From contig NZ_CP127389.1 in NCBI RefSeq assembly GCF_030271835.1, forward strand, positions 3,446,001-3,510,000: a stretch of 64,000 nt of DNA, in the 5' to 3' direction. This DNA comes from Proteus appendicitidis (GTDB lineage: Bacteria > Pseudomonadota > Gammaproteobacteria > Enterobacterales > Enterobacteriaceae). Both the position numbers and the translations under genes were made by a program. Position 1 is the stretch's first letter. Each line of letters starts with the position of its first letter. This document shows positions 1 to 64,000 of the stretch, in pieces. Under the pieces are notes generated by a model. That model was given only the letters and a program-made list of their open reading frames with translations. It was not told the origin of the DNA and made no database searches.

Positions 1-109
1 CATCGATGACTCAAATTCCCTCTTTTGCACCAAGATGACCTAAATGAATAGCATCAGCTCTGAAAACCAAAATCAGCTTCAGACATGAATAATATTCGGA
101 GTCATCTCT

Positions 110-1447
110 ATGCTAAGTTTCTTTAAAACCAGAAAGGATCTGCCGCTAATAGAAGCGTCAAGTGAAAAGATCCGCGCAATATATAAAAAGCACCAATGGC
201 AGGTCTTCTTTGGTCTTGTTCTTGGTTATGCCATGTTCTATGTGGTTCGTATGGCACTCGGTGTGGTGAAAAAACCTATGCTGGATGCAGGTATCGTAAC
301 CACCGCTGAACTCGGTTTAATGGGTTCTGCGTTCTTCTTTACCTACGCATTTGGTAAGTTCTCTAACGGCTTCTTGTCAGATTATGCCAATATTGGACGC
401 TTTATGTCCATCTCGTTAATTGCCTCTTCCTTTGTTTGTATCTTCATGGGAATGTCAACGGCGAGCCTGTTCTTTATCCTATTATGGGGTATTAACGGTT
501 GGTTCCAATCTGTGGGTTCAGCACCTTCTTGTGTCTCTATCTTCCAATGGTTCTCACCAAAACAGCGCGGTACAGTTTATTCCATCTGGGGTGGCTCGCG
601 TAACATCGGTGAAGCAATTACGTGGATCTTAACGGCAACCATAGTGAGCTTCTTCGGCTGGCGTGCAGGTTTTATCGGTGCCGGTATCGCAGGTATTGCT
701 GCGGGTATCATCTTACTGATGATTTTAAAAGACCGTCCTCGTACTTATGGCTTACCTGATCCAGCAACCGCATATGGCGAAGAGTCAGAAGCTGTTAAAT
801 CAAGTGATCCTAAAGAAACACGTCGCGCTCAGTTATTCGTATTAAAACAACCAACAGTGTGGATCATCGCAGCAGCATGTGCGGCTATGTATATCTCTCG
901 CTATGCAATCAGTTCATGGGCCGTTCTTTACCTACAAGGTTCAAAAGGTTACTCACTGATTGATGCTGGTTTCGCAATGTCTACTTACCCAATCGCTGGT
1001 TTCTTCGGTGCAATCTTAGCGGGTATGGCTTCAGACAAACTGTTTAACGCTAACCGTCATATTCCAACACTCATTTATGGTATCGCCAACATCGCTGGTT
1101 TTGCACTGATGTTCTGGGGTCCACAAAGCCGTGTTATGGATGCTATTGCATTAAGTATGGTTGGTTTTGCAATGGGTGGTCTGGTTGTGTTCTTAGCCGG
1201 TTTAACGGCTTGTGACCTGATGCCGAAAAACGCAGTAGGTGCAGTAAAAGGCTTTATTGGACTGTTCGCTTACATTGCAGCATCAGCGCAAGAACTGATT
1301 TCAGCATCACTGATTAAAGTGACTCAAGTTGGTGATATCACTCACTACGACTTCACCACAGTACAGTATTTCTGGATAGGTTCTGCCATCGTTTCCATGA
1401 TTTTAGCGACGCTAGTCTGGAATGCGAAAAAAGTTACCATGGATTAA
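110..1447 (+). CDS. UhpC-like organophosphate:phosphate antiporter (MFS, OPA family)
   Basis: This 445-residue inner-membrane protein has about 12 hydrophobic segments. Its N-terminus and the cytoplasmic loop motif KDRPRTYGLPD near residue 207 resemble E. coli UhpC more than UhpT or PgtP. Arginines at R47 (FYVVRMAL) and R264 (YISRYAIS) match the two positions that bind the phosphate group in OPA antiporters. The family exchanges inorganic phosphate for sugar phosphates or phosphoglycerates; UhpC itself works as a glucose-6-phosphate sensor. The start is ATG after CGGAG. The next gene, 65 bp on, is a pyruvate kinase on the same strand, which suggests a C3 phosphoester (phosphoglycerate or PEP) as substrate; that is inference. 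No uhpAB-like gene lies between base 1 and the start, although one could end just outside the window. Confidence 0.82.
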   Translation: MLSFFKTRKDLPLIEASSEKIRAIYKKHQWQVFFGLVLGYAMFYVVRMALGVVKKPMLDAGIVTTAELGLMGSAFFFTYAFGKFSNGFLSDYANIGRFMSISLIASSFVCIFMGMSTASLFFILLWGINGWFQSVGSAPSCVSIFQWFSPKQRGTVYSIWGGSRNIGEAITWILTATIVSFFGWRAGFIGAGIAGIAAGIILLMILKDRPRTYGLPDPATAYGEESEAVKSSDPKETRRAQLFVLKQPTVWIIAAACAAMYISRYAISSWAVLYLQGSKGYSLIDAGFAMSTYPIAGFFGAILAGMASDKLFNANRHIPTLIYGIANIAGFALMFWGPQSRVMDAIALSMVGFAMGGLVVFLAGLTACDLMPKNAVGAVKGFIGLFAYIAASAQELISASLIKVTQVGDITHYDFTTVQYFWIGSAIVSMILATLVWNAKKVTMD

Positions 1448-1470
1448 TGAATTAATTAAGTTGTCATCAA

Positions 1471-1495
1471 GGGATACCTTTGGGTATCCCTCTTT
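1471..1495 (+). terminator. Hairpin between antiporter and pyruvate kinase
   Basis: A perfect 8-bp stem GGGATACC/GGTATCCC (1471-1478 and 1483-1490) with a TTTG loop is followed by TCTTTAAA. It ends 22 bp before the pyruvate kinase ATG. The T-tract is short, so it may be a partial terminator that lowers expression of the second gene, or an mRNA-stabilising hairpin, rather than a full stop. Confidence 0.5.
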
Positions 1496-1512
1496 AAAAA
1501 GAGAATGTCATT

Positions 1513-2964
1513 ATGCGTAAGACAAAAATTGTTGCGACTCTTGGCCCGGCTAGCTGTTCAGAACAGATGATTGAAAAGCTGATTATGGCGGGTGCTAACG
1601 TATTTCGTTTAAACTTTTCACACGGCACTCGCGAACAGCATCAGGCCACAGCCGCAACTATCCGTCAGGTCGCAGAAAAACATCGTGTATTTATCGGGAT
1701 CTTAGCAGACCTGCAAGGCCCTAAAATTCGTATCGCTAACTTTAAAAATGATTCAGTTCAATTAAAACAAGGCGATAGCTTTATTCTAAATGCAGATTTA
1801 GACAGCACATTAGGCGACGAACAACAAGTTGGTTTGGACTACCCACAGCTTGTTCAAGAAGTCACACCAGGGAATATTCTGTTACTGGACGACGGTAATA
1901 TCCAATTACAAGTCAGTGCCGTAAATAATAATAAAATAGAAACCATTGTCACTGTAGGTGGAAAACTCTCTAACCGTAAAGGTATTAACTTACTCGGTGG
2001 TGGTTTATCTGCGCCTGCATTAACAGACAAAGACAAACAAGACATACACACAGCAGCCGCTATTCAGGCTGATTATATTGCCGTTTCATTCCCACGCAAT
2101 GGTGCAGATATTGAATATGCACGAGGCTTAGTAATTGCCGCAGGAAGTCACGCCAAAATCGTTGCTAAAGTAGAACGCGCAGAAGTCGTTTCTTGTGAAG
2201 CCAATATGGATGACATTATTAAAGCGTCAGATGTCATTATGGTGGCTCGCGGTGATTTAGCGGTTGAAATCGGGGATGCCAGCTTACCGGGCGCACAAAA
2301 GCAACTGATTGCACGTTGTCGCGCATTAGGTTGCCCGGTTATTACTGCAACGCAAATGATGGAATCGATGATTGAAAGCCCAATGCCAACGCGTGCTGAA
2401 GTGATGGATATTGCGAATGCCGTCGGTGATGGAACAGATGCCGTGATGCTTTCAGCGGAAACAGCAGCAGGAAAATACCCTGTGGAAGCCGTTAGTGCAA
2501 TGGCTCGCGTAGCTGAAGGTGCTGAGCGCTCTTTTGCAGCAAACGCGGAAAACCCATGGCAATCACCGTCTTACTATTCACAAACGGGTCGTTGGATTGC
2601 GTTAGCTGCTGCGACAACAGCTTTCCATGACGACAAGCATTTAAGTGTTGCTGCATTAACAGAAAATGGTAAATCAGTGACGCTATTGTCACGCTTTATG
2701 CCAAATAACAACGTCTACGCATTAACAGATAATCCCGCACTTGCTGGTCAATTGACTGTATTACGTGGTGTAACGCCTGTGGCTTATCAACGTCAAAATA
2801 ATAATGACTGCGATGAAAGCATCATGCAAAAACTACAAGCAGAGGGATTATTAACAGACATGAATTCACTCTTGATCACCCGTTTATCAACTTTTGAAAA
2901 AACCGGTGAAAGCGATTGTTGTCATCTTGTTCCTGTAAAACAAGTTGAAGCGGCGACTGCTTGA
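1513..2964 (+). CDS. Pyruvate kinase (PykA type)
   Basis: Pyruvate kinase converts phosphoenolpyruvate and ADP to pyruvate and ATP. The 483-residue length fits E. coli PykA (480). Visible family motifs are FRLNFSHG (residues 31-38), DLQGPKIR (about 65-72), the signature AKVERAEV containing the catalytic Lys at about 219, VARGDLAVEIGD and TATQMMESM. The opening RKTKIVATLGPAS and the phrase KGINLLGGGLSAPALT are PykA-like. The C-terminal regulatory domain (residues 350-483) is more divergent from PykA. A strong hairpin terminator follows. Its position behind an organophosphate antiporter suggests a dedicated isozyme rather than the glycolytic housekeeping copy, so no pykA or pykF symbol is assigned. 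The family assignment itself is secure. Confidence 0.93.
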   Translation: MRKTKIVATLGPASCSEQMIEKLIMAGANVFRLNFSHGTREQHQATAATIRQVAEKHRVFIGILADLQGPKIRIANFKNDSVQLKQGDSFILNADLDSTLGDEQQVGLDYPQLVQEVTPGNILLLDDGNIQLQVSAVNNNKIETIVTVGGKLSNRKGINLLGGGLSAPALTDKDKQDIHTAAAIQADYIAVSFPRNGADIEYARGLVIAAGSHAKIVAKVERAEVVSCEANMDDIIKASDVIMVARGDLAVEIGDASLPGAQKQLIARCRALGCPVITATQMMESMIESPMPTRAEVMDIANAVGDGTDAVMLSAETAAGKYPVEAVSAMARVAEGAERSFAANAENPWQSPSYYSQTGRWIALAAATTAFHDDKHLSVAALTENGKSVTLLSRFMPNNNVYALTDNPALAGQLTVLRGVTPVAYQRQNNNDCDESIMQKLQAEGLLTDMNSLLITRLSTFEKTGESDCCHLVPVKQVEAATA

Positions 2965-3039
2965 GTGTCTTCCATCAAGGAGCTTATGAGAGAGGCAACC
3001 TGAAGTAAATAACAAGAAAAAGAGCACACCAAATCATTT

Positions 3040-3066
3040 TAGCCACAAGGACTGTGGCTATTTTTC
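3040..3066 (+). terminator. Rho-independent terminator of pyruvate kinase gene
   Basis: The stem TAGCCACA/TGTGGCTA (3040-3047, 3053-3060) with a 5-nt loop is followed by TTTTTCTTT. It serves the plus strand; the minus-strand side lacks a clean T-run. Confidence 0.8.
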
Positions 3067-3069
3067 TTT

Positions 3070-3474
3070 CTATTTATCGCAAGGATAAGCATCTTTTAAT
3101 GCAAGAATATAAACCAATTCTATGGGCGTATCTTTTTGTTTCTGTTTAACAATGGGATTGTTATCTAAATAAGCATCAATATGCTTAACCATAAAATCTC
3201 CATTTTGTTCTATTTTAGGCGGTGGACAATAAAGAGGACGAAAATCATCGTTATCTTGATTCTCAATTTTTATAGCAACAGCGTAAAAGTTAAATCCATT
3301 GGCAATACCATTAAGATAAGCTTGTGTCACGGACTCTAATTGTTTATTAGCAGGGTTATCTTGGGTAAGTAATTGTTTAACCTGAAGATAATTACTTAGC
3401 GTTATCGCTTGCGAATACAGTGGGAATAGTAACAATATTCCTAATACGCTTTTTAATATTATTTTCTTTTTCAT
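3070..3474 (-). CDS. Small secreted Rap1a/Tai-like protein
   Basis: The protein has 134 residues with a signal peptide (MKKKIILK, a hydrophobic core, cleavage after YSQA). The mature part shows the layout of the Rap1a/Tai immunity family: a helix ending YLNGIANGF, a first cysteine in LYCPP, the helix VKHIDAYLDNNP, and a C-terminal IELVYILALKDAYPC with the second cysteine. In that family the two cysteines form a disulfide and the protein neutralises a type VI amidase in the periplasm. No amidase effector is adjacent, so an immunity role is only possible. The ATG at 3474 is preferred because GAGG lies just upstream and it begins a normal signal peptide; an in-frame TTG at 3483 adds three residues. 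Confidence 0.6.
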   Translation of the reverse strand: MKKKIILKSVLGILLLFPLYSQAITLSNYLQVKQLLTQDNPANKQLESVTQAYLNGIANGFNFYAVAIKIENQDNDDFRPLYCPPPKIEQNGDFMVKHIDAYLDNNPIVKQKQKDTPIELVYILALKDAYPCDK

Positions 3475-3522
3475 TGTCCTCAATTCACCTTTGTAAATTA
3501 CATTTTCATATTATAAAGAATT

Positions 3523-3552
3523 AAAAAGGAGAGATTTTCAGCTCTCCACATA
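3523..3552 (-). terminator. Terminator of the lipoprotein gene
   Basis: On the minus strand GGAGAG and CTCTCC (3542-3547 and 3528-3533) form a 6-bp stem with an 8-nt loop followed by TTTTTAA. It lies about 40 bp past the stop codon at 3586. Confidence 0.65.
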
Positions 3553-3585
3553 GATTAATACTAAGATGTAATAATGTAGTTTTAT

Positions 3586-4983
3586 TTATCTAAGATAATT
3601 CATTAATTTATTCAGTGCTTTTTCTTGTCTAATTTTCATATAGTTATCAATATCATTGATATTATTTAGTGCCGCATATACTGCAACATCAAGATATAGG
3701 TTACCAGTCATTACTTTTCCATCATAATCATATTGAATTAAATGTTGAGATTTGATAATAAATTTTTTTGTAACTGAATTATATTCCCATATGATTTGCT
3801 CAACCCCTCTAGGAATATGCGTTAATGCATATTGTCTAACAGTATATTCAGCAAACGTTTTTGCTTCTTCTTTTTCTTCATCTAATCGTTTACTCGAAGT
3901 GTAATGAGCAATATTTTCTTTCGATTTAGTTAGTTCACTATTTTTTTCCACTAAATTTTGCTCAACGATTTTAGTTAACTCAGCTTTAACTTGATTATTA
4001 TACAATTCAAGTGTTTCTAAAATTGATTTAATTTTATTTTCTTTTTCTAGCGTACATTTTTCATCAAAATTAATATTTTTATATTTTGATATAGCTTCCT
4101 CTTTAGCTAAATTTTTATATTCAGGTTTATATGCATTATCAATACACTGTTCTATCCATGCTTTTTTTTCTTTCTCACTATTATTAACAATGCCTTCGAG
4201 ATGATTTTCACATATTTTTCTTATCTCTGAATAATGCTTATTATTAATACCATCAAGCCATGATTGACTATTTAAGAGATTATTTACCTCTGTTTCTAAA
4301 GCATCATAGTATTCTTTATTAACACATGATTGAAAATAACCTTTATTGTTATACTCATCACCGTCAACTACTGATTTATATTTATTGTATCGCTCATCTT
4401 CTTTATTATAATTATCAGTTAGATAATCATAAATTTCAGTATACTCAGATGCACTACGATTCATATTGAACGAATAAAATTCACCTTCAATCGTTTTTTT
4501 TATTCCAAGTGATTCATTAGAGTCGTTCCAATTTCTAAATGCATAATAAGTGTAAAGGTTAAAATCATCATTATTTTCTAACGTGAAGATTTTCTCATTT
4601 GATGATTTTAACTTATTCAAGTTAGCAATTTCATTTTCTAAACGTTCAATATTATTTTTTTCATTTTCGATAACATTTTGTGTTTTTACTTGTGCATTAT
4701 TAAGACCAACTTCTAGATTTTTTTCTCTTAAGTTTTTAGCGTAAGCTTCATCAAATGAAAAAAATATCTTTCCTTTATTTAAAGTACAGTTGTATTCAAC
4801 TATTTTCTTTTCTTTATTCTCTGTCCACTCTACGTTGCTACATACTCCTCGATTATCAAGAATATCACCTACCGTGTAATCAATAGAGTCTATAAGTTTT
4901 TGTTTTTTAACGGTATCAATATTTCCACCATCACAACCCGATAGTATTAAAATAGCAGTTAAGTAAAATAATTTTTTAAACAT
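3586..4983 (-). CDS. Putative coiled-coil lipoprotein, function unknown
   Basis: I do not recognise this 465-residue protein. The N-terminus is a lipoprotein signal: MFKKLFYLTAILILSGC with lipobox LSGC and the lipidated cysteine at residue 17. The next residues are DGG, so Asp at +2 could keep it in the inner membrane. Residues about 95-130 and 310-375 are Lys/Glu/Asn-rich and likely form coiled coils. The middle is rich in Asn, Tyr and Lys and contains several cysteines (near residues 218, 259, 281 and 312). Codon use is very AT-rich compared with the neighbouring pyruvate kinase, which suggests acquisition or relaxed constraint. It shares strand with the Rap1a-like gene 102 bp downstream, but a terminator separates them. 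Confidence 0.6.
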   Translation of the reverse strand: MFKKLFYLTAILILSGCDGGNIDTVKKQKLIDSIDYTVGDILDNRGVCSNVEWTENKEKKIVEYNCTLNKGKIFFSFDEAYAKNLREKNLEVGLNNAQVKTQNVIENEKNNIERLENEIANLNKLKSSNEKIFTLENNDDFNLYTYYAFRNWNDSNESLGIKKTIEGEFYSFNMNRSASEYTEIYDYLTDNYNKEDERYNKYKSVVDGDEYNNKGYFQSCVNKEYYDALETEVNNLLNSQSWLDGINNKHYSEIRKICENHLEGIVNNSEKEKKAWIEQCIDNAYKPEYKNLAKEEAISKYKNINFDEKCTLEKENKIKSILETLELYNNQVKAELTKIVEQNLVEKNSELTKSKENIAHYTSSKRLDEEKEEAKTFAEYTVRQYALTHIPRGVEQIIWEYNSVTKKFIIKSQHLIQYDYDGKVMTGNLYLDVAVYAALNNINDIDNYMKIRQEKALNKLMNYLR

Positions 4984-5403
4984 ACCTTGCCTTTTTCATT
5001 AAAAATGTAATGTGAAATTTATATTTTACTATTGTACTTTACAGATTTATCAGAGAGAAGATTAATTATTAGTGAATATAAATTAGTATTAACTAACTTT
5101 TAGTTAATGATGAAATACGAAGAAATAAGCTATTTTATTAAATTATTCATAAGATAATTAGCCTTCTTGTTTTCAAGCTTCATCACTTTACCTCAATGCA
5201 GATTACTCTCATCAGACAGTTTATAAAACGTAACAAACCACACATTAAATTGTGATCACAAACTCATTTAGGATGGTTTCTAAACTAATTAGTTGTTTTA
5301 TACTTTACAAAGTAAATAAAACGGTGCATAACTATCAAACACAGACGATTTTATATAAAAAAAACATCTTTTAGTTTTGTTTCTAAACAAATGGAGTAGT
5401 AAC
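4984..5403. other. Intergenic region between lipoprotein and ROK repressor genes
   Basis: These 420 bp hold the divergent promoters of the lipoprotein and repressor genes. Visible elements are the 12-bp palindrome TTGTGATCACAA at 5250-5261, two copies of GTTTCTAAAC, and a possible sigma-70 promoter. No further open reading frame is convincing. Confidence 0.6.
5276..5391 (+). promoter_or_regulatory. Putative ROK operators and promoter
   Basis: The 10-mer GTTTCTAAAC occurs at 5276-5285 and again at 5379-5388, 103 bp apart. The second copy extends to TTTGTTT-CT-AAACAAA (5376-5391) and sits just before the Shine-Dalgarno of the repressor gene. Between them a possible promoter reads TTTACA (5304-5309), 17 bp, CATAAC (5327-5332). 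This resembles the two-operator looping layout of NagC/Mlc-type regulators and suggests autoregulation. The assignment is inferred from position and symmetry only. Confidence 0.45.
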
Positions 5404-6591
5404 GTGACACCGAACGTACCCAATACATTACGGCAAATGAATGCCTCGCTTGTATTAAATGTCATTCGTCATCAAGGTCCTTTGTCACGGGCTCAGATAG
5501 CCAAAGTTAGCGGGATTACAAAAGCGACGGTGTCTGAAATTATTAACGATCTCCTTGAAGAAAAAATCGTTTATGAAAGCGGAGTCAGTTCGCCAGCAGG
5601 ACAAGGCAGAAAAGGTATTTTAGTTAACTTCGATCCTCAACACAGTTTAGGCGTCAGCATTGATTTAGGTGGAACCAAGATAGCTTATGCGGTTTTTAAC
5701 TTAGATGCTGAATTGTTGTATGAATATCAAGAGCCTACCTTTGATACTGACGATCGTGAGTACTTTATTACGCAATTTGCACAAAGTATTGAAAATGTGA
5801 TCGAAAAAAGCGGCGTAGACCGTCAAAAGATCAATGTTATCGGTGTCGCCACACCAGGGATCATCGATATCAAAAATGGTGTTGTGCTAGAAGGCTCCCC
5901 TAACTTACCTCAATGGGATAACTTACCTTTAGCACAACAGCTTACAGAAAAACTCAATGTACCCGTTGTACTCGAAAATGATATTCGTGCCGCACTTGTG
6001 GGTGAAATGTGGAAAGGCCGCTGCCGTCATACGCACAGTTGTGCGTTGATTGGTATCGGCACTGGATTAGGCTCCGCCTTGCTAATAGATGGAAAAGTTA
6101 TCCGTGGCGCAAACAATGCTGCGGGTGAAATCGGCTATATGATGTTTGCCCGTGAGCATCTTTTTCGTAATTGGCGCAATAAAGGATGCTTTGAGAGTTT
6201 CTGCTCCGGTTCAGGTTTAAGTGAGCGAATGGCGAGCTTGAAAGGGGAAAACTTGAGTGCGATTGAGATTATTCAAGCCTCACAACAAGGTGATCCGCTT
6301 GCTCAATCCTTAGTTGAGGAAATGGCAGATTATCTTGCTATCGGCATTATGAATTTAGTCGCCATTGCAAATCTGGAAAAAGTGGTATTAACAGGCGGGA
6401 TCACCCGTTCTGCTGACATCTTTTTACCGCGTGTTCAGGCAAATCTAGATAGACATTTATTTGCTAACACCAAAGTGAATATCGAGCTTTCTGAATTATG
6501 GGAAAAAGGCCCGCTTTATGGCATTGCTATTCTTGCCTTAGCCACGGTTTATCCATCAATTCAATTTATGCCCGAGATCCAATTGAGATAA
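5404..6591 (+). CDS. ROK-family transcriptional repressor (NagC/Mlc type)
   Basis: The 395-residue protein has an N-terminal winged helix (LSRAQIAKVSGITKATVSE, about residues 27-45) and a ROK sugar-kinase-like domain with the phosphate motif DLGGTKIAYAVF and GIGTGLGSALLIDGK. NagC and Mlc repress sugar uptake genes until a sugar or sugar phosphate binds. The usual ROK zinc motif CxCGxxGCxE is degraded here: only KGCFESFCSG remains and the first Cys pair is replaced by FRNWRN. That is unusual for a repressor of this family, in which zinc supports structure. GTG at 5404 is the likely start, with GGAG 7 nt upstream; a TTG at 5377 would overlap the putative operator. It is followed after 39 bp by a co-directional metabolic gene. 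Confidence 0.85.
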   Translation: MTPNVPNTLRQMNASLVLNVIRHQGPLSRAQIAKVSGITKATVSEIINDLLEEKIVYESGVSSPAGQGRKGILVNFDPQHSLGVSIDLGGTKIAYAVFNLDAELLYEYQEPTFDTDDREYFITQFAQSIENVIEKSGVDRQKINVIGVATPGIIDIKNGVVLEGSPNLPQWDNLPLAQQLTEKLNVPVVLENDIRAALVGEMWKGRCRHTHSCALIGIGTGLGSALLIDGKVIRGANNAAGEIGYMMFAREHLFRNWRNKGCFESFCSGSGLSERMASLKGENLSAIEIIQASQQGDPLAQSLVEEMADYLAIGIMNLVAIANLEKVVLTGGITRSADIFLPRVQANLDRHLFANTKVNIELSELWEKGPLYGIAILALATVYPSIQFMPEIQLR

Positions 6592-6630
6592 CCCTAATAA
6601 AAAAATCTTTAAACGAGATGGGAGCGACTC

Positions 6631-7932
6631 ATGGCAGGAATACATCTTCACCCACATGATATTTTAGACGAAGGCATGCCCGCTATTCTTCAACGCCTTG
6701 ATGGTATGAAGCATGTTGAGCATTTATTTGTCGAAATTAATACTATTTTTGAACGTAACCCTTACCCTGTTGGCGATCTGCCTCATAACCCTATTCATAA
6801 TGTGGTTATGGGAACAGGTACACTACATATCAATACTCATACTGATTTTCCTCATCTGAGCCAACGTGTTGATCCCACCATTTTAGCGGGTGCAGATCCG
6901 CTAATGACGATAAAAAAAGCCACTGACGGTGGAAAATATAAAGTCATTCCATGGGCAAATATACTTAATGGCGATTTTGTCGGTGATGTAGAAAATAATC
7001 AGGTTGTCGATTTTAAAGGTCGCCCACAAGCACATTGGCTTTGCCCAAATGCCCCTGATGTTGCTCAATTATGGCAAAAGACTTTCACAGCATTAAAACA
7101 AAACTATGGTTATGACACCTTTTTAATTGACCGAATTCGTTTTCCTGATTGGGCAGGTAAAGAAGTCAATCCTGCGGGATTATTTACCTGTTTTTGTCCT
7201 CACTGTGAAAAGAAAATGGTGCAACAAGGCTTAGCTGTTAATGAAATCAAACATCGCCTCGCCGCTTTAGCTGATGCATTAAAACAAGGGGATTTTGAAA
7301 CGCCTGTTACCGCATTAAAAGAAGAGCCTCTGTTAAAAGCATGGCAACGATTTCGCCAACAAAGTGTGACTCAATTAGTGGAGAAATTACTGTCTGATGC
7401 AAAACAGACCGCGGGGGGAATTACGTTATGGCTTGATTTGTGGCCACCCGCTTACAGTTGGATCTTAGGTCAGAACTATCATGAATTAACGCGTTATTCT
7501 TCAACACTCAAACATTTCCCTTATCATAAATTAGGGGGTGGCGCAGATGTTCAAGGGTTAATTAATCATTTTGCTCATGATAGCGAAAGCCAAGAGCGTG
7601 CATTTACTGCGTTTAAACGTTTATTTGACCTACCTTATGATATTTCATATGAAACCTTTAAACAGCAAGGCTTCCCGATTCATTTTGTTGCAGAACAAAA
7701 TAATAAAGTTCGCCAGCTTTCACAGCCAAATACCTTTATTTATAGCGGTATTCAAATGTGGAATTTACCCGCCTCTCAATTAATTGAAGCGGTTATTGCT
7801 GCAGAAGAAAGTGCATGTGATTCGCTGCTTTATTATTGCTATGGATGGGCGACTCAAGAATTATTTGATGCAATTGGTAAACACAATACACCGAATAATA
7901 GCTCTTATAACAACAATACAGTTAAAGAATAA
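6631..7932 (+). CDS. TIM-barrel-like protein, possible glycoside hydrolase-like enzyme
   Basis: I cannot name this 433-residue cytoplasmic protein. There is no signal peptide. Its pattern recalls glycoside-hydrolase-like TIM barrels (GHL type): GIHLHPHD at the first strand, HWLCPNAPDV followed by a helix, then YGYDTFLIDRIRFPDW, where the Asp and Arg would lie in the barrel mouth, and LWLDLWPPAYSW further on. The CxCxxC segment FTCFCPHCEKKM (about residues 190-200) is common after the DxxRFP strand in such proteins and may bind a metal. A position between a ROK repressor and an MFS transporter (27 bp downstream) supports action on an imported sugar or glycoside. The start ATG has GGGAG 8 nt upstream. 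The substrate cannot be read from the sequence. Confidence 0.6.
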   Translation: MAGIHLHPHDILDEGMPAILQRLDGMKHVEHLFVEINTIFERNPYPVGDLPHNPIHNVVMGTGTLHINTHTDFPHLSQRVDPTILAGADPLMTIKKATDGGKYKVIPWANILNGDFVGDVENNQVVDFKGRPQAHWLCPNAPDVAQLWQKTFTALKQNYGYDTFLIDRIRFPDWAGKEVNPAGLFTCFCPHCEKKMVQQGLAVNEIKHRLAALADALKQGDFETPVTALKEEPLLKAWQRFRQQSVTQLVEKLLSDAKQTAGGITLWLDLWPPAYSWILGQNYHELTRYSSTLKHFPYHKLGGGADVQGLINHFAHDSESQERAFTAFKRLFDLPYDISYETFKQQGFPIHFVAEQNNKVRQLSQPNTFIYSGIQMWNLPASQLIEAVIAAEESACDSLLYYCYGWATQELFDAIGKHNTPNNSSYNNNTVKE

Positions 7933-7959
7933 TACACCGCGGAAAATCAGGATAAAATT

Positions 7960-9120
7960 ATGGCTAAACAACAAAAATGGAAAGTTTTTTTCCTTCTGTT
8001 TGTCACGATGTTTTTACTCGGTGGCATTCAAAATACAAAAGGGCTTATTCTCGAACAAGTTCAACATGATATTTCATTAAATATGAGCCAAGTTGGCTCC
8101 TTAATTACCTTTTTCCAAATCGGCTTTTTAGTCGCCAGTTTATTAACGGGCTATTTTACCGATAAGAAAGGGTTAAAAGTCATGATGTTTATTGGCTCCT
8201 TAATGATGGCGGTCGGTTTAACAGGAACCAGCCTTGCTTTCAATGTGATGCTATTTTTTGGCTTTTATCTGGTGATTGGTTTAGGGATTGGCTCGATGCT
8301 TGTCTCTATCGTGACAGTTATTCCGACGTTCTATAAAGAGAAAGCAGGGATGATGTTTAACGTCTCTAACGCCATGTTTGGTGTAGGGATGATTGTTACC
8401 CCACTTATTTTACAATATCTATTTTCACACTCTATTTCATGGCGTACTTTTTATGTGGGTGTTGCCGTTATTGTTGCGGTGATTATTTTAGTATTAAGTA
8501 CCTTAAAAATAGAAAGTAGCGCACAAGTCGATATGAAATTCAGTGACTTTTTAGAGTTACTGACACAAAAATCACTGTTACTGGTTATTCTATTTATCAC
8601 TTTATATGTTGCAGCCGAAGCCGCATTTTTAAATTTCTTCCCTATTTTCTATACCTCGATGGATATTGGAAGTATGAGTAATGCGCAAAAAGCAGAAACA
8701 GCGGCTTATGTTATTTCTAGTTTTGCTTTCTTATTTACCATCGGTCGTTTTATTGGTGGCTTTATTAACCTTGCATTGGGTGATCGTAAAACGCTTATTC
8801 TGTTCTCACTGTTTTCTCTGATAGCCATTATTGTGAGCCGTATTTTTGTGCAAGACGTGGTTTATCTGTTTATGGTGTTTGGTTTTGCATTATCTGTTTT
8901 ATTTCCAACAGCCGCAGCGGTTGCTACAAAATTAACCAGCAAAAGTGGCTCTGTGATGGGATTGATTTATGTCGCTTCAGGATTGGGCGGTGCCTTAGCG
9001 GGTTCATTAATCGGTCAGGTTTCAGAAAGCTATAATGTTTCTGTTGGCTTTAACCTCATTATCGTATTCGTCGCCCTCTTCTTTATCATTTCTCTGTTTA
9101 TTAGAGAACAAAAACAATAA
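7960..9120 (+). CDS. MFS transporter, probable sugar importer
   Basis: The 386-residue protein has about 12 membrane segments and two six-helix halves. The signature loop GYFTDKKGLKVMM between helices 2 and 3 (about residues 63-75) matches the MFS motif A, and GRFIGGFINLALGDRKT is the pseudo-repeat in the second half. The overall look is that of FucP- or GlcP-like sugar transporters rather than drug exporters. It is the last gene of the presumed three-gene unit with the ROK repressor and the TIM-barrel protein, and a strong terminator follows. The substrate is unknown; the operon context suggests the compound handled by the upstream enzyme. Confidence 0.75.
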   Translation: MAKQQKWKVFFLLFVTMFLLGGIQNTKGLILEQVQHDISLNMSQVGSLITFFQIGFLVASLLTGYFTDKKGLKVMMFIGSLMMAVGLTGTSLAFNVMLFFGFYLVIGLGIGSMLVSIVTVIPTFYKEKAGMMFNVSNAMFGVGMIVTPLILQYLFSHSISWRTFYVGVAVIVAVIILVLSTLKIESSAQVDMKFSDFLELLTQKSLLLVILFITLYVAAEAAFLNFFPIFYTSMDIGSMSNAQKAETAAYVISSFAFLFTIGRFIGGFINLALGDRKTLILFSLFSLIAIIVSRIFVQDVVYLFMVFGFALSVLFPTAAAVATKLTSKSGSVMGLIYVASGLGGALAGSLIGQVSESYNVSVGFNLIIVFVALFFIISLFIREQKQ

Positions 9121-9148
9121 CAACGACGTTTTATGCCTCTGAAATTTT

Positions 9149-9177
9149 CCCCCTTTTTATAAGGGGGTTTTTATTTC
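9149..9177 (+). terminator. Terminator of the ROK/TIM-barrel/MFS cassette
   Basis: The stem CCCCCTT/AAGGGGG (9149-9155, 9161-9167) is followed by TTTTTATTT. Confidence 0.88.
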
Positions 9178-9280
9178 TATCGCGATATCTTCACAATATA
9201 TTTTCTCTTTTATTCTGTTGATTTTTTCACCAATGCCCCAATAATACTGTTTATATTCACTGTTAAAGTAGGAGAATATA

Positions 9281-9547
9281 ATGGCAAGTGGATGGGCTAA
9301 TGATAATGCTGTTCAAGAGCAAATCGATGCCACCATTGATGATGCAATTGCAAAAGCTCGCAATCAAATGGCACAAGGTGAAAGTGCAGAGTTTTGTGAT
9401 GAATGTGGTGAACCAATCTCTCTGGCTCGGCAAAAGGCGGTTCCTGGCGTACGCTATTGTTTAAATTGCCAAGAGGCAATTGATAAAAAGAGGAATACCT
9501 TTAGTGGGTATAATCGCCGTGGTAGTAAAGATAGCCAACTCAGATAA
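9281..9547 (+). CDS. ybiI: DksA/TraR-type C4 zinc-finger protein, YbiI family
   Basis: The 88-residue protein has a helical N-terminus (residues 10-32) and a C4 zinc finger with Cys39, Cys42, Cys60 and Cys63 (CDEC and CLNC), the layout of the DksA/TraR zinc finger. It closely resembles E. coli YbiI, a short DksA-like protein that lacks the long coiled coil. The tip acidic residues that DksA inserts into the RNA polymerase channel are not identifiable, so a role on polymerase is unproven. The start is ATG after AGGAG. It stands alone, with its own terminator downstream. Confidence 0.85.
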   Translation: MASGWANDNAVQEQIDATIDDAIAKARNQMAQGESAEFCDECGEPISLARQKAVPGVRYCLNCQEAIDKKRNTFSGYNRRGSKDSQLR

Positions 9548-9573
9548 TCTGCAACTATTATCACCTAAAACAA

Positions 9574-9622
9574 AAACTGTACCTTAATATGAGTTTTCTC
9601 TATTAAAGTACAGTTTGTTTTA
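9574..9622. terminator. Bidirectional terminator between ybiI and decarboxylase gene
   Basis: Arms AAACTGTAC (9574-9582) and GTACAGTTT (9608-9616) pair perfectly, and TTAATA/TATTAA extends the stem. T-rich sequence follows on both strands, so it can serve both convergent genes. Confidence 0.75.
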
Positions 9623-9643
9623 TTTAATCAGATAGCGATTTAA

Positions 9644-11380
9644 TTATATTTTTGCAGCTTTTTTAGAACTCATATTTTGACTCATTTCAGTTAAAATCTT
9701 CATGAAATTATCAATATGTGCGCGTTCAGTATTAGGGTTCATAAATACGGCTTTTTCACCAGGAAGATAAATGTAACGGTTATTTTTTGCATATTTAGAA
9801 CAAGCAATAGAATCAACCCAGTTAGTAAATAAGCCTTCTCTACCACGCTGTAAGAAAAGTTTTCTATGCCACTGAGTATTGTGAACCATAAAGTCATACG
9901 CTTCTTTGTCTGTAGAGCAGGTTAACTCTAAATCAAAAGCAACATTAGGATCTCTCACTAAGTTTGGATCATACAACTTAAAGCCAACACTTGGCCCTTG
10001 GTTTTGTGGCACGATCACTTTTGCATTGCCCATCTCTAATAACTGATGGCGCATATAGTTCGCGTTTTGCAAACAGTGAGCAATAATAGTTTGGTAACCT
10101 TCAATACCCATATAATGCATTGCAGAATAAGCACCAAAAATACCCACACCACTACGTGTACATTCAATTGTTGATTGTAAGTGAGTTTGACCTTCTAATT
10201 CGTGCTCAAAATAGGTGAAGTTTTCAGGATCGTTTTCCAGTGCGACGAAATCATTACCATTCTTCACTAGTACTAAGCTTGAGGTGTAAGGTACATAGCC
10301 CCATTTATGGAAGTCGATAGTGATAGAATCGGCATATTTCAGATGTTTGAATTTCTCAACGTTCTGGCGTAAGCCTTCTAAAGTGACATCGTTGATCGCT
10401 AGAGGGTTACCGCTAAAATCATATTCTAAGAAGAAAATAATCGGCCAACCAACTGCAGCATCAACGTGGACATGTGGCTTAACCGGGATCTCAAATTCTT
10501 CACATAAGCGGTCACGTAATTCACAAACCCCTTTCACATCATCGACACCAAAGGTGTCTGTTGTGCCTGTGGTTAACATGATCGTTGGCACTTTACACTT
10601 AACCGTAAAGCAGGCTCTTAATTCACGCTCTAAGTGTTCTAGGTTAATCGTATTATCTTCAGATACTTTAATGCGGATAGTTTTGTTATCGACATCAACA
10701 CCTAATAGTGCAAGGTTGGTCATGTTTGAATAGTGACCCCCTTGAGAATTAATGATGCGATAGTCTTGATCTGCTGCCATACCTAAATGTTTCGAATTTG
10801 GCATAGATTTACGTAAGCCAAAGAGATAACCATATAAGTTACACATGGTACCACCTTGGGTGAATACACCAGAGGCAACTTCAGGATCGTATCCCACTAA
10901 TTTTGCGACTTTTTTAATCGTCACTTTTTCTAACGCATCAGCGACACCAGAATATTCACAATACACCATATTAGGGTTGCCCATTAGCCCTAACATTGAA
11001 CCATAAACACCCGGATCACTCGGCATTGCAATAACATTTTCAACCGCTAGTGGGTTTTCCCAGTTTTTACACAGTGTCGAAACTAACATCAGTAATTCAT
11101 TAGGATCGTTTTCAGGGTAATTAATATTTTGCTGAATTTGTGTATCAGCCATTAAACGATCGAATAGCTGTTGCCCATTAGGATAACGCTGTAATTGGTC
11201 ATTATCATTAGTCGTTGTTTTTCTAAACTGTGTAATCGATTGGATGGTTTTATCCTGAAATATCGGCCAATACTTCGGATCTCGGCTGAAAAAGTGAGCA
11301 ATAACGTCGTGGTATTTCTTCTCAAATTCCGCATTCAGAATGTGAGCAGAAGATAAACCTAATAAATCTTGATTTTTCAC
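9644..11380 (-). CDS. PLP-dependent group II amino acid decarboxylase
   Basis: This 578-residue cytoplasmic enzyme belongs to the glutamate/tyrosine/aspartate decarboxylase fold family. The pyridoxal-phosphate lysine is K359 in DFHKWGYVPY; upstream, HVDAAVGWP contains the Asp that contacts the cofactor nitrogen, and TTGTTDTFGVDD is the cofactor-binding loop. The C-terminal part (FTNWVDSIACSKYAKNNR) is distinctive. The amino acid used cannot be decided by eye: tyrosine, glutamate and aspartate (PanP-like) are all possible. GTG at 11380 is the likely start because GGAG lies 6 nt before it and the protein then begins MKNQDLLGLS; the longer in-frame start adds an unlikely hydrophobic leader. No amino acid antiporter is adjacent. 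A perfect CRP site lies about 215 bp upstream. Confidence 0.8.
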   Translation of the reverse strand: MKNQDLLGLSSAHILNAEFEKKYHDVIAHFFSRDPKYWPIFQDKTIQSITQFRKTTTNDNDQLQRYPNGQQLFDRLMADTQIQQNINYPENDPNELLMLVSTLCKNWENPLAVENVIAMPSDPGVYGSMLGLMGNPNMVYCEYSGVADALEKVTIKKVAKLVGYDPEVASGVFTQGGTMCNLYGYLFGLRKSMPNSKHLGMAADQDYRIINSQGGHYSNMTNLALLGVDVDNKTIRIKVSEDNTINLEHLERELRACFTVKCKVPTIMLTTGTTDTFGVDDVKGVCELRDRLCEEFEIPVKPHVHVDAAVGWPIIFFLEYDFSGNPLAINDVTLEGLRQNVEKFKHLKYADSITIDFHKWGYVPYTSSLVLVKNGNDFVALENDPENFTYFEHELEGQTHLQSTIECTRSGVGIFGAYSAMHYMGIEGYQTIIAHCLQNANYMRHQLLEMGNAKVIVPQNQGPSVGFKLYDPNLVRDPNVAFDLELTCSTDKEAYDFMVHNTQWHRKLFLQRGREGLFTNWVDSIACSKYAKNNRYIYLPGEKAVFMNPNTERAHIDNFMKILTEMSQNMSSKKAAKI

Positions 11381-12073
11381 TATATTCTCCAAATAGAAAC
11401 CGACGATAACGTAAATAAAGTGTATAGCAATACTATACATTTTCTAATTAAATTAGTTAGTGCCTCATGCGATCGCACAGGTTCTACTGGCAACCACATA
11501 AAACAAAATATTTTATTTAATATCAATACAATAGAAATCTTCGGAAAGTTAAATTTACAGTAACTATTTTTTCACATATCCACTTATGTGACTGACATCA
11601 CAGTAAAAATAGGGCTATAAACAGAAACAATCACTACAAATACTATTAACTATTTGAAATATAATCAAAACATAGTACTCACCCTCTAAACAACTGATAT
11701 TATTGAACTCTTCATTTAATTAATTGAATTAATCTGTTGTTTCCGCAATTAGCACTCACTAAATTACATTTAATTTAATCAAACTCGATAAAATAAGACT
11801 AAAACACTAGTATATTTTTCATAATCAGCTAATAAGTTCTAATTTTAACCATTATCAGGTATAAAATATCGGTTAAGGTCAGTTAAAAAGAGAGCCATTA
11901 ATGAAAATATAAGATATGAAATTGTCACAGTGAATAACACTAGAAATGATTAAAATATCAGTTAAAATGAAAACTAGTAACTCTACTAAATAATCAGAAT
12001 ATTTACTCTACATATTTTGTGTTCTGTGCCGATACTTAAAGTAATAGAGTAGGTAATTAACGGAGAACACAAT
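11381..12073. other. Long AT-rich intergenic region upstream of decarboxylase gene
   Basis: Nearly 700 bp separate the divergent decarboxylase and small periplasmic protein genes. Apart from the CRP site at 11587-11602 and the Shine-Dalgarno elements, I see no gene, repeat or strong hairpin. The length leaves room for several regulatory sites. Confidence 0.5.
11587..11602. promoter_or_regulatory. CRP-cAMP binding site
   Basis: TGTGA-CTGACA-TCACA matches both half-sites of the CRP consensus exactly with the 6-bp spacer. Its centre is about 214 bp from the decarboxylase GTG and 480 bp from the opposite gene, so the decarboxylase is the likelier target. Confidence 0.7.
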
Positions 12074-12523
12074 ATGAAAGCACATATCGCTGTTGCTGCT
12101 GTATTCGTATTATTATCCGCAAGTGTCCATGCTGAAGAATTTACCTGCCAACTTGAGAATGGTAAGTATGTCAGCGTGTTCGTTGAACATGGAAAGCCCC
12201 CTGTTTATCGCTATGGCACACTTGCCAAAACAGAGATAACACTACCAGTGCCTCAACAACCCAATAATAATGTCTTTTATGGGCATCAGCTGTTTGTTGC
12301 AGGGGCATCGACCTATGTTCGTTTTAAGAATGGAAACTATAGCTACGTTGTTTACGACGGAGAAGGGAGAGGATGGCAGTTTAACGGCGTTATTGTTTAC
12401 AAAGGCAATGATATTATTAGCAAAAAAGAATGCAAGGAGCCGTTAACGCCTAGCTTGGATAATTTAAAAAATTATGCCGTTAAAATGGACCCTTATTTAG
12501 AAACCTATATTTATGCGCCTTAA
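12074..12523 (+). CDS. Small periplasmic protein of unknown function
   Basis: The 149-residue protein begins with a clear Sec signal peptide (MKAHIAVAAVFVLLSASVHA, cleavage before EEF). The mature part is rich in beta-prone and aromatic residues (SYVVYDGEGRGWQF) and has two cysteines, in FTCQLENGKY and KKECKEP, that could form a disulfide. This is the look of a small secreted beta-sheet protein, but I do not recognise a family. The start is ATG with GGAG 9 nt upstream. It is monocistronic, and its terminator is shared with the convergent deoD. Confidence 0.65.
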   Translation: MKAHIAVAAVFVLLSASVHAEEFTCQLENGKYVSVFVEHGKPPVYRYGTLAKTEITLPVPQQPNNNVFYGHQLFVAGASTYVRFKNGNYSYVVYDGEGRGWQFNGVIVYKGNDIISKKECKEPLTPSLDNLKNYAVKMDPYLETYIYAP

Positions 12524-12550
12524 TTTGTCACCTTATTGATTAGACATAAA

Positions 12551-12577
12551 AAAACCCAATTCAAAGAATTGGGTTTT
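12551..12577. terminator. Bidirectional terminator, small periplasmic gene / deoD
   Basis: AAAACCCAATTC (12551-12562) and GAATTGGGTTTT (12566-12577) form a perfect 12-bp stem with an AAA loop and T-runs on either strand. It ends both the plus-strand gene and the deo operon. Confidence 0.88.
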
Positions 12578-12606
12578 TACTATTATTAAGCAACGAGATG
12601 TATTGA

Positions 12607-13323
12607 TTAGTCTTCTAATAACAGAACAGATTCTAATGCAATTTCAATCATTTCGTTAAAAGTCGTTTGACGCTCTTCTGCTGTAGTTTGTGTCCCTTTT
12701 TTGATGTGATCAGAGACAGTACAAATAGTCAGTGCTCTTGCACCATATTCAGCAGCAACACCATAGATACCAGCAGCTTCCATTTCAACACCAAGGATGC
12801 CGTATTTTTCCATAACATCAAACATTTCTGGATCTGGTGAGTAGAACAGATCAGCAGAGAAGATATTACCAACACGAACTTTAATATCTTTTGCTTTAGC
12901 AGCAGATACTGCATTTTGAACTAATTCAAAATCTGCAATAGCAGCGAAGTCTTGGTCTTTGAAACGCAGACGGTTAACTTTAGAGTCTGTACATGCACCC
13001 ATACCGATAACAACATCACGTAATTCAACGTCTGGTAATACTGCACCACATGAGCCAACACGGATGATCACTTTTACGCCGAAATCAGTAATTAATTCTT
13101 TTGCGTAAATTGAGCAAGAAGGAATACCCATGCCGTGACCCATAACAGAAATCTTACGGCCTTTATACGTACCTGTAAAACCTAACATACCACGAACGTT
13201 ATTTACTTGACGGACATCTTGTAAAAAAGTTTCAGCGATGTATTTAGCACGAAGCGGATCGCCCGGCATTAAAACGACATCAGCAAAATCGCCCATTTCT
13301 GCGTTAATATGAGGGGTAGCCAT
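12607..13323 (-). CDS. deoD: Purine nucleoside phosphorylase DeoD
   Basis: DeoD cleaves purine (deoxy)nucleosides with phosphate to the base and (deoxy)ribose-1-phosphate in the cytosol. The 238 residues match the hexameric bacterial enzyme (E. coli 239). Visible motifs include [14 protein letters not shown] at the N-terminus, [13 protein letters not shown] for phosphate binding, [12 protein letters not shown], and ICTVSDHI with the catalytic Asp near residue 205. It is the last gene of deoCABD, 77 bp after deoB, and ends at a strong terminator. Confidence 0.97.
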
Positions 13324-13400
13324 AACTCTTCCTTTTAATTAATCTTTTTACTATTTAAATATTATTCGGTAGATATATTGCTATACCTACCGAAATAAAA

Positions 13401-14627
13401 TTAGAACATCGCTTTACCGTAATCGACTGGTGATAAACCGAAGTATTTCACGACAGTTTGACCGATATCCGCGAAGGTTTCACGATGACCTAATGAACCT
13501 GGTTTAACTTTAGGACCATAAACCAGAACAGGAATGTGCTCACGAGTATGATCAGAACCTGGCCAAGTTGGGTCGCAACCGTGGTCTGCTGTTAAAATAA
13601 GAATGTCATCTTCTTTTACCAGTTCCATCAGTTCTGGTAAGCGACGATCGAATAACTCAAGTGCTTCACCATAACCTACAACATCACGACGGTGACCGTA
13701 AGAGGAGTCAAAATCAACAAAGTTGGTAAAGACGATGGTGTTATCACCCGCAAGTTTCATTTCTTCAAGTGTCGCATCAAACAGAGCATTAATACCCGTT
13801 GCTTTCACTTTCTTAGTGATACCTACGTTTGCGTAGATGTCAGCAATTTTACCGATAGAAACAACGTGGCCTTGTTTTTCATCAACCAGTTTTTTCAACA
13901 TAGTTGGTGCTGGTGGCTCTACCGCTAAATCATGACGGTTACCTGTACGAGCGAAGTTACCCGGTTTGTCACCGATAAATGGACGCGCAATAACACGACC
14001 AATGTTGTAATCGCCTTTGTTTAGTTCATCACGAGCAATTTCACACAGCTCATATAATTCATCTAAACCGTAAGTTTCTTCATGACATGCAATTTGGAAT
14101 ACAGAGTCAGCAGAGGTATAGAAAATCGGCTTGCCGGTTTTCATATGCTCTTCACCCAGTTCATCCAAAATCACAGTACCAGATGCATGGCAGTTACCTA
14201 AGTATCCTGGTAATTTTGCACGTTTAACGATGTTTTCTAACAGCTCTTGTGGGAATGAATTTTTCAGTTCTTTAAAGTATCCCCAATCAAATAGAACAGG
14301 AACACCTGCGATTTCCCAGTGGCCTGACGGAGTATCTTTACCAGAAGAGATTTCACTCGCGTAGCCATAAGCACCGATAATTTCTGCGTTTTTGTCCAAA
14401 CCGATAGGGAATTTGCCTGTTGATTCTTCCGCAGCTTTACCTAAACCTAAACGGCATAGATTAGGTAAATGAAGAGGACCTTTACGACCGTCTTTATCTG
14501 CTTTACCGTCAGCAAACGCTTGTGCGATATGCCCTAAAGTGTCTGAACCTTGGTCACCGAATTTCTCCGCATCACCGGCAGCACCGATACCGAAGGAATC
14601 TAACACCATGATATGTACACGTTTCAT
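13401..14627 (-). CDS. deoB: Phosphopentomutase DeoB
   Basis: DeoB moves phosphate from C1 to C5 of (deoxy)ribose, linking the nucleoside phosphorylases to DeoC aldolase. The 408 residues fit the alkaline-phosphatase-superfamily mutase. Metal and phosphate ligands are visible in [13 protein letters not shown] near the start, [10 protein letters not shown] (with the Thr that is phosphorylated) and [19 protein letters not shown] near residue 340. The start ATG is preceded by AGGAGAG. It lies 66 bp after deoA in the deoCABD operon. Confidence 0.97.
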
Positions 14628-14693
14628 AATTCTCTCTCCTGTGTCATTCTCCGCAGACTACGGGTATGTCACTTATAAATCGTAATTGAGTTC

Positions 14694-16016
14694 TTATTCG
14701 CTGATTTGGCGGTACACCATTGGTGAAGCTTCGCGTTTGCTGTCACCAATTACCATCGCTTTACGGACTTCAGCCGCAGCTTCTTGCCATGATTTTTCAC
14801 TGTTAGCATGGATCATCGCTAAAGGTGTATCTGTATTGATCTTAGCACCAAGTGCCGCGATGTCGCTTAAACCAACACTATAATCAATAGCATCAGTCGC
14901 TTTACGACGACCGCCACCTAATGTCACAACAGACATACCTAATGCACGCGTATCCATTTCTGTGATGAATCCTGCTTTCTCAGCGAATACAGGTTTACTT
15001 AATACCGCAGTTGGCAGGTATTTATTGTAGTTTTCAACAAAATCAGTTGGACCTTTCTGTGCTGCAACCATACGACCAAAGACTTCTGCTGCTTTACCGT
15101 TATCCAACACATCTTGTAGTTTTTGACGAGCTTGTTGACGATCATCCGCTAAACGGCCTGATACTAACATTTCAACACACAGCGCCATAGTGACTTCAAA
15201 TAGACGTGGATTACGATATTCGCCTGTTAAGAATTGAACCGCTTCACGAACTTCAACCGCATTACCTGCGCTAGAAGCTAGCACTTCATTCATATCAGTT
15301 AACAGTGCAGTGGTTTGACAGCCAGCACCATTTGCTACTTGGACAATTGACTCCGCCAACTCTTCAGATTTTTGATAAGTCGGCATAAAGGCACCTGAGC
15401 CAACTTTAACATCCATCACTAATGCATCTAAGCCTTCAGCTAGTTTTTTACCTAAAATAGAAGCAGTGATAAGCGGGATTGAATCAACTGTAGCAGTAAT
15501 ATCACGGGTAGCATAAAAGCGTTTGTCAGCAGGTGCTAATGAATTAGTCTGTCCGATAATAGCAACACCGACATTGCGAATAATATCGCGGAATTTCTCA
15601 TCATCAGGGAAAATATCAAAGCCCGGAATTGCTTCAAGCTTATCTAATGTTCCACCTGTGTGGCCTAATCCACGACCAGAAATCATAGGAACATAACCAC
15701 CACAAGCAGCAACCATTGGCCCTAACATCAGTGACGTTACATCACCCACACCACCGGTTGAGTGTTTATCAACAATGGGGCCATTTAAATTGAGGCTTTT
15801 CCAGTTCAGTACTGTACCGGAATCACGCATAGCTAATGTCAAAGCAACACGCTCTGGCATTGTCATGTCGTGGAAATAAATAGTCATTGCTAATGCAGCA
15901 ATTTGACCTTCAGAAACAGTATTATCTCTGACGCCATTAATGAAAAAACGAATTTCTTCCTCAGTTAAAGGATGACCATCACGCTTTTTACGAATAATTT
16001 CTTGGGCAAGAAACAC
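14694..16016 (-). CDS. deoA: Thymidine phosphorylase DeoA
   Basis: DeoA converts thymidine and phosphate to thymine and deoxyribose-1-phosphate. At 440 residues it has the same length as E. coli DeoA and aligns end to end. The phosphate-binding loop [15 protein letters not shown] lies near residues 84-98, and the pyrimidine phosphorylase signature [16 protein letters not shown] near 113-128. The start codon is GTG at 16016, with AGGAGG 5-6 nt upstream, giving [14 protein letters not shown] as in E. coli. Confidence 0.97.
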
Positions 16017-16086
16017 TGCAACCTCCTGGTTTTATAGCATTGGTAACGCCCACAATAATGAAAAATGGGCGTATTTCACGAATGGA

Positions 16087-16866
16087 TTAGTAACCACTAG
16101 ACGATTTTTGTTCGCCATGACCTAAAGTGGCTAATAAATTACCTAACAGGCTTGACGCACCAAAGCGGAAGTGACGGGCATCAACCCAGTTGTCACCCAT
16201 AATGCGGTTAGCTAATGCAAGGTATTGAGCAGCTTCTTCAGCGGTACGTACACCACCCGCTGGTTTGAAACCAACTTCTTTGCCAACACCCATATCGTGG
16301 ATCACTTGGATCATTAACTCAGCACTTTCCAGTGTTGCATTTACAGGCACTTTACCTGTGGAAGTTTTAATAAAGTCAGCACCTGCTTTGATTGAAATTT
16401 CAGATGCTTTACGGATAAGCGCAGGATCTTTCAACTCACCCGTTTCAATAATGACTTTCAGTAAAGAACCTGCTTCTGCACACGCTTCTTTACATGCTTT
16501 AACGATATCAAAACCGATTTGCTCGTTACCTGCCATTAATGCGCGGTAAGGGAAAACTACGTCAACCTCATCTGCGCCATAAGCTAATGCCGCGTTGGTT
16601 TCTGCTAATGCGATATCTAAATCATCATTACCATGAGGGAAGTTAGTTACGGTTGCGATACGGACGTCTGGAGTACCCTGTTCGCGTAACACTTTACGTG
16701 CTAACGGAATAAAACGTGGGTAAATACAAATAGCGGCTGTATTACCTTCTGGGCTTTTAGCCTGATGACATAATGCAGTCACTTTCGCATCAGTGTCGTC
16801 ATCATTTAATGTAGTTAAATCCATCAAAGACAGCGCAAGGCGCGCTGCAGCGGTTAAATCTGTCAT
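16087..16866 (-). CDS. deoC: Deoxyribose-phosphate aldolase DeoC
   Basis: DeoC splits 2-deoxyribose-5-phosphate into glyceraldehyde-3-phosphate and acetaldehyde. From the ATG at 16866 it has 259 residues, exactly the E. coli length. The Schiff-base lysine is in FIKTSTGK and the second active-site lysine in [11 protein letters not shown]. The ATG is chosen over a TTG 12 nt upstream because GGAG sits 6 nt before it. It is the first gene of deoCABD, behind a leader of about 195 nt and a CRP/CytR promoter. Confidence 0.97.
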
Positions 16867-17066
16867 AAAACTCTCCAACGATGTTTCTCAAGCCCTTTTG
16901 GGCGTACGCTTAAGGTTAGCGATTAAATTTGTTGGCGAGCGGACTTGGTTCCTTGAAGATGTTGTTGTAACTTACGCTACAACGACAGCTGAGCTCCCTC
17001 TCACCGCGCTATGCTCACTTCGGCGACCCGTCATTGAGCCTTCGCCATTCCATGAAGTTTCAGCAC
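16867..17066 (-). other. GC-richer leader of the deo operon
   Basis: About 195 nt lie between the predicted deo transcription start and the deoC start. The stretch 16960-17045 is clearly richer in GC than nearby intergenic DNA. On the RNA strand it can form GTTGTA/TACAAC and GCCC-AAAA-GGGC hairpins and contains GAGCTCAGCTG. No leader peptide with a good ribosome site was found. It may be a structured untranslated leader or an inserted repeat copy. Confidence 0.4.
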
Positions 17067-17166
17067 ATCTTATTTGAACACGCTAAGGAACAATTAGATG
17101 TGCTTTACGTCACACTAATCAAATGCAACTTGCAAATGATGACATAAAAGTGTGACAAAAATCACA
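17067..17166 (-). promoter_or_regulatory. deoP2-like promoter with two CRP sites flanking a CytR operator
   Basis: Upstream of deoC are two CRP sites: TGTGC-TTTACG-TCACA at 17099-17114 (one mismatch) and the perfect TGTGA-CAAAAA-TCACA at 17151-17166. Their centres are 52 bp apart, close to the spacing in E. coli deoP2. Between them lies AATGCAAC-TTGCAAAT (17122-17137), where AATGCAAC is the exact complement of the CytR half-site GTTGCATT. A -10 element TAAGAT (17067-17072, read on the minus strand) is correctly placed for CRP activation. Regulation by cAMP-CRP and cytidine-relieved CytR repression follows by analogy. Confidence 0.8.
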
Positions 17167-17324
17167 ATAAGGTTATTTTCTGGTGTAATGTTACTCGAAT
17201 AGCGCCTCTAAGTCGTCTTTATAACGCAAAAAAAGCGTGTTCAATATGAAATGGTACCGCTATTGACCCTATTCAATACAAATTGCGAAATATCTCACAC
17301 AATAAAAGTAGTTAATATTACAGC

Positions 17325-17369
17325 AGAAAACAAACATAAAAGAGCAGACAGGCAAAACCTATCTGCTCT
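17325..17369 (-). terminator. Terminator of nupC
   Basis: AGAGCAGA (17341-17348) pairs with TCTGCTCT (17362-17369), with an inner AGG/CCT. On the minus strand it is followed by TTTTATGTTTGTTTTC. It lies 19 bp past the nupC stop. Confidence 0.8.
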
Positions 17370-17387
17370 TCACAATACACAAATCAA

Positions 17388-18689
17388 TTAAGCAGCAACA
17401 ACAGCCATTGCAGTTAATGCAAAGAAGAACCCTGCAATCGTTGCACTCATTAAGTTAGAAAGTGTACCAGCCAGCACAGCTTTCATACCTAAACGCGCCA
17501 CGTCTTTACGACGGTTTGGTGCCATTCCACCTAAACCACCTAGCAGTACAGCAACGGAAGAAAGGTTAGCAAAACCGCACAGCGCAAAGGAGATAATTAT
17601 CTTTGTCTGCTCTGACAAGATGATTAAGCCTGATGCAGCAACTTGAGCCTCATCCTGTAGATATTTGCTAAATTCAGAGTAAGCATAGAATTCATTAATA
17701 ACCAGTTTTTGACCAATAAAGGAGCCAGCAACGGTCGCTTCACTCCAAGGCACACCGATTAAGAAAGCAATAGGTGCAAAAACCCAACCTAAGACTAATT
17801 CTAATGAGAAATTCTCATAACCAAACCAGCCACCAATACCACCGAGGATACCATTAACTAATGCAATTAACGCAACGAAAGCAAGTAACATAGCACCGAC
17901 GTTAAGTGCAAGCTGTAAACCTGAAGAGGCGCCCGCCGCTGCAGCATCAATAATATTTGCTGGTTTTTCTTCATCGGTCATTTTATCCAGCGCATCTTTT
18001 TGATCGTCTGGCGTTTCGGTTTCAGGGATCAATAATTTAGCAAAGAGTAAACCACCTGGAGCCGCCATAAATGATGCTGTAATCAGATACTCTAATGGCA
18101 CGCCCATACTAGCGTATCCAGCAAGGACTGAACCCGCAACAGAGGCTAGACCACCACACATAACAGCAAAGAGTTCTGAAGTTGTCATTCTTGCAATATA
18201 AGGGCGAACAACAAGCGGTGCTTCTGTTTGTCCAACAAAAATATTTGCAGTTGCAGACATCGATTCTGTTCGTGATGTACCCAGTACTTTTTGTAAGCCA
18301 CCACCGAGAATTTTAATGACTACTTGCATAATGCCAAGGTAATACAGCACTGCAATTAGTGAAGAGAAGAACACGATAACAGGCAGTACGCGCAGGGCGA
18401 ATACGAAGCCGCCACCACCAAACAACTCGAACATTTTATCTGATACTAGCCCTGCAAATAGGAAGCTCATCCCATTATTGCCGTAATCAATAACATTCTT
18501 AACGCCATCAGAAACCGCAAGAAGCACCTCGCGACCACCGTCGGAATAAAGAACAAATGCACCTAAGCCAATCTGAATAAGGAATGCGCCACCAACTGTA
18601 CGTAGTCTAATTGCACGTCGATTGCTGGAAAACAGAATGGCTATCAAGATTAATGTTGCCATTCCGACCAAGCTCATAATGAGTTGCAT
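17388..18689 (-). CDS. nupC: Concentrative nucleoside transporter, Vibrio NupC (CNT) type
   Basis: This inner-membrane Na+- or H+-coupled symporter brings nucleosides to the Deo enzymes. Starting at ATG 18689 it has 433 residues and aligns closely with the structurally known Vibrio cholerae CNT, for example MSLVGMA at the start and GQTEAPLVVRPYI, which contains the nucleoside-binding GQTEAP loop. GFANLSSVAVLLGG near the C-terminus holds the second binding motif. The family has eight transmembrane helices plus re-entrant hairpins. The ORF extends upstream to 18839, but the extra 50 residues have no homologous look. It reads toward deoC from a separate promoter with a CRP-like site. Confidence 0.9.
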   Translation of the reverse strand: MQLIMSLVGMATLILIAILFSSNRRAIRLRTVGGAFLIQIGLGAFVLYSDGGREVLLAVSDGVKNVIDYGNNGMSFLFAGLVSDKMFELFGGGGFVFALRVLPVIVFFSSLIAVLYYLGIMQVVIKILGGGLQKVLGTSRTESMSATANIFVGQTEAPLVVRPYIARMTTSELFAVMCGGLASVAGSVLAGYASMGVPLEYLITASFMAAPGGLLFAKLLIPETETPDDQKDALDKMTDEEKPANIIDAAAAGASSGLQLALNVGAMLLAFVALIALVNGILGGIGGWFGYENFSLELVLGWVFAPIAFLIGVPWSEATVAGSFIGQKLVINEFYAYSEFSKYLQDEAQVAASGLIILSEQTKIIISFALCGFANLSSVAVLLGGLGGMAPNRRKDVARLGMKAVLAGTLSNLMSATIAGFFFALTAMAVVAA

Positions 18690-18849
18690 TGAAGGGTCCC
18701 TGTTCACATAAAAATTTAATGGATTATCAATAATGCCCTTGCCAGAGATTATTGACTCTTTTTGCCAGATAATTATACCCAGTCTAAGAAAAGAACCCTC
18801 GATATCCACCACAAATAGAGTCTGAAAAAAGTAACACAAAAGTCATAAA

Positions 18850-18865
18850 TGAGAGGTGCATCACA
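18850..18865 (-). promoter_or_regulatory. Putative CRP site upstream of nupC
   Basis: On the minus strand TGTGA-TGCACC-TCTCA matches the CRP consensus except for one base. It lies about 165 bp before the nupC ATG, in line with co-regulation with deo. Confidence 0.5.
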
Positions 18866-18977
18866 CAAAAAGAGGAGAAAACGCATTTATTGAATAGGCT
18901 AAATAGAGAGAAAACATCATTCGATTAACAAACTATGTATTCCGCTTTAACCAGCAAAGTTAAATGCAATTCGAGAA

Positions 18978-19760
18978 CTAGGTAATATTGTTAAGCCCAA
19001 ATAATTGTAGGCTATTGAGGTAGAGTTGCTCTGCGATCACCTCTGGTGATCCTTGCCGCAACTCACAGAGTTGGGAAAAAACGTTCTGAATACGTTCAGG
19101 GCGATTAGGCTCACCTTGAAAACCACTCACAGGCATATCAGGAGCATCTGTTTCTAATAACAGAAATTCTAGTGGTAACGACGCAATTGCACGGCGAGTT
19201 TTCTGCGCTCGCTCATAAGTAATCGTTCCACCAACGCCAATAAAATAGCCTTGCTGAATAAACTTTTCTGCCTGTTGCAAACTTCCTGCAAAACCATGAA
19301 TAACCCCTTTGCGAGGCACATCATAACGGCGTAAAAGCGCACTTAACTTATCGTGGGTTTTACGTGAATGCAGGATCACCGGCAAATCAAATTCAATTGC
19401 GAGTTTAAGCTGTGCAATTAAAAACGCCTCTTGCTTTTCAGGCTGAGGATTATCCATATAATCATCAAGCCCTATCTCTCCGATGGCAACACAACGAGAA
19501 GTTGTTTTTAATTTCTGTTTTAATTCCAAGAGATGCTGTTCAGTGTGCTCTTCAATATATAAAGGGTGTAACCCCAATGCACAATATAATTGATGATGAT
19601 TATTAGCTAACTCTGCAACAACATCAAAATTCCAACGTGCAACAGCGGGAATAATTATTTTTTCAACATGAGCTTGATGCGCTAGTGACAAGCTGTTGGC
19701 AAGATCATCATAAAAAACAGGAAAATCAAAATGGCAGTGAGTATCAATAAATTTATTCAT
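18978..19760 (-). CDS. yjjV: TatD-family metal-dependent hydrolase YjjV
   Basis: The 260-residue TIM-barrel protein carries the TatD metal ligands: DTHCHFD at residues 5-11, GEIGLDDY near 94, LHSRK near 129 and LLETDAPDMP near 201. TatD proteins are metal-dependent DNases or phosphoesterases; the true substrate of YjjV is not settled. It overlaps yjjU by 8 bp, so the two are translated together, and yjjU-yjjV is the order found in E. coli upstream of deoC. In this genome nupC sits between yjjV and deo, and yjjWI has moved elsewhere in the window. Confidence 0.9.
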   Translation of the reverse strand: MNKFIDTHCHFDFPVFYDDLANSLSLAHQAHVEKIIIPAVARWNFDVVAELANNHHQLYCALGLHPLYIEEHTEQHLLELKQKLKTTSRCVAIGEIGLDDYMDNPQPEKQEAFLIAQLKLAIEFDLPVILHSRKTHDKLSALLRRYDVPRKGVIHGFAGSLQQAEKFIQQGYFIGVGGTITYERAQKTRRAIASLPLEFLLLETDAPDMPVSGFQGEPNRPERIQNVFSQLCELRQGSPEVIAEQLYLNSLQLFGLNNIT

Positions 19761-20817
19761 TCTGAATTTTCCTCACGTCAGGATGTACGCTTCGCGTTCC
19801 CTGCTGAATAATAGAAGCATTCTCCGCTTTATCAGCCTTCGCTTCTTCTTCAAACAAGCTAAAGACTTTTTTATCATACTGTTTGAATTTTTTCTTAGCG
19901 AAATGTTGACCAATTGTCGCCAGAAAATAGCGCCCACAACGTCTACCCACATGATAATCATGATTTAATGCATTTAAACGGCTTCCTAATGCACTAGATT
20001 GCAATGTCGTTGGTGGATATATTTCAATAACTACAACATCTTCTGGGGGAGATTGGATAAATTTAATGGTGTCGGTATAAGTTTCGATATGTACTTGTGC
20101 CATCTCCATAAAGCGCTGCAAACGGCTATTTTCAAACCATCTCCCCATACGATCAACCCATTCTGTTGTGTATTGATATTCAGAAGGAACGGTACGAACA
20201 ACGACAATGGTACGACAGCCACGTCGATAAGCTTCTCTCACAGGAATAGCATCACTAATACCCCCATCATGATAAACAACATCATGAAATAAGACACCAT
20301 TACGATAAAAAGCAGGAATAGCGCTGGATGCTTTGATTATATCAAGCCAAGTCGGTTCATCGGGCTGAAAGTAATTTGCCTGAAAATTATCAGAACGACT
20401 TGCCACCATATAAAATTCGCGGCCTGCATCAAAACGGCGTAATGCTGTTGGTATATCAAGAGGCATCTCTTTGGCTGTCGTTTCTATATACCAATCAAGA
20501 TCGAGTAAATTGCCGCCACGGACAAAGCGAATGGGATTGAAGAATTGGTTATTGGTTGTATAGCGATTAATAATTTTACGTGCATACCCACGCTGACCAC
20601 AGGCAAAAGCAGATAAATTTTGCGCCCCTGCAGATACCCCGAGTAAAATATCAAAGGGATCAAATTGTGATCGCATAAATTCATCAAGGACACCCGCAGT
20701 AAAGATCCCACGTTGCCCCCCGCCTTCACAAACTAAAGCAACTTTACCTTGTGGTAATGATGATTGAAATTCGAGTGCTGTAATATTATTTAATGTGACA
20801 GGTATATACTTCCCCAT
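19753..20817 (-). CDS. yjjU: Patatin-like phospholipase YjjU
   Basis: The 354-residue protein (E. coli YjjU 357) has the full patatin catalytic layout: the oxyanion hole GGGQRG near residue 31, the nucleophile serine in GVSAG near 61, and the DGG aspartate of YHDGGISDAI near 192. Patatin-like proteins are lipid acyl hydrolases; this one has no signal peptide and should be cytosolic. The ATG at 20817 is chosen because GGAG lies 5 nt upstream. The C-terminal 40 residues are charged (KKKFKQYDKKVFSLFEEEAK). It is coupled to yjjV by an 8-bp overlap. Confidence 0.92.
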   Translation of the reverse strand: MGKYIPVTLNNITALEFQSSLPQGKVALVCEGGGQRGIFTAGVLDEFMRSQFDPFDILLGVSAGAQNLSAFACGQRGYARKIINRYTTNNQFFNPIRFVRGGNLLDLDWYIETTAKEMPLDIPTALRRFDAGREFYMVASRSDNFQANYFQPDEPTWLDIIKASSAIPAFYRNGVLFHDVVYHDGGISDAIPVREAYRRGCRTIVVVRTVPSEYQYTTEWVDRMGRWFENSRLQRFMEMAQVHIETYTDTIKFIQSPPEDVVVIEIYPPTTLQSSALGSRLNALNHDYHVGRRCGRYFLATIGQHFAKKKFKQYDKKVFSLFEEEAKADKAENASIIQQGTRSVHPDVRKIQNE

Positions 20818-20945
20818 AATGTCTCCTTTATACAACTTAACAAAGGATACCCTCACATTTTTTTGACGTCATTAATTTTACGTATTCAGACAAATAAATT
20901 AGACACTATCTTCTTAGCGTATGACTAGCATAAAAGAAAATCATA

Positions 20946-21290
20946 TTATGATTTGATATTTACATCTGAGTCTACGCTTTTAACACCTTCAAGTTTTTCA
21001 ATAACTTGTAATATTTTTTCTTCTTGCGCTTTACTATCAACAAAACCTGAAAGAAAGACATGTCCAAATTCAGTACGAATAGAAATATTGTCACTATCGA
21101 TGTCTTGCATTGGCAATAGCGTCTCTTTAATTTTATTAGAAATAGAAGTATCACTTAAATAGTGACCTGTATTATTCCCATTATTATTAATTTCGTTATA
21201 CCACGATGTTTCGGCTGATGCGCCCATACTGACAAAAGCTAAACTCATTGACATTACTAGCGCTAATTTTAGCGTTTTATATTGTTTCAT
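20946..21290 (-). CDS. Periplasmic BON-domain protein, OsmY-like
   Basis: The 114-residue protein has a Sec signal peptide (MKQYKTLKLALVMSMSLAF, cleavage after ASA) and one BON domain (residues about 50-113: DTSISNKIKE, VFLSGFVDS, AQEEKI, GVKSVDSDVNI). E. coli OsmY has two BON domains and about 200 residues, so this is a half-length version. It sits where osmY sits in E. coli, between prfC and yjjU. BON domains bind phospholipid; OsmY is an osmotically induced periplasmic protein and chaperone. The start ATG follows GGGGGAG; the longer in-frame start has no merit. Confidence 0.8.
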   Translation of the reverse strand: MKQYKTLKLALVMSMSLAFVSMGASAETSWYNEINNNGNNTGHYLSDTSISNKIKETLLPMQDIDSDNISIRTEFGHVFLSGFVDSKAQEEKILQVIEKLEGVKSVDSDVNIKS

Positions 21291-21670
21291 TGCTCTCCCC
21301 CTAATCACAATAACGGCGATAGGAAATATGTGTGTTTTAATATCTGTATTTTTATGAAGTACTACAAAATTTTAACAATCCAAGCTATTACACTAATAAG
21401 CTATTAGAGTTAAATAAAGCAAAAAATAACAAATAAAGACTAATCCTAATTATTTTATTCTAATAATAACTAATAAAACTATAAAAAAAATTACATATAT
21501 TTATAAATAAGTATAAAAACGGGCATCATGTTAGCAGAAAAAAAAAGGAGTAATTCCAAATGAAGAAGGGTTTTTCGGTAGGATATTAGGGGTATGCAAA
21601 GCACATTTAACAAAGAAAATCGGCTCTTTCACTGAGGTTTATTAAGAGTAAATACTCAACAAAGCGAAGA
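21291..21670. other. Intergenic region upstream of osmY-like gene
   Basis: This very AT-rich stretch should contain the promoter of the osmY-like gene. On the plus strand AAGGAG (21545-21550) precedes a 9-codon frame MKKGFSVGY (21560-21589). I see no other gene. Confidence 0.35.
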
Positions 21671-21706
21671 AACAAAAAAGGCTATATTAAAAATATAGCC
21701 TTTTCA
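21671..21706 (-). terminator. Terminator of prfC
   Basis: AAAGGCTATATT (21677-21688) and AATATAGCCTTT (21692-21703) form a perfect 12-bp stem with a 3-nt loop. The minus-strand side is followed by TTTGTTTC. It lies beyond the repeat element, which is therefore in the prfC 3' untranslated region. Confidence 0.82.
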
Positions 21707-21724
21707 TTAAGTTAAACACTCAGA

Positions 21725-21925
21725 ATAAGTATGTGACTAGTGCGAATAAACGTAGTCAACAACGCTGCAACTTGAAACATAACAACACTCTTACTCTAAA
21801 TAATTCGAGCTGTAACTAGGCGACAAGTGAATGAGTCGCTAGGAGCATACATAAGTATGTGACTAGTGCGAATGAACGTAGCCAACAACGTTACAGCTTG
21901 AAGTATGACGAGTAAGAACGAGTAT
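21725..21925. repeat. Interspersed palindromic repeat, one full and one partial copy
   Basis: The 52-bp segment at 21725-21776 recurs at 21851-21902 with about five mismatches, an offset of 126 bp; both contain AAGTATGTGACTAGTGCGAA. The second copy is part of a full element whose ends TTCGAGCTGTAAC (21804-21816) and GTTACAGCTTGAA (21890-21902) are imperfect inverted repeats, so it can fold into a long hairpin. From memory, similar elements (gcgaacgcagccaacaa... and relatives) are scattered in Proteus, Photorhabdus and related genomes. It abuts the prfC stop codon. Confidence 0.7.
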
Positions 21926-23515
21926 TTAGTGTTCACGGGTCTGATGGAATTCAACCTCAGGATAACGCTCACGCGTTAAATTCAAGTTAACCATCGTTGG
22001 TGCGATATAAGTTAAATTATCGCCACCATCAAGTGCCAAGTTTTGTTCGTTTTTACGTTTAAACTCTTCGAGTTTTTTCTCGTTATTACACTCGACCCAG
22101 CGTGCTGTTGAAACGTTAACGGATTCATAAATCGCTTCAACGTTATATTCACTCTTCAATCTTGCAACAACCACATCAAACTGAAGCACACCGACAGCAC
22201 CTACGATTAAATCGTTGTTCGCCAGTGGTCTAAAGACCTGTACAGCACCCTCTTCTGATAGCTGTACCAACCCTTTAAGTAACTGCTTCTGTTTTAACGG
22301 ATCACGTAAACGAATACGGCGGAACAATTCTGGGGCAAAGTTTGGAATACCTGTAAACTTCAGGATCTCGCCTTGGGTAAAGGTATCACCAATTTGAATT
22401 GTACCGTGGTTATGAAGACCGATAATATCCCCTGGATATGCATGTTCAACGTGAGAACGATCGCCTGCCATAAAGGTTAATGCATCGGAAATCACTACAT
22501 CCTTTTTAATTCGAACTTGGTGTAATTTCATTCCTTTATCATACATACCAGATACAACGCGTAGGAATGCAACACGGTCACGGTGTTTAGGGTCCATATT
22601 GGCTTGGATCTTAAAGACGAAACCTGTGAATGTTTCTTCCGAAGCGGTAACTTCACGCATATCTGTTTGGCGAGGCATTGGTGCTGGCGCCCATTTTACG
22701 AGGCCATCAAGCATATGGTTAACACCAAAGTTACCTAATGCAGTACCAAAGAACACTGGGGTTAATTCGCCAGCTAAAAATGCCTCATGATCAAATTCAT
22801 GAGAAGCACCTAATACTAACTCTAATTCATCACGTAATTGACTTGCTAAATCATCACCAATAGCTTCATCAAGCTCTGGGTTATCTAACCCTTTGATGAC
22901 GCGAGAATCCTGAATGGTATGTCCTTGTCCTGTTTGATAAAGATAGGTTTCATCTTTCAGAATGTGATAAACCCCTTTGAAGAGTTTTCCGCAACCAATA
23001 GGCCAAGTCACAGGGCTACACGCAATTTTTAATTCTGTTTCAACTTCGTCCATGACTTCCATTGGATCACGAATATCACGGTCGAGTTTATTCATAAAAG
23101 TCAGAATTGGGGTATCACGTAAACGTGTTACTTCCATTAACTTACGAGTACGATCTTCGACCCCTTTAGAAGAGTCAATTACCATTAAACAGCAGTCAAC
23201 TGCGGTTAAAGTACGATAAGTATCTTCTGAGAAGTCTTCGTGCCCTGGGGTATCTAATAAGTTAACTAAGCAATCTGCATAAGGGAACTGCATGACTGAG
23301 GTTGTAATAGAAATACCACGTTGTTTTTCCATTTCCATCCAGTCAGACTTTGCATGCTGATTTGAACCACGACCTTTTACGGTTCCTGCACGTTGAATTG
23401 CTTGTCCGAATAACAACACTTTTTCAGTGATGGTTGTTTTACCCGCATCGGGGTGGGAAATAATGGCAAAAGTTCTACGACGAGCAACTTCTTGCTGAAA
23501 AATAGGATTAGACAT
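21926..23515 (-). CDS. prfC: Peptide chain release factor 3
   Basis: RF3 is the GTPase that recycles RF1 and RF2 from the ribosome after termination. From ATG 23515 it has 529 residues, the E. coli length. The G-domain motifs are SHPDAGKTT (P-loop, residues 17-25), [12 protein letters not shown], and FMNKLDRD. The sequence aligns with E. coli RF3 throughout. A TTG one codon upstream is in frame but unlikely to be used. It is followed by the osmY-like gene as in E. coli. Confidence 0.97.
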
Positions 23516-23792
23516 CAATGGTGATCTTCTAGTTGATAGACGAGAGAATGTAAGGCACTGATATATTTCTATAAGTAATAATTAAAGTGACTATAAAGAC
23601 ATTCAACCCGTAAGTTAATCTTAATTGGCGCTTATTTTCGCCTATCTTGCCTGTATACACAATCAATGGTTGCGTAATTGGTTACCATTTCTACAATTTA
23701 AACTGCAATACTCACTCTTGTAACAGTTAATATTGTAACAAGAGAACAGCATGGAAGTGTTCAACACGACATAAATGTCTATTTTTTAGAAA

Positions 23793-24707
23793 TCATATAC
23801 CGAGAACATCTTTCAGCTTTTCTAGGGCTTGTGCATGTTTATCATTCGGCATTCTTGCCAAATTGATTTGTTTCCATTTGATGGCAGGAAGCTCACTGGC
23901 TCCATCCAAGCCGAGTAAAGACCAATTGGGCTTTCGATTTTTAAAGGATAGCAAAAAATCCTTTTCAATATTGGTCATTCCTTGGTGAATAAGGTCTACT
24001 AGGCGCACCCTTACGGCTTCTAGTTCCGCCAACGGAACATCCGTCTCGGCCATATTGGTAAATTCACCTTCATAGGTGGCAGTAATATCCTTAAATTGCG
24101 GACTGAGCAATTCAGCCATTGGCCGATTATGACTTGATAAATAGACGAGTAATGCTTTACGAATTTCATCCGTTAGCCCTTCATTCTCCAAAAGCCACTT
24201 AACATCAAATAAGTCTCTTGGATGCTGTCTATCCAATGCTGCACATATCTTTCCTGCATAAAGATCAGCTAGATCAACAACAGGCATTTCAACATAACCA
24301 AATTCGTCTTCTACGGCTGTGCAAACTTCCATCAACTTTGGTTCATAAACAGTACCGCGCAATACTGGTGATAGCTCGACTTTGATCTGCACACTATTGC
24401 GAGCAACGATCAACCTCAGGGCATCGCGTTTTGACCGATAGGCTTCTGTTAGCTCGACGTCTTTAAACGCTATTTTTAAATCCGCGCTAATAGCATCAAG
24501 AGCATCACAGATTTCCTGTAAAGCATCATCACGGCTTTTCATTGGCAGATACACCAAATCAATATCGACCGATAAACGAGGAAAGTCTCTGACAAATAAA
24601 TTGATTGCTGTACCACCTTTGAGCGCAAAACATTTCTGTTTGGCAACGAAAGGCAATACTTGTATCAAAAGCTGTACTTGTTTGTAATAAATACTATTTC
24701 TATCCAT
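23793..24707 (-). CDS. AbiEii-type nucleotidyltransferase toxin
   Basis: The 304-residue protein is the toxin of an AbiE type IV toxin-antitoxin pair. The nucleotidyltransferase signature is KGGTAINLFVRDF followed by SVDIDLVYLP (residues about 29-54), giving the G-G/S and DxD metal ligands. VELSP, near residue 115, may supply the third acidic ligand, and DLYAGKICAALDRQHPRDLFDVKWL near 150 is the conserved AbiEii helix. Known AbiEii toxins transfer nucleotides and cause bacteriostasis, which gives phage abortive infection. The ATG begins one base after the stop of the antitoxin gene, so expression is coupled. Confidence 0.88.
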   Translation of the reverse strand: MDRNSIYYKQVQLLIQVLPFVAKQKCFALKGGTAINLFVRDFPRLSVDIDLVYLPMKSRDDALQEICDALDAISADLKIAFKDVELTEAYRSKRDALRLIVARNSVQIKVELSPVLRGTVYEPKLMEVCTAVEDEFGYVEMPVVDLADLYAGKICAALDRQHPRDLFDVKWLLENEGLTDEIRKALLVYLSSHNRPMAELLSPQFKDITATYEGEFTNMAETDVPLAELEAVRVRLVDLIHQGMTNIEKDFLLSFKNRKPNWSLLGLDGASELPAIKWKQINLARMPNDKHAQALEKLKDVLGI

Positions 24708-24708
24708 A

Positions 24709-25551
24709 CTAAACTGATCCTTTACTTGCCAATGCCATATGCTGAGGTACTGTTATTAGATACTCTGTATCTAACTTTCCACCTTTAGCAACAACACGTT
24801 TACCTGAGCCTAAATCGTAATTTTCTACATTTAATTTATCAAACCAAGAATAAGCTTGGCGTTTTGCAAGCCAAAAGAACAAGCGTTTGACCTTTACGCT
24901 TTTACACGCTTTTAAAAGCGTATCAAGCTTTCTTGGAGATAAGTTTACCAACCCCTGCATTAACTCATCGGCATGTTCAAATGACACACTTTCAGGCAAA
25001 TCTACCAACACCTCTAATATGGCTTTTTCCGGACATGAAAAATACACAGGTGGCAATTGCTCTTCCCATTTATACTCTTTAACGAATGCTCTATCTTTTA
25101 ATAAGCTATCAGGCCAAAGTTTACTTGTACTATGCCCCTCGAACTTAATTGGTAATGACAGTCTCGCAAGCCAGGAGGGAAGCTTTCTCGCTGCATATAA
25201 ATGAATATGAGGTGTACTCCCTAATGACAAATATTGTGACAAACCAGATATGGAAAGCGCTGACAATCCACCGACCACAACAGGCGGAAGTTGTTCATCT
25301 ACATTTTTATCCATCATACGCTGCATAGAAGCTACTACGCCTTCCCAAGTGACAGATCGGGAATACTGGCTGTAAACACCTGTAGCTAGTAGCAATAACG
25401 TATCGGTTTTGACAGCGTTATCTAATGAATGAGCACTCAAGCCCTGCTCTGCAAGCCATTTCTTTGTAGCTAACATGCCATAAGGTAAAAGAGTTTTAAG
25501 AGACTGTTTATAAGACTCTTTCGCCGTTTCTCGCTGGGAATGACTAATCAT
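24709..25551 (-). CDS. AbiEi-type antitoxin and autorepressor
   Basis: The 280-residue protein is the AbiEi partner. It has an N-terminal region (residues 20-60, PYGMLATKKWLAEQGLSAHSLD) that fits the winged-helix domain of these antitoxins, then GVYSQYSRSVTWEGVV and a C-terminal domain rich in Lys/Arg (LSPRKLDTLLKACKSVKVKRLFFWL). In studied pairs the antitoxin counters the toxin without binding it and represses its own promoter by binding two inverted repeats. Two matching palindromes are visible upstream here. No close Shine-Dalgarno is seen before the ATG at 25551; AAAGGA lies about 20 nt upstream. Confidence 0.85.
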   Translation of the reverse strand: MISHSQRETAKESYKQSLKTLLPYGMLATKKWLAEQGLSAHSLDNAVKTDTLLLLATGVYSQYSRSVTWEGVVASMQRMMDKNVDEQLPPVVVGGLSALSISGLSQYLSLGSTPHIHLYAARKLPSWLARLSLPIKFEGHSTSKLWPDSLLKDRAFVKEYKWEEQLPPVYFSCPEKAILEVLVDLPESVSFEHADELMQGLVNLSPRKLDTLLKACKSVKVKRLFFWLAKRQAYSWFDKLNVENYDLGSGKRVVAKGGKLDTEYLITVPQHMALASKGSV

Positions 25552-25597
25552 TTCTAAACACCAAATCCTTTCTCTAGTTTATCTTTTTATCATTTCG

Positions 25598-25686
25598 CGG
25601 CGCAATTCGCCGTAAAACCTAAATTTAGTAAACTATCATAATAAGAAGTGGTTTACCATTCTTTCCATTCACGGCGAAAATCGCCG
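25598..25686 (-). promoter_or_regulatory. Paired palindromic operators of the AbiE operon
   Basis: CGGCG-CAATT-CGCCG (25598-25612) and CGGCG-AAAAT-CGCCG (25672-25686) are perfect 5-bp dyads with 5-bp spacers, 74 bp apart, in otherwise AT-rich DNA. A -10-like TATGAT lies between them on the minus strand. The layout fits the two-site cooperative autorepression described for AbiEi antitoxins. Confidence 0.7.
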
Positions 25687-26215
25687 CATAATAGCCAATT
25701 TTTAAACCCACACGACTAAAACCTAGAAGGCTTACTTAGTTTAGTCTATGAGTAACATCTGCAATACTTTGGTTTGTTTGCTTTATAAGAACCAATCTAG
25801 CTATCGCCTTATAAAGCAACCTTGTTTTCATTGAAACGCTTAACGTACCTATGTTGACTAAAAATTTTACAAGCTACCTTTCTGAGCAACGAATAAAGCA
25901 AAGAATTAGCCTATTTATTTTAGGTTAAAATCGGGATTGAATATAAGGATCAAAATAAATCCTCCTTTATTTGGATTTAATTTTGTCTATATTTAGAGAT
26001 TAATCACTTTATTTAAAACAAAAATAAATATTCAATTTACTTATTTTAAATACTATTCACCTTTTCAACATAGTTATAATCACCTAACGTTTTAAAATTA
26101 AACAATGACAAAAGTGAAATTAACTTGATAAATTTACATTAAGTAAAAACAAAGATAAATTTTAAATACAATTAATAAAAAATAAAATTCTAAGACTTAA
26201 AATAAAATAAAAAAA
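25687..26215. other. Gene-free AT-rich tail beside the AbiE module
   Basis: More than 500 bp between AbiE and rimI contain no credible reading frame. The one clear structure is a perfect 12-bp inverted repeat, TTGCTTTATAAG at 25778-25789 and CTTATAAAGCAA at 25808-25819, with an 18-bp loop. E. coli has yjjG between rimI and prfC; nothing like it is visible here. Confidence 0.5.
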
Positions 26216-26233
26216 ACGCCTAATAGAAGGCGT
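26200..26233 (-). terminator. Terminator of holD-rimI
   Basis: ACGCCT (26216-26221) and AGGCGT (26228-26233) form the stem; on the minus strand a run of eight T follows. It lies 29 bp past the rimI stop. Confidence 0.8.
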
Positions 26234-26261
26234 CTTAAATTTAACTTAAATAAAGATTTAA

Positions 26262-26708
26262 TTAGAAAGAAATAGGATAAGCCATGATAATCGCATCTTC
26301 ATTTCCCGTCTTTGTTGGGTAATAGTTTTTGCGCTTCGAAACGAAATTAAATCCTATAGATTCATAGAGATTGAACGCTTTTTCATTAGACTCTCGCACC
26401 TCTAACCACAGAGTCGTGATATTTTTTTTCTCAAGGGTTTCAATTAGTTCCAGTAACAACGCTTTACCATAACCTTTCCCCTGATAATCAGGGTGAATCG
26501 CAATATTAAAAAGGGTTGCCTCATCTAATATTAATTGCGTAATTGCAAAACCTACAATAATATTATCAATGCAAATTTTCAGATTAAAATAATGACTTCC
26601 TTGGTTACTATAAAATGTTTCTTCACTCCAAGGAAATGAATGACTTAATTTTTCAATTTGCCATGCTAAAGGTAAATCAGCAGGGTTTAAGGGTGAAATG
26701 GTCTTCAT
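26262..26708 (-). CDS. rimI: Ribosomal protein S18 N-acetyltransferase RimI
   Basis: RimI is a GNAT enzyme that acetylates the N-terminal alanine of ribosomal protein S18. From ATG 26708 it has 148 residues, as in E. coli, and begins MKTISPLNPADLP. The acetyl-CoA loop is HPDYQGKGYGKALL near residue 80, and the family-specific LWLEVRESN and NYYPTKTGNEDAIIMA are present. The gene overlaps the end of holD by 32 bp in another frame, the E. coli arrangement. Confidence 0.95.
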   Translation of the reverse strand: MKTISPLNPADLPLAWQIEKLSHSFPWSEETFYSNQGSHYFNLKICIDNIIVGFAITQLILDEATLFNIAIHPDYQGKGYGKALLLELIETLEKKNITTLWLEVRESNEKAFNLYESIGFNFVSKRKNYYPTKTGNEDAIIMAYPISF

Positions 26709-27087
26709 ATTGATAGATTTGTTTCCAAAGATCGCGTTTTGCATCAGCATCAAAATATAACTGATGTAATGAAGGGCTTCTCAGAGAAGTATATTCAGAG
26801 GGAAGTATGAGATCAGTGCCTAATAACCAGCAGGGAAGATCAAATGATTCTGTGAGCATGCTCACATCATCTGTTGTAATACAATAGATTTCGTCTTTAT
26901 CTATCCCCATGGCGCTAAAAATATCAGAGAAAAGCCCGTTATTTAGATCAACGGTATCATCAGTAATGATAAGTAAACGTGTTGTATCCGGAAATTGAAC
27001 AGAATGCTCGCCTTTTAACACAGCAGGCTTACGAAGTACCCACTGACGAATTCCAAGTTGGGATAACATTCTGTCTTTACGGCTCAT
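26677..27087 (-). CDS. holD: DNA polymerase III psi subunit HolD
   Basis: HolD joins the clamp loader to the chi subunit and single-stranded DNA-binding protein. The 136 residues match the E. coli size (137). Conserved points include LGIRQWVLRKPAVLKGE near the N-terminus, which is the clamp-loader contact region, the segment CWLLGTD near residue 86, and LWKQIYQYE near the C-terminus. This is a fast-evolving protein, so the synteny with rimI and rsmC is part of the evidence. Confidence 0.93.
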   Translation of the reverse strand: MSRKDRMLSQLGIRQWVLRKPAVLKGEHSVQFPDTTRLLIITDDTVDLNNGLFSDIFSAMGIDKDEIYCITTDDVSMLTESFDLPCWLLGTDLILPSEYTSLRSPSLHQLYFDADAKRDLWKQIYQYEDHFTLKPC

Positions 27088-27216
27088 TATGCTTACCTAT
27101 CAAGTGTAGAACAACGGTACATAGTATCAGAGGGCATAAACTACGCCAATAAATAGCGTCGGTTTCTTTATATCTGATATCATGCGTCTCATGTTTTTTA
27201 AGGAGTAATAATCATA

Positions 27217-28233
27217 ATGTCCTCACTGTCCCCTGCTAGCGAAGTTATTCTTCGTCACCTAGATCATTTCGCAGACAGGCATGTACTTATTGCAGGTGAT
27301 CTTCAAGATACTTTTGCGGCACAAATTCAGGCGAAGAGTGTCCGTGCATATACCAACCAATATCACCAGTGGCTACCATTACTAAAATCAATGGGTGATA
27401 ACGCACTCTTTGGTTTAGTTGCTGATCAATCCTTTGTTAAATATTGCAATACCTTGATCTATTTTTGGCCTAAAAATAAAAACGAAGCCACTTTCCAACT
27501 GCGTAGCCTTTGCTCTAACTTACAAGTGGGTACTGAAATCTTTATCGTCGGTGAAAACCGTAGCGGTGTTAAAAGTGCCACAGAATTAATGAACGGCATC
27601 GCTAAACTTAAAAAAATAGATTCAGCACGCCGTTGTAGCTTATTTTTTGGTACTCAAACATATCAAACACTGTTTGACCGTAATAACTGGTGGCAAACTT
27701 ATCGCCATGACGATCTTACTGTAATGGCATTACCGGGTGTCTTTAGCCAAAATGCATTAGATGAAGGTAGCCGTTTATTACTCTCTACTTTTGATGATGC
27801 AATGGTAGGGGATTTACTGGATATGGCATGTGGTTGTGGTGTTATTGCCACTGTACTTGGTAAGAAAAACCCAATGTTGAAACTGACACTGTGTGATGTG
27901 AATGCTGCGGCAATTTCTTCGAGTATCGCCACCTTAAACGTAAATGAATTAGAAGGGCGAGTGATTGCGAGTAATGTCTATTCAGCGGTTGAAGAAACTT
28001 ATGATTGGATAATCTCAAACCCACCTTTCCATGATGGTTTAGGTACAAGCTATGAAGCGGCTGAAGATATTATTCGCCTTGCACCAAATTATCTAAAAAG
28101 AGGCGGTAAATTACGCATTGTAGCGAATGCATTTATCCCTTATCCAGATATACTGGATCAGGTATTCGGCTCTCATGAAGTGCTTGCATCTACAAGTAAA
28201 TTCAAAGTTTACCAAGCAACTAAAAAAGAGTAA
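27217..28233 (+). CDS. rsmC: 16S rRNA m2G1207 methyltransferase RsmC
   Basis: RsmC methylates N2 of G1207 in 16S rRNA in the 30S subunit. The 338-residue protein has a degenerate N-terminal methyltransferase-like domain (1-170) and an active C-terminal domain. The SAM-binding loop DMACGCGVI is near residue 195, and the base-flipping catalytic motif ISNPPFHDG near residue 265. It is divergent from holD, as in E. coli, and is followed by a strong terminator and tRNA-Leu genes. The start is ATG with AAGGAG upstream. Confidence 0.96.
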   Translation: MSSLSPASEVILRHLDHFADRHVLIAGDLQDTFAAQIQAKSVRAYTNQYHQWLPLLKSMGDNALFGLVADQSFVKYCNTLIYFWPKNKNEATFQLRSLCSNLQVGTEIFIVGENRSGVKSATELMNGIAKLKKIDSARRCSLFFGTQTYQTLFDRNNWWQTYRHDDLTVMALPGVFSQNALDEGSRLLLSTFDDAMVGDLLDMACGCGVIATVLGKKNPMLKLTLCDVNAAAISSSIATLNVNELEGRVIASNVYSAVEETYDWIISNPPFHDGLGTSYEAAEDIIRLAPNYLKRGGKLRIVANAFIPYPDILDQVFGSHEVLASTSKFKVYQATKKE

Positions 28234-28237
28234 TCAC

Positions 28238-28270
28238 AAGCCCTGTTATTTTATAACAGGGCTTTATTTT
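28238..28270 (+). terminator. Terminator of rsmC
   Basis: AAGCCCTGTTAT (28238-28249) and ATAACAGGGCTT (28253-28264) pair perfectly with a 3-nt loop, followed by TATTTTT. Confidence 0.88.
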
Positions 28271-28342
28271 TGGACTGATTTTAAGTAATGCTCCAAGGCG
28301 TTTTATTTTTCATCTCCAAGATAATTTATTGATAAAAAATAA

Positions 28343-28370
28343 TTGACGCCAAAAATAAAAGGCATAGAAT
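28343..28370 (+). promoter_or_regulatory. Promoter of the tRNA-Leu operon
   Basis: TTGACG (28343-28348), a 16-bp spacer and TAGAAT (28365-28370) form a strong sigma-70 promoter 18 bp before the first tRNA. Confidence 0.7.
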
Positions 28371-28387
28371 TCGCTTCCTGTCTGAAT

Positions 28388-28474
28388 GCGAGAGTGGCGG
28401 AATTGGTAGACGCGCTAGCTTCAGGTGTTAGTGTCCTTACGGACGTGGGGGTTCAAGTCCCCCCTTTCGCACCA
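28388..28474 (+). tRNA. tRNA-Leu (anticodon CAG), copy 1
   Basis: The 87-nt gene has an encoded CCA end, acceptor stem GCGAGAG/CTTTCGC, the anticodon loop TTCAGGT with CAG, a class II variable arm (GTGTCCTTACGGACGT), and the T-arm GGGGGTTCAAGTCCCCC. It is nearly identical to E. coli leuPQV, which also lie beside rsmC. Confidence 0.97.
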
Positions 28475-28510
28475 AACAGACAATGTATGTAAAATTAATT
28501 GAGTAAGACT

Positions 28511-28597
28511 GCGAGGATGGCGGAATTGGTAGACGCGCTAGCTTCAGGTGTTAGTGTTCTTACGGACGTGGGGGTTCAAGTCCCCCTCTTCGCACCA
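28511..28597 (+). tRNA. tRNA-Leu (anticodon CAG), copy 2
   Basis: This second 87-nt copy lies 36 bp after the first. The acceptor stem differs (GCGAGGA/TCTTCGC) with compensatory pairing, and the variable arm reads GTGTTCTTACGGACGT. Both copies should be processed from one transcript. Confidence 0.97.
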
Positions 28598-28662
28598 CTC
28601 AATAACCCTTCTTTTTTTTCTGTAATAACACCCATTCGATTACACGCTGAATATTCTTTTCT

Positions 28663-28926
28663 CTATCCGTAATACGCGACTAAAAGTGTCATCAAGCTAT
28701 AGGTTAATACAACGCCAGCGGGGATCATTACCCACATTTGTAATTTTTTGTGGAATAACATAAATGTTGATAACAGCATTGAAACGACTAAAACCAGCGT
28801 AAATGCAGCCGTTCCTGCAATAGAATGCATAATCACCGTTAGTAAGGAAGAAATAGCCAACATTTCCCATAAACTAATACGAGATGTCCAAGACGTAACT
28901 GGAGATAAGCGCGTTGGTTTAGCCAT
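28663..28926 (-). CDS. yjjZ: Small membrane protein YjjZ (DUF1435)
   Basis: The 87-residue protein has two or three hydrophobic segments (residues about 19-37, 40-57 and 67-86). The phrase LFHKKLQMWVMIPAGVVL corresponds to LYHKQLRHYILLPSCLAL of E. coli YjjZ, which lies at the same place beside leuQPV. The function is unknown. A Fur box immediately upstream suggests iron-regulated expression. Confidence 0.75.
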   Translation of the reverse strand: MAKPTRLSPVTSWTSRISLWEMLAISSLLTVIMHSIAGTAAFTLVLVVSMLLSTFMLFHKKLQMWVMIPAGVVLTYSLMTLLVAYYG

Positions 28927-28943
28927 AATAACCCACCATTAAT

Positions 28944-28962
28944 GATAATGATTTTCATTATT
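28944..28962 (-). promoter_or_regulatory. Fur box upstream of yjjZ
   Basis: GATAATGATTTTCATTATT matches 16 of 19 bases of the Fur consensus GATAATGATAATCATTATC. It is centred 27 bp before the yjjZ ATG, overlapping the probable promoter. Confidence 0.75.
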
Positions 28963-29059
28963 ATATAACCACCATGCTAAATCAACTTATATAAAGAAAA
29001 AAAACTTACCTTATATCCTTATTTTTTAAATGGTTATGTCTATTTTTTAGTATGGTACA

Positions 29060-29095
29060 TAAAAAATGCCTTATCATTTTCACGATAAGGCATTG
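29060..29095 (-). terminator. Terminator of yjbB-acetyltransferase unit
   Basis: ATGCCTTATC (29066-29075) and GATAAGGCAT (29084-29093) form a 10-bp stem, with TTTTT on the minus-strand side. It lies 40 bp past the acetyltransferase stop. Confidence 0.82.
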
Positions 29096-29132
29096 CATTT
29101 TATTATGTTGTTATCGTAGTCAATAAACGAAA

Positions 29133-29681
29133 TTAAGTGTTATTTGTCTCGATAAAATGAAAGACTAAATGAATATCTTCAGGCTCTCTTTCATAAAGTT
29201 CAGGATCAGGAATATCAATTAAACGACACCCTAAATGCTGATAAAAATTCACGCTATTTTCAGAAGGTGTTGATGAGATATATAACCCACCAGCCCCTTT
29301 TTTCTTCGCATATTCCACACAATAATCAAATAATATTCGCGCTAAACCTTGCCCACGTTGCTGGTGGCTAACATGTAAAAAAGAGAGTTGAAGTAAAGCG
29401 TTATTTTGACCTCGTTTTTGTGGATCAACACTTGCTGCTGCGACCAACTGATCTTGTTTAAAAACACCCCAGAAAGCGGCACCTCGATCAAAACTTTCAA
29501 GTAAAACAGGTGTGTAATGCTCTGCTTCACCTTCTGGCCAACCTTTCATATCAAAGCGTTGCTCTGATAAACGCAACGTTCCTTCTTTTAAGACATATAG
29601 CTTTTCAATAAGCTCGGTTCTATCAATTGCCCATACTTGTGGGATTTCATTTCGTGTTAATTGACGAATAGTGTATTTCAT
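29133..29681 (-). CDS. GNAT-family acetyltransferase
   Basis: The 182-residue cytosolic protein has the GNAT fold: LSFLHVSHQQRGQGLARILFDYC (about residues 97-120) holds the acetyl-CoA pyrophosphate loop QxxGxG/A, and GLYISSTPSENSVNFYQHLGCRLI is the C-terminal strand and helix. The acceptor substrate is unknown; the acidic C-terminal section (PDPELYEREPEDIHL) is distinctive. It starts 2 bp after the yjbB stop codon, so the two are co-translated, though no functional link to phosphate transport is evident. Confidence 0.8.
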   Translation of the reverse strand: MKYTIRQLTRNEIPQVWAIDRTELIEKLYVLKEGTLRLSEQRFDMKGWPEGEAEHYTPVLLESFDRGAAFWGVFKQDQLVAAASVDPQKRGQNNALLQLSFLHVSHQQRGQGLARILFDYCVEYAKKKGAGGLYISSTPSENSVNFYQHLGCRLIDIPDPELYEREPEDIHLVFHFIETNNT

Positions 29682-29683
29682 TA

Positions 29684-31315
29684 TTAAAGATTAACCTGTT
29701 CTGATGATGATTCACTTCGTTCTAGTGCGTGATAAGCCACAGCACAGAACAAGGAATTCAACCGTTTCATATCACCAAGCAAACTAGTATGCAGTGAACT
29801 GGTTTCAATGCTTTGCATATTATGCAAATGAAGACGTTCTACATGTGCAAACGAGTAACGCTGGTTGAGTAAACGGAAACGATGTTTTGCTCGACGCAAT
29901 TTACGAGCATGTTCCATGTTGCCGGAAACAAATACCGACATCGCCAGATTCAGATTACTTTGCAGACGCTCAAGGAGTGTCTGTAACTCACGACGCCCTT
30001 CCTCCGATAAAAATAAGTGGTGATTTAAACCTTTACTCACCACTTCAGCCGACATACGCGCAATGATAGCGGAAGATTGTTGTAAATTCATCGCGGTATC
30101 AATAATTTCAGCCCAACGCCGGGAATCTTCAGTTCCCAGATCATGCTGTTGAATTTGTGCCATATACAATTTAATGCTGCTGTGGAGTAATTCTACCTCT
30201 TCTTCTAACTGGCTAATTTCCCTTTTTTGCAGACGATCGCCTTCCATTAAGGCAGTAAAACGTTGCAGCATTTGTTCTATCACATCACCTAATCGTAGCG
30301 ATTCTCTAACCGCATTAGCAATTGCCAATGAAGGCGTATCAATAGCAGATTGATCTAAATAACGCGGTGCCATTTCAGATCCCGTAGTCGGTAATTCAGG
30401 AATGAGTCGCTGACATAATTTCGCCATTATGCCGACAAAAGGGATCATCAAAATACAGCGAGCAAGATTATAAATAACATGAAAATAGATAACGATTTCA
30501 GCCGGTGAAAATCCATATTTTTGTATTTCAGAAGCAAGATAGGTTATCCATGGTAAAACAATCAATGCACCAATCAGTTTAAAAAACAAACTCCCCAACA
30601 CAACTTGTCGAGAGGCAACACTTTGTCCTCGACTACTGATTAATGCCAGCAAACCACTACCAATATTAGAGCCAATTACAATAGAGAGGCTGATATACAA
30701 TGGCATTAATCCTGTTGCACTTAATGTCGCTGTTAACAACACAGCCGCAAGGCTTGAGTAACTCACCATTGCAAAGAGCGCACCCACCAATAGCGCTAAA
30801 ATAGTATCGCCACTAAGAGAAGTAAAAATAGCTTGGACTGCACTTGCGTGCATAATGGGTTCTGCCGATGTCACAATGAGTTGTAAAGCCAACAAAATCA
30901 AACCAAGACCAATACCTACACGTCCTAGTTGCCCTACTCGCTCTTTTTTACGGCTTAAAAAAGTAATAACACCAATAAGGATAAGCAGTGGCGATAACCA
31001 AGAAAGATCAAACGTCAGCACACGCGCCATCAGTGCAGTACCCACATCTGCCCCTAGCATAATAACAAGTGCCGGTGTAATCGAAATCAACCCTTGTGTC
31101 ACAAAAGAGATCACTAAAAGCGCCGTCGCATTACTACTTTGGACTAATGCGGTGACACCAACACCCGCAAGAAAAGCATTGGATTTTTTATTAATACTTT
31201 TACCTAAAATTCGGCGCAAATCAGAGCCGAAGACACGCATAATGCCAGTACGAACAATATGAGTTCCCCAGACAAGAAGCGCGACAGATGAGAGTAAATG
31301 AAGCAGTGTCAGCAT
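29684..31315 (-). CDS. yjbB: Na+/phosphate cotransporter family protein YjbB
   Basis: The 543-residue protein matches E. coli YjbB in length and layout. The N-terminal half has two Na/Pi-cotransporter repeats, recognised by QSSNATALLV (about residue 58) and MVSYSSLAAVLLTATL (about 183), over eight or so membrane segments. The C-terminal 200 residues form a PhoU-like helical domain (RESLRLGDVIEQMLQRF onward). In E. coli YjbB overexpression exports phosphate. The neighbouring phoA makes a phosphate theme plausible, but no Pho box is visible upstream of yjbB. Confidence 0.9.
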   Translation of the reverse strand: MLTLLHLLSSVALLVWGTHIVRTGIMRVFGSDLRRILGKSINKKSNAFLAGVGVTALVQSSNATALLVISFVTQGLISITPALVIMLGADVGTALMARVLTFDLSWLSPLLILIGVITFLSRKKERVGQLGRVGIGLGLILLALQLIVTSAEPIMHASAVQAIFTSLSGDTILALLVGALFAMVSYSSLAAVLLTATLSATGLMPLYISLSIVIGSNIGSGLLALISSRGQSVASRQVVLGSLFFKLIGALIVLPWITYLASEIQKYGFSPAEIVIYFHVIYNLARCILMIPFVGIMAKLCQRLIPELPTTGSEMAPRYLDQSAIDTPSLAIANAVRESLRLGDVIEQMLQRFTALMEGDRLQKREISQLEEEVELLHSSIKLYMAQIQQHDLGTEDSRRWAEIIDTAMNLQQSSAIIARMSAEVVSKGLNHHLFLSEEGRRELQTLLERLQSNLNLAMSVFVSGNMEHARKLRRAKHRFRLLNQRYSFAHVERLHLHNMQSIETSSLHTSLLGDMKRLNSLFCAVAYHALERSESSSEQVNL

Positions 31316-31629
31316 AAAAAAATAACCTTATTCTTATCGTTGTTTGTTTGACTCTGTTCTCCTTCAATCTCATAAAAAAGAGAAAGACCACGAGCAGATA
31401 ATCTATCTGAGAAAAGATTTTTTACGGGTAATGCCTTAATAACGTAAAGTGTTATTAGACAAAAAGATATTGCAACTTAAGTACAATAATCAATGGAGAA
31501 GTGAGAATATTACATAGATTAATTTGTAAATTCTGTTAATTATAGCAGAGAATGTGTAACTTTCAAAATCAGCCTGTAAATAACCTATTGATTTATTATC
31601 ATTTTATTTTAGACAGGCTCCATTCTTAA
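31316..31629. other. Intergenic region between yjbB and phoA
   Basis: About 310 bp should hold the yjbB promoter. I see no gene, Pho box or notable repeat in it. Confidence 0.4.
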
Positions 31630-31667
31630 TAAAAAAACGCGACCAGAGGGTATCTCTCTAAGTCGCG
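31630..31667 (-). terminator. Terminator of phoA
   Basis: CGCGAC (31638-31643) pairs with GTCGCG (31662-31667), with AGAG/CTCT inside the loop, and a run of seven T follows on the minus strand. Confidence 0.72.
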
Positions 31668-31735
31668 CGAAAATATAACAATTTAGTAAGGCAATTCGAC
31701 TACAAGTTCAGACAGACTATAAATTCAACTTGAAC

Positions 31736-33175
31736 TTACTTCAGACCCATTGCATCACGCATGGTGAAAAACAAGTCTGTTTGGTCAGTTAATCCAACCA
31801 CATTCGCAGCATGTGGACCATAAGCGGCAACCCGCAATTGCGCCCCAGTATGCTCTTGTGACTCTTCTTCTGAGTTACCGTAATTCACCACCATAACTGC
31901 ACCATCTTTGGTGATAAGTGCTTGTGTTAACCCACTGGATTTCACGTCAGCTTCAATAATTTGGCTTGAATGAGCATGATCAGCAGTCACGATAATCAGC
32001 GTATCACCGTTTTGTTTTGCAAAATCTAAGCCGATTTGTACGGCTTCATCTAGTGCAACAGTTTCACCAATTTGACCACAAGGGTTAGCATTATGATCTT
32101 GCTTATCGATAGAGGCACTTTCAACTTGTAAGAAGAAGCCATTTTCATTGGTTTTCAGTAAGTCGATCGCTTTTTTAGTCATTTGTGCCAGTGTTGGCGC
32201 ATTTGGATCGAGCTTGGCATTAGGTTTGCACTCTAAAGGTGGATTATTCAAATTACCATGATACGTGGCTTTAGGACCTTCCCATGCTACATCCATATTG
32301 CCTTCATGGAACAAACCTAGTACGGGTTTATCTTGGTTCGCAAGCGAAATCGCATCTAATGATTTTGCATCTTTCACGATTTGATAACCACGCTCAATTG
32401 CTTGTTGCTCTAATGTTTTACCTTTGTATTCACCTGCTGCTGCAGTTTGAGCAAAGCTTTTTGCACCGCCCCCTAATGTTACATCTGCACGAGTGACTAA
32501 AAGTTGCTCAGAGATAGAACCTCTACCACCATTTTCTAAGGCATTGGTTGAGCATTTTTCTAACGTTTCAACAGGGCCATAGCATTTGCGTCCTGTTACA
32601 TGCGAGAACAGCGCTGCAGGTGTCGCATCTTGAATTTCAGAAGTTGTCACGTTCCCTGTCGCCTTTCCATTGGCTTTCGCTAATTCCAAAATAGTTTGAT
32701 GATCCTTACCAAACACATCAATCCCTAATGCACCATTATAGGTTTTCACACCAGAAGCCCATGCTGTCGCGGATGCAGCAGAATCTGTCACATAATTAGG
32801 CTTTTGGGTTTTTCTGTCTAAAGAATAGTGTGTGTATTGACCCGTCATTGGTAAGGCATCGATACCTTTAAAGAAACCACCCGCACCTTCAGCGTAGTTA
32901 CGCGCAACGGTGATTTCAGAATCCCCCATCCCATCACCAATAAAGAGGATCACATTTTTTGCTTGGTTGTTATTTAAAGCTGCTTTTAATGCCTCAGTTT
33001 GATCCTGAGTCATACGGCGAGCGCCGCCAAATTCCGTGATATTACCTTTTGCCGCACGATCTTGAGCTAAAATGGCATCAGCAGCAACGGGAGCAGCAAA
33101 AGAAGAGAAACTCGCGCCAGCCAATAGCGTTGTTACAATAACGGATAAGATAGAACGTTGGTAACGATGAGACAT
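31736..33175 (-). CDS. phoA: Alkaline phosphatase PhoA
   Basis: PhoA releases phosphate from phosphomonoesters in the periplasm. The 479-residue precursor has a signal peptide (residues 1-27, ending SFA). Active-site groups are visible: D81 in [10 protein letters not shown], the phosphorylated serine S132 in [11 protein letters not shown], and the zinc ligands in [26 protein letters not shown] and EHTGAQ. The three-cysteine pattern [13 protein letters not shown] and ECKPN suggests disulfides, as in E. coli PhoA, though arrangement differs. A triple Pho box lies about 100 bp upstream. Confidence 0.96.
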
Positions 33176-33276
33176 AGCTTTTTCCTTGCACTCTAAAGTA
33201 AAAAACAGGGTTAATGTTTTAAGTCAGAAAAAGCTTACGGCAGTTAAATGACAGAGAAATGAAAAGTAAAAGTGAT

Positions 33277-33309
33277 TTTGATGACAACTTTATGACAAGC
33301 TTATGACAA
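33277..33309 (-). promoter_or_regulatory. Pho box (PhoB binding site) of phoA
   Basis: Three consecutive 11-bp units, TTTGATGACAA, CTTTATGACAA and GCTTATGACAA (plus strand), give on the minus strand three TTGTCAT repeats at 11-bp spacing. This is a textbook tandem PhoB site. The phosphate-starvation response should drive phoA. Confidence 0.9.
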
Positions 33310-33405
33310 ACAAAAAGCTTATACCGCAAATATGTGTATAAGCTTTCGTTGTATTAAAGCATGGTACTAAGGCATGGTACTAAAACATGGCATTAAGGCG
33401 TGATC

Positions 33406-34962
33406 TTAATCTTGAGTTAATGCTTTAGCCCCTAAATACAGGGTTTCACACCAAGAAATATAATCATGCCCACTGGCCATTTCGAGTGATTTAACAGGAT
33501 AGTCTTTTTGCTCTAAAACCTGTTTAAGATGACGATTATTATTTAAAATCCCCCTTTTATCACCACGACTTTCAAATAACCCCGCTTCTAAGAAAAACTG
33601 TAATGGCTTTTTATCTGCTTGCTCAAATTGTCGAATAAGCCATTCTGGCTCTTCATTTTCAGGCGCCCACCAATAAGAGCCAGACATACTCAGTACTTTA
33701 CCAAAGCGCTCAGGACGATTAAATGCAACCCATGAAGATGCTAACCCGCCATAACTAGAGCCTGATACAATCGTTTCTTCTCCTGATACGTGAATACCTT
33801 TCTCTTTTTCTAACCAAACAAAGAGTTCATCGGCCAAGAAACGGTAAAAATCAGGATTTGGCGGTAACTCAACACTACGACGATCACTATCAATACTATC
33901 AACAAATAAGATCATCATCGGTGCCAATTTCCCTTCTTCGATCTGTTTATCAAAAAACCGATCAATACCATATTGGCGACGATAAGTTTGTCCATCGAAT
34001 AACACTAAAATTCGAGGTACAGTCATTTTTCTTGCTGGTTGATAAAGTGCGATCTCCCGATCATTATTTAAAATCTGGCTGTGAAAACGCACAATGTCTG
34101 TCTTGCCTTTCATTGTTCTATCTAGAATATCGGGTAATTGGCATTCACGGTTACTGTCTAATGACAATAAAGAAAAGTGATTATAGACATCCTCAGATTG
34201 ACTTGGAGAATTTTGGGAATTAAACGGATCAGATTGTGCTGTAGTTAAAATAGCGCGACGCTGTTCGAATGGCTCTGCATTTTCGATGATAGGCACATCA
34301 GGCGCTAATTTATATTGCATTAATGTATCGTTAGGTACGATATAACTGCGGTACCAAATATCACTATTGGCTAAATGGGTTAACGGGTCATGATTACCAT
34401 CGGGTGATCCTAATAAATAGACATTCTTTTTTGCACCTTGCCATAAGAAAGTCACTAACTTTTTATCATTATCATAAGGCTCAATAAGGGGTGTACCTTC
34501 ATGGCGTACTTGTTGCCAAAATGCCTGAATATTTTGTTGATTCAATTGATGAGCAAGTATTTGTAAACGAGGACTGACAGGTGCAATACCGGCATCTTTA
34601 TCTAATGGCTGATAAGGCTGTGTTGTCAATGTGAGTTGCCATGGTGTTCCCTCCTCACCTTGTGCAATCAATTGATAACTCGCAGTTTTAGGCAATAAAA
34701 AGCGTACTTTTTGTTGCCCATCAGCAGGAACATCTTTTAATAAGCTACGAATATGTGTGCCATTTGGGGTTTCTAAACGTAGATTTTGTATCCCTTTCAC
34801 ATTCAGTTCCGCATAACGTTCACTCTCTAAATGTGAGGTAAAACACAACGTGTTGTTGTTATCAAACTGACCAATTATTTCTTTACCTTCTGTTACAGAT
34901 AAACAATTAGCAAAACTAGGGAAAGAAGCCATTAATGCACATATCATCAGAGGAATTCTCAC
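33406..34962 (-). CDS. Periplasmic siderophore esterase, enterochelin esterase (Fes/IroE) family
   Basis: The 518-residue protein begins with a signal peptide when read from GTG 34962 (MRIPLMICALMASFPSFA). Residues about 150-260 resemble the N-terminal domain of enterochelin esterase, and the C-terminal alpha/beta-hydrolase has the nucleophile in SGSSYGG (near residue 395), preceded by ILVLFDGQTYRRQ, and the likely histidine in MASGHDYISW near the end. Fes hydrolyses ferric enterobactin in the cytosol; a signal peptide points instead to a periplasmic role like that of IroE, possibly on an exogenous catecholate. A Fur box lies upstream. The siderophore is not known, and no siderophore receptor is adjacent. 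Confidence 0.82.
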   Translation of the reverse strand: MRIPLMICALMASFPSFANCLSVTEGKEIIGQFDNNNTLCFTSHLESERYAELNVKGIQNLRLETPNGTHIRSLLKDVPADGQQKVRFLLPKTASYQLIAQGEEGTPWQLTLTTQPYQPLDKDAGIAPVSPRLQILAHQLNQQNIQAFWQQVRHEGTPLIEPYDNDKKLVTFLWQGAKKNVYLLGSPDGNHDPLTHLANSDIWYRSYIVPNDTLMQYKLAPDVPIIENAEPFEQRRAILTTAQSDPFNSQNSPSQSEDVYNHFSLLSLDSNRECQLPDILDRTMKGKTDIVRFHSQILNNDREIALYQPARKMTVPRILVLFDGQTYRRQYGIDRFFDKQIEEGKLAPMMILFVDSIDSDRRSVELPPNPDFYRFLADELFVWLEKEKGIHVSGEETIVSGSSYGGLASSWVAFNRPERFGKVLSMSGSYWWAPENEEPEWLIRQFEQADKKPLQFFLEAGLFESRGDKRGILNNNRHLKQVLEQKDYPVKSLEMASGHDYISWCETLYLGAKALTQD

Positions 34963-35004
34963 TTTATTATTCTCGTTATAAACTATTGTAAGAAACAATA
35001 GTAA

Positions 35005-35019
35005 TGATAATTGTTATCA
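35005..35019 (-). promoter_or_regulatory. Fur box upstream of the Fes-like gene
   Basis: TGATAAT-T-GTTATCA matches 14 of 15 positions of the 7-1-7 Fur consensus TGATAATNATTATCA. It is about 50 bp before the likely GTG start. Confidence 0.78.
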
Positions 35020-35072
35020 ATTCAATAAATATACTAATTTACCCATAAAAAATCGTTTTATTAAACGATACG

Positions 35073-35108
35073 CACAATGCATTTGCATTACACAATGCAT
35101 TTGCATTA
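35073..35108 (+). promoter_or_regulatory. Tandem 18-bp operator-like repeat of the prlF-yhaV operon
   Basis: CACAATGCATTTGCATTA occurs twice head to tail (35073-35090, 35091-35108). Each copy contains the dyad AATGCA-TT-TGCATT-like core. A further hairpin TCGTTT/AAACGA lies just upstream (35054-35069). The position about 75 bp before the antitoxin gene suggests binding of the PrlF-YhaV complex. Confidence 0.6.
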
Positions 35109-35183
35109 CAATACTCTGACTTGCAAATTCCCGATCGTTTGAACAACTTATCTGATCATGGGATAAAGTTAAGGAGAAACAAT

Positions 35184-35516
35184 ATGATCCTAAATATTGA
35201 GGATGTGTCTCTACGCGCTGAATCTCGACTCACTGAGCGTAGTCAAACAACAATTCCTGCAGCCATTCGGGATGCTTTACAGCTAAAGCCTGGAGAATTA
35301 ATTGAATATTCTCTATTACCTGGGGGTAGAGTCATTATATCTCGACAAGAAAAGGAACAAGATGATCCCGTTATATCTGAATTTCTCTCTTTCCTTGAAA
35401 AAGATATGAAGAAAAACCCACAGCATATCAAATCAGTACCTACAACATTATGGGCTGAGGTGAAAGAGCTTACTGATGGCGTTGAAATTGACTTAGACGC
35501 ACCACTTACTGACTAG
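35184..35516 (+). CDS. prlF: PrlF-type antitoxin
   Basis: The 110-residue protein has the SpoVT/AbrB swapped-hairpin fold: ESRLTERSQTTIPAAIRDALQLKPGELIEYSLLPGGRVIISR (about residues 11-52) binds DNA. The C-terminal 50 residues (DDPVISEFLSFLEKDM and HIKSV) are PrlF-specific and contact the toxin. In E. coli PrlF neutralises YhaV and represses the operon. The ATG at 35184 has AAGGAG 8 nt upstream. It is 10 bp from the toxin gene. Confidence 0.92.
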   Translation: MILNIEDVSLRAESRLTERSQTTIPAAIRDALQLKPGELIEYSLLPGGRVIISRQEKEQDDPVISEFLSFLEKDMKKNPQHIKSVPTTLWAEVKELTDGVEIDLDAPLTD

Positions 35517-35526
35517 CAGAGGTGGA

Positions 35527-36021
35527 ATGGATACTTTAGAAATTAACGGCTGGAAAATCTTTTTTCACCAATGCTTTTTGGATCAGATTATTGAATTGAT
35601 CGAAAACGTCAAAAAATTGAAAGCATCAGATCCAAGTGGGTATAAGAAAAAAAGCGCCACTAAATTACTTACAGCAATCAAAAAAGTAATAGAAGAACGT
35701 ATAGCTAGAAATCCGCTCGATCCTATATTTCATCTAGGAAACACATTAGGATCTAATAATAAACATTGGTTTAGAGCGAAGTTTTTACAACAGTTTCGTT
35801 TATTTTTTCGATGCAGTGAAGAACATAAGATCATCGTTATTGGTTTGGTTAATGATTTTAATACACTGCGTGCTTACGACTCTAAAAGTGATGCATATAA
35901 AGTATTTTCATCAAAACTAAAAGCAGGAAAGCCACCAAATGATTGGCAAACATTGCTAAAAGAAGCTTCTGCCACAGCAGGAGCAGAAACGCTCTCAATT
36001 CAAGATTTTTTCAATCACTAG
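35527..36021 (+). CDS. yhaV: YhaV-type ribosome-dependent RNase toxin
   Basis: The 164-residue protein matches E. coli YhaV (about 154) in content: NGWKIFFHQCFLDQI at the start, DPSGYKKKSATKLLTAI, RNPLDPIFHLGNTLG, HWFRAKFLQQFRLFFRC and KPPNDWQTLLKEA. YhaV is a RelE-superfamily mRNA endonuclease that slows growth when PrlF is lost. It follows prlF with a 10-bp gap. The C-terminus carries a slightly longer tail (SATAGAETLSIQDFFNH). Confidence 0.92.
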   Translation: MDTLEINGWKIFFHQCFLDQIIELIENVKKLKASDPSGYKKKSATKLLTAIKKVIEERIARNPLDPIFHLGNTLGSNNKHWFRAKFLQQFRLFFRCSEEHKIIVIGLVNDFNTLRAYDSKSDAYKVFSSKLKAGKPPNDWQTLLKEASATAGAETLSIQDFFNH

Positions 36022-36051
36022 CGAGCGTTATCAAAGTTACTTTTATTATCT

Positions 36052-36097
36052 AAAAAAGAGCTCAACGTTATAAAATCACTTCATATTTGAGCTCTTT
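36052..36097. terminator. Terminator between yhaV and the TPR-DUF218 gene
   Basis: GAGCTCAA (36058-36065) and TTGAGCTC (36087-36094) pair perfectly around a 21-nt loop. An A-run precedes and TTTC follows, so it can act on both convergent genes, mainly on the minus strand. Confidence 0.6.
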
Positions 36098-36119
36098 CAC
36101 TATTCAATATTTATCTAAA

Positions 36120-37259
36120 TCAACGCTCTTCTAGTGGATAACTGCGGAAACTCCATAATCCTAGCGCTTTTAAACCATCACGATAAATACCTTGTATATC
36201 TGATTTACTGGCTTTTTGTAATTCCGCTAATGGCTTATCAGGTGCAACAACCGTTAAGTAAGTGATATCACTTGGACCACTTTGCCAACTTGCTAGAGTA
36301 AAAATTGCGTCGGCACGACGAACATGGCTACCAGAGCTAATAATCACGGCTGTTTTAATATGATGTTTGGTTAAAGCGTAACGGCTAAATAACGCATTTT
36401 CGACTGTTGTACGCGCATAGTTCTCTTGGAAAATACGTTCTGGCGCAATACCGTTTTTCACCAACCAATCTGCCATTAACTTACCTTCCGTTTGATGCGC
36501 TTTAGGCACACCACCTGTGACGACAATCATTGCTTCAGGCAATTGTTTAGCCACTTCTAAGGTCTTATTTAAGCGATCTATCAAAATCTTATTCATGGTG
36601 CCATCAGGATTTAATGCATAACCCAATGTCACAATCGCGTTATTATCTTTGGTTTTCTTCAGTTTCGCTAAATCCGCAGGGGTTAATTTATCGCTTAACG
36701 GCATTTTGCTAACGCGATCAATTTGTGCAAAGAAGCGGCTAATTTCTTCTGCTTTTGCTGGATTTAATGATTTCAATTTATTGAAATAGGCTTCGCTCTC
36801 TTTGTCTTTACCTTCAAAACGAGTCCATGAAGTGACGTAAATTAGCGCATCAATATCATCTGGTGCCGCTTCTAAAATCTGTTTATAAATCGTAATTGCG
36901 CGAGAAACATCATTGTTATAGATATAAGCGCTAGCGGTACTAAATAATAAATCGAGGCGATAAGGCTCTAACTTATAAGCTTGTTGCAGTTTTTGCGCCA
37001 CTATTTCCATATTTGATGGCAGTTTTCCCGTAAAGCCAGCATCAGAGACACGCGCAGGTGACTTAAAGGCATCTAATGCATCTTGGATCAAACTATCAAC
37101 CGTTTGACGCTGAGAAACATATTGCTGATAACTATTATCTGGCTGATGAACTTTTTGGTAAGCCAATGCATTTGATGAGACGGTAAAACCTAAAGCAGCA
37201 ATCGCTAACGAAATGACTGTTTTCTTGATATGAAGTGAAACACGGGAAGGTTGCGCCAT
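36120..37259 (-). CDS. Periplasmic TPR plus DUF218 (YdcF/ElyC-like) protein
   Basis: The 379-residue protein has an N-terminal signal peptide (hydrophobic segment about residues 13-33, ending SNALA). Residues 70-170 contain tetratricopeptide-like repeats (YNNDVSRAITIYKQILEAAPDDIDALIY). The C-terminal half is a DUF218 domain: IVTLGYAL, MIVVTGGVP, TEGKLMADWLVKNGI, RTTVENALFSRY and AVIISSGSHVRRADAIF. DUF218 proteins such as ElyC/SanA/YdcF affect the envelope, and ElyC acts on the undecaprenyl-phosphate pathway. The fusion with a TPR region and export is unlike the E. coli members. The start ATG has AAGGA upstream. Confidence 0.78.
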   Translation of the reverse strand: MAQPSRVSLHIKKTVISLAIAALGFTVSSNALAYQKVHQPDNSYQQYVSQRQTVDSLIQDALDAFKSPARVSDAGFTGKLPSNMEIVAQKLQQAYKLEPYRLDLLFSTASAYIYNNDVSRAITIYKQILEAAPDDIDALIYVTSWTRFEGKDKESEAYFNKLKSLNPAKAEEISRFFAQIDRVSKMPLSDKLTPADLAKLKKTKDNNAIVTLGYALNPDGTMNKILIDRLNKTLEVAKQLPEAMIVVTGGVPKAHQTEGKLMADWLVKNGIAPERIFQENYARTTVENALFSRYALTKHHIKTAVIISSGSHVRRADAIFTLASWQSGPSDITYLTVVAPDKPLAELQKASKSDIQGIYRDGLKALGLWSFRSYPLEER

Positions 37260-37604
37260 TATCTTGTCCTTTTACGAAAAATAGTCTGCTTCTTCATCTG
37301 AGCGAATGAAGATAGAGAGTGTGACTCCCCACACCTAATGGCAAAAGAAATACACACCGATAAATCTATACCTAACACCTATAATAAAGATCCCCGCATT
37401 AATTTTCAGTAATCTTTTTCACCTTATTGAAAAAAATAGCATTATTATGTAGATAGCTTATTTGACAGATTTTTTTATGTATTTTTATCTTTTGGTAAGT
37501 GATTTTGTTCTGATAAGTCATCCGTAATAAAGAATACAGACGATTTATTCTTGAGAAGAAAGAGAAAAGTTTGAAACTAAGTGATTATTTTGATCCTTCC
37601 ATGT
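37260..37604. other. Intergenic region between nadR and the TPR-DUF218 gene
   Basis: About 345 bp hold the promoter of the TPR-DUF218 gene. No gene or clear repeat is seen. Confidence 0.4.
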
Positions 37605-37630
37605 AAAAAACGCCACTAATGGCGTTTTTT
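37605..37630 (-). terminator. Terminator of the serB-radA-nadR operon
   Basis: AAAAAACGCCA (37605-37615) and TGGCGTTTTTT (37620-37630) form an 11-bp stem with a 4-nt loop, 12 bp past the nadR stop. Confidence 0.88.
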
Positions 37631-37642
37631 TACATTATGTTT

Positions 37643-38887
37643 TTACTCAATATGCTTTGATTGCATCATCAATAATTCTCTGACTAATTCAACGCAACTT
37701 AAGAAACGTTCGTCATAATCTGGGGAATTAATTTTAATATATTCAATGTTATTTTTATCAAGCATTTCCATCAGTAAGGTTTGAAAACGACGTCTCTCTT
37801 TATCACTGCCTAAACTGCGCAAGCCATCGGCTACCCACGGCGTATTGTTTTCTAGCAAGATAACTAAATCGAAACGGTATTCATCAATTAGCGCTTGAAC
37901 AAAGGGATGCTCTTTACCTTCATAACGTAAACAAAATGCCTGCGTTGTGACAAAATCCGTATCAACAAAAGCCACTTTATTGGCATATTTAACAGCAAAA
38001 TCAATATATTGAGCATGTCCTAGTGCAATTTTATCGTAGTCGGAATATTGCAGTGCCATTTCATCTCCACCTAAATGAGAGAAAACATAGTCACGACCAT
38101 ATTCCCATGCACTTGTGGTATTGAAAATATTGGCAAGCTTATTAACCAACGTGGATTTACCGCTGGATTCGCCACCTAAAATAGCTACGGTACGCACAAA
38201 GAAAGGTTTAACTTCTGTGGGGATATATTCCCAATATTTAAAAGGGGCTTGGCGAATTTGACTGCCACTGATATTCATAAATGAACGTTCTGGATCAACC
38301 AATACCGTTTCAATCCCTAAGAAAGCATTATATTGATCCGCATCTTCTCGTTCGCTGGTATAGATAAAATCAGGGGTTATCTGCTTTTCTCGCAAAAACA
38401 TGTTGATCCCTTCACTCCACATTTCCCAACCGTGGGGTTGTGGCTCTATACCGTGTTCATCAAACTCATGAATACGAATATTTTTTTGATATTTAAAGGT
38501 TTGTAATAACCAACGCAATCTGTCACTGACCGTCGGTTGTTGTGACATTGCACTGTTAATAAATAGATTTTTATCACGAGGATCGTCATGACAGAGGATC
38601 ACATGTAATTCATCTACTTGACTACAAGCGCGTTGAATTAAATAAATATGCCCTGTATGAAGCGGATAAAATTTACCAAAAATAACACCGATGGTTTTCT
38701 TTTTTACTGGGTATTCTAGCCCTAAAAATTGGTGTAATGCCGACATCTTTTGGGCGCTGGGACTCTTGATTTTATTATTAATCAATTGGCTAAGATAGCC
38801 TTTCGTCATATCACTTTCATCAGCAACTTGTTGTAAAGTATATCCATTTTTTCTGATAGCCTGTTTGATATAATCAAAAGAGCCCAT
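37643..38887 (-). CDS. nadR: NadR: NAD repressor, NMN adenylyltransferase and ribosylnicotinamide kinase
   Basis: The 414-residue trifunctional protein (E. coli 410) has an N-terminal helix-turn-helix (residues about 15-40, YTLQQVADESDMTKGYLSQ), a nucleotidyltransferase domain with GKFYPLHTGHIYLIQRA near 71 and a kinase domain with the Walker A motif GGESSGKSTLVNKL near 237. NadR represses NAD synthesis genes and salvages nicotinamide riboside. It is the third gene of serB-radA-nadR, with an 11-bp gap after radA and AAGGAG before the ATG. Confidence 0.97.
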   Translation of the reverse strand: MGSFDYIKQAIRKNGYTLQQVADESDMTKGYLSQLINNKIKSPSAQKMSALHQFLGLEYPVKKKTIGVIFGKFYPLHTGHIYLIQRACSQVDELHVILCHDDPRDKNLFINSAMSQQPTVSDRLRWLLQTFKYQKNIRIHEFDEHGIEPQPHGWEMWSEGINMFLREKQITPDFIYTSEREDADQYNAFLGIETVLVDPERSFMNISGSQIRQAPFKYWEYIPTEVKPFFVRTVAILGGESSGKSTLVNKLANIFNTTSAWEYGRDYVFSHLGGDEMALQYSDYDKIALGHAQYIDFAVKYANKVAFVDTDFVTTQAFCLRYEGKEHPFVQALIDEYRFDLVILLENNTPWVADGLRSLGSDKERRRFQTLLMEMLDKNNIEYIKINSPDYDERFLSCVELVRELLMMQSKHIE

Positions 38888-38898
38888 ACTTTTCTCCT

Positions 38899-40290
38899 TT
38901 AGAAGTCTTCCAAATCATCAAGAACAGATAACGCATCTGACAGCTTTTTCACACCATACACTTTCATATCAGGGGGATTTTTTTTCGGCATATTTGCGCT
39001 AGGTACAATTGCTCGTTTAAATCCATGTTTTGCTGCTTCTGCAATACGCTCTTGCCCACTAGGTACAGGTCGAATTTCTCCAGCAAGCCCTACTTCACCA
39101 AATATCACTAAATCACGCGGTAAAGGACGATTACGAAAACTCGATACTAATGATAATAACAAGGCTAAGTCTGCGCTGGTTTCCGTAACTTTTACCCCGC
39201 CAACCACATTAACAAAAACGTCTTGATCAGACATTTGTAATCCACCATGCCGATGTAAAACAGCAAGTAGAATAGCAAGGCGATTTTGCTCTAATCCCAC
39301 GGCGACACGGCGAGGATTGGACAACATCGAGTGGTCAACTAACGCTTGTATCTCCACCAGCAAAGGTCTTGTACCTTCCCACACAACCATAACAGAGCTG
39401 CCTGATGTAATTTCATCGCCTCGGCTTAAAAAGATAGCGGAGGGATTGCTCACTTCTCGTAATCCCTGCTCTGTCATCGCAAACACACCTAGCTCATTAA
39501 CAGCGCCAAAGCGGTTTTTGTGGCTGCGTAAAGTACGAAAACGAGAGTCCGTTTCACCATCCAACATAACAGAACAGTCAATGCAGTGTTCCAATACTTT
39601 CGGCCCTGCCAATGTGCCATCTTTTGTCACATGACCGACCATAATAATGGCAACATCATTGGTTTTAGCAAAACGCGTTAAATAAGCCGCGGTTTCTCGC
39701 ACTTGAGCAACACTACCCGGTGAAGATTGAATATCTGCCATATGCATCACTTGAATAGAGTCAATCACCATTAATTTAGGCTGTTCTTGTGAGGCAATTA
39801 AACAAATTTGCTCAATACTGGTTTCTGACAACATATTCAGTTCTGCGGTCGGTAAACCTAATCGATGCGCACGCATAGCAACCTGTTGGAGTGACTCTTC
39901 ACCCGTAACATATAGCGTTTTCATTTCTGTGGCTAAACGGCACATGGTTTGCAGCAATAAGGTACTTTTACCTGCGCCGGGGCTTCCCCCGATTAAAATG
40001 GCACTTCCGGGTACTACACCACCACCTAATACACGGTCAAACTCTTTAAAGCCCGTTGAGAAACGCGGTAAGGCTTCAAGGCTAATTTCAGAGAGCTTTT
40101 GAACTCGGCTGACACCTTTTGCATCACCCGCAAATCCACTAAAGCGATCATTACGGGAAGAAGGGGCGGCAGCAAGACGCACTTCTGTAATTGTATTCCA
40201 CGCATGACAGGCCGAACATTGTCCTTGCCAACGAGGATAATCTGCACCACATTCATTACATACAAAGGCTCTTTTTGCTGCTTTTGCCAC
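38899..40290 (-). CDS. radA: DNA repair/recombination helicase RadA
   Basis: RadA (Sms) promotes branch migration in homologous recombination. The 463 residues (E. coli 460) contain the C4 zinc finger FVCNECGADY/GQCSACHAW (10-32), the Walker A motif GGSPGAGKSTLLL near 101, the RadA-specific SHKNRFGAVNELGVF near 257, and a C-terminal Lon-protease-like domain. The start codon is GTG at 40290, giving MAKAAKRAFVC. It lies between serB and nadR. Confidence 0.97.
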   Translation of the reverse strand: MAKAAKRAFVCNECGADYPRWQGQCSACHAWNTITEVRLAAAPSSRNDRFSGFAGDAKGVSRVQKLSEISLEALPRFSTGFKEFDRVLGGGVVPGSAILIGGSPGAGKSTLLLQTMCRLATEMKTLYVTGEESLQQVAMRAHRLGLPTAELNMLSETSIEQICLIASQEQPKLMVIDSIQVMHMADIQSSPGSVAQVRETAAYLTRFAKTNDVAIIMVGHVTKDGTLAGPKVLEHCIDCSVMLDGETDSRFRTLRSHKNRFGAVNELGVFAMTEQGLREVSNPSAIFLSRGDEITSGSSVMVVWEGTRPLLVEIQALVDHSMLSNPRRVAVGLEQNRLAILLAVLHRHGGLQMSDQDVFVNVVGGVKVTETSADLALLLSLVSSFRNRPLPRDLVIFGEVGLAGEIRPVPSGQERIAEAAKHGFKRAIVPSANMPKKNPPDMKVYGVKKLSDALSVLDDLEDF

Positions 40291-40328
40291 ACTTCTCTCC
40301 CAACAATAACGATTTTAGAAAAACGCGC

Positions 40329-41306
40329 TTAGCGCTCTTCGTGTTTTAAACCACCACTTAAAATGCACAATACGCCCATTAGATCCGCATGGCGTATAGC
40401 GACTTTCGCCTGAGCATACACTTTAGGCTTTGCATGATAAGCAATACCAAGCCCTGCTTTTCTCAACATTTTAAGATCGTTTGCACCATCACCAATGGCA
40501 ATTGTTTGCTCCATTGGGATCTCTAAATCTTTCGCTAAACGCGCTAACACTTGCGCTTTGTACTTCGCATCGACAATTGTGCCTTTAACTTTACCCGTTA
40601 GTTTGCCATCTTTAATTTCAAGATGGTTAGCAACAGCAGCTACTAAGCGTAATTTTTGTTTTAAATTATCGGCAAAGTACGTAAAGCCACCAGAAGCAAT
40701 CGCTATATGCCAGTCCATTGCTTGAAGTTTACGCACTAGGCTCGTTAATCCTGGCATTAGTGGTAAATCATCCATTACTTTTTGCAAAATAGATGCATCC
40801 GCACCTTTAAGTTCAGCAACGCGGAGTTTTAAGCTTTCACTAAAATCCATTTCGCCTTGCATCGCGCGTTCTGTTATTGCTGCAACTTTATCTCCTACAC
40901 CTGCCAGTTTTGCAATTTCATCAATGCACTCAATTTGAATAGCTGTAGAGTCCATATCCATCACTAGAAGCCCAGGAGAACGCAAACGAGGAATTTCACC
41001 TAGAGGAACGACATCTAAGCCACATTCATCAGATAAACGGCGAATTCGACGGGTTAAACTACCGGCAATACGCACCACTTGATAATCATCAATACGCCAT
41101 GAAGAAACCACTACGATTGCCACGCCTAATTTATGTTGGAACTCACTAATTCTTTTTTTATCGAGTTCTCGTCCATACAGTAACCATCCGCTATCACCAG
41201 CACGATAATCCAGTGGCATTACCTCTTCACCACTGAGTGATAACGGCAGACCTGGCCATTTGCGGATTTCATCCGGTAAATAGCAATAGGTCAGACTATT
41301 TGACAT
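40329..41306 (-). CDS. serB: Phosphoserine phosphatase SerB
   Basis: SerB catalyses the last step of serine synthesis. The 325 residues (E. coli 322) include the HAD motif I MDMDSTAIQIECIDE near residue 115, with the nucleophilic aspartate, the motif II serine in IASGGFTYF, the motif III lysine near 262, and motif IV AIGDGANDLKML. It begins the serB-radA-nadR operon, with AGGAG before the ATG and a divergent promoter region shared with smp. Confidence 0.97.
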   Translation of the reverse strand: MSNSLTYCYLPDEIRKWPGLPLSLSGEEVMPLDYRAGDSGWLLYGRELDKKRISEFQHKLGVAIVVVSSWRIDDYQVVRIAGSLTRRIRRLSDECGLDVVPLGEIPRLRSPGLLVMDMDSTAIQIECIDEIAKLAGVGDKVAAITERAMQGEMDFSESLKLRVAELKGADASILQKVMDDLPLMPGLTSLVRKLQAMDWHIAIASGGFTYFADNLKQKLRLVAAVANHLEIKDGKLTGKVKGTIVDAKYKAQVLARLAKDLEIPMEQTIAIGDGANDLKMLRKAGLGIAYHAKPKVYAQAKVAIRHADLMGVLCILSGGLKHEER

Positions 41307-41415
41307 ACTTATTCTCCTGTTTTCCCCTGTCTGAACAAAATAATCGTTATTCAGCCTATTCTATCTCTGGCTCATCTGGCAACATGCACATACTTGCTTA
41401 CGCAAAAGGATGAAC

Positions 41416-42144
41416 ATGCTTAAAGACAAACTAAAATTCAAACTACAAAAAACGGCGATTATACTGATTTGTATCGCGCTATTGGCATTTCTTATGCAAG
41501 GCGCGTCTTATTTTAGCCGTGCCAATCAGCACGCCCGTATTACTCAGTTTGAAGAGCTTGCGAAAACGCTGGCAGAACAAGTTGCGTTCTCTTTATCCAC
41601 TTATATAGATGGCAGTAGCAAAGATAACGTAAATCCCCTCATTATGGCTAATTTAAATCATCTGACCCATGATAGTCGGGTGCTTGATGCCAGTCTTTAT
41701 CTAGAAGATGGTACACAAATAGCGCATAGTGGTGAAAATGTCACTGTTAAAGAGCGATTAGCTTTAGAAGGGCAAAAAAGTGGCGGTTCTTTTAATCACC
41801 AACTTGTTGTGCCTGTGCCGGGCAAAGATAAACCCAAAGGCTTTTTAAGGCTCACACTGGATACTCATCAACTGGTCACTGAATCAAGTCAGGTCGATAA
41901 CACCACTAATTTATTGCGAGTGATGTTATTAGTTGCACTGGCGATTGGCTTTTTGCTTTCTCATAACCTTCTTCAACTAACGCCCGTTCATTGGCAACAG
42001 TCTCCTTATTTATTAACCGCCAATTTACCGCCTCGTACTGAAAAAGAGGAAATGGAAGAAAACGAAAATAATAAAGAAGAGGGATCAAAAGAGAGTGTTA
42101 AAGAGAAAAATAGCGACACAGAAAATGAAACAAGTAAAACATAA
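41416..42144 (+). CDS. smp: Membrane protein Smp/YtjB
   Basis: The 242-residue protein corresponds to E. coli Smp (214), divergent from serB. It starts MLKDKLKFKLQKTAI, with transmembrane helices at about 12-32 and 170-190, and a periplasmic domain between them (PKGFLRLTLDTHQLVTESSQVDNTT). The ATG at 41416 is preferred over the one at 41410 because AAAGGA then has room. The cytoplasmic tail (residues about 205-242) is almost wholly Glu/Lys/Asn/Ser and longer than in E. coli. The function is not established. Confidence 0.92.
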   Translation: MLKDKLKFKLQKTAIILICIALLAFLMQGASYFSRANQHARITQFEELAKTLAEQVAFSLSTYIDGSSKDNVNPLIMANLNHLTHDSRVLDASLYLEDGTQIAHSGENVTVKERLALEGQKSGGSFNHQLVVPVPGKDKPKGFLRLTLDTHQLVTESSQVDNTTNLLRVMLLVALAIGFLLSHNLLQLTPVHWQQSPYLLTANLPPRTEKEEMEENENNKEEGSKESVKEKNSDTENETSKT

Positions 42145-42170
42145 CGTCTTATTCTTTTAGTTTATCATTC

Positions 42171-42209
42171 AGTGAGTTTAGTCACTCATTAGCTAAACTC
42201 ACTTTTTCA
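42171..42209 (+). terminator. Terminator of smp
   Basis: AGTGAGTTTAG (42171-42181) and CTAAACTCACT (42193-42203) form an 11-bp stem followed by TTTTT. Confidence 0.85.
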
Positions 42210-42369
42210 CTACTATTATTTAGATATATCTAATTTATGCGTATTTTTGTGCTATTACCTTAATCTTTAAAGGGGTTTTGTTTAAAGTCACGGTAAATTT
42301 TAATCAAGTCATTAACCTAAAAAGATAAGTTTTAAATCTTTTTCTGGCTCTTTGAGCGCTGAGGTGGTT

Positions 42370-43911
42370 ATGACTGAACAATCTGTTATCCAACGTTGTC
42401 AACAAATCGTAGAAAATCCAACCCTTTCCCCTGAACAAAAACGTCATTTTCTCGCATTAGAAGCAGAAAACATGTTGCCTTATCCATCGCTTCCTGAGGA
42501 TGCCGCTAAAGCGCTTAATGAACGGGTTATCTGTGATATGTATGAAGGTCACGCCCCTTATAAACCACGTTATGTTTTACCCGATTATGCGAAATTCTTA
42601 GCACATGGCTCTCGCTATTTAGAGCTAGAACCTGCACAAGATTTTGATGATGCACTGAATATGCTCACTATTCTTTATCATCATGTGCCTTCAGTTACCT
42701 CTATGCCTGTATATTTAGGTCGTATCGATAAAATTTTATTACCTTATGTAGGCGAACTGACCGAAGCGCAACTTTACCCTAAATTAAAACGTTTCTGGCG
42801 CTATCTTGATAGAACATTACCCGATGCGTTTATGCATGCGAATATTGGCCCTGAAGACTCCATCATCACGCGCTTGATCCTCAAAGTAGATGTAGAACTT
42901 CAACAAGTCGCGCCTAACCTTACCTTTATTTATGATGCGAATGCGACACCGTCTGATTTATTGCATCAGGCGATCACCAATATTTGTCACAGCAGTAAGC
43001 CTCATATCGCTAATGGGACTTTGCAAGATGCGGTATTTGGAAAAGATGAATATGGCATTGTCAGTTGTTATAACTCACTGCCACAAAGTGGTGGTGGCAG
43101 CACTTTAGTACGAATTAACCTTAAAGAAGTCGCTAAACGTAGCCAAGATAGCCAAGATTTTCTGACGCATGTTTTACCGTTTTATATGCAAAAACAAATC
43201 GAGATCATTGATGCCCGTTGCGAATTTCTCTATGAAAAATCCAATTTCTTTGAACAGAGCTTCTTAGTAGAAGAAGGTTTGATCTCGCCTGATCGTTTTG
43301 CGCCAATGTTTGGTATTTACGGTATGGCAGAAGCCGTTGCGCTATTACTTGAAAAAGAAGGCAAACAAGTCGCCTATGGTGAGAATGAGTCAGCCAATAA
43401 ACTTAGCTATATTATCAGTGAAAAACTCGCGCAATTTGTCGCGGATACCCCTGTAAAATATGGCTGGAAACAGCGTGCCATGTTACACGCTCAATCGGGT
43501 ATTAGCTCAGATATTGGTACTACACCCGCAACACGTATTCCTTATGGCACAGAGCCTGATCCGGTCACGCATTTAATGACTATTGCGCCTCATCATCAGT
43601 TTTATACGTCAGGGATCAGCGATATCTTAACGGTTGATGAAACCATCAAACAAAATCCTGATGCGTTAATGCAACTCTGTTTAGGAGCATTTGCTTCTGG
43701 ATTAAGAGAATTTACCGCCAATGTGGGGGGAAATGATTTAGTCCGTGTTACAGGTTATATGGTGCGTTTATCTGATTTGAAAAAATACAAAGAAGAAGGC
43801 TCTCGCCTTAATACCACTTGGTTAGGTGATGAAGCCACTGCAAATTGCCATATTGCTGAACGTAAGCCTCGAGTGATTAGTCATGAACAGCAGATGCGTT
43901 TCGATAAATAA
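42370..43911 (+). CDS. yjjI: Glycyl radical enzyme family protein YjjI
   Basis: The 513-residue protein aligns end to end with E. coli YjjI (516). The probable glycyl radical loop is DLVRVTGYMVRLSDL near residue 475, with Gly in RVTGY; a candidate active-site region is GIVSCYNSLPQSGGGS near 238. The substrate is unknown, and it lacks the size of PflB (about 760). It should work only under anoxic conditions after activation by YjjW. The ATG at 42370 follows GAGGTGG; an in-frame TTG at 42352 is rejected. It overlaps yjjW by 29 bp. Confidence 0.93.
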   Translation: MTEQSVIQRCQQIVENPTLSPEQKRHFLALEAENMLPYPSLPEDAAKALNERVICDMYEGHAPYKPRYVLPDYAKFLAHGSRYLELEPAQDFDDALNMLTILYHHVPSVTSMPVYLGRIDKILLPYVGELTEAQLYPKLKRFWRYLDRTLPDAFMHANIGPEDSIITRLILKVDVELQQVAPNLTFIYDANATPSDLLHQAITNICHSSKPHIANGTLQDAVFGKDEYGIVSCYNSLPQSGGGSTLVRINLKEVAKRSQDSQDFLTHVLPFYMQKQIEIIDARCEFLYEKSNFFEQSFLVEEGLISPDRFAPMFGIYGMAEAVALLLEKEGKQVAYGENESANKLSYIISEKLAQFVADTPVKYGWKQRAMLHAQSGISSDIGTTPATRIPYGTEPDPVTHLMTIAPHHQFYTSGISDILTVDETIKQNPDALMQLCLGAFASGLREFTANVGGNDLVRVTGYMVRLSDLKKYKEEGSRLNTTWLGDEATANCHIAERKPRVISHEQQMRFDK

Positions 43912-44749
43912 AATACTGCCCTTCTCTTGTGTTGATGGTCCAGGTAATCGCCTGGCCATCTTCCTACAAGGATGCAATCTGCGTTGCAAAAATTGTCACA
44001 ATCCCTACACCATGGGGATCTGTGACAATTGTGGTGACTGTATTCCCACTTGCCCTCAACAAGCCCTTTCATTACAAAATGGTGTTATAAGTTGGAACAG
44101 TGCCAGTTGTGAACAATGCGACACCTGTATTCAGCAATGTCCCCGTCAATCAAGCCCGATGACATTAACTTATACAGTCGATGAATTAATAGCGATCACA
44201 CGTAAATATGCCGCTTTTATTAATGGCATTACTGTCAGTGGCGGTGAATCGACATTACAACTTCCTTTTTTAATTAATTATTTTAAAGCAGTCAAAGAAG
44301 CACCCGATCTTAAACATCTCACCTGTTTAATCGACAGTAATGGCACACTTTCTATTAATGGTTGGCAAAAAATAGCCCCTTATATGGAGGGCGCAATGAT
44401 CGATTTAAAAAGCTGGAATGAAAAGATACATATTGATTTAACGGGACGAGGAAATCAGCGTATTAAAGAATCAATCAAATGGTTAGCTAATAATAATTTA
44501 CTTACAGAATTACGCCTTTTATATATTCCAGAAAAGACAGACTATTTAGAAAATATTGAATTACTTTCCCAGTTTATTAATTCTCTTGGTGAATCAGTAT
44601 TAGTCAGAATTAATGCTTTTCATCAGCATGGTGTATATGGCGAAGCAAGTAAATGGATATCAGCACAAAAACAACATATTGATTTATTGAGTAAAGAACT
44701 AAATAAAAGACATATATTCAATATTAAAACCCCAGAAATATATTCATAA
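43883..44749 (+). CDS. yjjW: YjjI glycyl-radical activase YjjW (radical SAM)
   Basis: YjjW is predicted to generate the glycyl radical on YjjI. The 288-residue protein has the radical SAM motif CNLRCKNC (CxxxCxxC, residues 34-41), followed by an insertion with two ferredoxin-like [4Fe-4S] motifs, CDNCGDCIPTCP and CEQCDTCIQQCP (about 52-95), typical of glycyl-radical activases. SAM-binding GITVSGGE follows near residue 115. The start ATG overlaps the yjjI 3' end. In E. coli yjjWI lie next to deoC; here they follow smp. Confidence 0.94.
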   Translation: MNSRCVSINKILPFSCVDGPGNRLAIFLQGCNLRCKNCHNPYTMGICDNCGDCIPTCPQQALSLQNGVISWNSASCEQCDTCIQQCPRQSSPMTLTYTVDELIAITRKYAAFINGITVSGGESTLQLPFLINYFKAVKEAPDLKHLTCLIDSNGTLSINGWQKIAPYMEGAMIDLKSWNEKIHIDLTGRGNQRIKESIKWLANNNLLTELRLLYIPEKTDYLENIELLSQFINSLGESVLVRINAFHQHGVYGEASKWISAQKQHIDLLSKELNKRHIFNIKTPEIYS

Positions 44750-44901
44750 TAAAAATCAATTAAAATCAAAAATAATGATTTAAAATTATAATAAATATAA
44801 TTAGCAATGCATTTTAAAATAAAATCCATTTATATTGACAGAAAAAGAAGATCAAACTAGTCTTCAAAAAAATCCTGCCAATATAAATGGAAAAATAATT
44901 T

Positions 44902-47900
44902 ATGCTTATAAGAAAAAAGATATTTAAGTTATCAATAATTACTTCAATAATTATTCTCTCTTCGTTTAGTCATGCAAATATACCTAATGAACTCAGTGCA
45001 ACAGATCCTATTTATTTTTTCTTTGATCAATATCCTATTCAAAATGTAAAGGACTATAAACACAGTCAACATCATCATGGTGTTCTTGGCTATCGAGAAA
45101 AAAATAATATTTATACATCAAAATATTCAACTGTAATTATTAACTCAATTGATAATAAAAATACCATTAGTTTTGATTATGGCGCTCATTTTGAACCTTT
45201 AGAGATAGAAAATATTGATAAAATAAAAATTATATCTTTATCTCAAGACGGTCTTTATGTAATAGGGAATGGTCGCGATAAAAATAAAGCATTATCACAA
45301 CTTTTTATTTATAACACGGTGACAAAAGAGGTTAAATTTTTAAGTAATAAAGATAATAATTATTATACTGATGATCATTTTTTAACAACAGAAGATGGTC
45401 GATTTAGCCTTTATGCTGATCATGATGAGAGCTACATTCCATTAATGGAAACACATGATGGTTATCTTCCTTATAATAAAATGGTTTACACCATCTATGA
45501 TAATAAAAAAAACGGAGTCTTTCCGCTTAAACTTTTAGATAAAACAGACCTAAAAAATCATCCAGAACAAGCAAGGTTTAATGTATTTAATAACTTAAAT
45601 TTTATTGAAAAATTTATTGATAGAAAACCTCAGATTGAAACCAGCACACTTGATGGTAATTATCTTTATGGTTCATTATTAAGAGATAGCAAAAATGAAT
45701 CCAATACAAATATTGCTTTTGTTTATCACACTGCTAACGATAAATTAATGACACTAACCAGTTCAAATTTTGGATCATCAAAAATCAATGCAGTCTCTAA
45801 AAACAATATTTTTATAGGCTGGTATGAATCATGGGATGATAATAAAAAAATACTTTTTCGCCAATCTTTTTTCTATGCACCTTCAGATAGAAACTTCACT
45901 AAGATCAATCCACTATATGATACGGATAGTAAATTCAACTTTAAGGCAAATTCAGAAGCCACAGATATTTCTGACGATGGAAATACTATTGTAGGTTGGT
46001 CTGAATATAACGAAAAAAGAAATGGAGAAAGCGAGCTTTCAAATTCTCATTATTTAAGAAATGCATTTGTTTATAAAAAAGATAAAAATGAAATTGTTGC
46101 ATTAAAAAATATAAATATGGGAAATGAATCAGAAGCACATTCAATTTCAGGCGATGGAAATGTTGTGTTTGGTGTAGCAAATGACGGACAAAATAATTGG
46201 AAATTAGTGACATGGAAATTACAAAATTCAAATAATTCAAAGAAAAATAAAAATCATTCAGAGCAAAATAAAAATAATGAAAAAACAAATATAGAGAATA
46301 TGAAAACCCTTGCTAAGAAGGATATCAATTTAACAAAAAAATTATCTGAAAAATTAAAACTAGATCTTGAAAAAGAAAGAAATTCATTATTTTCTTTAAA
46401 AGAAAATCTAGAAAAAAAACAAGCTGAACTTAAAAGTCAACAAAACGAAGCAATACAAAAAAGAGAGGCGATGACTCCTCTCTTAGATAAAAATGAAAAT
46501 GATTATTTCTCAAAAAATATTCAGTTCTATGAAGAGTATAGTGATGTTATAGAGAATCATAAAAATGAAATTAATAGAATAGAACAACAACTCAATTCTT
46601 TAGATAATTCTCAAGAAGGTCAAAATGTAAAATTTATTGAGTCTCAATATAATCAAGCTAAAACTGCATTAGCTGAATTGCAAACAATACCCAAAAAAGA
46701 AACAGAACAAGACCGTTTAGCCAAAGAACAAGCCGATAAAGCCAAAGCCGAACAAGAGCGCCTAGCCAAAGAGCAAGCCGATAAAGCTGAACAAGACCGT
46801 TTAGCCAAAGAGCAAGCCGATAAAGCTAAAGCCGAACAAGACCGCTTAGCCAAAGAGCAAACCGATAAAGCTAAAGCTGAACAAGACCGCTTAGCCAAAG
46901 AGCAAGCCGATAAAGCTAAAGCCGAACAAGACCGCTTAGCCAAAGAGCAAGCCGATAAAGCCAAAGCGGAACAAGATAGCCTAGCCAAAGAGCAAGCCGA
47001 TAAAGCTAAAGCTGAACAAGATCGCCTAGCCAAAGAGCAAGCCGATAAAGCTAAAGCTGAACAAGATCGCCTAGCCAAAGAGCAAGCCGATAAAGCTAAA
47101 GCTGAACAAGACCGTTTAGCCAAAGAGCAAGCCGATAAAGCCAGAGCCGAACAAGATCGCCTAGCCAAAGAGCAAGCCGATAAAGCTAAAGCTGAGCAAG
47201 ACCGTCTAGCCAAAGAGCAAGCCGATAAAGCCAAAGCGGAACAAGATAGCCTAGCCAAAGAGCAAGCCGATAAAGCTAAAGCTGAACAAGACCGTTTAGC
47301 CAAAGAGCAAGTCGATAAAGCCAGAGCTGAACAAGACCGTTTAGCCAAAGAGCAAGCCGATAAAGCTAAAGCTGAACAAGAGCGCTTAGCCAAAGAGCAA
47401 GCCGATAAAGCTAAAGCTGAACAAGACCGCCTAGCCAAAGAGCAAGCCGATAAAGCTAAAGCTGAACAAGATAGCCTAGCCAAAGAGCAAGCCGATAAAG
47501 CTAAAGCTGAACAAGATCACCTAGCCAAAGAGCAAGAAAAAATTGAGCCATCAATTATTGCCAGCAAACCTATCGATATTGAAAACACTTATAAATCAAT
47601 GTTATTAATGGCTGAAAACGACTATAAATTTATGGATATGCAACAAGGACAACTGCGCCATTTAGCTTCAGCAACTTGTTCTGTGGGTACTGAAAAAGCC
47701 TGTATTAGTGGCTTTGCACACTACCAAAACGTAAATAAAGCCAATGCAACACAAACGGGATTAAGTGGCGCTTATCGTTTTGATATCAACGCAATTCCAT
47801 TCGTTGTCGGGCTTGCCATTGATACTGATGTCTATTCCTCATTGCCAAAAGGGTATCAATATCAAGGTTATGCATTACCTTTAATTGGTTTTAGCCTAGA

Positions 47901-48519
47901 TTTAATGCCATCACTCAATGCAGAATTAAATAGCGATGCATTACATCTGTCATTAAAAGGGGCTTATTTAAATCGAAAAGTTTCTATCGAAAGACAAATA
48001 TTAGAAGATACTGAAGCGGGTAAAGGTAATGCTAAAATTTCTGGTTATCACATTGAGTTACAAGGTTACTTCCCTTATTCAATAAACGATGAGTTATTAC
48101 TGACACCCTTTGCTGGGCTTACTTTTAATCAAATCTCACGTTCAGCTTATAGTGAAACTCAAAATGCGCAATTTGCCGTACACTATGATGCGCTTAACGC
48201 ACACTCCTTGTTAGCCAAAATGGGATTAGGCATGGATCATTTATTGGGTTCATCTTTTATATTGAATACTAAAGCGGGCTTCTTATGGGATTTATCACAT
48301 CATCAAGGTGATTTTGGTAGCCATATTGACTATTTAGGTCAGCAAAAAATTGATTACACAGAAAATAAAAAGCAGTTAACACAACGTCCATTTGCGCATA
48401 TTGGATTAACGTATCAAGTGGATAAACACTCATCTATTGGTACTAAAGCAAATTGGGAAATGACCACCTATCGCAATCACGATATGCAATTTGGTATTAA
48501 CTACGCCTATCGTTTCTAA
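44902..48519 (+). CDS. Autotransporter (type V secretion) with 15-residue repeat stalk
   Basis: The 1205-residue protein has a signal peptide (residues 1-25, ending SHA). The N-terminal passenger (about 30-450) shows HAF-type extracellular repeats, DISDDGNTIVGWSEY and SISGDGNVVFGVAND, that may form a beta-propeller. Residues about 450-600 are a Lys/Glu/Asn coiled coil. Next comes a run of 15-residue units, consensus DRLAKEQADKAKAEQ. The C-terminal 290 residues form a beta-barrel (HLASATCSVGTEKA, LPLIGFSLDLM, and terminal FGINYAYRF, which ends in an aromatic residue as outer-membrane barrels do). It probably acts in adhesion or surface display. Codon use is AT-rich, unlike the following operon. 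Confidence 0.8.
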   Translation: MLIRKKIFKLSIITSIIILSSFSHANIPNELSATDPIYFFFDQYPIQNVKDYKHSQHHHGVLGYREKNNIYTSKYSTVIINSIDNKNTISFDYGAHFEPLEIENIDKIKIISLSQDGLYVIGNGRDKNKALSQLFIYNTVTKEVKFLSNKDNNYYTDDHFLTTEDGRFSLYADHDESYIPLMETHDGYLPYNKMVYTIYDNKKNGVFPLKLLDKTDLKNHPEQARFNVFNNLNFIEKFIDRKPQIETSTLDGNYLYGSLLRDSKNESNTNIAFVYHTANDKLMTLTSSNFGSSKINAVSKNNIFIGWYESWDDNKKILFRQSFFYAPSDRNFTKINPLYDTDSKFNFKANSEATDISDDGNTIVGWSEYNEKRNGESELSNSHYLRNAFVYKKDKNEIVALKNINMGNESEAHSISGDGNVVFGVANDGQNNWKLVTWKLQNSNNSKKNKNHSEQNKNNEKTNIENMKTLAKKDINLTKKLSEKLKLDLEKERNSLFSLKENLEKKQAELKSQQNEAIQKREAMTPLLDKNENDYFSKNIQFYEEYSDVIENHKNEINRIEQQLNSLDNSQEGQNVKFIESQYNQAKTALAELQTIPKKETEQDRLAKEQADKAKAEQERLAKEQADKAEQDRLAKEQADKAKAEQDRLAKEQTDKAKAEQDRLAKEQADKAKAEQDRLAKEQADKAKAEQDSLAKEQADKAKAEQDRLAKEQADKAKAEQDRLAKEQADKAKAEQDRLAKEQADKARAEQDRLAKEQADKAKAEQDRLAKEQADKAKAEQDSLAKEQADKAKAEQDRLAKEQVDKARAEQDRLAKEQADKAKAEQERLAKEQADKAKAEQDRLAKEQADKAKAEQDSLAKEQADKAKAEQDHLAKEQEKIEPSIIASKPIDIENTYKSMLLMAENDYKFMDMQQGQLRHLASATCSVGTEKACISGFAHYQNVNKANATQTGLSGAYRFDINAIPFVVGLAIDTDVYSSLPKGYQYQGYALPLIGFSLDLMPSLNAELNSDALHLSLKGAYLNRKVSIERQILEDTEAGKGNAKISGYHIELQGYFPYSINDELLLTPFAGLTFNQISRSAYSETQNAQFAVHYDALNAHSLLAKMGLGMDHLLGSSFILNTKAGFLWDLSHHQGDFGSHIDYLGQQKIDYTENKKQLTQRPFAHIGLTYQVDKHSSIGTKANWEMTTYRNHDMQFGINYAYRF
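46711..47535 (+). repeat. 45-bp tandem repeat inside the autotransporter gene
   Basis: Eighteen units (seventeen of 45 bp, the second shortened by 6 bp to 39 bp) plus a partial nineteenth at 47515 encode DRLAKEQADKAKAEQ. Variation is small: D to E or R to S/H in the first two residues, A to T or V, and K to R. Third-base changes distinguish units, and runs of units such as those starting at 46975, 47245 and 47470 carry GATAGC. All unit lengths are multiples of 3, so unit loss or gain keeps the frame. Confidence 0.93.
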
Positions 48520-48550
48520 TTCCATATTGTTACGTTTAGCAGTAATATTC

Positions 48551-48583
48551 GGCTTCCTATAAAAATATAGGAAGCCATTTTTT
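48551..48583 (+). terminator. Terminator of the autotransporter gene
   Basis: GGCTTCCTATA (48551-48561) and TATAGGAAGCC (48566-48576) form an 11-bp stem, followed by ATTTTTTT. Confidence 0.87.
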
Positions 48584-48593
48584 TACTAACGGA

Positions 48594-49232
48594 TTAAGAT
48601 AGCCCGTTATTTTTAATAGTAGAAATACTTTTTCCCGTATCAACCCACCACACCTTCGTCGAAACCTTCTCAAGAAGCGCTTTATTGTGGCTAAAAATAA
48701 TCAAGCTTAAGGGGCGTTTTTGGCTTTCATCAATTAACACTTTCCAAATTTCAGCTTGAATTTGAGCATCCAATTGTGCCGTTACCTCATCTGCGATCAA
48801 TATTTGAGTGCGAGGATCAAGCGCCCTTAATAGGGCAATACGCGCTAGCTCTCCTCCTGATAATTCATTAGGTCTACGCGTTAACCACTCTGGCTTTATT
48901 CGTAATTTTTCCAGCCAATGTTTATCTGGCGACCAAGCATCACGCACACTTTCGCCTGTTGTTCGAAAAGGGTTAAAACACTTATCAGGATGTTGAGGAA
49001 CTAATTGAATGGGACAATAACCCTTTTTAGGCAATGGGTTGCCATTAACAAGAATTGAACCGTGAGTGGGTGCTTGCCACTGTGCTAAAACGCGACCTAA
49101 GGTTGTTTTTCCTGTGCCACTTGGCGCTGAAATACCGAGTCGCTCTCCCGCATTTAACGAAAAGGAGAGATCTTGCCATAACACCTTACCTGCTTGCTCC
49201 ACAGATAATTGTTTTAACTCTAAAAGTGGCAT
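48594..49232 (-). CDS. yntE: ABC transporter ATPase, Ynt/NikE type
   Basis: The 212-residue ATPase has Walker A APSGTGKTTLG (near residue 38), Q-loop QLVPQHPDKCFNP, signature LSGGELARIALLRAL near 125 and Walker B ILIADEVTAQLD. It belongs to the nickel/peptide subfamily, although it is shorter than NikE (about 268) at the C-terminus. It is the last gene of the five-gene importer, 59 bp after yntD. The symbol follows the Ynt name used for the P. mirabilis nickel importer and depends on that assignment. Confidence 0.72.
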   Translation of the reverse strand: MPLLELKQLSVEQAGKVLWQDLSFSLNAGERLGISAPSGTGKTTLGRVLAQWQAPTHGSILVNGNPLPKKGYCPIQLVPQHPDKCFNPFRTTGESVRDAWSPDKHWLEKLRIKPEWLTRRPNELSGGELARIALLRALDPRTQILIADEVTAQLDAQIQAEIWKVLIDESQKRPLSLIIFSHNKALLEKVSTKVWWVDTGKSISTIKNNGLS

Positions 49233-49291
49233 AAAGATAACTCCAGAAATAACAGATGAAATGTATAAAAATAAGACTTAAGGACACAATA

Positions 49292-50089
49292 TTATAATGG
49301 ATTAAGTGATGTTTCTTTTGTATTTATAAATTGTTGTTCAGGTAATGCACTCCAGAGTGTTTTTAACCTCTCACTACCTTCATGGCGATTTAGCACATTA
49401 GCAGGAATAATTTCGTTAACCTCACCTTGATTAAGTACCGCTATTGTATCCGCAAATCGTGCCGCTAAAGCTAAATCATGTGTAACCCAAAGCACTGATT
49501 TACCTTGATTGCATAACGCTTTTAAATGCCCTAATAACAAACACGCATGTTCATCATCAAGCCACGAGGTGATTTCATCAGCCAGAATATATTGTGCATT
49601 AGAAAGCGTTGCATTACAGGCTAATACGCGTTTCGCCATTCCACCAGACAGTTTTGCTGGATATGTTTTTACCAAGGAGCCTGAAAGATGATAAAGACCG
49701 AGTTGTTGCACGATATCATCAGACGTAACATCCGCACCGCTTAAACGAGCAGAGCGACTTAATTGATCACCGATACAGATCAACGGATTGAGCGCGCTGA
49801 CACCTTGAGGAATATAACAAAAAGTATTCCCACGATAAGCAATAAGCTCTCGTTCACTTAATGTATGCCCATTCAGTTTAATCGCGCCACGAACTCGCAT
49901 ATTGGCAGGCAAAAGCCCTAGCGCACTTTGTAATAACAGACTTTTACCTTCACCACTGCCGCCCACTAATGCCAGCATCTTTCCGGGTTTAATATCCAAT
50001 GAGATTGATTTTAGCAATGGCTGCCAATTTCGTTTTCCTAACCAACGAAACTGTGCGATATCAATGGAAAGCTGTTCAAAACTTAACAT
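49292..50089 (-). CDS. yntD: ABC transporter ATPase, Ynt/NikD type
   Basis: The 265-residue ATPase begins MLSFEQLSIDIAQFR at ATG 50089, which overlaps the stop of the upstream permease by 7 nt, with GGGGCAGG just before. Walker A is GGSGEGKSLLLQSAL, the Q-loop YIPQGVSALNPL, the signature LSGGMAKRVLACNATL (an atypical signature helix), and Walker B YILADEITSWLD. In the NikDE family two distinct ATPases power uptake. The longer in-frame start at 50107 is possible but not preferred. Confidence 0.75.
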   Translation of the reverse strand: MLSFEQLSIDIAQFRWLGKRNWQPLLKSISLDIKPGKMLALVGGSGEGKSLLLQSALGLLPANMRVRGAIKLNGHTLSERELIAYRGNTFCYIPQGVSALNPLICIGDQLSRSARLSGADVTSDDIVQQLGLYHLSGSLVKTYPAKLSGGMAKRVLACNATLSNAQYILADEITSWLDDEHACLLLGHLKALCNQGKSVLWVTHDLALAARFADTIAVLNQGEVNEIIPANVLNRHEGSERLKTLWSALPEQQFINTKETSLNPL

Positions 50090-50895
50090 CCTGCCCCTCT
50101 TAGCCATAATTGTTGCATCGCTTTAGCAAATTGATCGAAAATCAATACTAAGCACATCAAAATTAACCCCGGAAACACCACCATCCACCAAGAGCCAGTA
50201 CTTAAATAGCGTAGTGCATCTGCCAGTAATAAACCGAGTGAAGGTTCATGCGCAGCCTGACCAAAACCGAGGAAACTTAACGCTGCGCTATGCAATACTG
50301 CATGAGGGAACATTAACAAGGTTCCCACGATCCACTGAGGTAATAGCATTGGAATATAGTGTTTTTTTACGCACTCAAAAGGTGAATTGCCAATACGACG
50401 CGATAACATCACATAATCCGCTTCACGGATACGCTGAATTTCACCTCGTAAAATTAACGCAAGCTTAGGCCAGTGAGTTAATGCCACCGCCCAAATCACC
50501 CCTTGTTGCCCACCACCTAAGGTAAAACAAATAAGAATAAGCAGTAATAAGTGAGGTAATGCCAAAAGCGCATCAACAACACCTCTTACAAAAAAATCGC
50601 AATAGCGATTAATGGAAGAAATTCCTGCAAAAATCAACGCAATCGTGCCACTCACAACCGCACTTGTTACACCAATATTTAAGCTACTTAACATGCCTTG
50701 AAAGCAACGTAGCCATAATGAACGACCTAAGTTATCCGTCCCAAACCAATATTGACCTGATGGTGCTTGATTCCTAGCCAGAAAATCCATTGCGATATCA
50801 GTATGAGAAACAGAAAAGCCATACGCAACTAACCCAATTAACGCGAAGGTGACTAACAAAAGTCGCAACAATGGCTTGTTCGGATCGTAAATCAT
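50083..50895 (-). CDS. yntC: ABC transporter permease, Ynt/NikC type
   Basis: The 270-residue permease has about six membrane segments. The N-terminal tail carries the peptide/nickel family feature SGQYWFGTDNLGRSLWLR, and the cytoplasmic EAA-like loop is RIGNSPFECVKKHYIPML near residue 167. It overlaps yntB by 4 bp (ATGA). In the nickel/peptide family the NikC/DppC permease pairs with NikB/DppB. Confidence 0.8.
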   Translation of the reverse strand: MIYDPNKPLLRLLLVTFALIGLVAYGFSVSHTDIAMDFLARNQAPSGQYWFGTDNLGRSLWLRCFQGMLSSLNIGVTSAVVSGTIALIFAGISSINRYCDFFVRGVVDALLALPHLLLLILICFTLGGGQQGVIWAVALTHWPKLALILRGEIQRIREADYVMLSRRIGNSPFECVKKHYIPMLLPQWIVGTLLMFPHAVLHSAALSFLGFGQAAHEPSLGLLLADALRYLSTGSWWMVVFPGLILMCLVLIFDQFAKAMQQLWLRGAGC

Positions 50896-51881
50896 GAGTC
50901 TCGCAAAATTCCTTTATTAATACGTCGTAATAGGCTGTTAGAAATGCTATTACCGAAGAAAATCAAAATAGTGCTGAAAACCACAATGCCCATTAATAGA
51001 GGAATATCACCTCGTAACCCCGCATCAACGGTTGCCTGCCCTAATCCAGGATAAGCAAATACTTTCTCTGCTAAGAGAGAGCCACCGAGCAGTTCACCAA
51101 TGGATGCAAACTGTAAGCAAAGTGCAGGTGTAATGGCATGACGTAGAACATGAAATAGCATCATAGCCCAGCCTTTATCACCTTGAGCTTTAGCAAAATG
51201 GATAAATTCACTGCCCATCACCTCAGCAACTTTCGCGCGAGTATGCAGTGCGATATTCCCTGTTCCTAATAAACCAAGCGCAATCATAGGTAAAATAAGA
51301 TGTGAAAAACGCTGACTTAACGTTGCTGTTTCAGCACTACTTCCCATTGGCCACGCACAACAAATTGGCGCCCAATGTAAGGTGACAGAAAATAGAGATA
51401 ACAGCAGTAACCCTACCCAGAACGTCGGTAACGCGGCTAATAAATAAGATAAAGTAGAGATAATTCTATCTGGCCAGCGATTAAGGTATCGACCCGCGAC
51501 TAATCCCATCACAACACCAATAACACCGGAAAATACCCACGCTGAAAAAAGCAAAATAAACGAAGGCCCTGCACGTTCACGAATAACATCAATAACAGGC
51601 ATGTTATACAACATAGAATAGCCAAAATCCCCTTGAATGATTTGGCTAAACCAAAGCCAAAATCGCATCCATAAAGGTTGGTCAATTCCCCAACGCGCTG
51701 CAATTAAAGGATATTGTTCAGGAGGAACATTCAGTAAATCACTACCGATATAAGCCTTAATGGGATCGATTGGCGAAAAACTTAATAAAATAAAAACACC
51801 TGCTGTTGTCACCAACAGCAGGCAGAGTAATCGCAGGAAAAAACCTGCACTTTGACGTATTACTGACAAGTCCACTTCCAA
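50892..51881 (-). CDS. yntB: ABC transporter permease, Ynt/NikB type
   Basis: The permease of up to 329 residues has about six membrane segments and the DppB/NikB family N-terminus (FSPIDPIKAYIG, WGIDQPLWMRFWLW). The EAA-like loop is LHTRAKVAEVMGSEFIHFAKAQG. Start choice is uncertain: 51881 is TTG, GTG lies at 51875 and TTG at 51869 (after GGAAG); all overlap the end of yntA. It works with yntC as the channel. Confidence 0.78.
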   Translation of the reverse strand: MEVDLSVIRQSAGFFLRLLCLLLVTTAGVFILLSFSPIDPIKAYIGSDLLNVPPEQYPLIAARWGIDQPLWMRFWLWFSQIIQGDFGYSMLYNMPVIDVIRERAGPSFILLFSAWVFSGVIGVVMGLVAGRYLNRWPDRIISTLSYLLAALPTFWVGLLLLSLFSVTLHWAPICCAWPMGSSAETATLSQRFSHLILPMIALGLLGTGNIALHTRAKVAEVMGSEFIHFAKAQGDKGWAMMLFHVLRHAITPALCLQFASIGELLGGSLLAEKVFAYPGLGQATVDAGLRGDIPLLMGIVVFSTILIFFGNSISNSLLRRINKGILRDS

Positions 51882-53443
51882 GTATCTACGCTATTTAATA
51901 ATGACCATGAACCATGGATTTCAGGAGTTCCTGTACCCAGATCAACACAAGGATTAGTTAGGTAAGTGTGTTGCACATTCATCAGCCAAGCCCAAGCAGC
52001 ATCACCTTTTACACCAGCACCGTTTTTACCATCCCACTCTACCGCTTTCCAATGAGGAACAGCTTCTTGCCATGTATGTGCATCAAGTGCGGCTTGTAGA
52101 TGTTTTTCGACTTCAGGATTTTTGTAATAGCCTGGATTATAATAACCAACACCCGCAGCATTAGCGCTGTAGTGATGATATAACTCCATCGGATCAAGGC
52201 TACCCCAACCAAATAAAGTTGGATTTGAGTGCATATAGCGCTCTACAGTATCCCAACTTCCTGATTTAAGATCCATTTGAATGCCAAGAGGTTGCACTAA
52301 CGCACGAATTGACTCAGCTAAATCACGACGTGTTGCATCACCACTGGTATACCATAAAGTGAGTTTTGCTTCTAAACCGTCTTTTTCACGAATACCGTTT
52401 TTATTCAGCTTCCAGCCTGCATCTTCAAGAATTTGTTTTGCTTTTACAACATCACCATCTTTGAAAGCAGCATCAGTTTGATCCCAAGGTAAACCTTTTA
52501 CGCCGGTATATGCAGGAACGGCATAACCATCAAGCACTTGCTCTGAAAGCAACTTACGATCTAGCGCGTAGTTAATGGCTTTACGAATAGCGATATCAGC
52601 GGTGATATCATTACCAATATCATAGCCTTGGGCGTTTTTCTCACCTGATTTTACCATTGGGAAAACAATACCGCGATTTTCAACACTCGGTCTTTCCCAC
52701 AATTTAGTATTTGGTAAATTCTTAGCAATTGCAGCCGTTGCAGGTGGAATACGCACAATACCTAATTGTCCACTTTGCGCAGCAGCAAAAGCCGCATCTT
52801 CGTCAAGGAAAACGAAAATCAATTTTTCAAAATCGTTTTTCTGTCCCGCATAGTAAGGGTTTGCTTCAACGATTAATTGCTGACCCGGTTGGAAACTGAC
52901 CATGCGATAAGGACCTGCACCAATTGGCTTTTGTGCATAGGTTTTTTCATCATACTTATCGGCAGAAACAATACCTAAAGAGCCGAGCACGTTTACGAAA
53001 GTACTTTGTGGTGCTTTTAGCGTGATGGTGACATGCAAATCATCATCTGCTTTTGCAGAGAGGAAGTTACCCATATCAACTTTACCGCCACTGGCAGCCG
53101 CATTGTTATAAGTAAATACGATATCTTTTGCTGTAAGCGGTAAGCCATCAGAGAATTTTAAATTTGGCTTTAACGTTAATTTCCATGTTTTACCATCTTC
53201 ACTTGGCTGATAGTCACTTAACATATTGCTATACCAAGAGAGATCGGCATTTTGCTTTAACAATGGGCTATGAAGAAGCAAATAACTGCCATGACTCCAA
53301 CCCAGCATTGGGTCAAAACCTTCTGTTGGCTCTTCACCAATAGCTAATTTCAGCGTTTGAGCAGATGTTGCAAAAGGGACGCTTAACGCGGCTAAGCAAG
53401 TTAACGTTACTAATGATTGACGCCAACCAAACCGAATAGACAT
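51860..53443 (-). CDS. yntA: Nickel/peptide-type ABC substrate-binding protein, probable YntA
   Basis: The 527-residue protein has a Sec signal peptide (ending ATSA, cleavage before QTLK) and the SBP_bac_5 layout: an initial LKLAIGEEPTEGFDP, YQPSEDGKTWKLTLKPNLKFSDG, and PIGAGPYRMVSFQPGQQLIVE. The ligand cannot be read from the sequence. Nickel is favoured because a NiFe-hydrogenase operon follows in the same direction 1.8 kb on, and because a Ynt importer is reported as the main nickel system of P. mirabilis. A dipeptide or other ligand cannot be excluded. Start ATG follows GGAGAATG. It heads the yntABCDE operon. Confidence 0.7.
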   Translation of the reverse strand: MSIRFGWRQSLVTLTCLAALSVPFATSAQTLKLAIGEEPTEGFDPMLGWSHGSYLLLHSPLLKQNADLSWYSNMLSDYQPSEDGKTWKLTLKPNLKFSDGLPLTAKDIVFTYNNAAASGGKVDMGNFLSAKADDDLHVTITLKAPQSTFVNVLGSLGIVSADKYDEKTYAQKPIGAGPYRMVSFQPGQQLIVEANPYYAGQKNDFEKLIFVFLDEDAAFAAAQSGQLGIVRIPPATAAIAKNLPNTKLWERPSVENRGIVFPMVKSGEKNAQGYDIGNDITADIAIRKAINYALDRKLLSEQVLDGYAVPAYTGVKGLPWDQTDAAFKDGDVVKAKQILEDAGWKLNKNGIREKDGLEAKLTLWYTSGDATRRDLAESIRALVQPLGIQMDLKSGSWDTVERYMHSNPTLFGWGSLDPMELYHHYSANAAGVGYYNPGYYKNPEVEKHLQAALDAHTWQEAVPHWKAVEWDGKNGAGVKGDAAWAWLMNVQHTYLTNPCVDLGTGTPEIHGSWSLLNSVDTWKWTCQ

Positions 53444-53818
53444 AAAACATTCTCCGATTTTTTAGATACGACTTATCATCAGTCTCTATCTAAATAAGAT
53501 GAAGAGGCTGAAACAAGATAAATAACAATAGTAATTGTGATGCTCTGCAACTTAATGCAGATAAAGGCTAAACCAGTGGCATCATAATAAGTTTTTTTAT
53601 TCAAATACTCGAATAATATTCGTCAGTTTATTGATTTCACATAAACTTTTATTAAGGAGCAATACTCATTATGGCAAACTTCTAGTCAGTACACAGTATT
53701 TTTCTAATAAATAAGTTATATATTTATCATTAAATTTATTAGTGAGCGCAAAACGAAATAAAATGAATTTTTAACGCAATTAGTTTATTTCATTTTATTT
53801 AATATACACTGAAAATAA
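53444..53818. other. Intergenic region upstream of yntA
   Basis: About 375 AT-rich bp hold the yntA promoter. No NikR-like GTATGA-N16-TCATAC site was found. On the plus strand AAGGAG (53655-53660) precedes a 4-codon frame MANF then stop. Confidence 0.4.
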
Positions 53819-53844
53819 AAAAGGCACATTATTGCGCCCTTTTG
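53819..53844 (-). terminator. Weak terminator of the glycosyltransferase gene
   Basis: On the minus strand AAGGGCGCA and TGTGCCTT pair with one bulged G around ATAA, followed by TTTTTATTTTC. Confidence 0.5.
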
Positions 53845-53847
53845 TGA

Positions 53848-54837
53848 TCATGAATTTAATATTCTTTTTAATTTAAAATAGCGTCGTCCTAAACGCCAAC
53901 GCAATCTTAGATCTTTCGCATTTTTCCAGATCAGCGCCCATATCCCTCTATCAAAAAATTCTTTAATGATTTGTTTTTTAATTTCAATAGATTGAATAGC
54001 AACAATTGAGTGAATAATTCCTAAACCTTCTTTTGCGATTTGCCAATAACACGCATTAATATTTTGAGCCACTTTCTTATGTTTTTGATTAATAGCATCA
54101 AGCATTTCTAATATTTTCATGTAATTATGAATTGTTCTAACATGAATACTGTCATTAGGTGTGGCATGAGAAACCGATGCAGAATGAATTAAGTAATCGT
54201 AATAGCGTTCATCGATATATTTAACCCGCTGCGCTGTTAATAACACTTCAGTTGTCCACGGAATATCTTGATGGTGTAAACCCGGCTCAAAATAATAACC
54301 ATGAGCAAGTAAAAATTCACGACGATAAATATTTAACCAAGTCACATGTAAGAATTTTTTAGAGTTTAATGCCGTTTCTAACCATTGTGGCCCCGTTAAA
54401 ATTCCCGTTGTTTGCAAGCGGTTAGATGGAAATATAGGTCGTGAAGGGCGTCCATCTGTATAAACATAATTACCATTACAGGTTAAAATATCCAAATTAT
54501 CATCTTTAGCCACATTAAGCATTCTGTCATACATATTAGGATGAATTACATCATCAATATCAGGAAAAACAATATATTGACCTTTTGAAATATTAAATCC
54601 TATATTACGAGCAACAGATACACCTTGGTTTTCCTGATCAATAATAGTGACTTGAGGAAATCTTTCTGCCCATTCTTGTAATATTTTAAGTGAATTATCT
54701 CTAGAGCCATCATTAACTAAAATAAGTTCCCAATTCTTTAATTTGATAGATTGTAATCCATTGAAAAATTGAGATAAAAATTTCTCACCATTATAAATGG
54801 CGACGACGATACTCAGTTGAGGTATAGAAGAAGACAT
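53848..54837 (-). CDS. Family 2 glycosyltransferase
   Basis: The 329-residue protein has the GT-A fold of family GT2: VVAIYNGEKFL at residue 11, LVNDGSRDNS near 40, and the metal/nucleotide-sugar motif FPDIDDVIHP near 92. The C-terminal 60 residues are basic and hydrophobic, suitable for peripheral membrane binding. It would transfer a sugar from a nucleotide donor, perhaps to lipopolysaccharide core or a capsule. It lies alone, so the acceptor is unknown. It is transcribed with the same polarity as hyf and ynt but has its own flanking non-coding DNA. Confidence 0.82.
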   Translation of the reverse strand: MSSSIPQLSIVVAIYNGEKFLSQFFNGLQSIKLKNWELILVNDGSRDNSLKILQEWAERFPQVTIIDQENQGVSVARNIGFNISKGQYIVFPDIDDVIHPNMYDRMLNVAKDDNLDILTCNGNYVYTDGRPSRPIFPSNRLQTTGILTGPQWLETALNSKKFLHVTWLNIYRREFLLAHGYYFEPGLHHQDIPWTTEVLLTAQRVKYIDERYYDYLIHSASVSHATPNDSIHVRTIHNYMKILEMLDAINQKHKKVAQNINACYWQIAKEGLGIIHSIVAIQSIEIKKQIIKEFFDRGIWALIWKNAKDLRLRWRLGRRYFKLKRILNS

Positions 54838-55200
54838 AACCCACCTTTTATATTCTTAGCTAAGAAAAGAATTTCCCCCTAAATAGTTAGTATTAAAAAC
54901 AAGCAACGTAGTCACTCACAGAGTTAATTACTCTTAATTCATTCTTAATGAAAACTTAATTTTTAACTAACTAAAGGTGAAAATGATATTTAATGAAGAT
55001 AAGTATAATTAACTTCTTTTTATCTCTTATGAAGAAAGGGTTAAGGTGGTTTGTTTTTTAAAAGAAATAACTAAAGGGAAAATTAAGGTTAACATGAAGA
55101 ATAAATGTTATTAGCAGGCGCTCAACTTATCAATGCGTAATATAAGTTACAAAAAACACTTTTTTTATCATTAATGACACTTATATCACTCATTAAACGA
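54838..55200. other. Intergenic region between hyf operon and glycosyltransferase
   Basis: About 360 AT-rich bp hold the glycosyltransferase promoter. No gene or repeat is seen. Confidence 0.4.
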
Positions 55201-55228
55201 AAAACATCCGCAAAGCGGATGTTTTAGT
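55201..55228 (-). terminator. Terminator of the hyf operon
   Basis: AAAACATCCGC (55201-55211) and GCGGATGTTTT (55215-55225) form a perfect 11-bp stem with an AAA loop. It lies 44 bp past the hycI stop. Confidence 0.86.
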
Positions 55229-55268
55229 TTTTATTTAAATTAATAATCAGTGGATACTTGTTGTACTT

Positions 55269-55772
55269 TTATTCTTCAATATCATCTTCTTCATCGCAGA
55301 CTTCAAGTGCTGGAAAGTAATCAACTCGCCAAGACTTGATCCCTTGATACACTTCATCAACGGCATTTTTTACCGCTTCGGTCATTGGATAATAAAAACC
55401 GACGAGATCGGGTTGTATCCCTAAGAAAGTAATATCTGGAATATCATCTTTTAATTGATCGATAAGAAAATTCAGCGGCATATTATGAGTGCTCATAATA
55501 AACATTTCCGCTATGTAGTCAGGATCTATCACCCTAATTTCACCAGGGTTTAAACCAATATCTGCAGCATCAACAATAACAACACATTGAGGTTGTAACT
55601 CTCTTACTTGATAAGAGACATTTTCAGGCGCGCTTCCCCCGTTGATAACAATCCATCCATCAATGGGATTTGCTTCCATTAACTCAGCAAGCAGAGGACC
55701 TGCACCATCGTCACCCATCATGCTGTTGCCGACCGTTAATACCACTTTAGGTGCTGTCATTGCTTTACTCAT
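55269..55772 (-). CDS. hycI: Hydrogenase maturation protease HycI
   Basis: HycI removes the C-terminal peptide from the NiFe large subunit after nickel insertion. The 167-residue protein aligns with E. coli HycI: LTVGNSMMGDDGAGPLLAELM, the nickel-sensing Asp in IVDAADIGLNPGEI, and STHNMPLNFLIDQLKDDI with the histidine. Relative to E. coli there is an acidic C-terminal tail (CDEEDDIEE). Start at ATG 55772 overlaps hycH by 4 bp; MTAPKV 12 nt further is an alternative. It is in the same operon as its substrate HyfG. Confidence 0.94.
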   Translation of the reverse strand: MSKAMTAPKVVLTVGNSMMGDDGAGPLLAELMEANPIDGWIVINGGSAPENVSYQVRELQPQCVVIVDAADIGLNPGEIRVIDPDYIAEMFIMSTHNMPLNFLIDQLKDDIPDITFLGIQPDLVGFYYPMTEAVKNAVDEVYQGIKSWRVDYFPALEVCDEEDDIEE

Positions 55773-56179
55773 GGTTTTCTCTTCACAATCAAATAAATAG
55801 CCGGTTCTGCGTGGATCTCACCCAGTAATTTAATCAGCGTTTGACTCCACTCACTAAAAATAGGATCGTCACTTTTAATAATAGGATCAAATGCTAACGC
55901 TAATAAGTGAGTATGCTCAGAGTTAATATTAATTTCACCGAACGTCAGCAACCCTTGCATTTTGCGTTTGGCTTCCCCTTCAGGCAATAAATCAATCCAT
56001 GCTTTATATTTTTCTAAAGGACAAACTAGCTCTGTTTTTAGACAATCAATCATACCGACGTGGTGACCAATCGCGAGCGAATAGTACATCACCTGTTGCG
56101 CTTGCTCAGGAATATCATCATCGCTATCAACAAACTTTTGTCTCAATGACCAAAAGTAAACGTTAGCATCATCAGGCAT
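55769..56179 (-). CDS. HycH/HyfJ family hydrogenase assembly protein
   Basis: The 136-residue protein matches the HycH family: [38 protein letters not shown] at the start and AIYLIVKRK at the end. HycH is required for maturation of hydrogenase 3, and HyfJ is the hydrogenase 4 counterpart; sequence alone does not decide between them here. It overlaps hyfI by 8 bp. Confidence 0.9.
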
Positions 56180-56954
56180 AAATGCCCCCTTGGCTTAATG
56201 AATAAACAAGGCGTTTTACAATCTCAGATAAACGAGGATCATTCGCTTGTCGTAGCCATTCATCTACACGTCCACTAACTTCCTGAATAGTAGCGCCCTC
56301 TAATAAGGTGAGGAAATGATCGCTGATTTGTCTTCCCTGATAATAGCCAGCAAGACGACGAGCTTCACGCTCAATCATCACTCGAGCATCTAAAGGAATA
56401 GAAGGCAGAATTAGAGAGGCTTTTTCATTCTCTACTTCAATGTGCGATTCGCCTTTTAATTTCTGGTCTAACAAGCCCAGCGCAACAGCAAATCCATAAA
56501 TCGTCGCTGCTGGTGTTGGAGGACAACCTGGGATCCACACATCAATAGGAACGATAGATTCACTGCCACCCCATACACAATAGAGATCGTGGAAAATACC
56601 GCCACCACAGCCACAAGCACCATAAGAGATACAGATTTTTGGATCTGGCGCTGATTCATAAGCACGCAATGCAGGAACACGCATCTGGCGCGTTACTGCG
56701 CCAGTGAATAATAAAATATCAGCGTGACGAGGCGAAGCCACCACTTTGATACCAAAACGTTCAGCATCAAAAACCGGTGTAATTGCGGAGAAAATTTCAA
56801 TCTCACAACCATTACAACCACCACAGTCAACACGATAAACATAAGCTGAACGCTGAATATCTTTCAACAATGTCTGTTTTAGCTTTTTAGCCTGTTCATC
56901 AAGGGTGATAGGTTGGCTAACATGATGATTAATGGGAATTTCTGGAAAACTCAT
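56172..56954 (-). CDS. hyfI: Hydrogenase small subunit HyfI (HycG-like)
   Basis: This NiFe small subunit carries one [4Fe-4S] cluster that passes electrons to HyfG. Cluster ligands are seen in [13 protein letters not shown] (near residue 44), [10 protein letters not shown], and [11 protein letters not shown]. The 260 residues match HyfI of E. coli. Overlaps of 4 bp with hyfH and 8 bp with the HycH gene show tight translational coupling. Confidence 0.93.
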
Positions 56955-57505
56955 TTTATTGTACTCCCAATTTCGCCCACACTAATATTTTCACGACCAT
57001 CAGATAACAAGTTATGTTTACGCTTACATTCAGGGCAAGTTTCAAATTGTGGGCGCATCGCTTCTACGGTTTGCTCATCCCAGCCTGATTGCACTAATAG
57101 TTCCATCGCATATTCAACTGATTTTCTAGGCGTAAAGGGTTGATGGCATTCACGGCAATTCAATAACTTAAAAGTTCCTTTGATATAAAGATCTGACTTT
57201 TTAGTTACTGCCGTTTCAAACATATCGGATAAAACAATCGCTCTTGTTGGGCAAACTTCTTCACAACGACCACAATAAATACAGCGACCAATGAATAATT
57301 GCCAATGACGCTCGCCTGTTTCCAAATTCGTTTCCATCGTTAACGCATTAGCAGGACATGCTGAGGTGCAAGCACCACAGACAATGCATTGCTGTGCATC
57401 ATATTCAGGCTTTCCTCTGAAACCATCAGGTAAATCCAGAGGTTTAAACGGATATTTGGTCGTTGCTTCGCCTGTTTTGATTATGGTTTTAAACAATTTT
57501 AACAT
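56951..57505 (-). CDS. hyfH: Hydrogenase 4 iron-sulfur subunit HyfH (HycF-like)
   Basis: The 184-residue ferredoxin-type subunit carries two [4Fe-4S] clusters, [14 protein letters not shown] (near residue 38) and [16 protein letters not shown] (near 74). A third cysteine set near the C-terminus (CRECHQPF and [10 protein letters not shown]) suggests a zinc site. It links the electron path to HyfI. Starts 11 bp after hyfG. Confidence 0.93.
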
Positions 57506-57516
57506 CGTTCATTCCC

Positions 57517-59250
57517 TCACTTGAGCGGCGAATTTTTACGTTCGATGCTGTAACGTTCAATTTCTTTGTAAGAAACTGTTTTAGATTTACGTTTTTTCAC
57601 ATCGACGAGCGTTACCCTGTCAGTACAGGAATAACAAGGGTCAAGACTACCGATAATTAACGGCGCATCAGAGACGGTATTTCCTTGCAACATATAACGT
57701 AATACTGGCCAGTTAGCATAAGTTGCAGCACGGCAACGCCAGCGGAATAATTTTTGGTTATCACCCAACATACTCCAGTGAACATCTTCACCGCGTGGTG
57801 CTTCAGTAAAGCCCAGCGCAAATTTATATGGCTGATAAGTAAAGCCTTCGGTTAATAATGGACCTTCTGGCAAGTTATCTAAGGCATATTCAATCATTGC
57901 CATTGAATCCAAGACTTCTTTAATACGTACCATCACACGGGAGAATACGTCGCCACCTTCATAACTAAAAAGCGTCAGTGGAAGATTGCCATAATCTGCA
58001 AACGGGTGGTCAAAACGCACATCACGCTTAAAGCCACTCGCTCTTATCATTGGACCTACCGGGCTAAAATCACGAGCCACTTTCTTATCTAAGATACCAA
58101 CACCGACAGTACGTTGTTCCATATTCGGCGTTGATAGCAATATATCCACTAATTCAGTGACTTCTTTACGCATTTCTCTAACAAGTTGGATAGTCTTCAG
58201 ACGCTGATCTTTTAAAATATCGCGGCGAATACCCCCAATTAAGTTCAAGCCATACGTTTTACGCGCACCAGTGAGCATTTCTGCAATTTGCATTGATTTT
58301 TCACGAATACGGAAAAATTGCATAAAGCCAGTATCAAAGCCTGTAAAGTGACTGGCTAAACCAATGTTTAATAAATGGCTATGAAGACGTTCAACTTCTA
58401 ATAGGATAGAACGAATAGTATGCGCACGACGTGGCACTTCAATGCCTAACGCATTTTCAACAGAAGTGACATACGCCACGCTGTGAGTAAAACCACAGAT
58501 ACCACACACGCGGTCTGATAAGAAGGTCACTTCGTTATAACCCATACGGGTTTCAGCCAGTTTTTCCATACCACGGTGAACATAGAACATGCGGTAATCG
58601 GCATCGACAATGTTTTCACCGTCTACGAATAAGCGAAAGTGTCCCGGTTCATCAGAGGTAATGTGCATAGGGCCAATTGGCACAACACGCGCATCTTGCT
58701 TACCTTCGTTCACGAAAGGATAAGTTTCGACTTCAGTTGCTGGTGCTGGACGTTGGCGATAATCCATCGCATCTTTACGCAGTGGATACATCTCTTCAGG
58801 CCAGTCATCGGGAAGCACTAAACGACGTTCATCAGGTAAACCAACCGGGATAAGACCATACATATCACGAATTTCACGCTCACCCCACACGGCTGCTGGG
58901 ACACGCGGAGTCACTGACGGGAACTCTAAAGTAATTGGGCTAACATGCGCTTTTACAACAACCCAGCATTTTTCACCCTCTTCCATTGATAATGCGTAAT
59001 AAACAGCATAGTCCCCGTTTAAACTACGTTCGTCGTTACCGAATAAAACAGGTAACCAACCGCCTAAGCCGTAATACAGGTATTCCACCACTTCAGGGAG
59101 TGATTCCGTTTTTACTGTTATCGTCAATTGATCAGCGGTTTGTCGCTCTTCATCAAGAACTGCTGATGGGAATTTTTCACGAACCTTGGCAACGTAATCT
59201 CCGCCTAGTTCTTTTCCCTCTTTTCTACTGACATAATTTTGGTAGCTCAC
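57517..59250 (-). CDS. hyfG: NiFe-hydrogenase large subunit HyfG
   Basis: HyfG holds the Ni-Fe active site. The 577-residue precursor has an N-terminal 30-kDa NuoC-like domain (1-180), then the L1 motif DRVCGICGFTH (near residue 248) and the L2 motif LDPCYSCTDR (near 540). The four active-site cysteines are present. After the arginine of L2, the 32-residue C-terminal peptide VTLVDVKKRK...NSPLK matches the HycE tail cleaved by HycI. Its first residue is Val in place of Met at the E. coli cut site. Confidence 0.95.
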   Translation of the reverse strand: MSYQNYVSRKEGKELGGDYVAKVREKFPSAVLDEERQTADQLTITVKTESLPEVVEYLYYGLGGWLPVLFGNDERSLNGDYAVYYALSMEEGEKCWVVVKAHVSPITLEFPSVTPRVPAAVWGEREIRDMYGLIPVGLPDERRLVLPDDWPEEMYPLRKDAMDYRQRPAPATEVETYPFVNEGKQDARVVPIGPMHITSDEPGHFRLFVDGENIVDADYRMFYVHRGMEKLAETRMGYNEVTFLSDRVCGICGFTHSVAYVTSVENALGIEVPRRAHTIRSILLEVERLHSHLLNIGLASHFTGFDTGFMQFFRIREKSMQIAEMLTGARKTYGLNLIGGIRRDILKDQRLKTIQLVREMRKEVTELVDILLSTPNMEQRTVGVGILDKKVARDFSPVGPMIRASGFKRDVRFDHPFADYGNLPLTLFSYEGGDVFSRVMVRIKEVLDSMAMIEYALDNLPEGPLLTEGFTYQPYKFALGFTEAPRGEDVHWSMLGDNQKLFRWRCRAATYANWPVLRYMLQGNTVSDAPLIIGSLDPCYSCTDRVTLVDVKKRKSKTVSYKEIERYSIERKNSPLK

Positions 59251-59251
59251 G

Positions 59252-60820
59252 TTACATCTCCTGAACCGATGTGGATGGATTGTTGATTAAAGCCGCTGGC
59301 CATGCATAAGTAGGTGACTCACTTTTATCAATATTCATCACGATATTAGCGGCATTTTCTAACAGCTCGCTGACAGGTTTAGGAATGTGAGTTCCCATTA
59401 ACAGCATAAGTGCAATCAGAATGACCATTGGTAATGTGGTTAAAATTCCCAGTTCACCTTTAGCAACAACATCAGGTTTTGGACCAAAGACAGTTTTAGC
59501 CACCATACGAACTAAACCACCTAACACTACGGTCAATAACAATAATAATAGGATAGTTAGCCCAATGTGCTGAGAAGCTAAACCTGCCACAACAATCATA
59601 AATTCACTAATAAAGACGTTGAAAGGAGGCATACCGCCTAACGCTAAAGCGCCACCAGCAAAAAGAGCGGCACTTAATGGCATCACTTTAAACATGCCTT
59701 TCACAACATTTAAATCACGAGTACCGTATTTCAATAACACGTTACCGGAGCCACAGAACAACAGTGCTTTCGCTAAACTGTGGTTTAAGGTGTGGAATAA
59801 AGCGGCCAAAATACCAATTGGTCCGCCAATCCCTAATGCGACGGCAATTAATCCCATGTTTTCCACACTGGAATACGCTAAAAGACGTTTCATATCGCGC
59901 TGAATAAGAATAAAGAACGCCGCGATAGCAACAGAGAGGAAGCCAAAGATTAACAGTAAGTTACGTGTAAATTCAGTACCAATTGCCGCATCAATAATGA
60001 TGTAGTAACGAATGATAATTAACAGCGCACAATTCAGTAAAACTGCTGATAACAGCGCACTGACAGGGCTTGGTGCTTCACTGTGTGCGTCTGGTAACCA
60101 TGCGTGCATTGGGAATAACCCCGTTTTGGTACCGAAACCGATTAAAATAAAGACAAAAGCTAAATGCATCAGTGTTGGGTCTAACTGGTCTGTATATTTC
60201 AACACTTCAGTCCAGAAGATAGCCTGATCTGGATCAGGCATAAAGCTTGCGGCATTGGCATAAACCAAAATAGTTCCGAAAAGACCAAATGCCACACCCA
60301 CACTACAAATAATGATGTACTTCCACGCAGCTTCCAAAGAAGAACGTTGACCATAAATTCCAACTAAGAATGCAGAACTTAGGGTTGTTGCTTCAATGGC
60401 TGCCCACATTAAGATCAAGTTATTACTCGTAATTGCTAATAACATGGTGAATAAAAACAGGTGGAAGAAACCATAATAATTACACAAAGTGCGTACTGAA
60501 ATTTCGCCCTCATCCACTTCGTGATTCATATAGCCAATAGAATAAAGTCCTGTTAAAAAGCCGATAATACCTAAGATGGCGAGGAATAATGCGCCAAGGC
60601 TATCCACATGAACCCAATTAGCAGCAGCCAATATTTCGCCATGAGACATGACATCTGCCACAGCCCCTAATGCAGCGATTAACAATACGGTGATACCAAT
60701 AGCATGAAGCCCTGTTACAACAGGACGCGCACCCGCTTTTAATAACGGGCTTAGAAACGCCAGTATTGAAAATACCAACGGTGCAAACATTAAAATTGTT
60801 AACATGGTTGTTTGGTTCAT
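59252..60820 (-). CDS. hyfF: Hydrogenase 4 membrane subunit HyfF
   Basis: The 522-residue antiporter-like subunit (E. coli HyfF 526) has about 14 membrane segments and the proton-pump motifs [44 protein letters not shown] and the helix-breaking [19 protein letters not shown]. Its proton-channel lysine and glutamate residues are conserved by eye. HyfF is specific to hydrogenase 4 and absent from Hyc. It ends 1 bp before hyfG. Confidence 0.93.
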
Positions 60821-60824
60821 CTCC

Positions 60825-61475
60825 TCACCCCTTCAGCGCGGTCAGTTGATCCACGTTCAGTGTGTTGAGCGTGCGGTAAATCTTACGAGCCAACACTGCC
60901 ATAACGATCACAGCAAAGATGGCGTCTGTGGCGATACCAATTTCGACCAGTTCTGGCGCTCTCCACGCTAATAATGCCAGTGTTAAGTGAGAGCCGTTTT
61001 CCATTAAACAGTAACCAAAAGCTTGTTTTAGGATATTTCGCTGAGTCACGATGCAAAGTAGACCCAACATAAAGTGCCCCAGAGAAACTGCGAGTGCAGG
61101 TTTCAAATCAACAACCATTGGGATTTGAATTGGCTCTACCACAAACCAACTTAAAATGACGATAACAGCAGCCAACAACATTAAAAATGCCGGGCTAATA
61201 ACACTGATATTCGCACTAGGATCGGATAACTTACGGAATGCAAATCCTAAAATAAGTGGCACAAGCAGAACTTTAGTAAAGAAGGCGGTGATCGCCCAAA
61301 GTGTAAGTTGGTGTGCATCTAATGTATTGGCTAAAGTGACGAAAATCATCACTAAAACGAAAGATTGCAATGCATAGAACCAACAGGATGCAATCGGCTT
61401 TTTAGCGCCAATTACCAGCAGCGAGGTGATCATCATTAACCCCGCCAAATTGTTTACGATAAGTGCTCCAGTCAT
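60825..61475 (-). CDS. hyfE: Hydrogenase 4 membrane subunit HyfE
   Basis: The 216-residue protein has about six membrane segments and aligns end to end with E. coli HyfE ([67 protein letters not shown]). It resembles NuoK-like subunits. Found only in hydrogenase 4, it helps distinguish this operon from hyc. It lies 4 bp before hyfF. Confidence 0.93.
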
Positions 61476-61487
61476 GATTTATCTCCC

Positions 61488-62930
61488 TTATCCTAGCCAA
61501 GTGACTGCGATAACACTGGATGCAAAAGACATCACAATCAGTATTCCAATCACAATTTGCATTGCCATAGGAACAGGTTGCCCTTGTGCAACTTCTGTAC
61601 TTGGTTTGCCAGGAACAACACGACCAAACCAGTAGATAAACCAAGTGAAGCTAGCAACAGACTCAATCAGTACTAGCACCATAATTGGTGTCATCACCCA
61701 GAAAACACTCGACAGTTCAAAACCTGCGGCAAAAATTGGGAATTTACTAAAGAAGCCATTCATTGGAGGAACCCCAGCAATTGCCAGCGCGGCAACACAG
61801 AAACCCACACCCAATAATGGATATTTATTAATTAACCCTTTTAAGCGCGGCAACATACGAGTACCACAGCTATAACTCAATGCACCGGCAACTAAGAAGA
61901 ACAAGCTTTTCGCGAAGGCATGGTTAAAGATATAAGCAATACCGCCTTCAAACGCTTCGCGCGGCCCAAAGATAGAAATAGATAATGCAAGGAAGATATA
62001 AGAGAGCTGAGTGATGGTTGACCATGCTAATAGGCGTTTCATATCTTTTTGTGGCAAATACATCATAAAGCCATAAATCAACGTGATAACCGCCATGGTA
62101 ATACCCACCCAACCAATAAGGTGAGGAACATCACCATCTGCTGACATAATCGCACGAGCAAAGATATAAACACCGACTTTTACCATTGATGCGGCGTGTA
62201 AGTAAGCACTCACAGGTGTTGGAGCTTCCATCGCATCAGGTAGCCAAGCTTGCAGTGGTAATTGAGCTGATTTACCCCAAGCCGCAAAGAGAATTCCACC
62301 AAACACAATCAGTTTGGTTGGCTCATCTAACGTTGCGATTGCGGTTAATTCAAATGTCCCCGTACTCACAAACAAGGTTGCCGCTGCGAGATAAAGACCG
62401 ATTGAAGCAACGTGAGTGATCAACAACGCTTTCATTGCTGAACGGAGCGATTTGTCAGATTGGTAGTAGCCGATTAATCCCCAAGAACATCCCCCGGTGA
62501 TTTCAAAAAACAGGAGTTGACCTAAAATAGTCGATGAAAGGACTAACCCCGCCATTGCACCAATAAAAATCAGCAAGAAGGCATAATAGCGACGAGTACC
62601 ATCATGTGGATGCTCGCGATTGCCATTGGTCAGATAGCCAGTAGAGTAAAAACTCACCAACAATCCTAAGAACACAACCGCGAAAGCAATCAATGTACTG
62701 ACACGATCAATGGTAAAACCAAAGAGCGCAACATCACCATATTGTACTAGCGTAATTGTGGTATCGACTTTACCTTCAGCGAGGAACTGCCAACCTAAAA
62801 CAACCGTTCCTAATGTGGCTAATAAAGCGAACAGTGTACATAACCACTTCGCCATCCGATTTGGCATTAAGGACGTAATCAACGCCCCCGCAAATGGGAT
62901 GAGTAAGGTCGCAAGAGCTATATTTTCCAT
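61488..62930 (-). CDS. hyfD: Hydrogenase 4 membrane subunit HyfD
   Basis: The 480-residue antiporter-like subunit (E. coli 479) begins MENIALATLLIPFAGA at ATG 62930, as in E. coli MENLALTT; AAGGAG lies 10 nt upstream. It carries EITGGCSWGLIGYYQSD, GKSAQLPLQAWLPDAMEAPTPVSAYLHAASMVKVG and HAFAKSLFFLVAGAL, the Complex-I-like antiporter motifs. The 62939 in-frame start is rejected because its Shine-Dalgarno would be 2 nt away. Confidence 0.93.
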   Translation of the reverse strand: MENIALATLLIPFAGALITSLMPNRMAKWLCTLFALLATLGTVVLGWQFLAEGKVDTTITLVQYGDVALFGFTIDRVSTLIAFAVVFLGLLVSFYSTGYLTNGNREHPHDGTRRYYAFLLIFIGAMAGLVLSSTILGQLLFFEITGGCSWGLIGYYQSDKSLRSAMKALLITHVASIGLYLAAATLFVSTGTFELTAIATLDEPTKLIVFGGILFAAWGKSAQLPLQAWLPDAMEAPTPVSAYLHAASMVKVGVYIFARAIMSADGDVPHLIGWVGITMAVITLIYGFMMYLPQKDMKRLLAWSTITQLSYIFLALSISIFGPREAFEGGIAYIFNHAFAKSLFFLVAGALSYSCGTRMLPRLKGLINKYPLLGVGFCVAALAIAGVPPMNGFFSKFPIFAAGFELSSVFWVMTPIMVLVLIESVASFTWFIYWFGRVVPGKPSTEVAQGQPVPMAMQIVIGILIVMSFASSVIAVTWLG

Positions 62931-62945
62931 TGTAATCATCGCTCC

Positions 62946-63896
62946 TTATAGACCGGTTAAATAGAAAACAAGAGCCAGTGCCGCAACACCGAATCCTAAC
63001 CATGTCACATGGTGAGTCAGTAAGAAGCGACCACGCGCTAAACTGTTTTCAACCAATGACGCTAATACAAACACCACTAACAACTTCACTGCCATTAAAA
63101 CTAGCGCAATGATCAGTGCAATAAAGGTGAATTCTGTTGCTTTACCGAAAGGAATAAATATGGCTAAAAACAGTTCAGCCACTACCACTTGTTTTAAACC
63201 AAGACCCAGTTTCACCATGGCAAAACCAGAGCCTGAATACTCAGTTAATGGACCTTCTTGTAACTCTTGCTCAGCTTCCGCAACGTCGAATGGCATTTTG
63301 CCCATTTCGATAAATGCGGCAAAAGCACAAGCTAATAAGGCTAACAGTGTGGCAGTTGGTGATACCCAACCTTGAGCAAGTGTTGCACTGATGGTGCCGA
63401 CGTTGGTTGAACCCACAATTAACGCCACCACAATCAGTGATAACACTAAAATAGGCTCTACTAACACACCCAGCGTTAATTCACGGCTAGCACCAATACC
63501 TGCAAACGTGCTTCCTGAATCCAGACCAGATAAAGAGAAGAAGAAACGATAAAGTGCAAACAGATAAATCAGTGCGATAAGGTCGGCTGCACCCGCAAAC
63601 AGTGACGTTGCGGTAAAGACAGGCAACGCCATCGCAACCACCAGCATACTTCCCAGTAACACATAAGGCATTACTTGGAAGATCACGCCAGATTGCTCAG
63701 GTGCCACAGATTGACGTTTAAATAACTTAAAGATATCTCGATAATCTTGCAAAATCCCGGGGCCTTGACGCGAATGCATCTTGGCGCGAATTGTGCGCGA
63801 AATACCTGTACATAATGGGGTTATCGCTAACAAAAAGAGTGCTTGTATTAGTGCGAATATGCCCATCATTAACGTAGGTGCTTCTTGGAAAGTCAT
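62946..63896 (-). CDS. hyfC: Hydrogenase 4 membrane subunit HyfC
   Basis: The 316-residue subunit (E. coli 315) is NuoH-like with about eight membrane segments. GISRTIRAKMHSRQGPGILQDYRDIFKLFKRQ near residue 32 and MGKMPFDVAEAEQELQEGPLTEYSG near 200 are the quinone-chamber loops of this family. In FHL-type complexes no quinone is reduced. The ATG has GGAGAGGGACTT upstream, and the gap from hyfB is 12 bp. Confidence 0.94.
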   Translation of the reverse strand: MTFQEAPTLMMGIFALIQALFLLAITPLCTGISRTIRAKMHSRQGPGILQDYRDIFKLFKRQSVAPEQSGVIFQVMPYVLLGSMLVVAMALPVFTATSLFAGAADLIALIYLFALYRFFFSLSGLDSGSTFAGIGASRELTLGVLVEPILVLSLIVVALIVGSTNVGTISATLAQGWVSPTATLLALLACAFAAFIEMGKMPFDVAEAEQELQEGPLTEYSGSGFAMVKLGLGLKQVVVAELFLAIFIPFGKATEFTFIALIIALVLMAVKLLVVFVLASLVENSLARGRFLLTHHVTWLGFGVAALALVFYLTGL

Positions 63897-63908
63897 AAGT
63901 CCCTCTCC

Positions 63909-64000
63909 TTACGCTGCGATGACTAAAAGCAAGATGACCAGCGCTGCGACAACGTATAGACAATAGAGTCTGAAATCCCCGCCTTGTAGGCATTGGATAC
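63909..64000 (-). CDS. hyfB: Hydrogenase 4 membrane subunit HyfB, C-terminal fragment
   Basis: Only the last 29 residues are in the window, IQCLQGGDFRLYCLYVVAAL then VILLLVIAA and stop. They resemble the C-terminal transmembrane helix of E. coli HyfB. The rest of hyfB, and probably hyfA, lies beyond the right edge. The frame was read directly; two other frames stop or give no match. Confidence 0.85.
   Translation of the reverse strand, partial: IQCLQGGDFRLYCLYVVAALVILLLVIAA

Follow-up and report, generated by a model that had tools for sequence, protein, structure and literature searches.

A ROK-family regulator, a TIM-barrel protein and an MFS transporter of Proteus appendicitidis were confirmed as a real, conserved and locally regulated unit, which is read here, with about even confidence, as an inducible cassette for the uptake and cleavage of a small glycoside; no description of the barrel family was found. 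Gene order, conservation, the predicted fold of the barrel protein, operator-like sites and the exchange of the transporter were each established for the unit. A regulator, an importer-type transporter and an enzyme were conserved together, as expected of an inducible sugar-utilisation cassette. The architecture of an uptake-and-processing unit is a known one; the unusual component is the barrel, whose family is uncharacterised within the searches made. The combination had been called unrecognised in the preliminary description, and no named family or system emerged from the sequence and literature searches; among titles and opening lines of abstracts in the open PMC literature, no paper was recognised as describing the cassette.

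The window is the whole stretch of 64,000 nt at positions 3,446,001 to 3,510,000 (forward strand) of NZ_CP127389.1, from an assembly of one contig and 4,105,600 bases (GCF_030271835.1). The three adjacent same-strand genes and the closing terminator described beforehand were all recovered, the genes lying head to tail as window ORFs (Table 1). However, the start previously proposed for the unit, 5276, fell inside the operator region and outside any gene. Rfam gave no match at gathering score within 3000-12500 of the window. All three genes had dN/dS values of 0.02-0.06 (Nei-Gojobori) when compared with P. hauseri (L018), as did the regulator and barrel genes when compared with P. myxofaciens (L019), and the cassette genes are thus under purifying selection; in the comparison with L020, synonymous sites were saturated for all three genes.

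Table 1. Features of the cassette and its upstream region (window coordinates)
Feature	Position	Strand	Details
CRP-like site, tentative	5251..5266	+	TGTGA-N6-ACTCA; left half perfect, right half 3/5
Upstream ROK operator-like palindrome	5267..5289	+	TTTAGGAT-N7-AAACTAAT, 103 bp from proximal palindrome
Proximal ROK operator-like palindrome	5370..5392	+	TTTAGTTT-N7-AAACAAAT, just 5' of GGAG ribosome-binding site
ROK-family transcriptional regulator	5404..6591	+	395 aa, HTH + ROK
TIM-barrel protein, four-Cys cluster, DRIRFPDW motif	6631..7932	+	433 aa, cytoplasmic, distant GHL10 relative
MFS transporter, probably importer	7960..9120	+	386 aa
Intrinsic terminator	9149..9167	+	7-pair hairpin then T-rich tail; closes unit

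Homologues were taken from one genome-contig scan, GTDB genome samples and plasmids, and the distribution counts are lower bounds. The scan for the barrel returned 23 loci, in Enterobacterales (Proteus, Klebsiella, Raoultella, Cedecea, Entomohabitans and strain B14) and in Paenibacillus, Oceanobacillus, Seinonella, Calidifontibacillus and a Brevibacillus MAG; the nearest were eight Proteus records with a barrel identity of 90-96%. With copies removed (L007, L008, L036-L041) and the window counted, there were 36 distinct loci. Conservation of the neighbourhood, which had been suggested as a check, was found across Enterobacterales and Bacillota: the regulator was present in the gene run of the barrel at all 35 loci whose contig reaches its place (the contig of the 36th, L059, stops before it), and an MFS gene was the third member at 29 of the 36. 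The barrel gene of L060 was broken into two frames, one of them at 8797-9690 of that locus.

The distribution was patchy, like that of a horizontally moving cassette. Whole-genome searches detected the barrel in 6 of the 119 genomes covering the window's family and in 7 of the 245 covering the Paenibacillus family (centre genome included in both), while the centre genome gave the only match in the Brevibacillus family (39 genomes) and in the Seinonella class (398 genomes). In the Seinonella phylum, 14 of 398 genomes matched at E<=0.001, with four, centre included, at E <1e-50. No barrel match was found in viral contigs, nor any match to the Klebsiella barrel gene in E. coli genomes (blastn mode). 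Plasmids contained only distant haloarchaeal relatives of about 22-23% identity, and the neighbourhood of one such relative in Haladaptatus revealed no coherent pathway.

Fold and active site of the barrel protein

The LIDRIRFPDW and CxCxxC motifs reported previously were located at residues 165-174 and, as CFCPHC, at C187, C189 and C192. Together with C138 these cysteines make up a four-cysteine cluster, and CxCxxC is best explained, by analogy, as part of a metal cluster like that of GH42. A redox or iron-sulfur role for CxCxxC was rejected, as C138 was also invariant and the order fitted the GH42 cluster. Strand 1 of the AF2 model begins at residue 2, so that a signal peptide has no place in the protein, in agreement with the earlier claim that one is missing. 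Judging by the aligned proteins, the family appears to be marked by H(P/S)HDxxDEG, DR(I/L)R(F/Y)PDW and the four-cysteine cluster.

No match to the barrel was found above cut-off in Pfam or at E<=1 in NCBIfam and PHROGs, and the PDB provided no significant match by sequence. Fold searches identified the predicted structure as a glycosidase-like TIM barrel, near PgaB (GH153) and Cwp19 (GHL10). Nearly all of the best 50 entries in each fold search were glycosidases, and Cwp19 was the second-best entry once other PgaB entries were set aside. An amidohydrolase (HxH after strand 1) was rejected, none occurring among the best 50 PDB entries of either search. Alignment of the barrel with 19 GHL10 sequences by hhalign had a probability of 98.9 (E 1.8e-16, 249 columns). 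When the 24 barrels of alignment A1 were compared with PF02638 itself, five matched at E<=1 (best E 0.0011) and none passed the curated cut-off of 27.9 bits; L031 and L058, for instance, scored 15.0 and 17.6 bits.

The strand-4 Asp and strand-3 Trp conserved in GHL10 (PF02638; Cwp19 of Clostridioides difficile) are common to the barrel, and both lack the strand-7 acid, which in Cwp19 is replaced by Gly328 according to an excerpt of PMC5765458. The barrel differs from GHL10/Cwp19 in R168, the four-cysteine cluster, the cytoplasmic location and the adjoining transporter gene. The C-terminal domain of PgaB is predicted to have the same fold as the barrel; however, PgaB is a periplasmic, two-domain biofilm protein, and hhalign produced no usable alignment between them. 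Its catalytic D474 appears to correspond to an Arg of the barrel, as judged through Cwp19 and GHL10 and not by direct alignment. GH42 beta-galactosidases possess a similar four-cysteine cluster, whereas the barrel, when compared by motifs, shows no NEY acid/base motif, has DRI where strand 4 ends and is a single domain.

Arg168 was invariant in 35 of 35 barrels where Cwp19-type GHL10 proteins have Asp196, such that strand 4 ends in Asp-Arg instead of the Asp-Asp of Cwp19. Asp and Glu were absent from strand 7 (residues 369-377) of all 35, and a classical acid pair is therefore not evident. Absence of such a pair had been named in advance as evidence against a glycosidase; this was partly borne out, although other acids are invariant (D10, D13, E14, E41, D89, D167, D173, D306, E322). 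Of the enzyme originally proposed, the cytoplasmic location and a glycosidase-like TIM barrel were supported, while R168 and the acid-free strand 7 count against hydrolysis.

It is possible, if on the unlikely side, that the barrel uses a glycosidase scaffold for something other than hydrolysis, namely isomerisation, epimerisation, or lyase or lytic-transglycosylase-like chemistry on an imported sugar. The active site would then comprise the invariant D167/R168/R170, E41/R42, H7/H9 and K294/H295/H299/K300. Such chemistry would be consistent with the alignment of R168 with D196 of Cwp19, with the acid-free strand 7 and with the many invariant His, Lys and Arg residues near strand ends; furthermore, Cwp19 is termed a lytic transglycosylase in the title of PMC6016235. 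However, the fold neighbours were overwhelmingly glycosidases, and the second strand-4 position was other than Asp in 16 of the 19 GHL10 sequences. Since Asp was present in just three, it is not defining for the Pfam family and its loss may mean little. With Arg replacing the usual acid, the chemistry of the barrel is directly testable.

The ROK regulator and its operator-like sites

The regulator ORF first opens at TTG 5377, while a GGAG ribosome-binding site precedes GTG 5404. Seven of the 35 ROK ORFs, including those of L019-L022, have the equivalent start and 395 aa, and a 404-aa ORF is common to seven others, the window among them. GTG 5404 was taken as the true start because of the GGAG site and the 395-aa homologues. 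The Pfam ROK domain scored 186.1 bits (cut-off 22.9) and the best PDB match was 2hoe. All 35 sequences retained DxGGT, the ND catalytic Asp and GTGxG, and none contained the CxCG zinc motif; ExGH was replaced by EIGY or EVGY in 33 (EIGY in the window) and by EVCD in two (L058, L060). An excerpt of PMC5458393 describes zinc-less ROK members, among them a NanK kinase, and another NanK with Tyr replacing the ExGH His; ROK membership of the regulator therefore stands, and a kinase role may be possible on these precedents.

That the ROK protein is both the repressor and the kinase for the sugar freed by the barrel was judged improbable; it would be an addition to the uptake-and-cleavage reading and does not exclude it. 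A dual role would account for the missing kinase gene in the cassette, and the retained motifs and the NanK precedents are consistent with it. The universal lack of CxCG and the EVCD sequences argue against it, and ROK repressors that are not kinases can still retain parts of the kinase site. The cassette regulator shares HTH and ROK domains with repressors of the NagC/XylR/ManR type, from which it differs in the loss of CxCG, in EIGY for ExGH and in its intact kinase motifs; the paired operator-like sites at fixed spacing are another difference.

These sites are palindromes of the type ATTAGTTT-N7-AAACTAAT and resemble the operators of XylR and NagC, which are AT-rich inverted repeats. The proximal palindrome was the only match in the window at <=1 mismatch; the chance expectation is 0.18, a match having occurred in 18 of 100 shuffles. 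When the window's upstream region was shuffled 500 times, preserving base composition only, the palindrome score was never reached. The consensus, which is enterobacterial, was scored on 25 upstream regions, Bacillota ones included; in five of these (L025, L026, L027, L030, L111) the best score was reached by at least 45 of 500 shuffles. A second palindrome lay 103-104 bp further upstream in 8 of the 13 Enterobacterales regions scored (about ten DNA turns), and 83-84 bp away in four of five MFS-type Paenibacillus regions (L026, L027, L111 and L112; about eight turns). There was no such second site among the three best matches in L020-L024 (5 of the 13 Enterobacterales regions), and the two best sites of Oceanobacillus L028 were separated by 92 bp, a non-integral number of turns. 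On sequence grounds, pairing at near-integral turns suggests looped autorepression by the ROK protein, and the pair probably serves local autorepression, with looping its probable means. A wider ROK regulon gained no support, since the own genome contained six operator-like matches against nine for a reversed-pattern control. The tentative CRP-like site was assigned by its resemblance to the CRP consensus; TGTGATC likewise occurs upstream of the cassette in L021-L024 and L034.

The transporter and its exchange

The transporter matched Pfam MFS_1 with 134.1 bits. Besides the 29 loci with an MFS gene, one of which (L030) had it split into two ORFs, four of the 36 encoded a sulfonate-type and three a ribose-type ABC system. 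The former (L031, L032, L033, L114) had the order ROK, ABC ATPase, permease, NMT1/SsuA-type binding protein and barrel. The latter (L058, L059, L060) had the ribose-type system in the transporter place, although in L059 only the ATPase and binding protein precede the contig end. The MFS group formed one side of a branch in both the barrel tree (88/81) and the ROK tree (100/99), while support for a single SsuABC group was weak at best in the former (48/0) and the loci did not group in the latter.

Since both replacements are binding-protein-dependent importers, the MFS carrier is probably an importer also. The constancy of the regulator and barrel while importers change is an argument for the barrel as the function-defining part and for inward transport; import before processing, as first proposed, thus gained support from this exchange. 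The three transporter classes disagree on a single ligand type. It is very improbable that the cassette is a detoxification and export unit, in which a harmful glycoside-like compound would be altered by the barrel and expelled by the MFS carrier, with the ROK protein as sensor. MFS families do include many exporters, and in NCBIfam the carrier had weak similarity to Bcr/CflA and further efflux models, each far short of its cut-off. At 7 of 36 loci, however, the MFS place is occupied by ABC systems with binding proteins, which points to uptake.

Substrate, proposed mechanism and neighbouring genes

Several genomic contexts favour carbohydrate catabolism. In L033, nagB begins 45 bp downstream of the barrel gene; the two genes are also adjacent in L032, with a terminator-like hairpin in between. 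Each was the only nagB found in its genome, that of L033 being a MAG from which a second copy may therefore be missing. nagB was not near the barrel in L031 and L114 (two of the four SsuABC-type loci) and was not seen beside MFS-type or Rbs-type loci. The nearest fold neighbour of the barrel has a structure with bound glucosamine (4p7n). In an apparent operon of L062 (5997-16543), a distant GHL10-like barrel is accompanied by a GntR regulator, an FGGY sugar kinase and a CUT2-type sugar ABC transporter. A haloarchaeal plasmid operon (L035, 2831-12262) combines a distant barrel relative with a sugar ABC transporter, a creatininase-family protein, a mandelate-racemase-family enzyme, an SDR, RidA and a HAD phosphatase, and looks like a sugar or amino-compound route. 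From these contexts, a glucosamine-type (amino-sugar) substrate is weakly indicated for the cassette. A PFL-like glycyl radical enzyme downstream of the Rbs-type cassette in L060 was taken as unrelated; a radical SAM protein and a PHP protein also adjoin the barrel gene there.

In the proposed mechanism, the ROK protein would bind two operators about ten helical turns apart when substrate is missing and, probably by looping the intervening DNA, repress the operon that encodes it. A small sugar compound would lift this repression and be brought in by the MFS carrier. In the cytoplasm, the GHL10-like barrel, whose cysteine cluster probably binds zinc, would cleave or otherwise process the compound, most likely by breaking a glycosidic bond. 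The products would then pass to central metabolism. The likeliest class of substrate may be a small glucosamine-type glycoside with a product feeding NagB. A low probability is attached to the fuller proposal that the barrel cleaves a small glucosamine-type conjugate without a strand-4/strand-7 acid pair, while its dedicated zinc-less ROK partner would both repress the operon through a loop and phosphorylate the sugar set free. The barrel family has no name in the searched libraries, an odd active site and its own regulator always alongside. Paired with three transporter types across two phyla, barrel and regulator present a clean target for a new carbohydrate route, for which the ROK protein is a ready sensor in substrate discovery.

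Other features of the window were recorded in passing. A 465-aa lipoprotein-like ORF at 3586-4983 (-), with no family in Pfam, NCBIfam or PHROGs, lies where GC content is low (30% over 4001-6000); in the other eight Proteus loci (L012-L019) the space upstream of the regulator is too short for it. A small secreted-type protein at 3070-3483 (-) had a sub-threshold Rap1a immunity match (24.8 bits, cut-off 27.7). Side by side at 42352-44749 (+) are genes for a YjjI-like glycyl radical enzyme and a radical SAM protein that is probably its activase. They are followed at 44902-48519 (+) by a 1205-aa protein with an autotransporter beta-domain, within whose gene the AT skew is marked, at 0.36 over 46001-48000.
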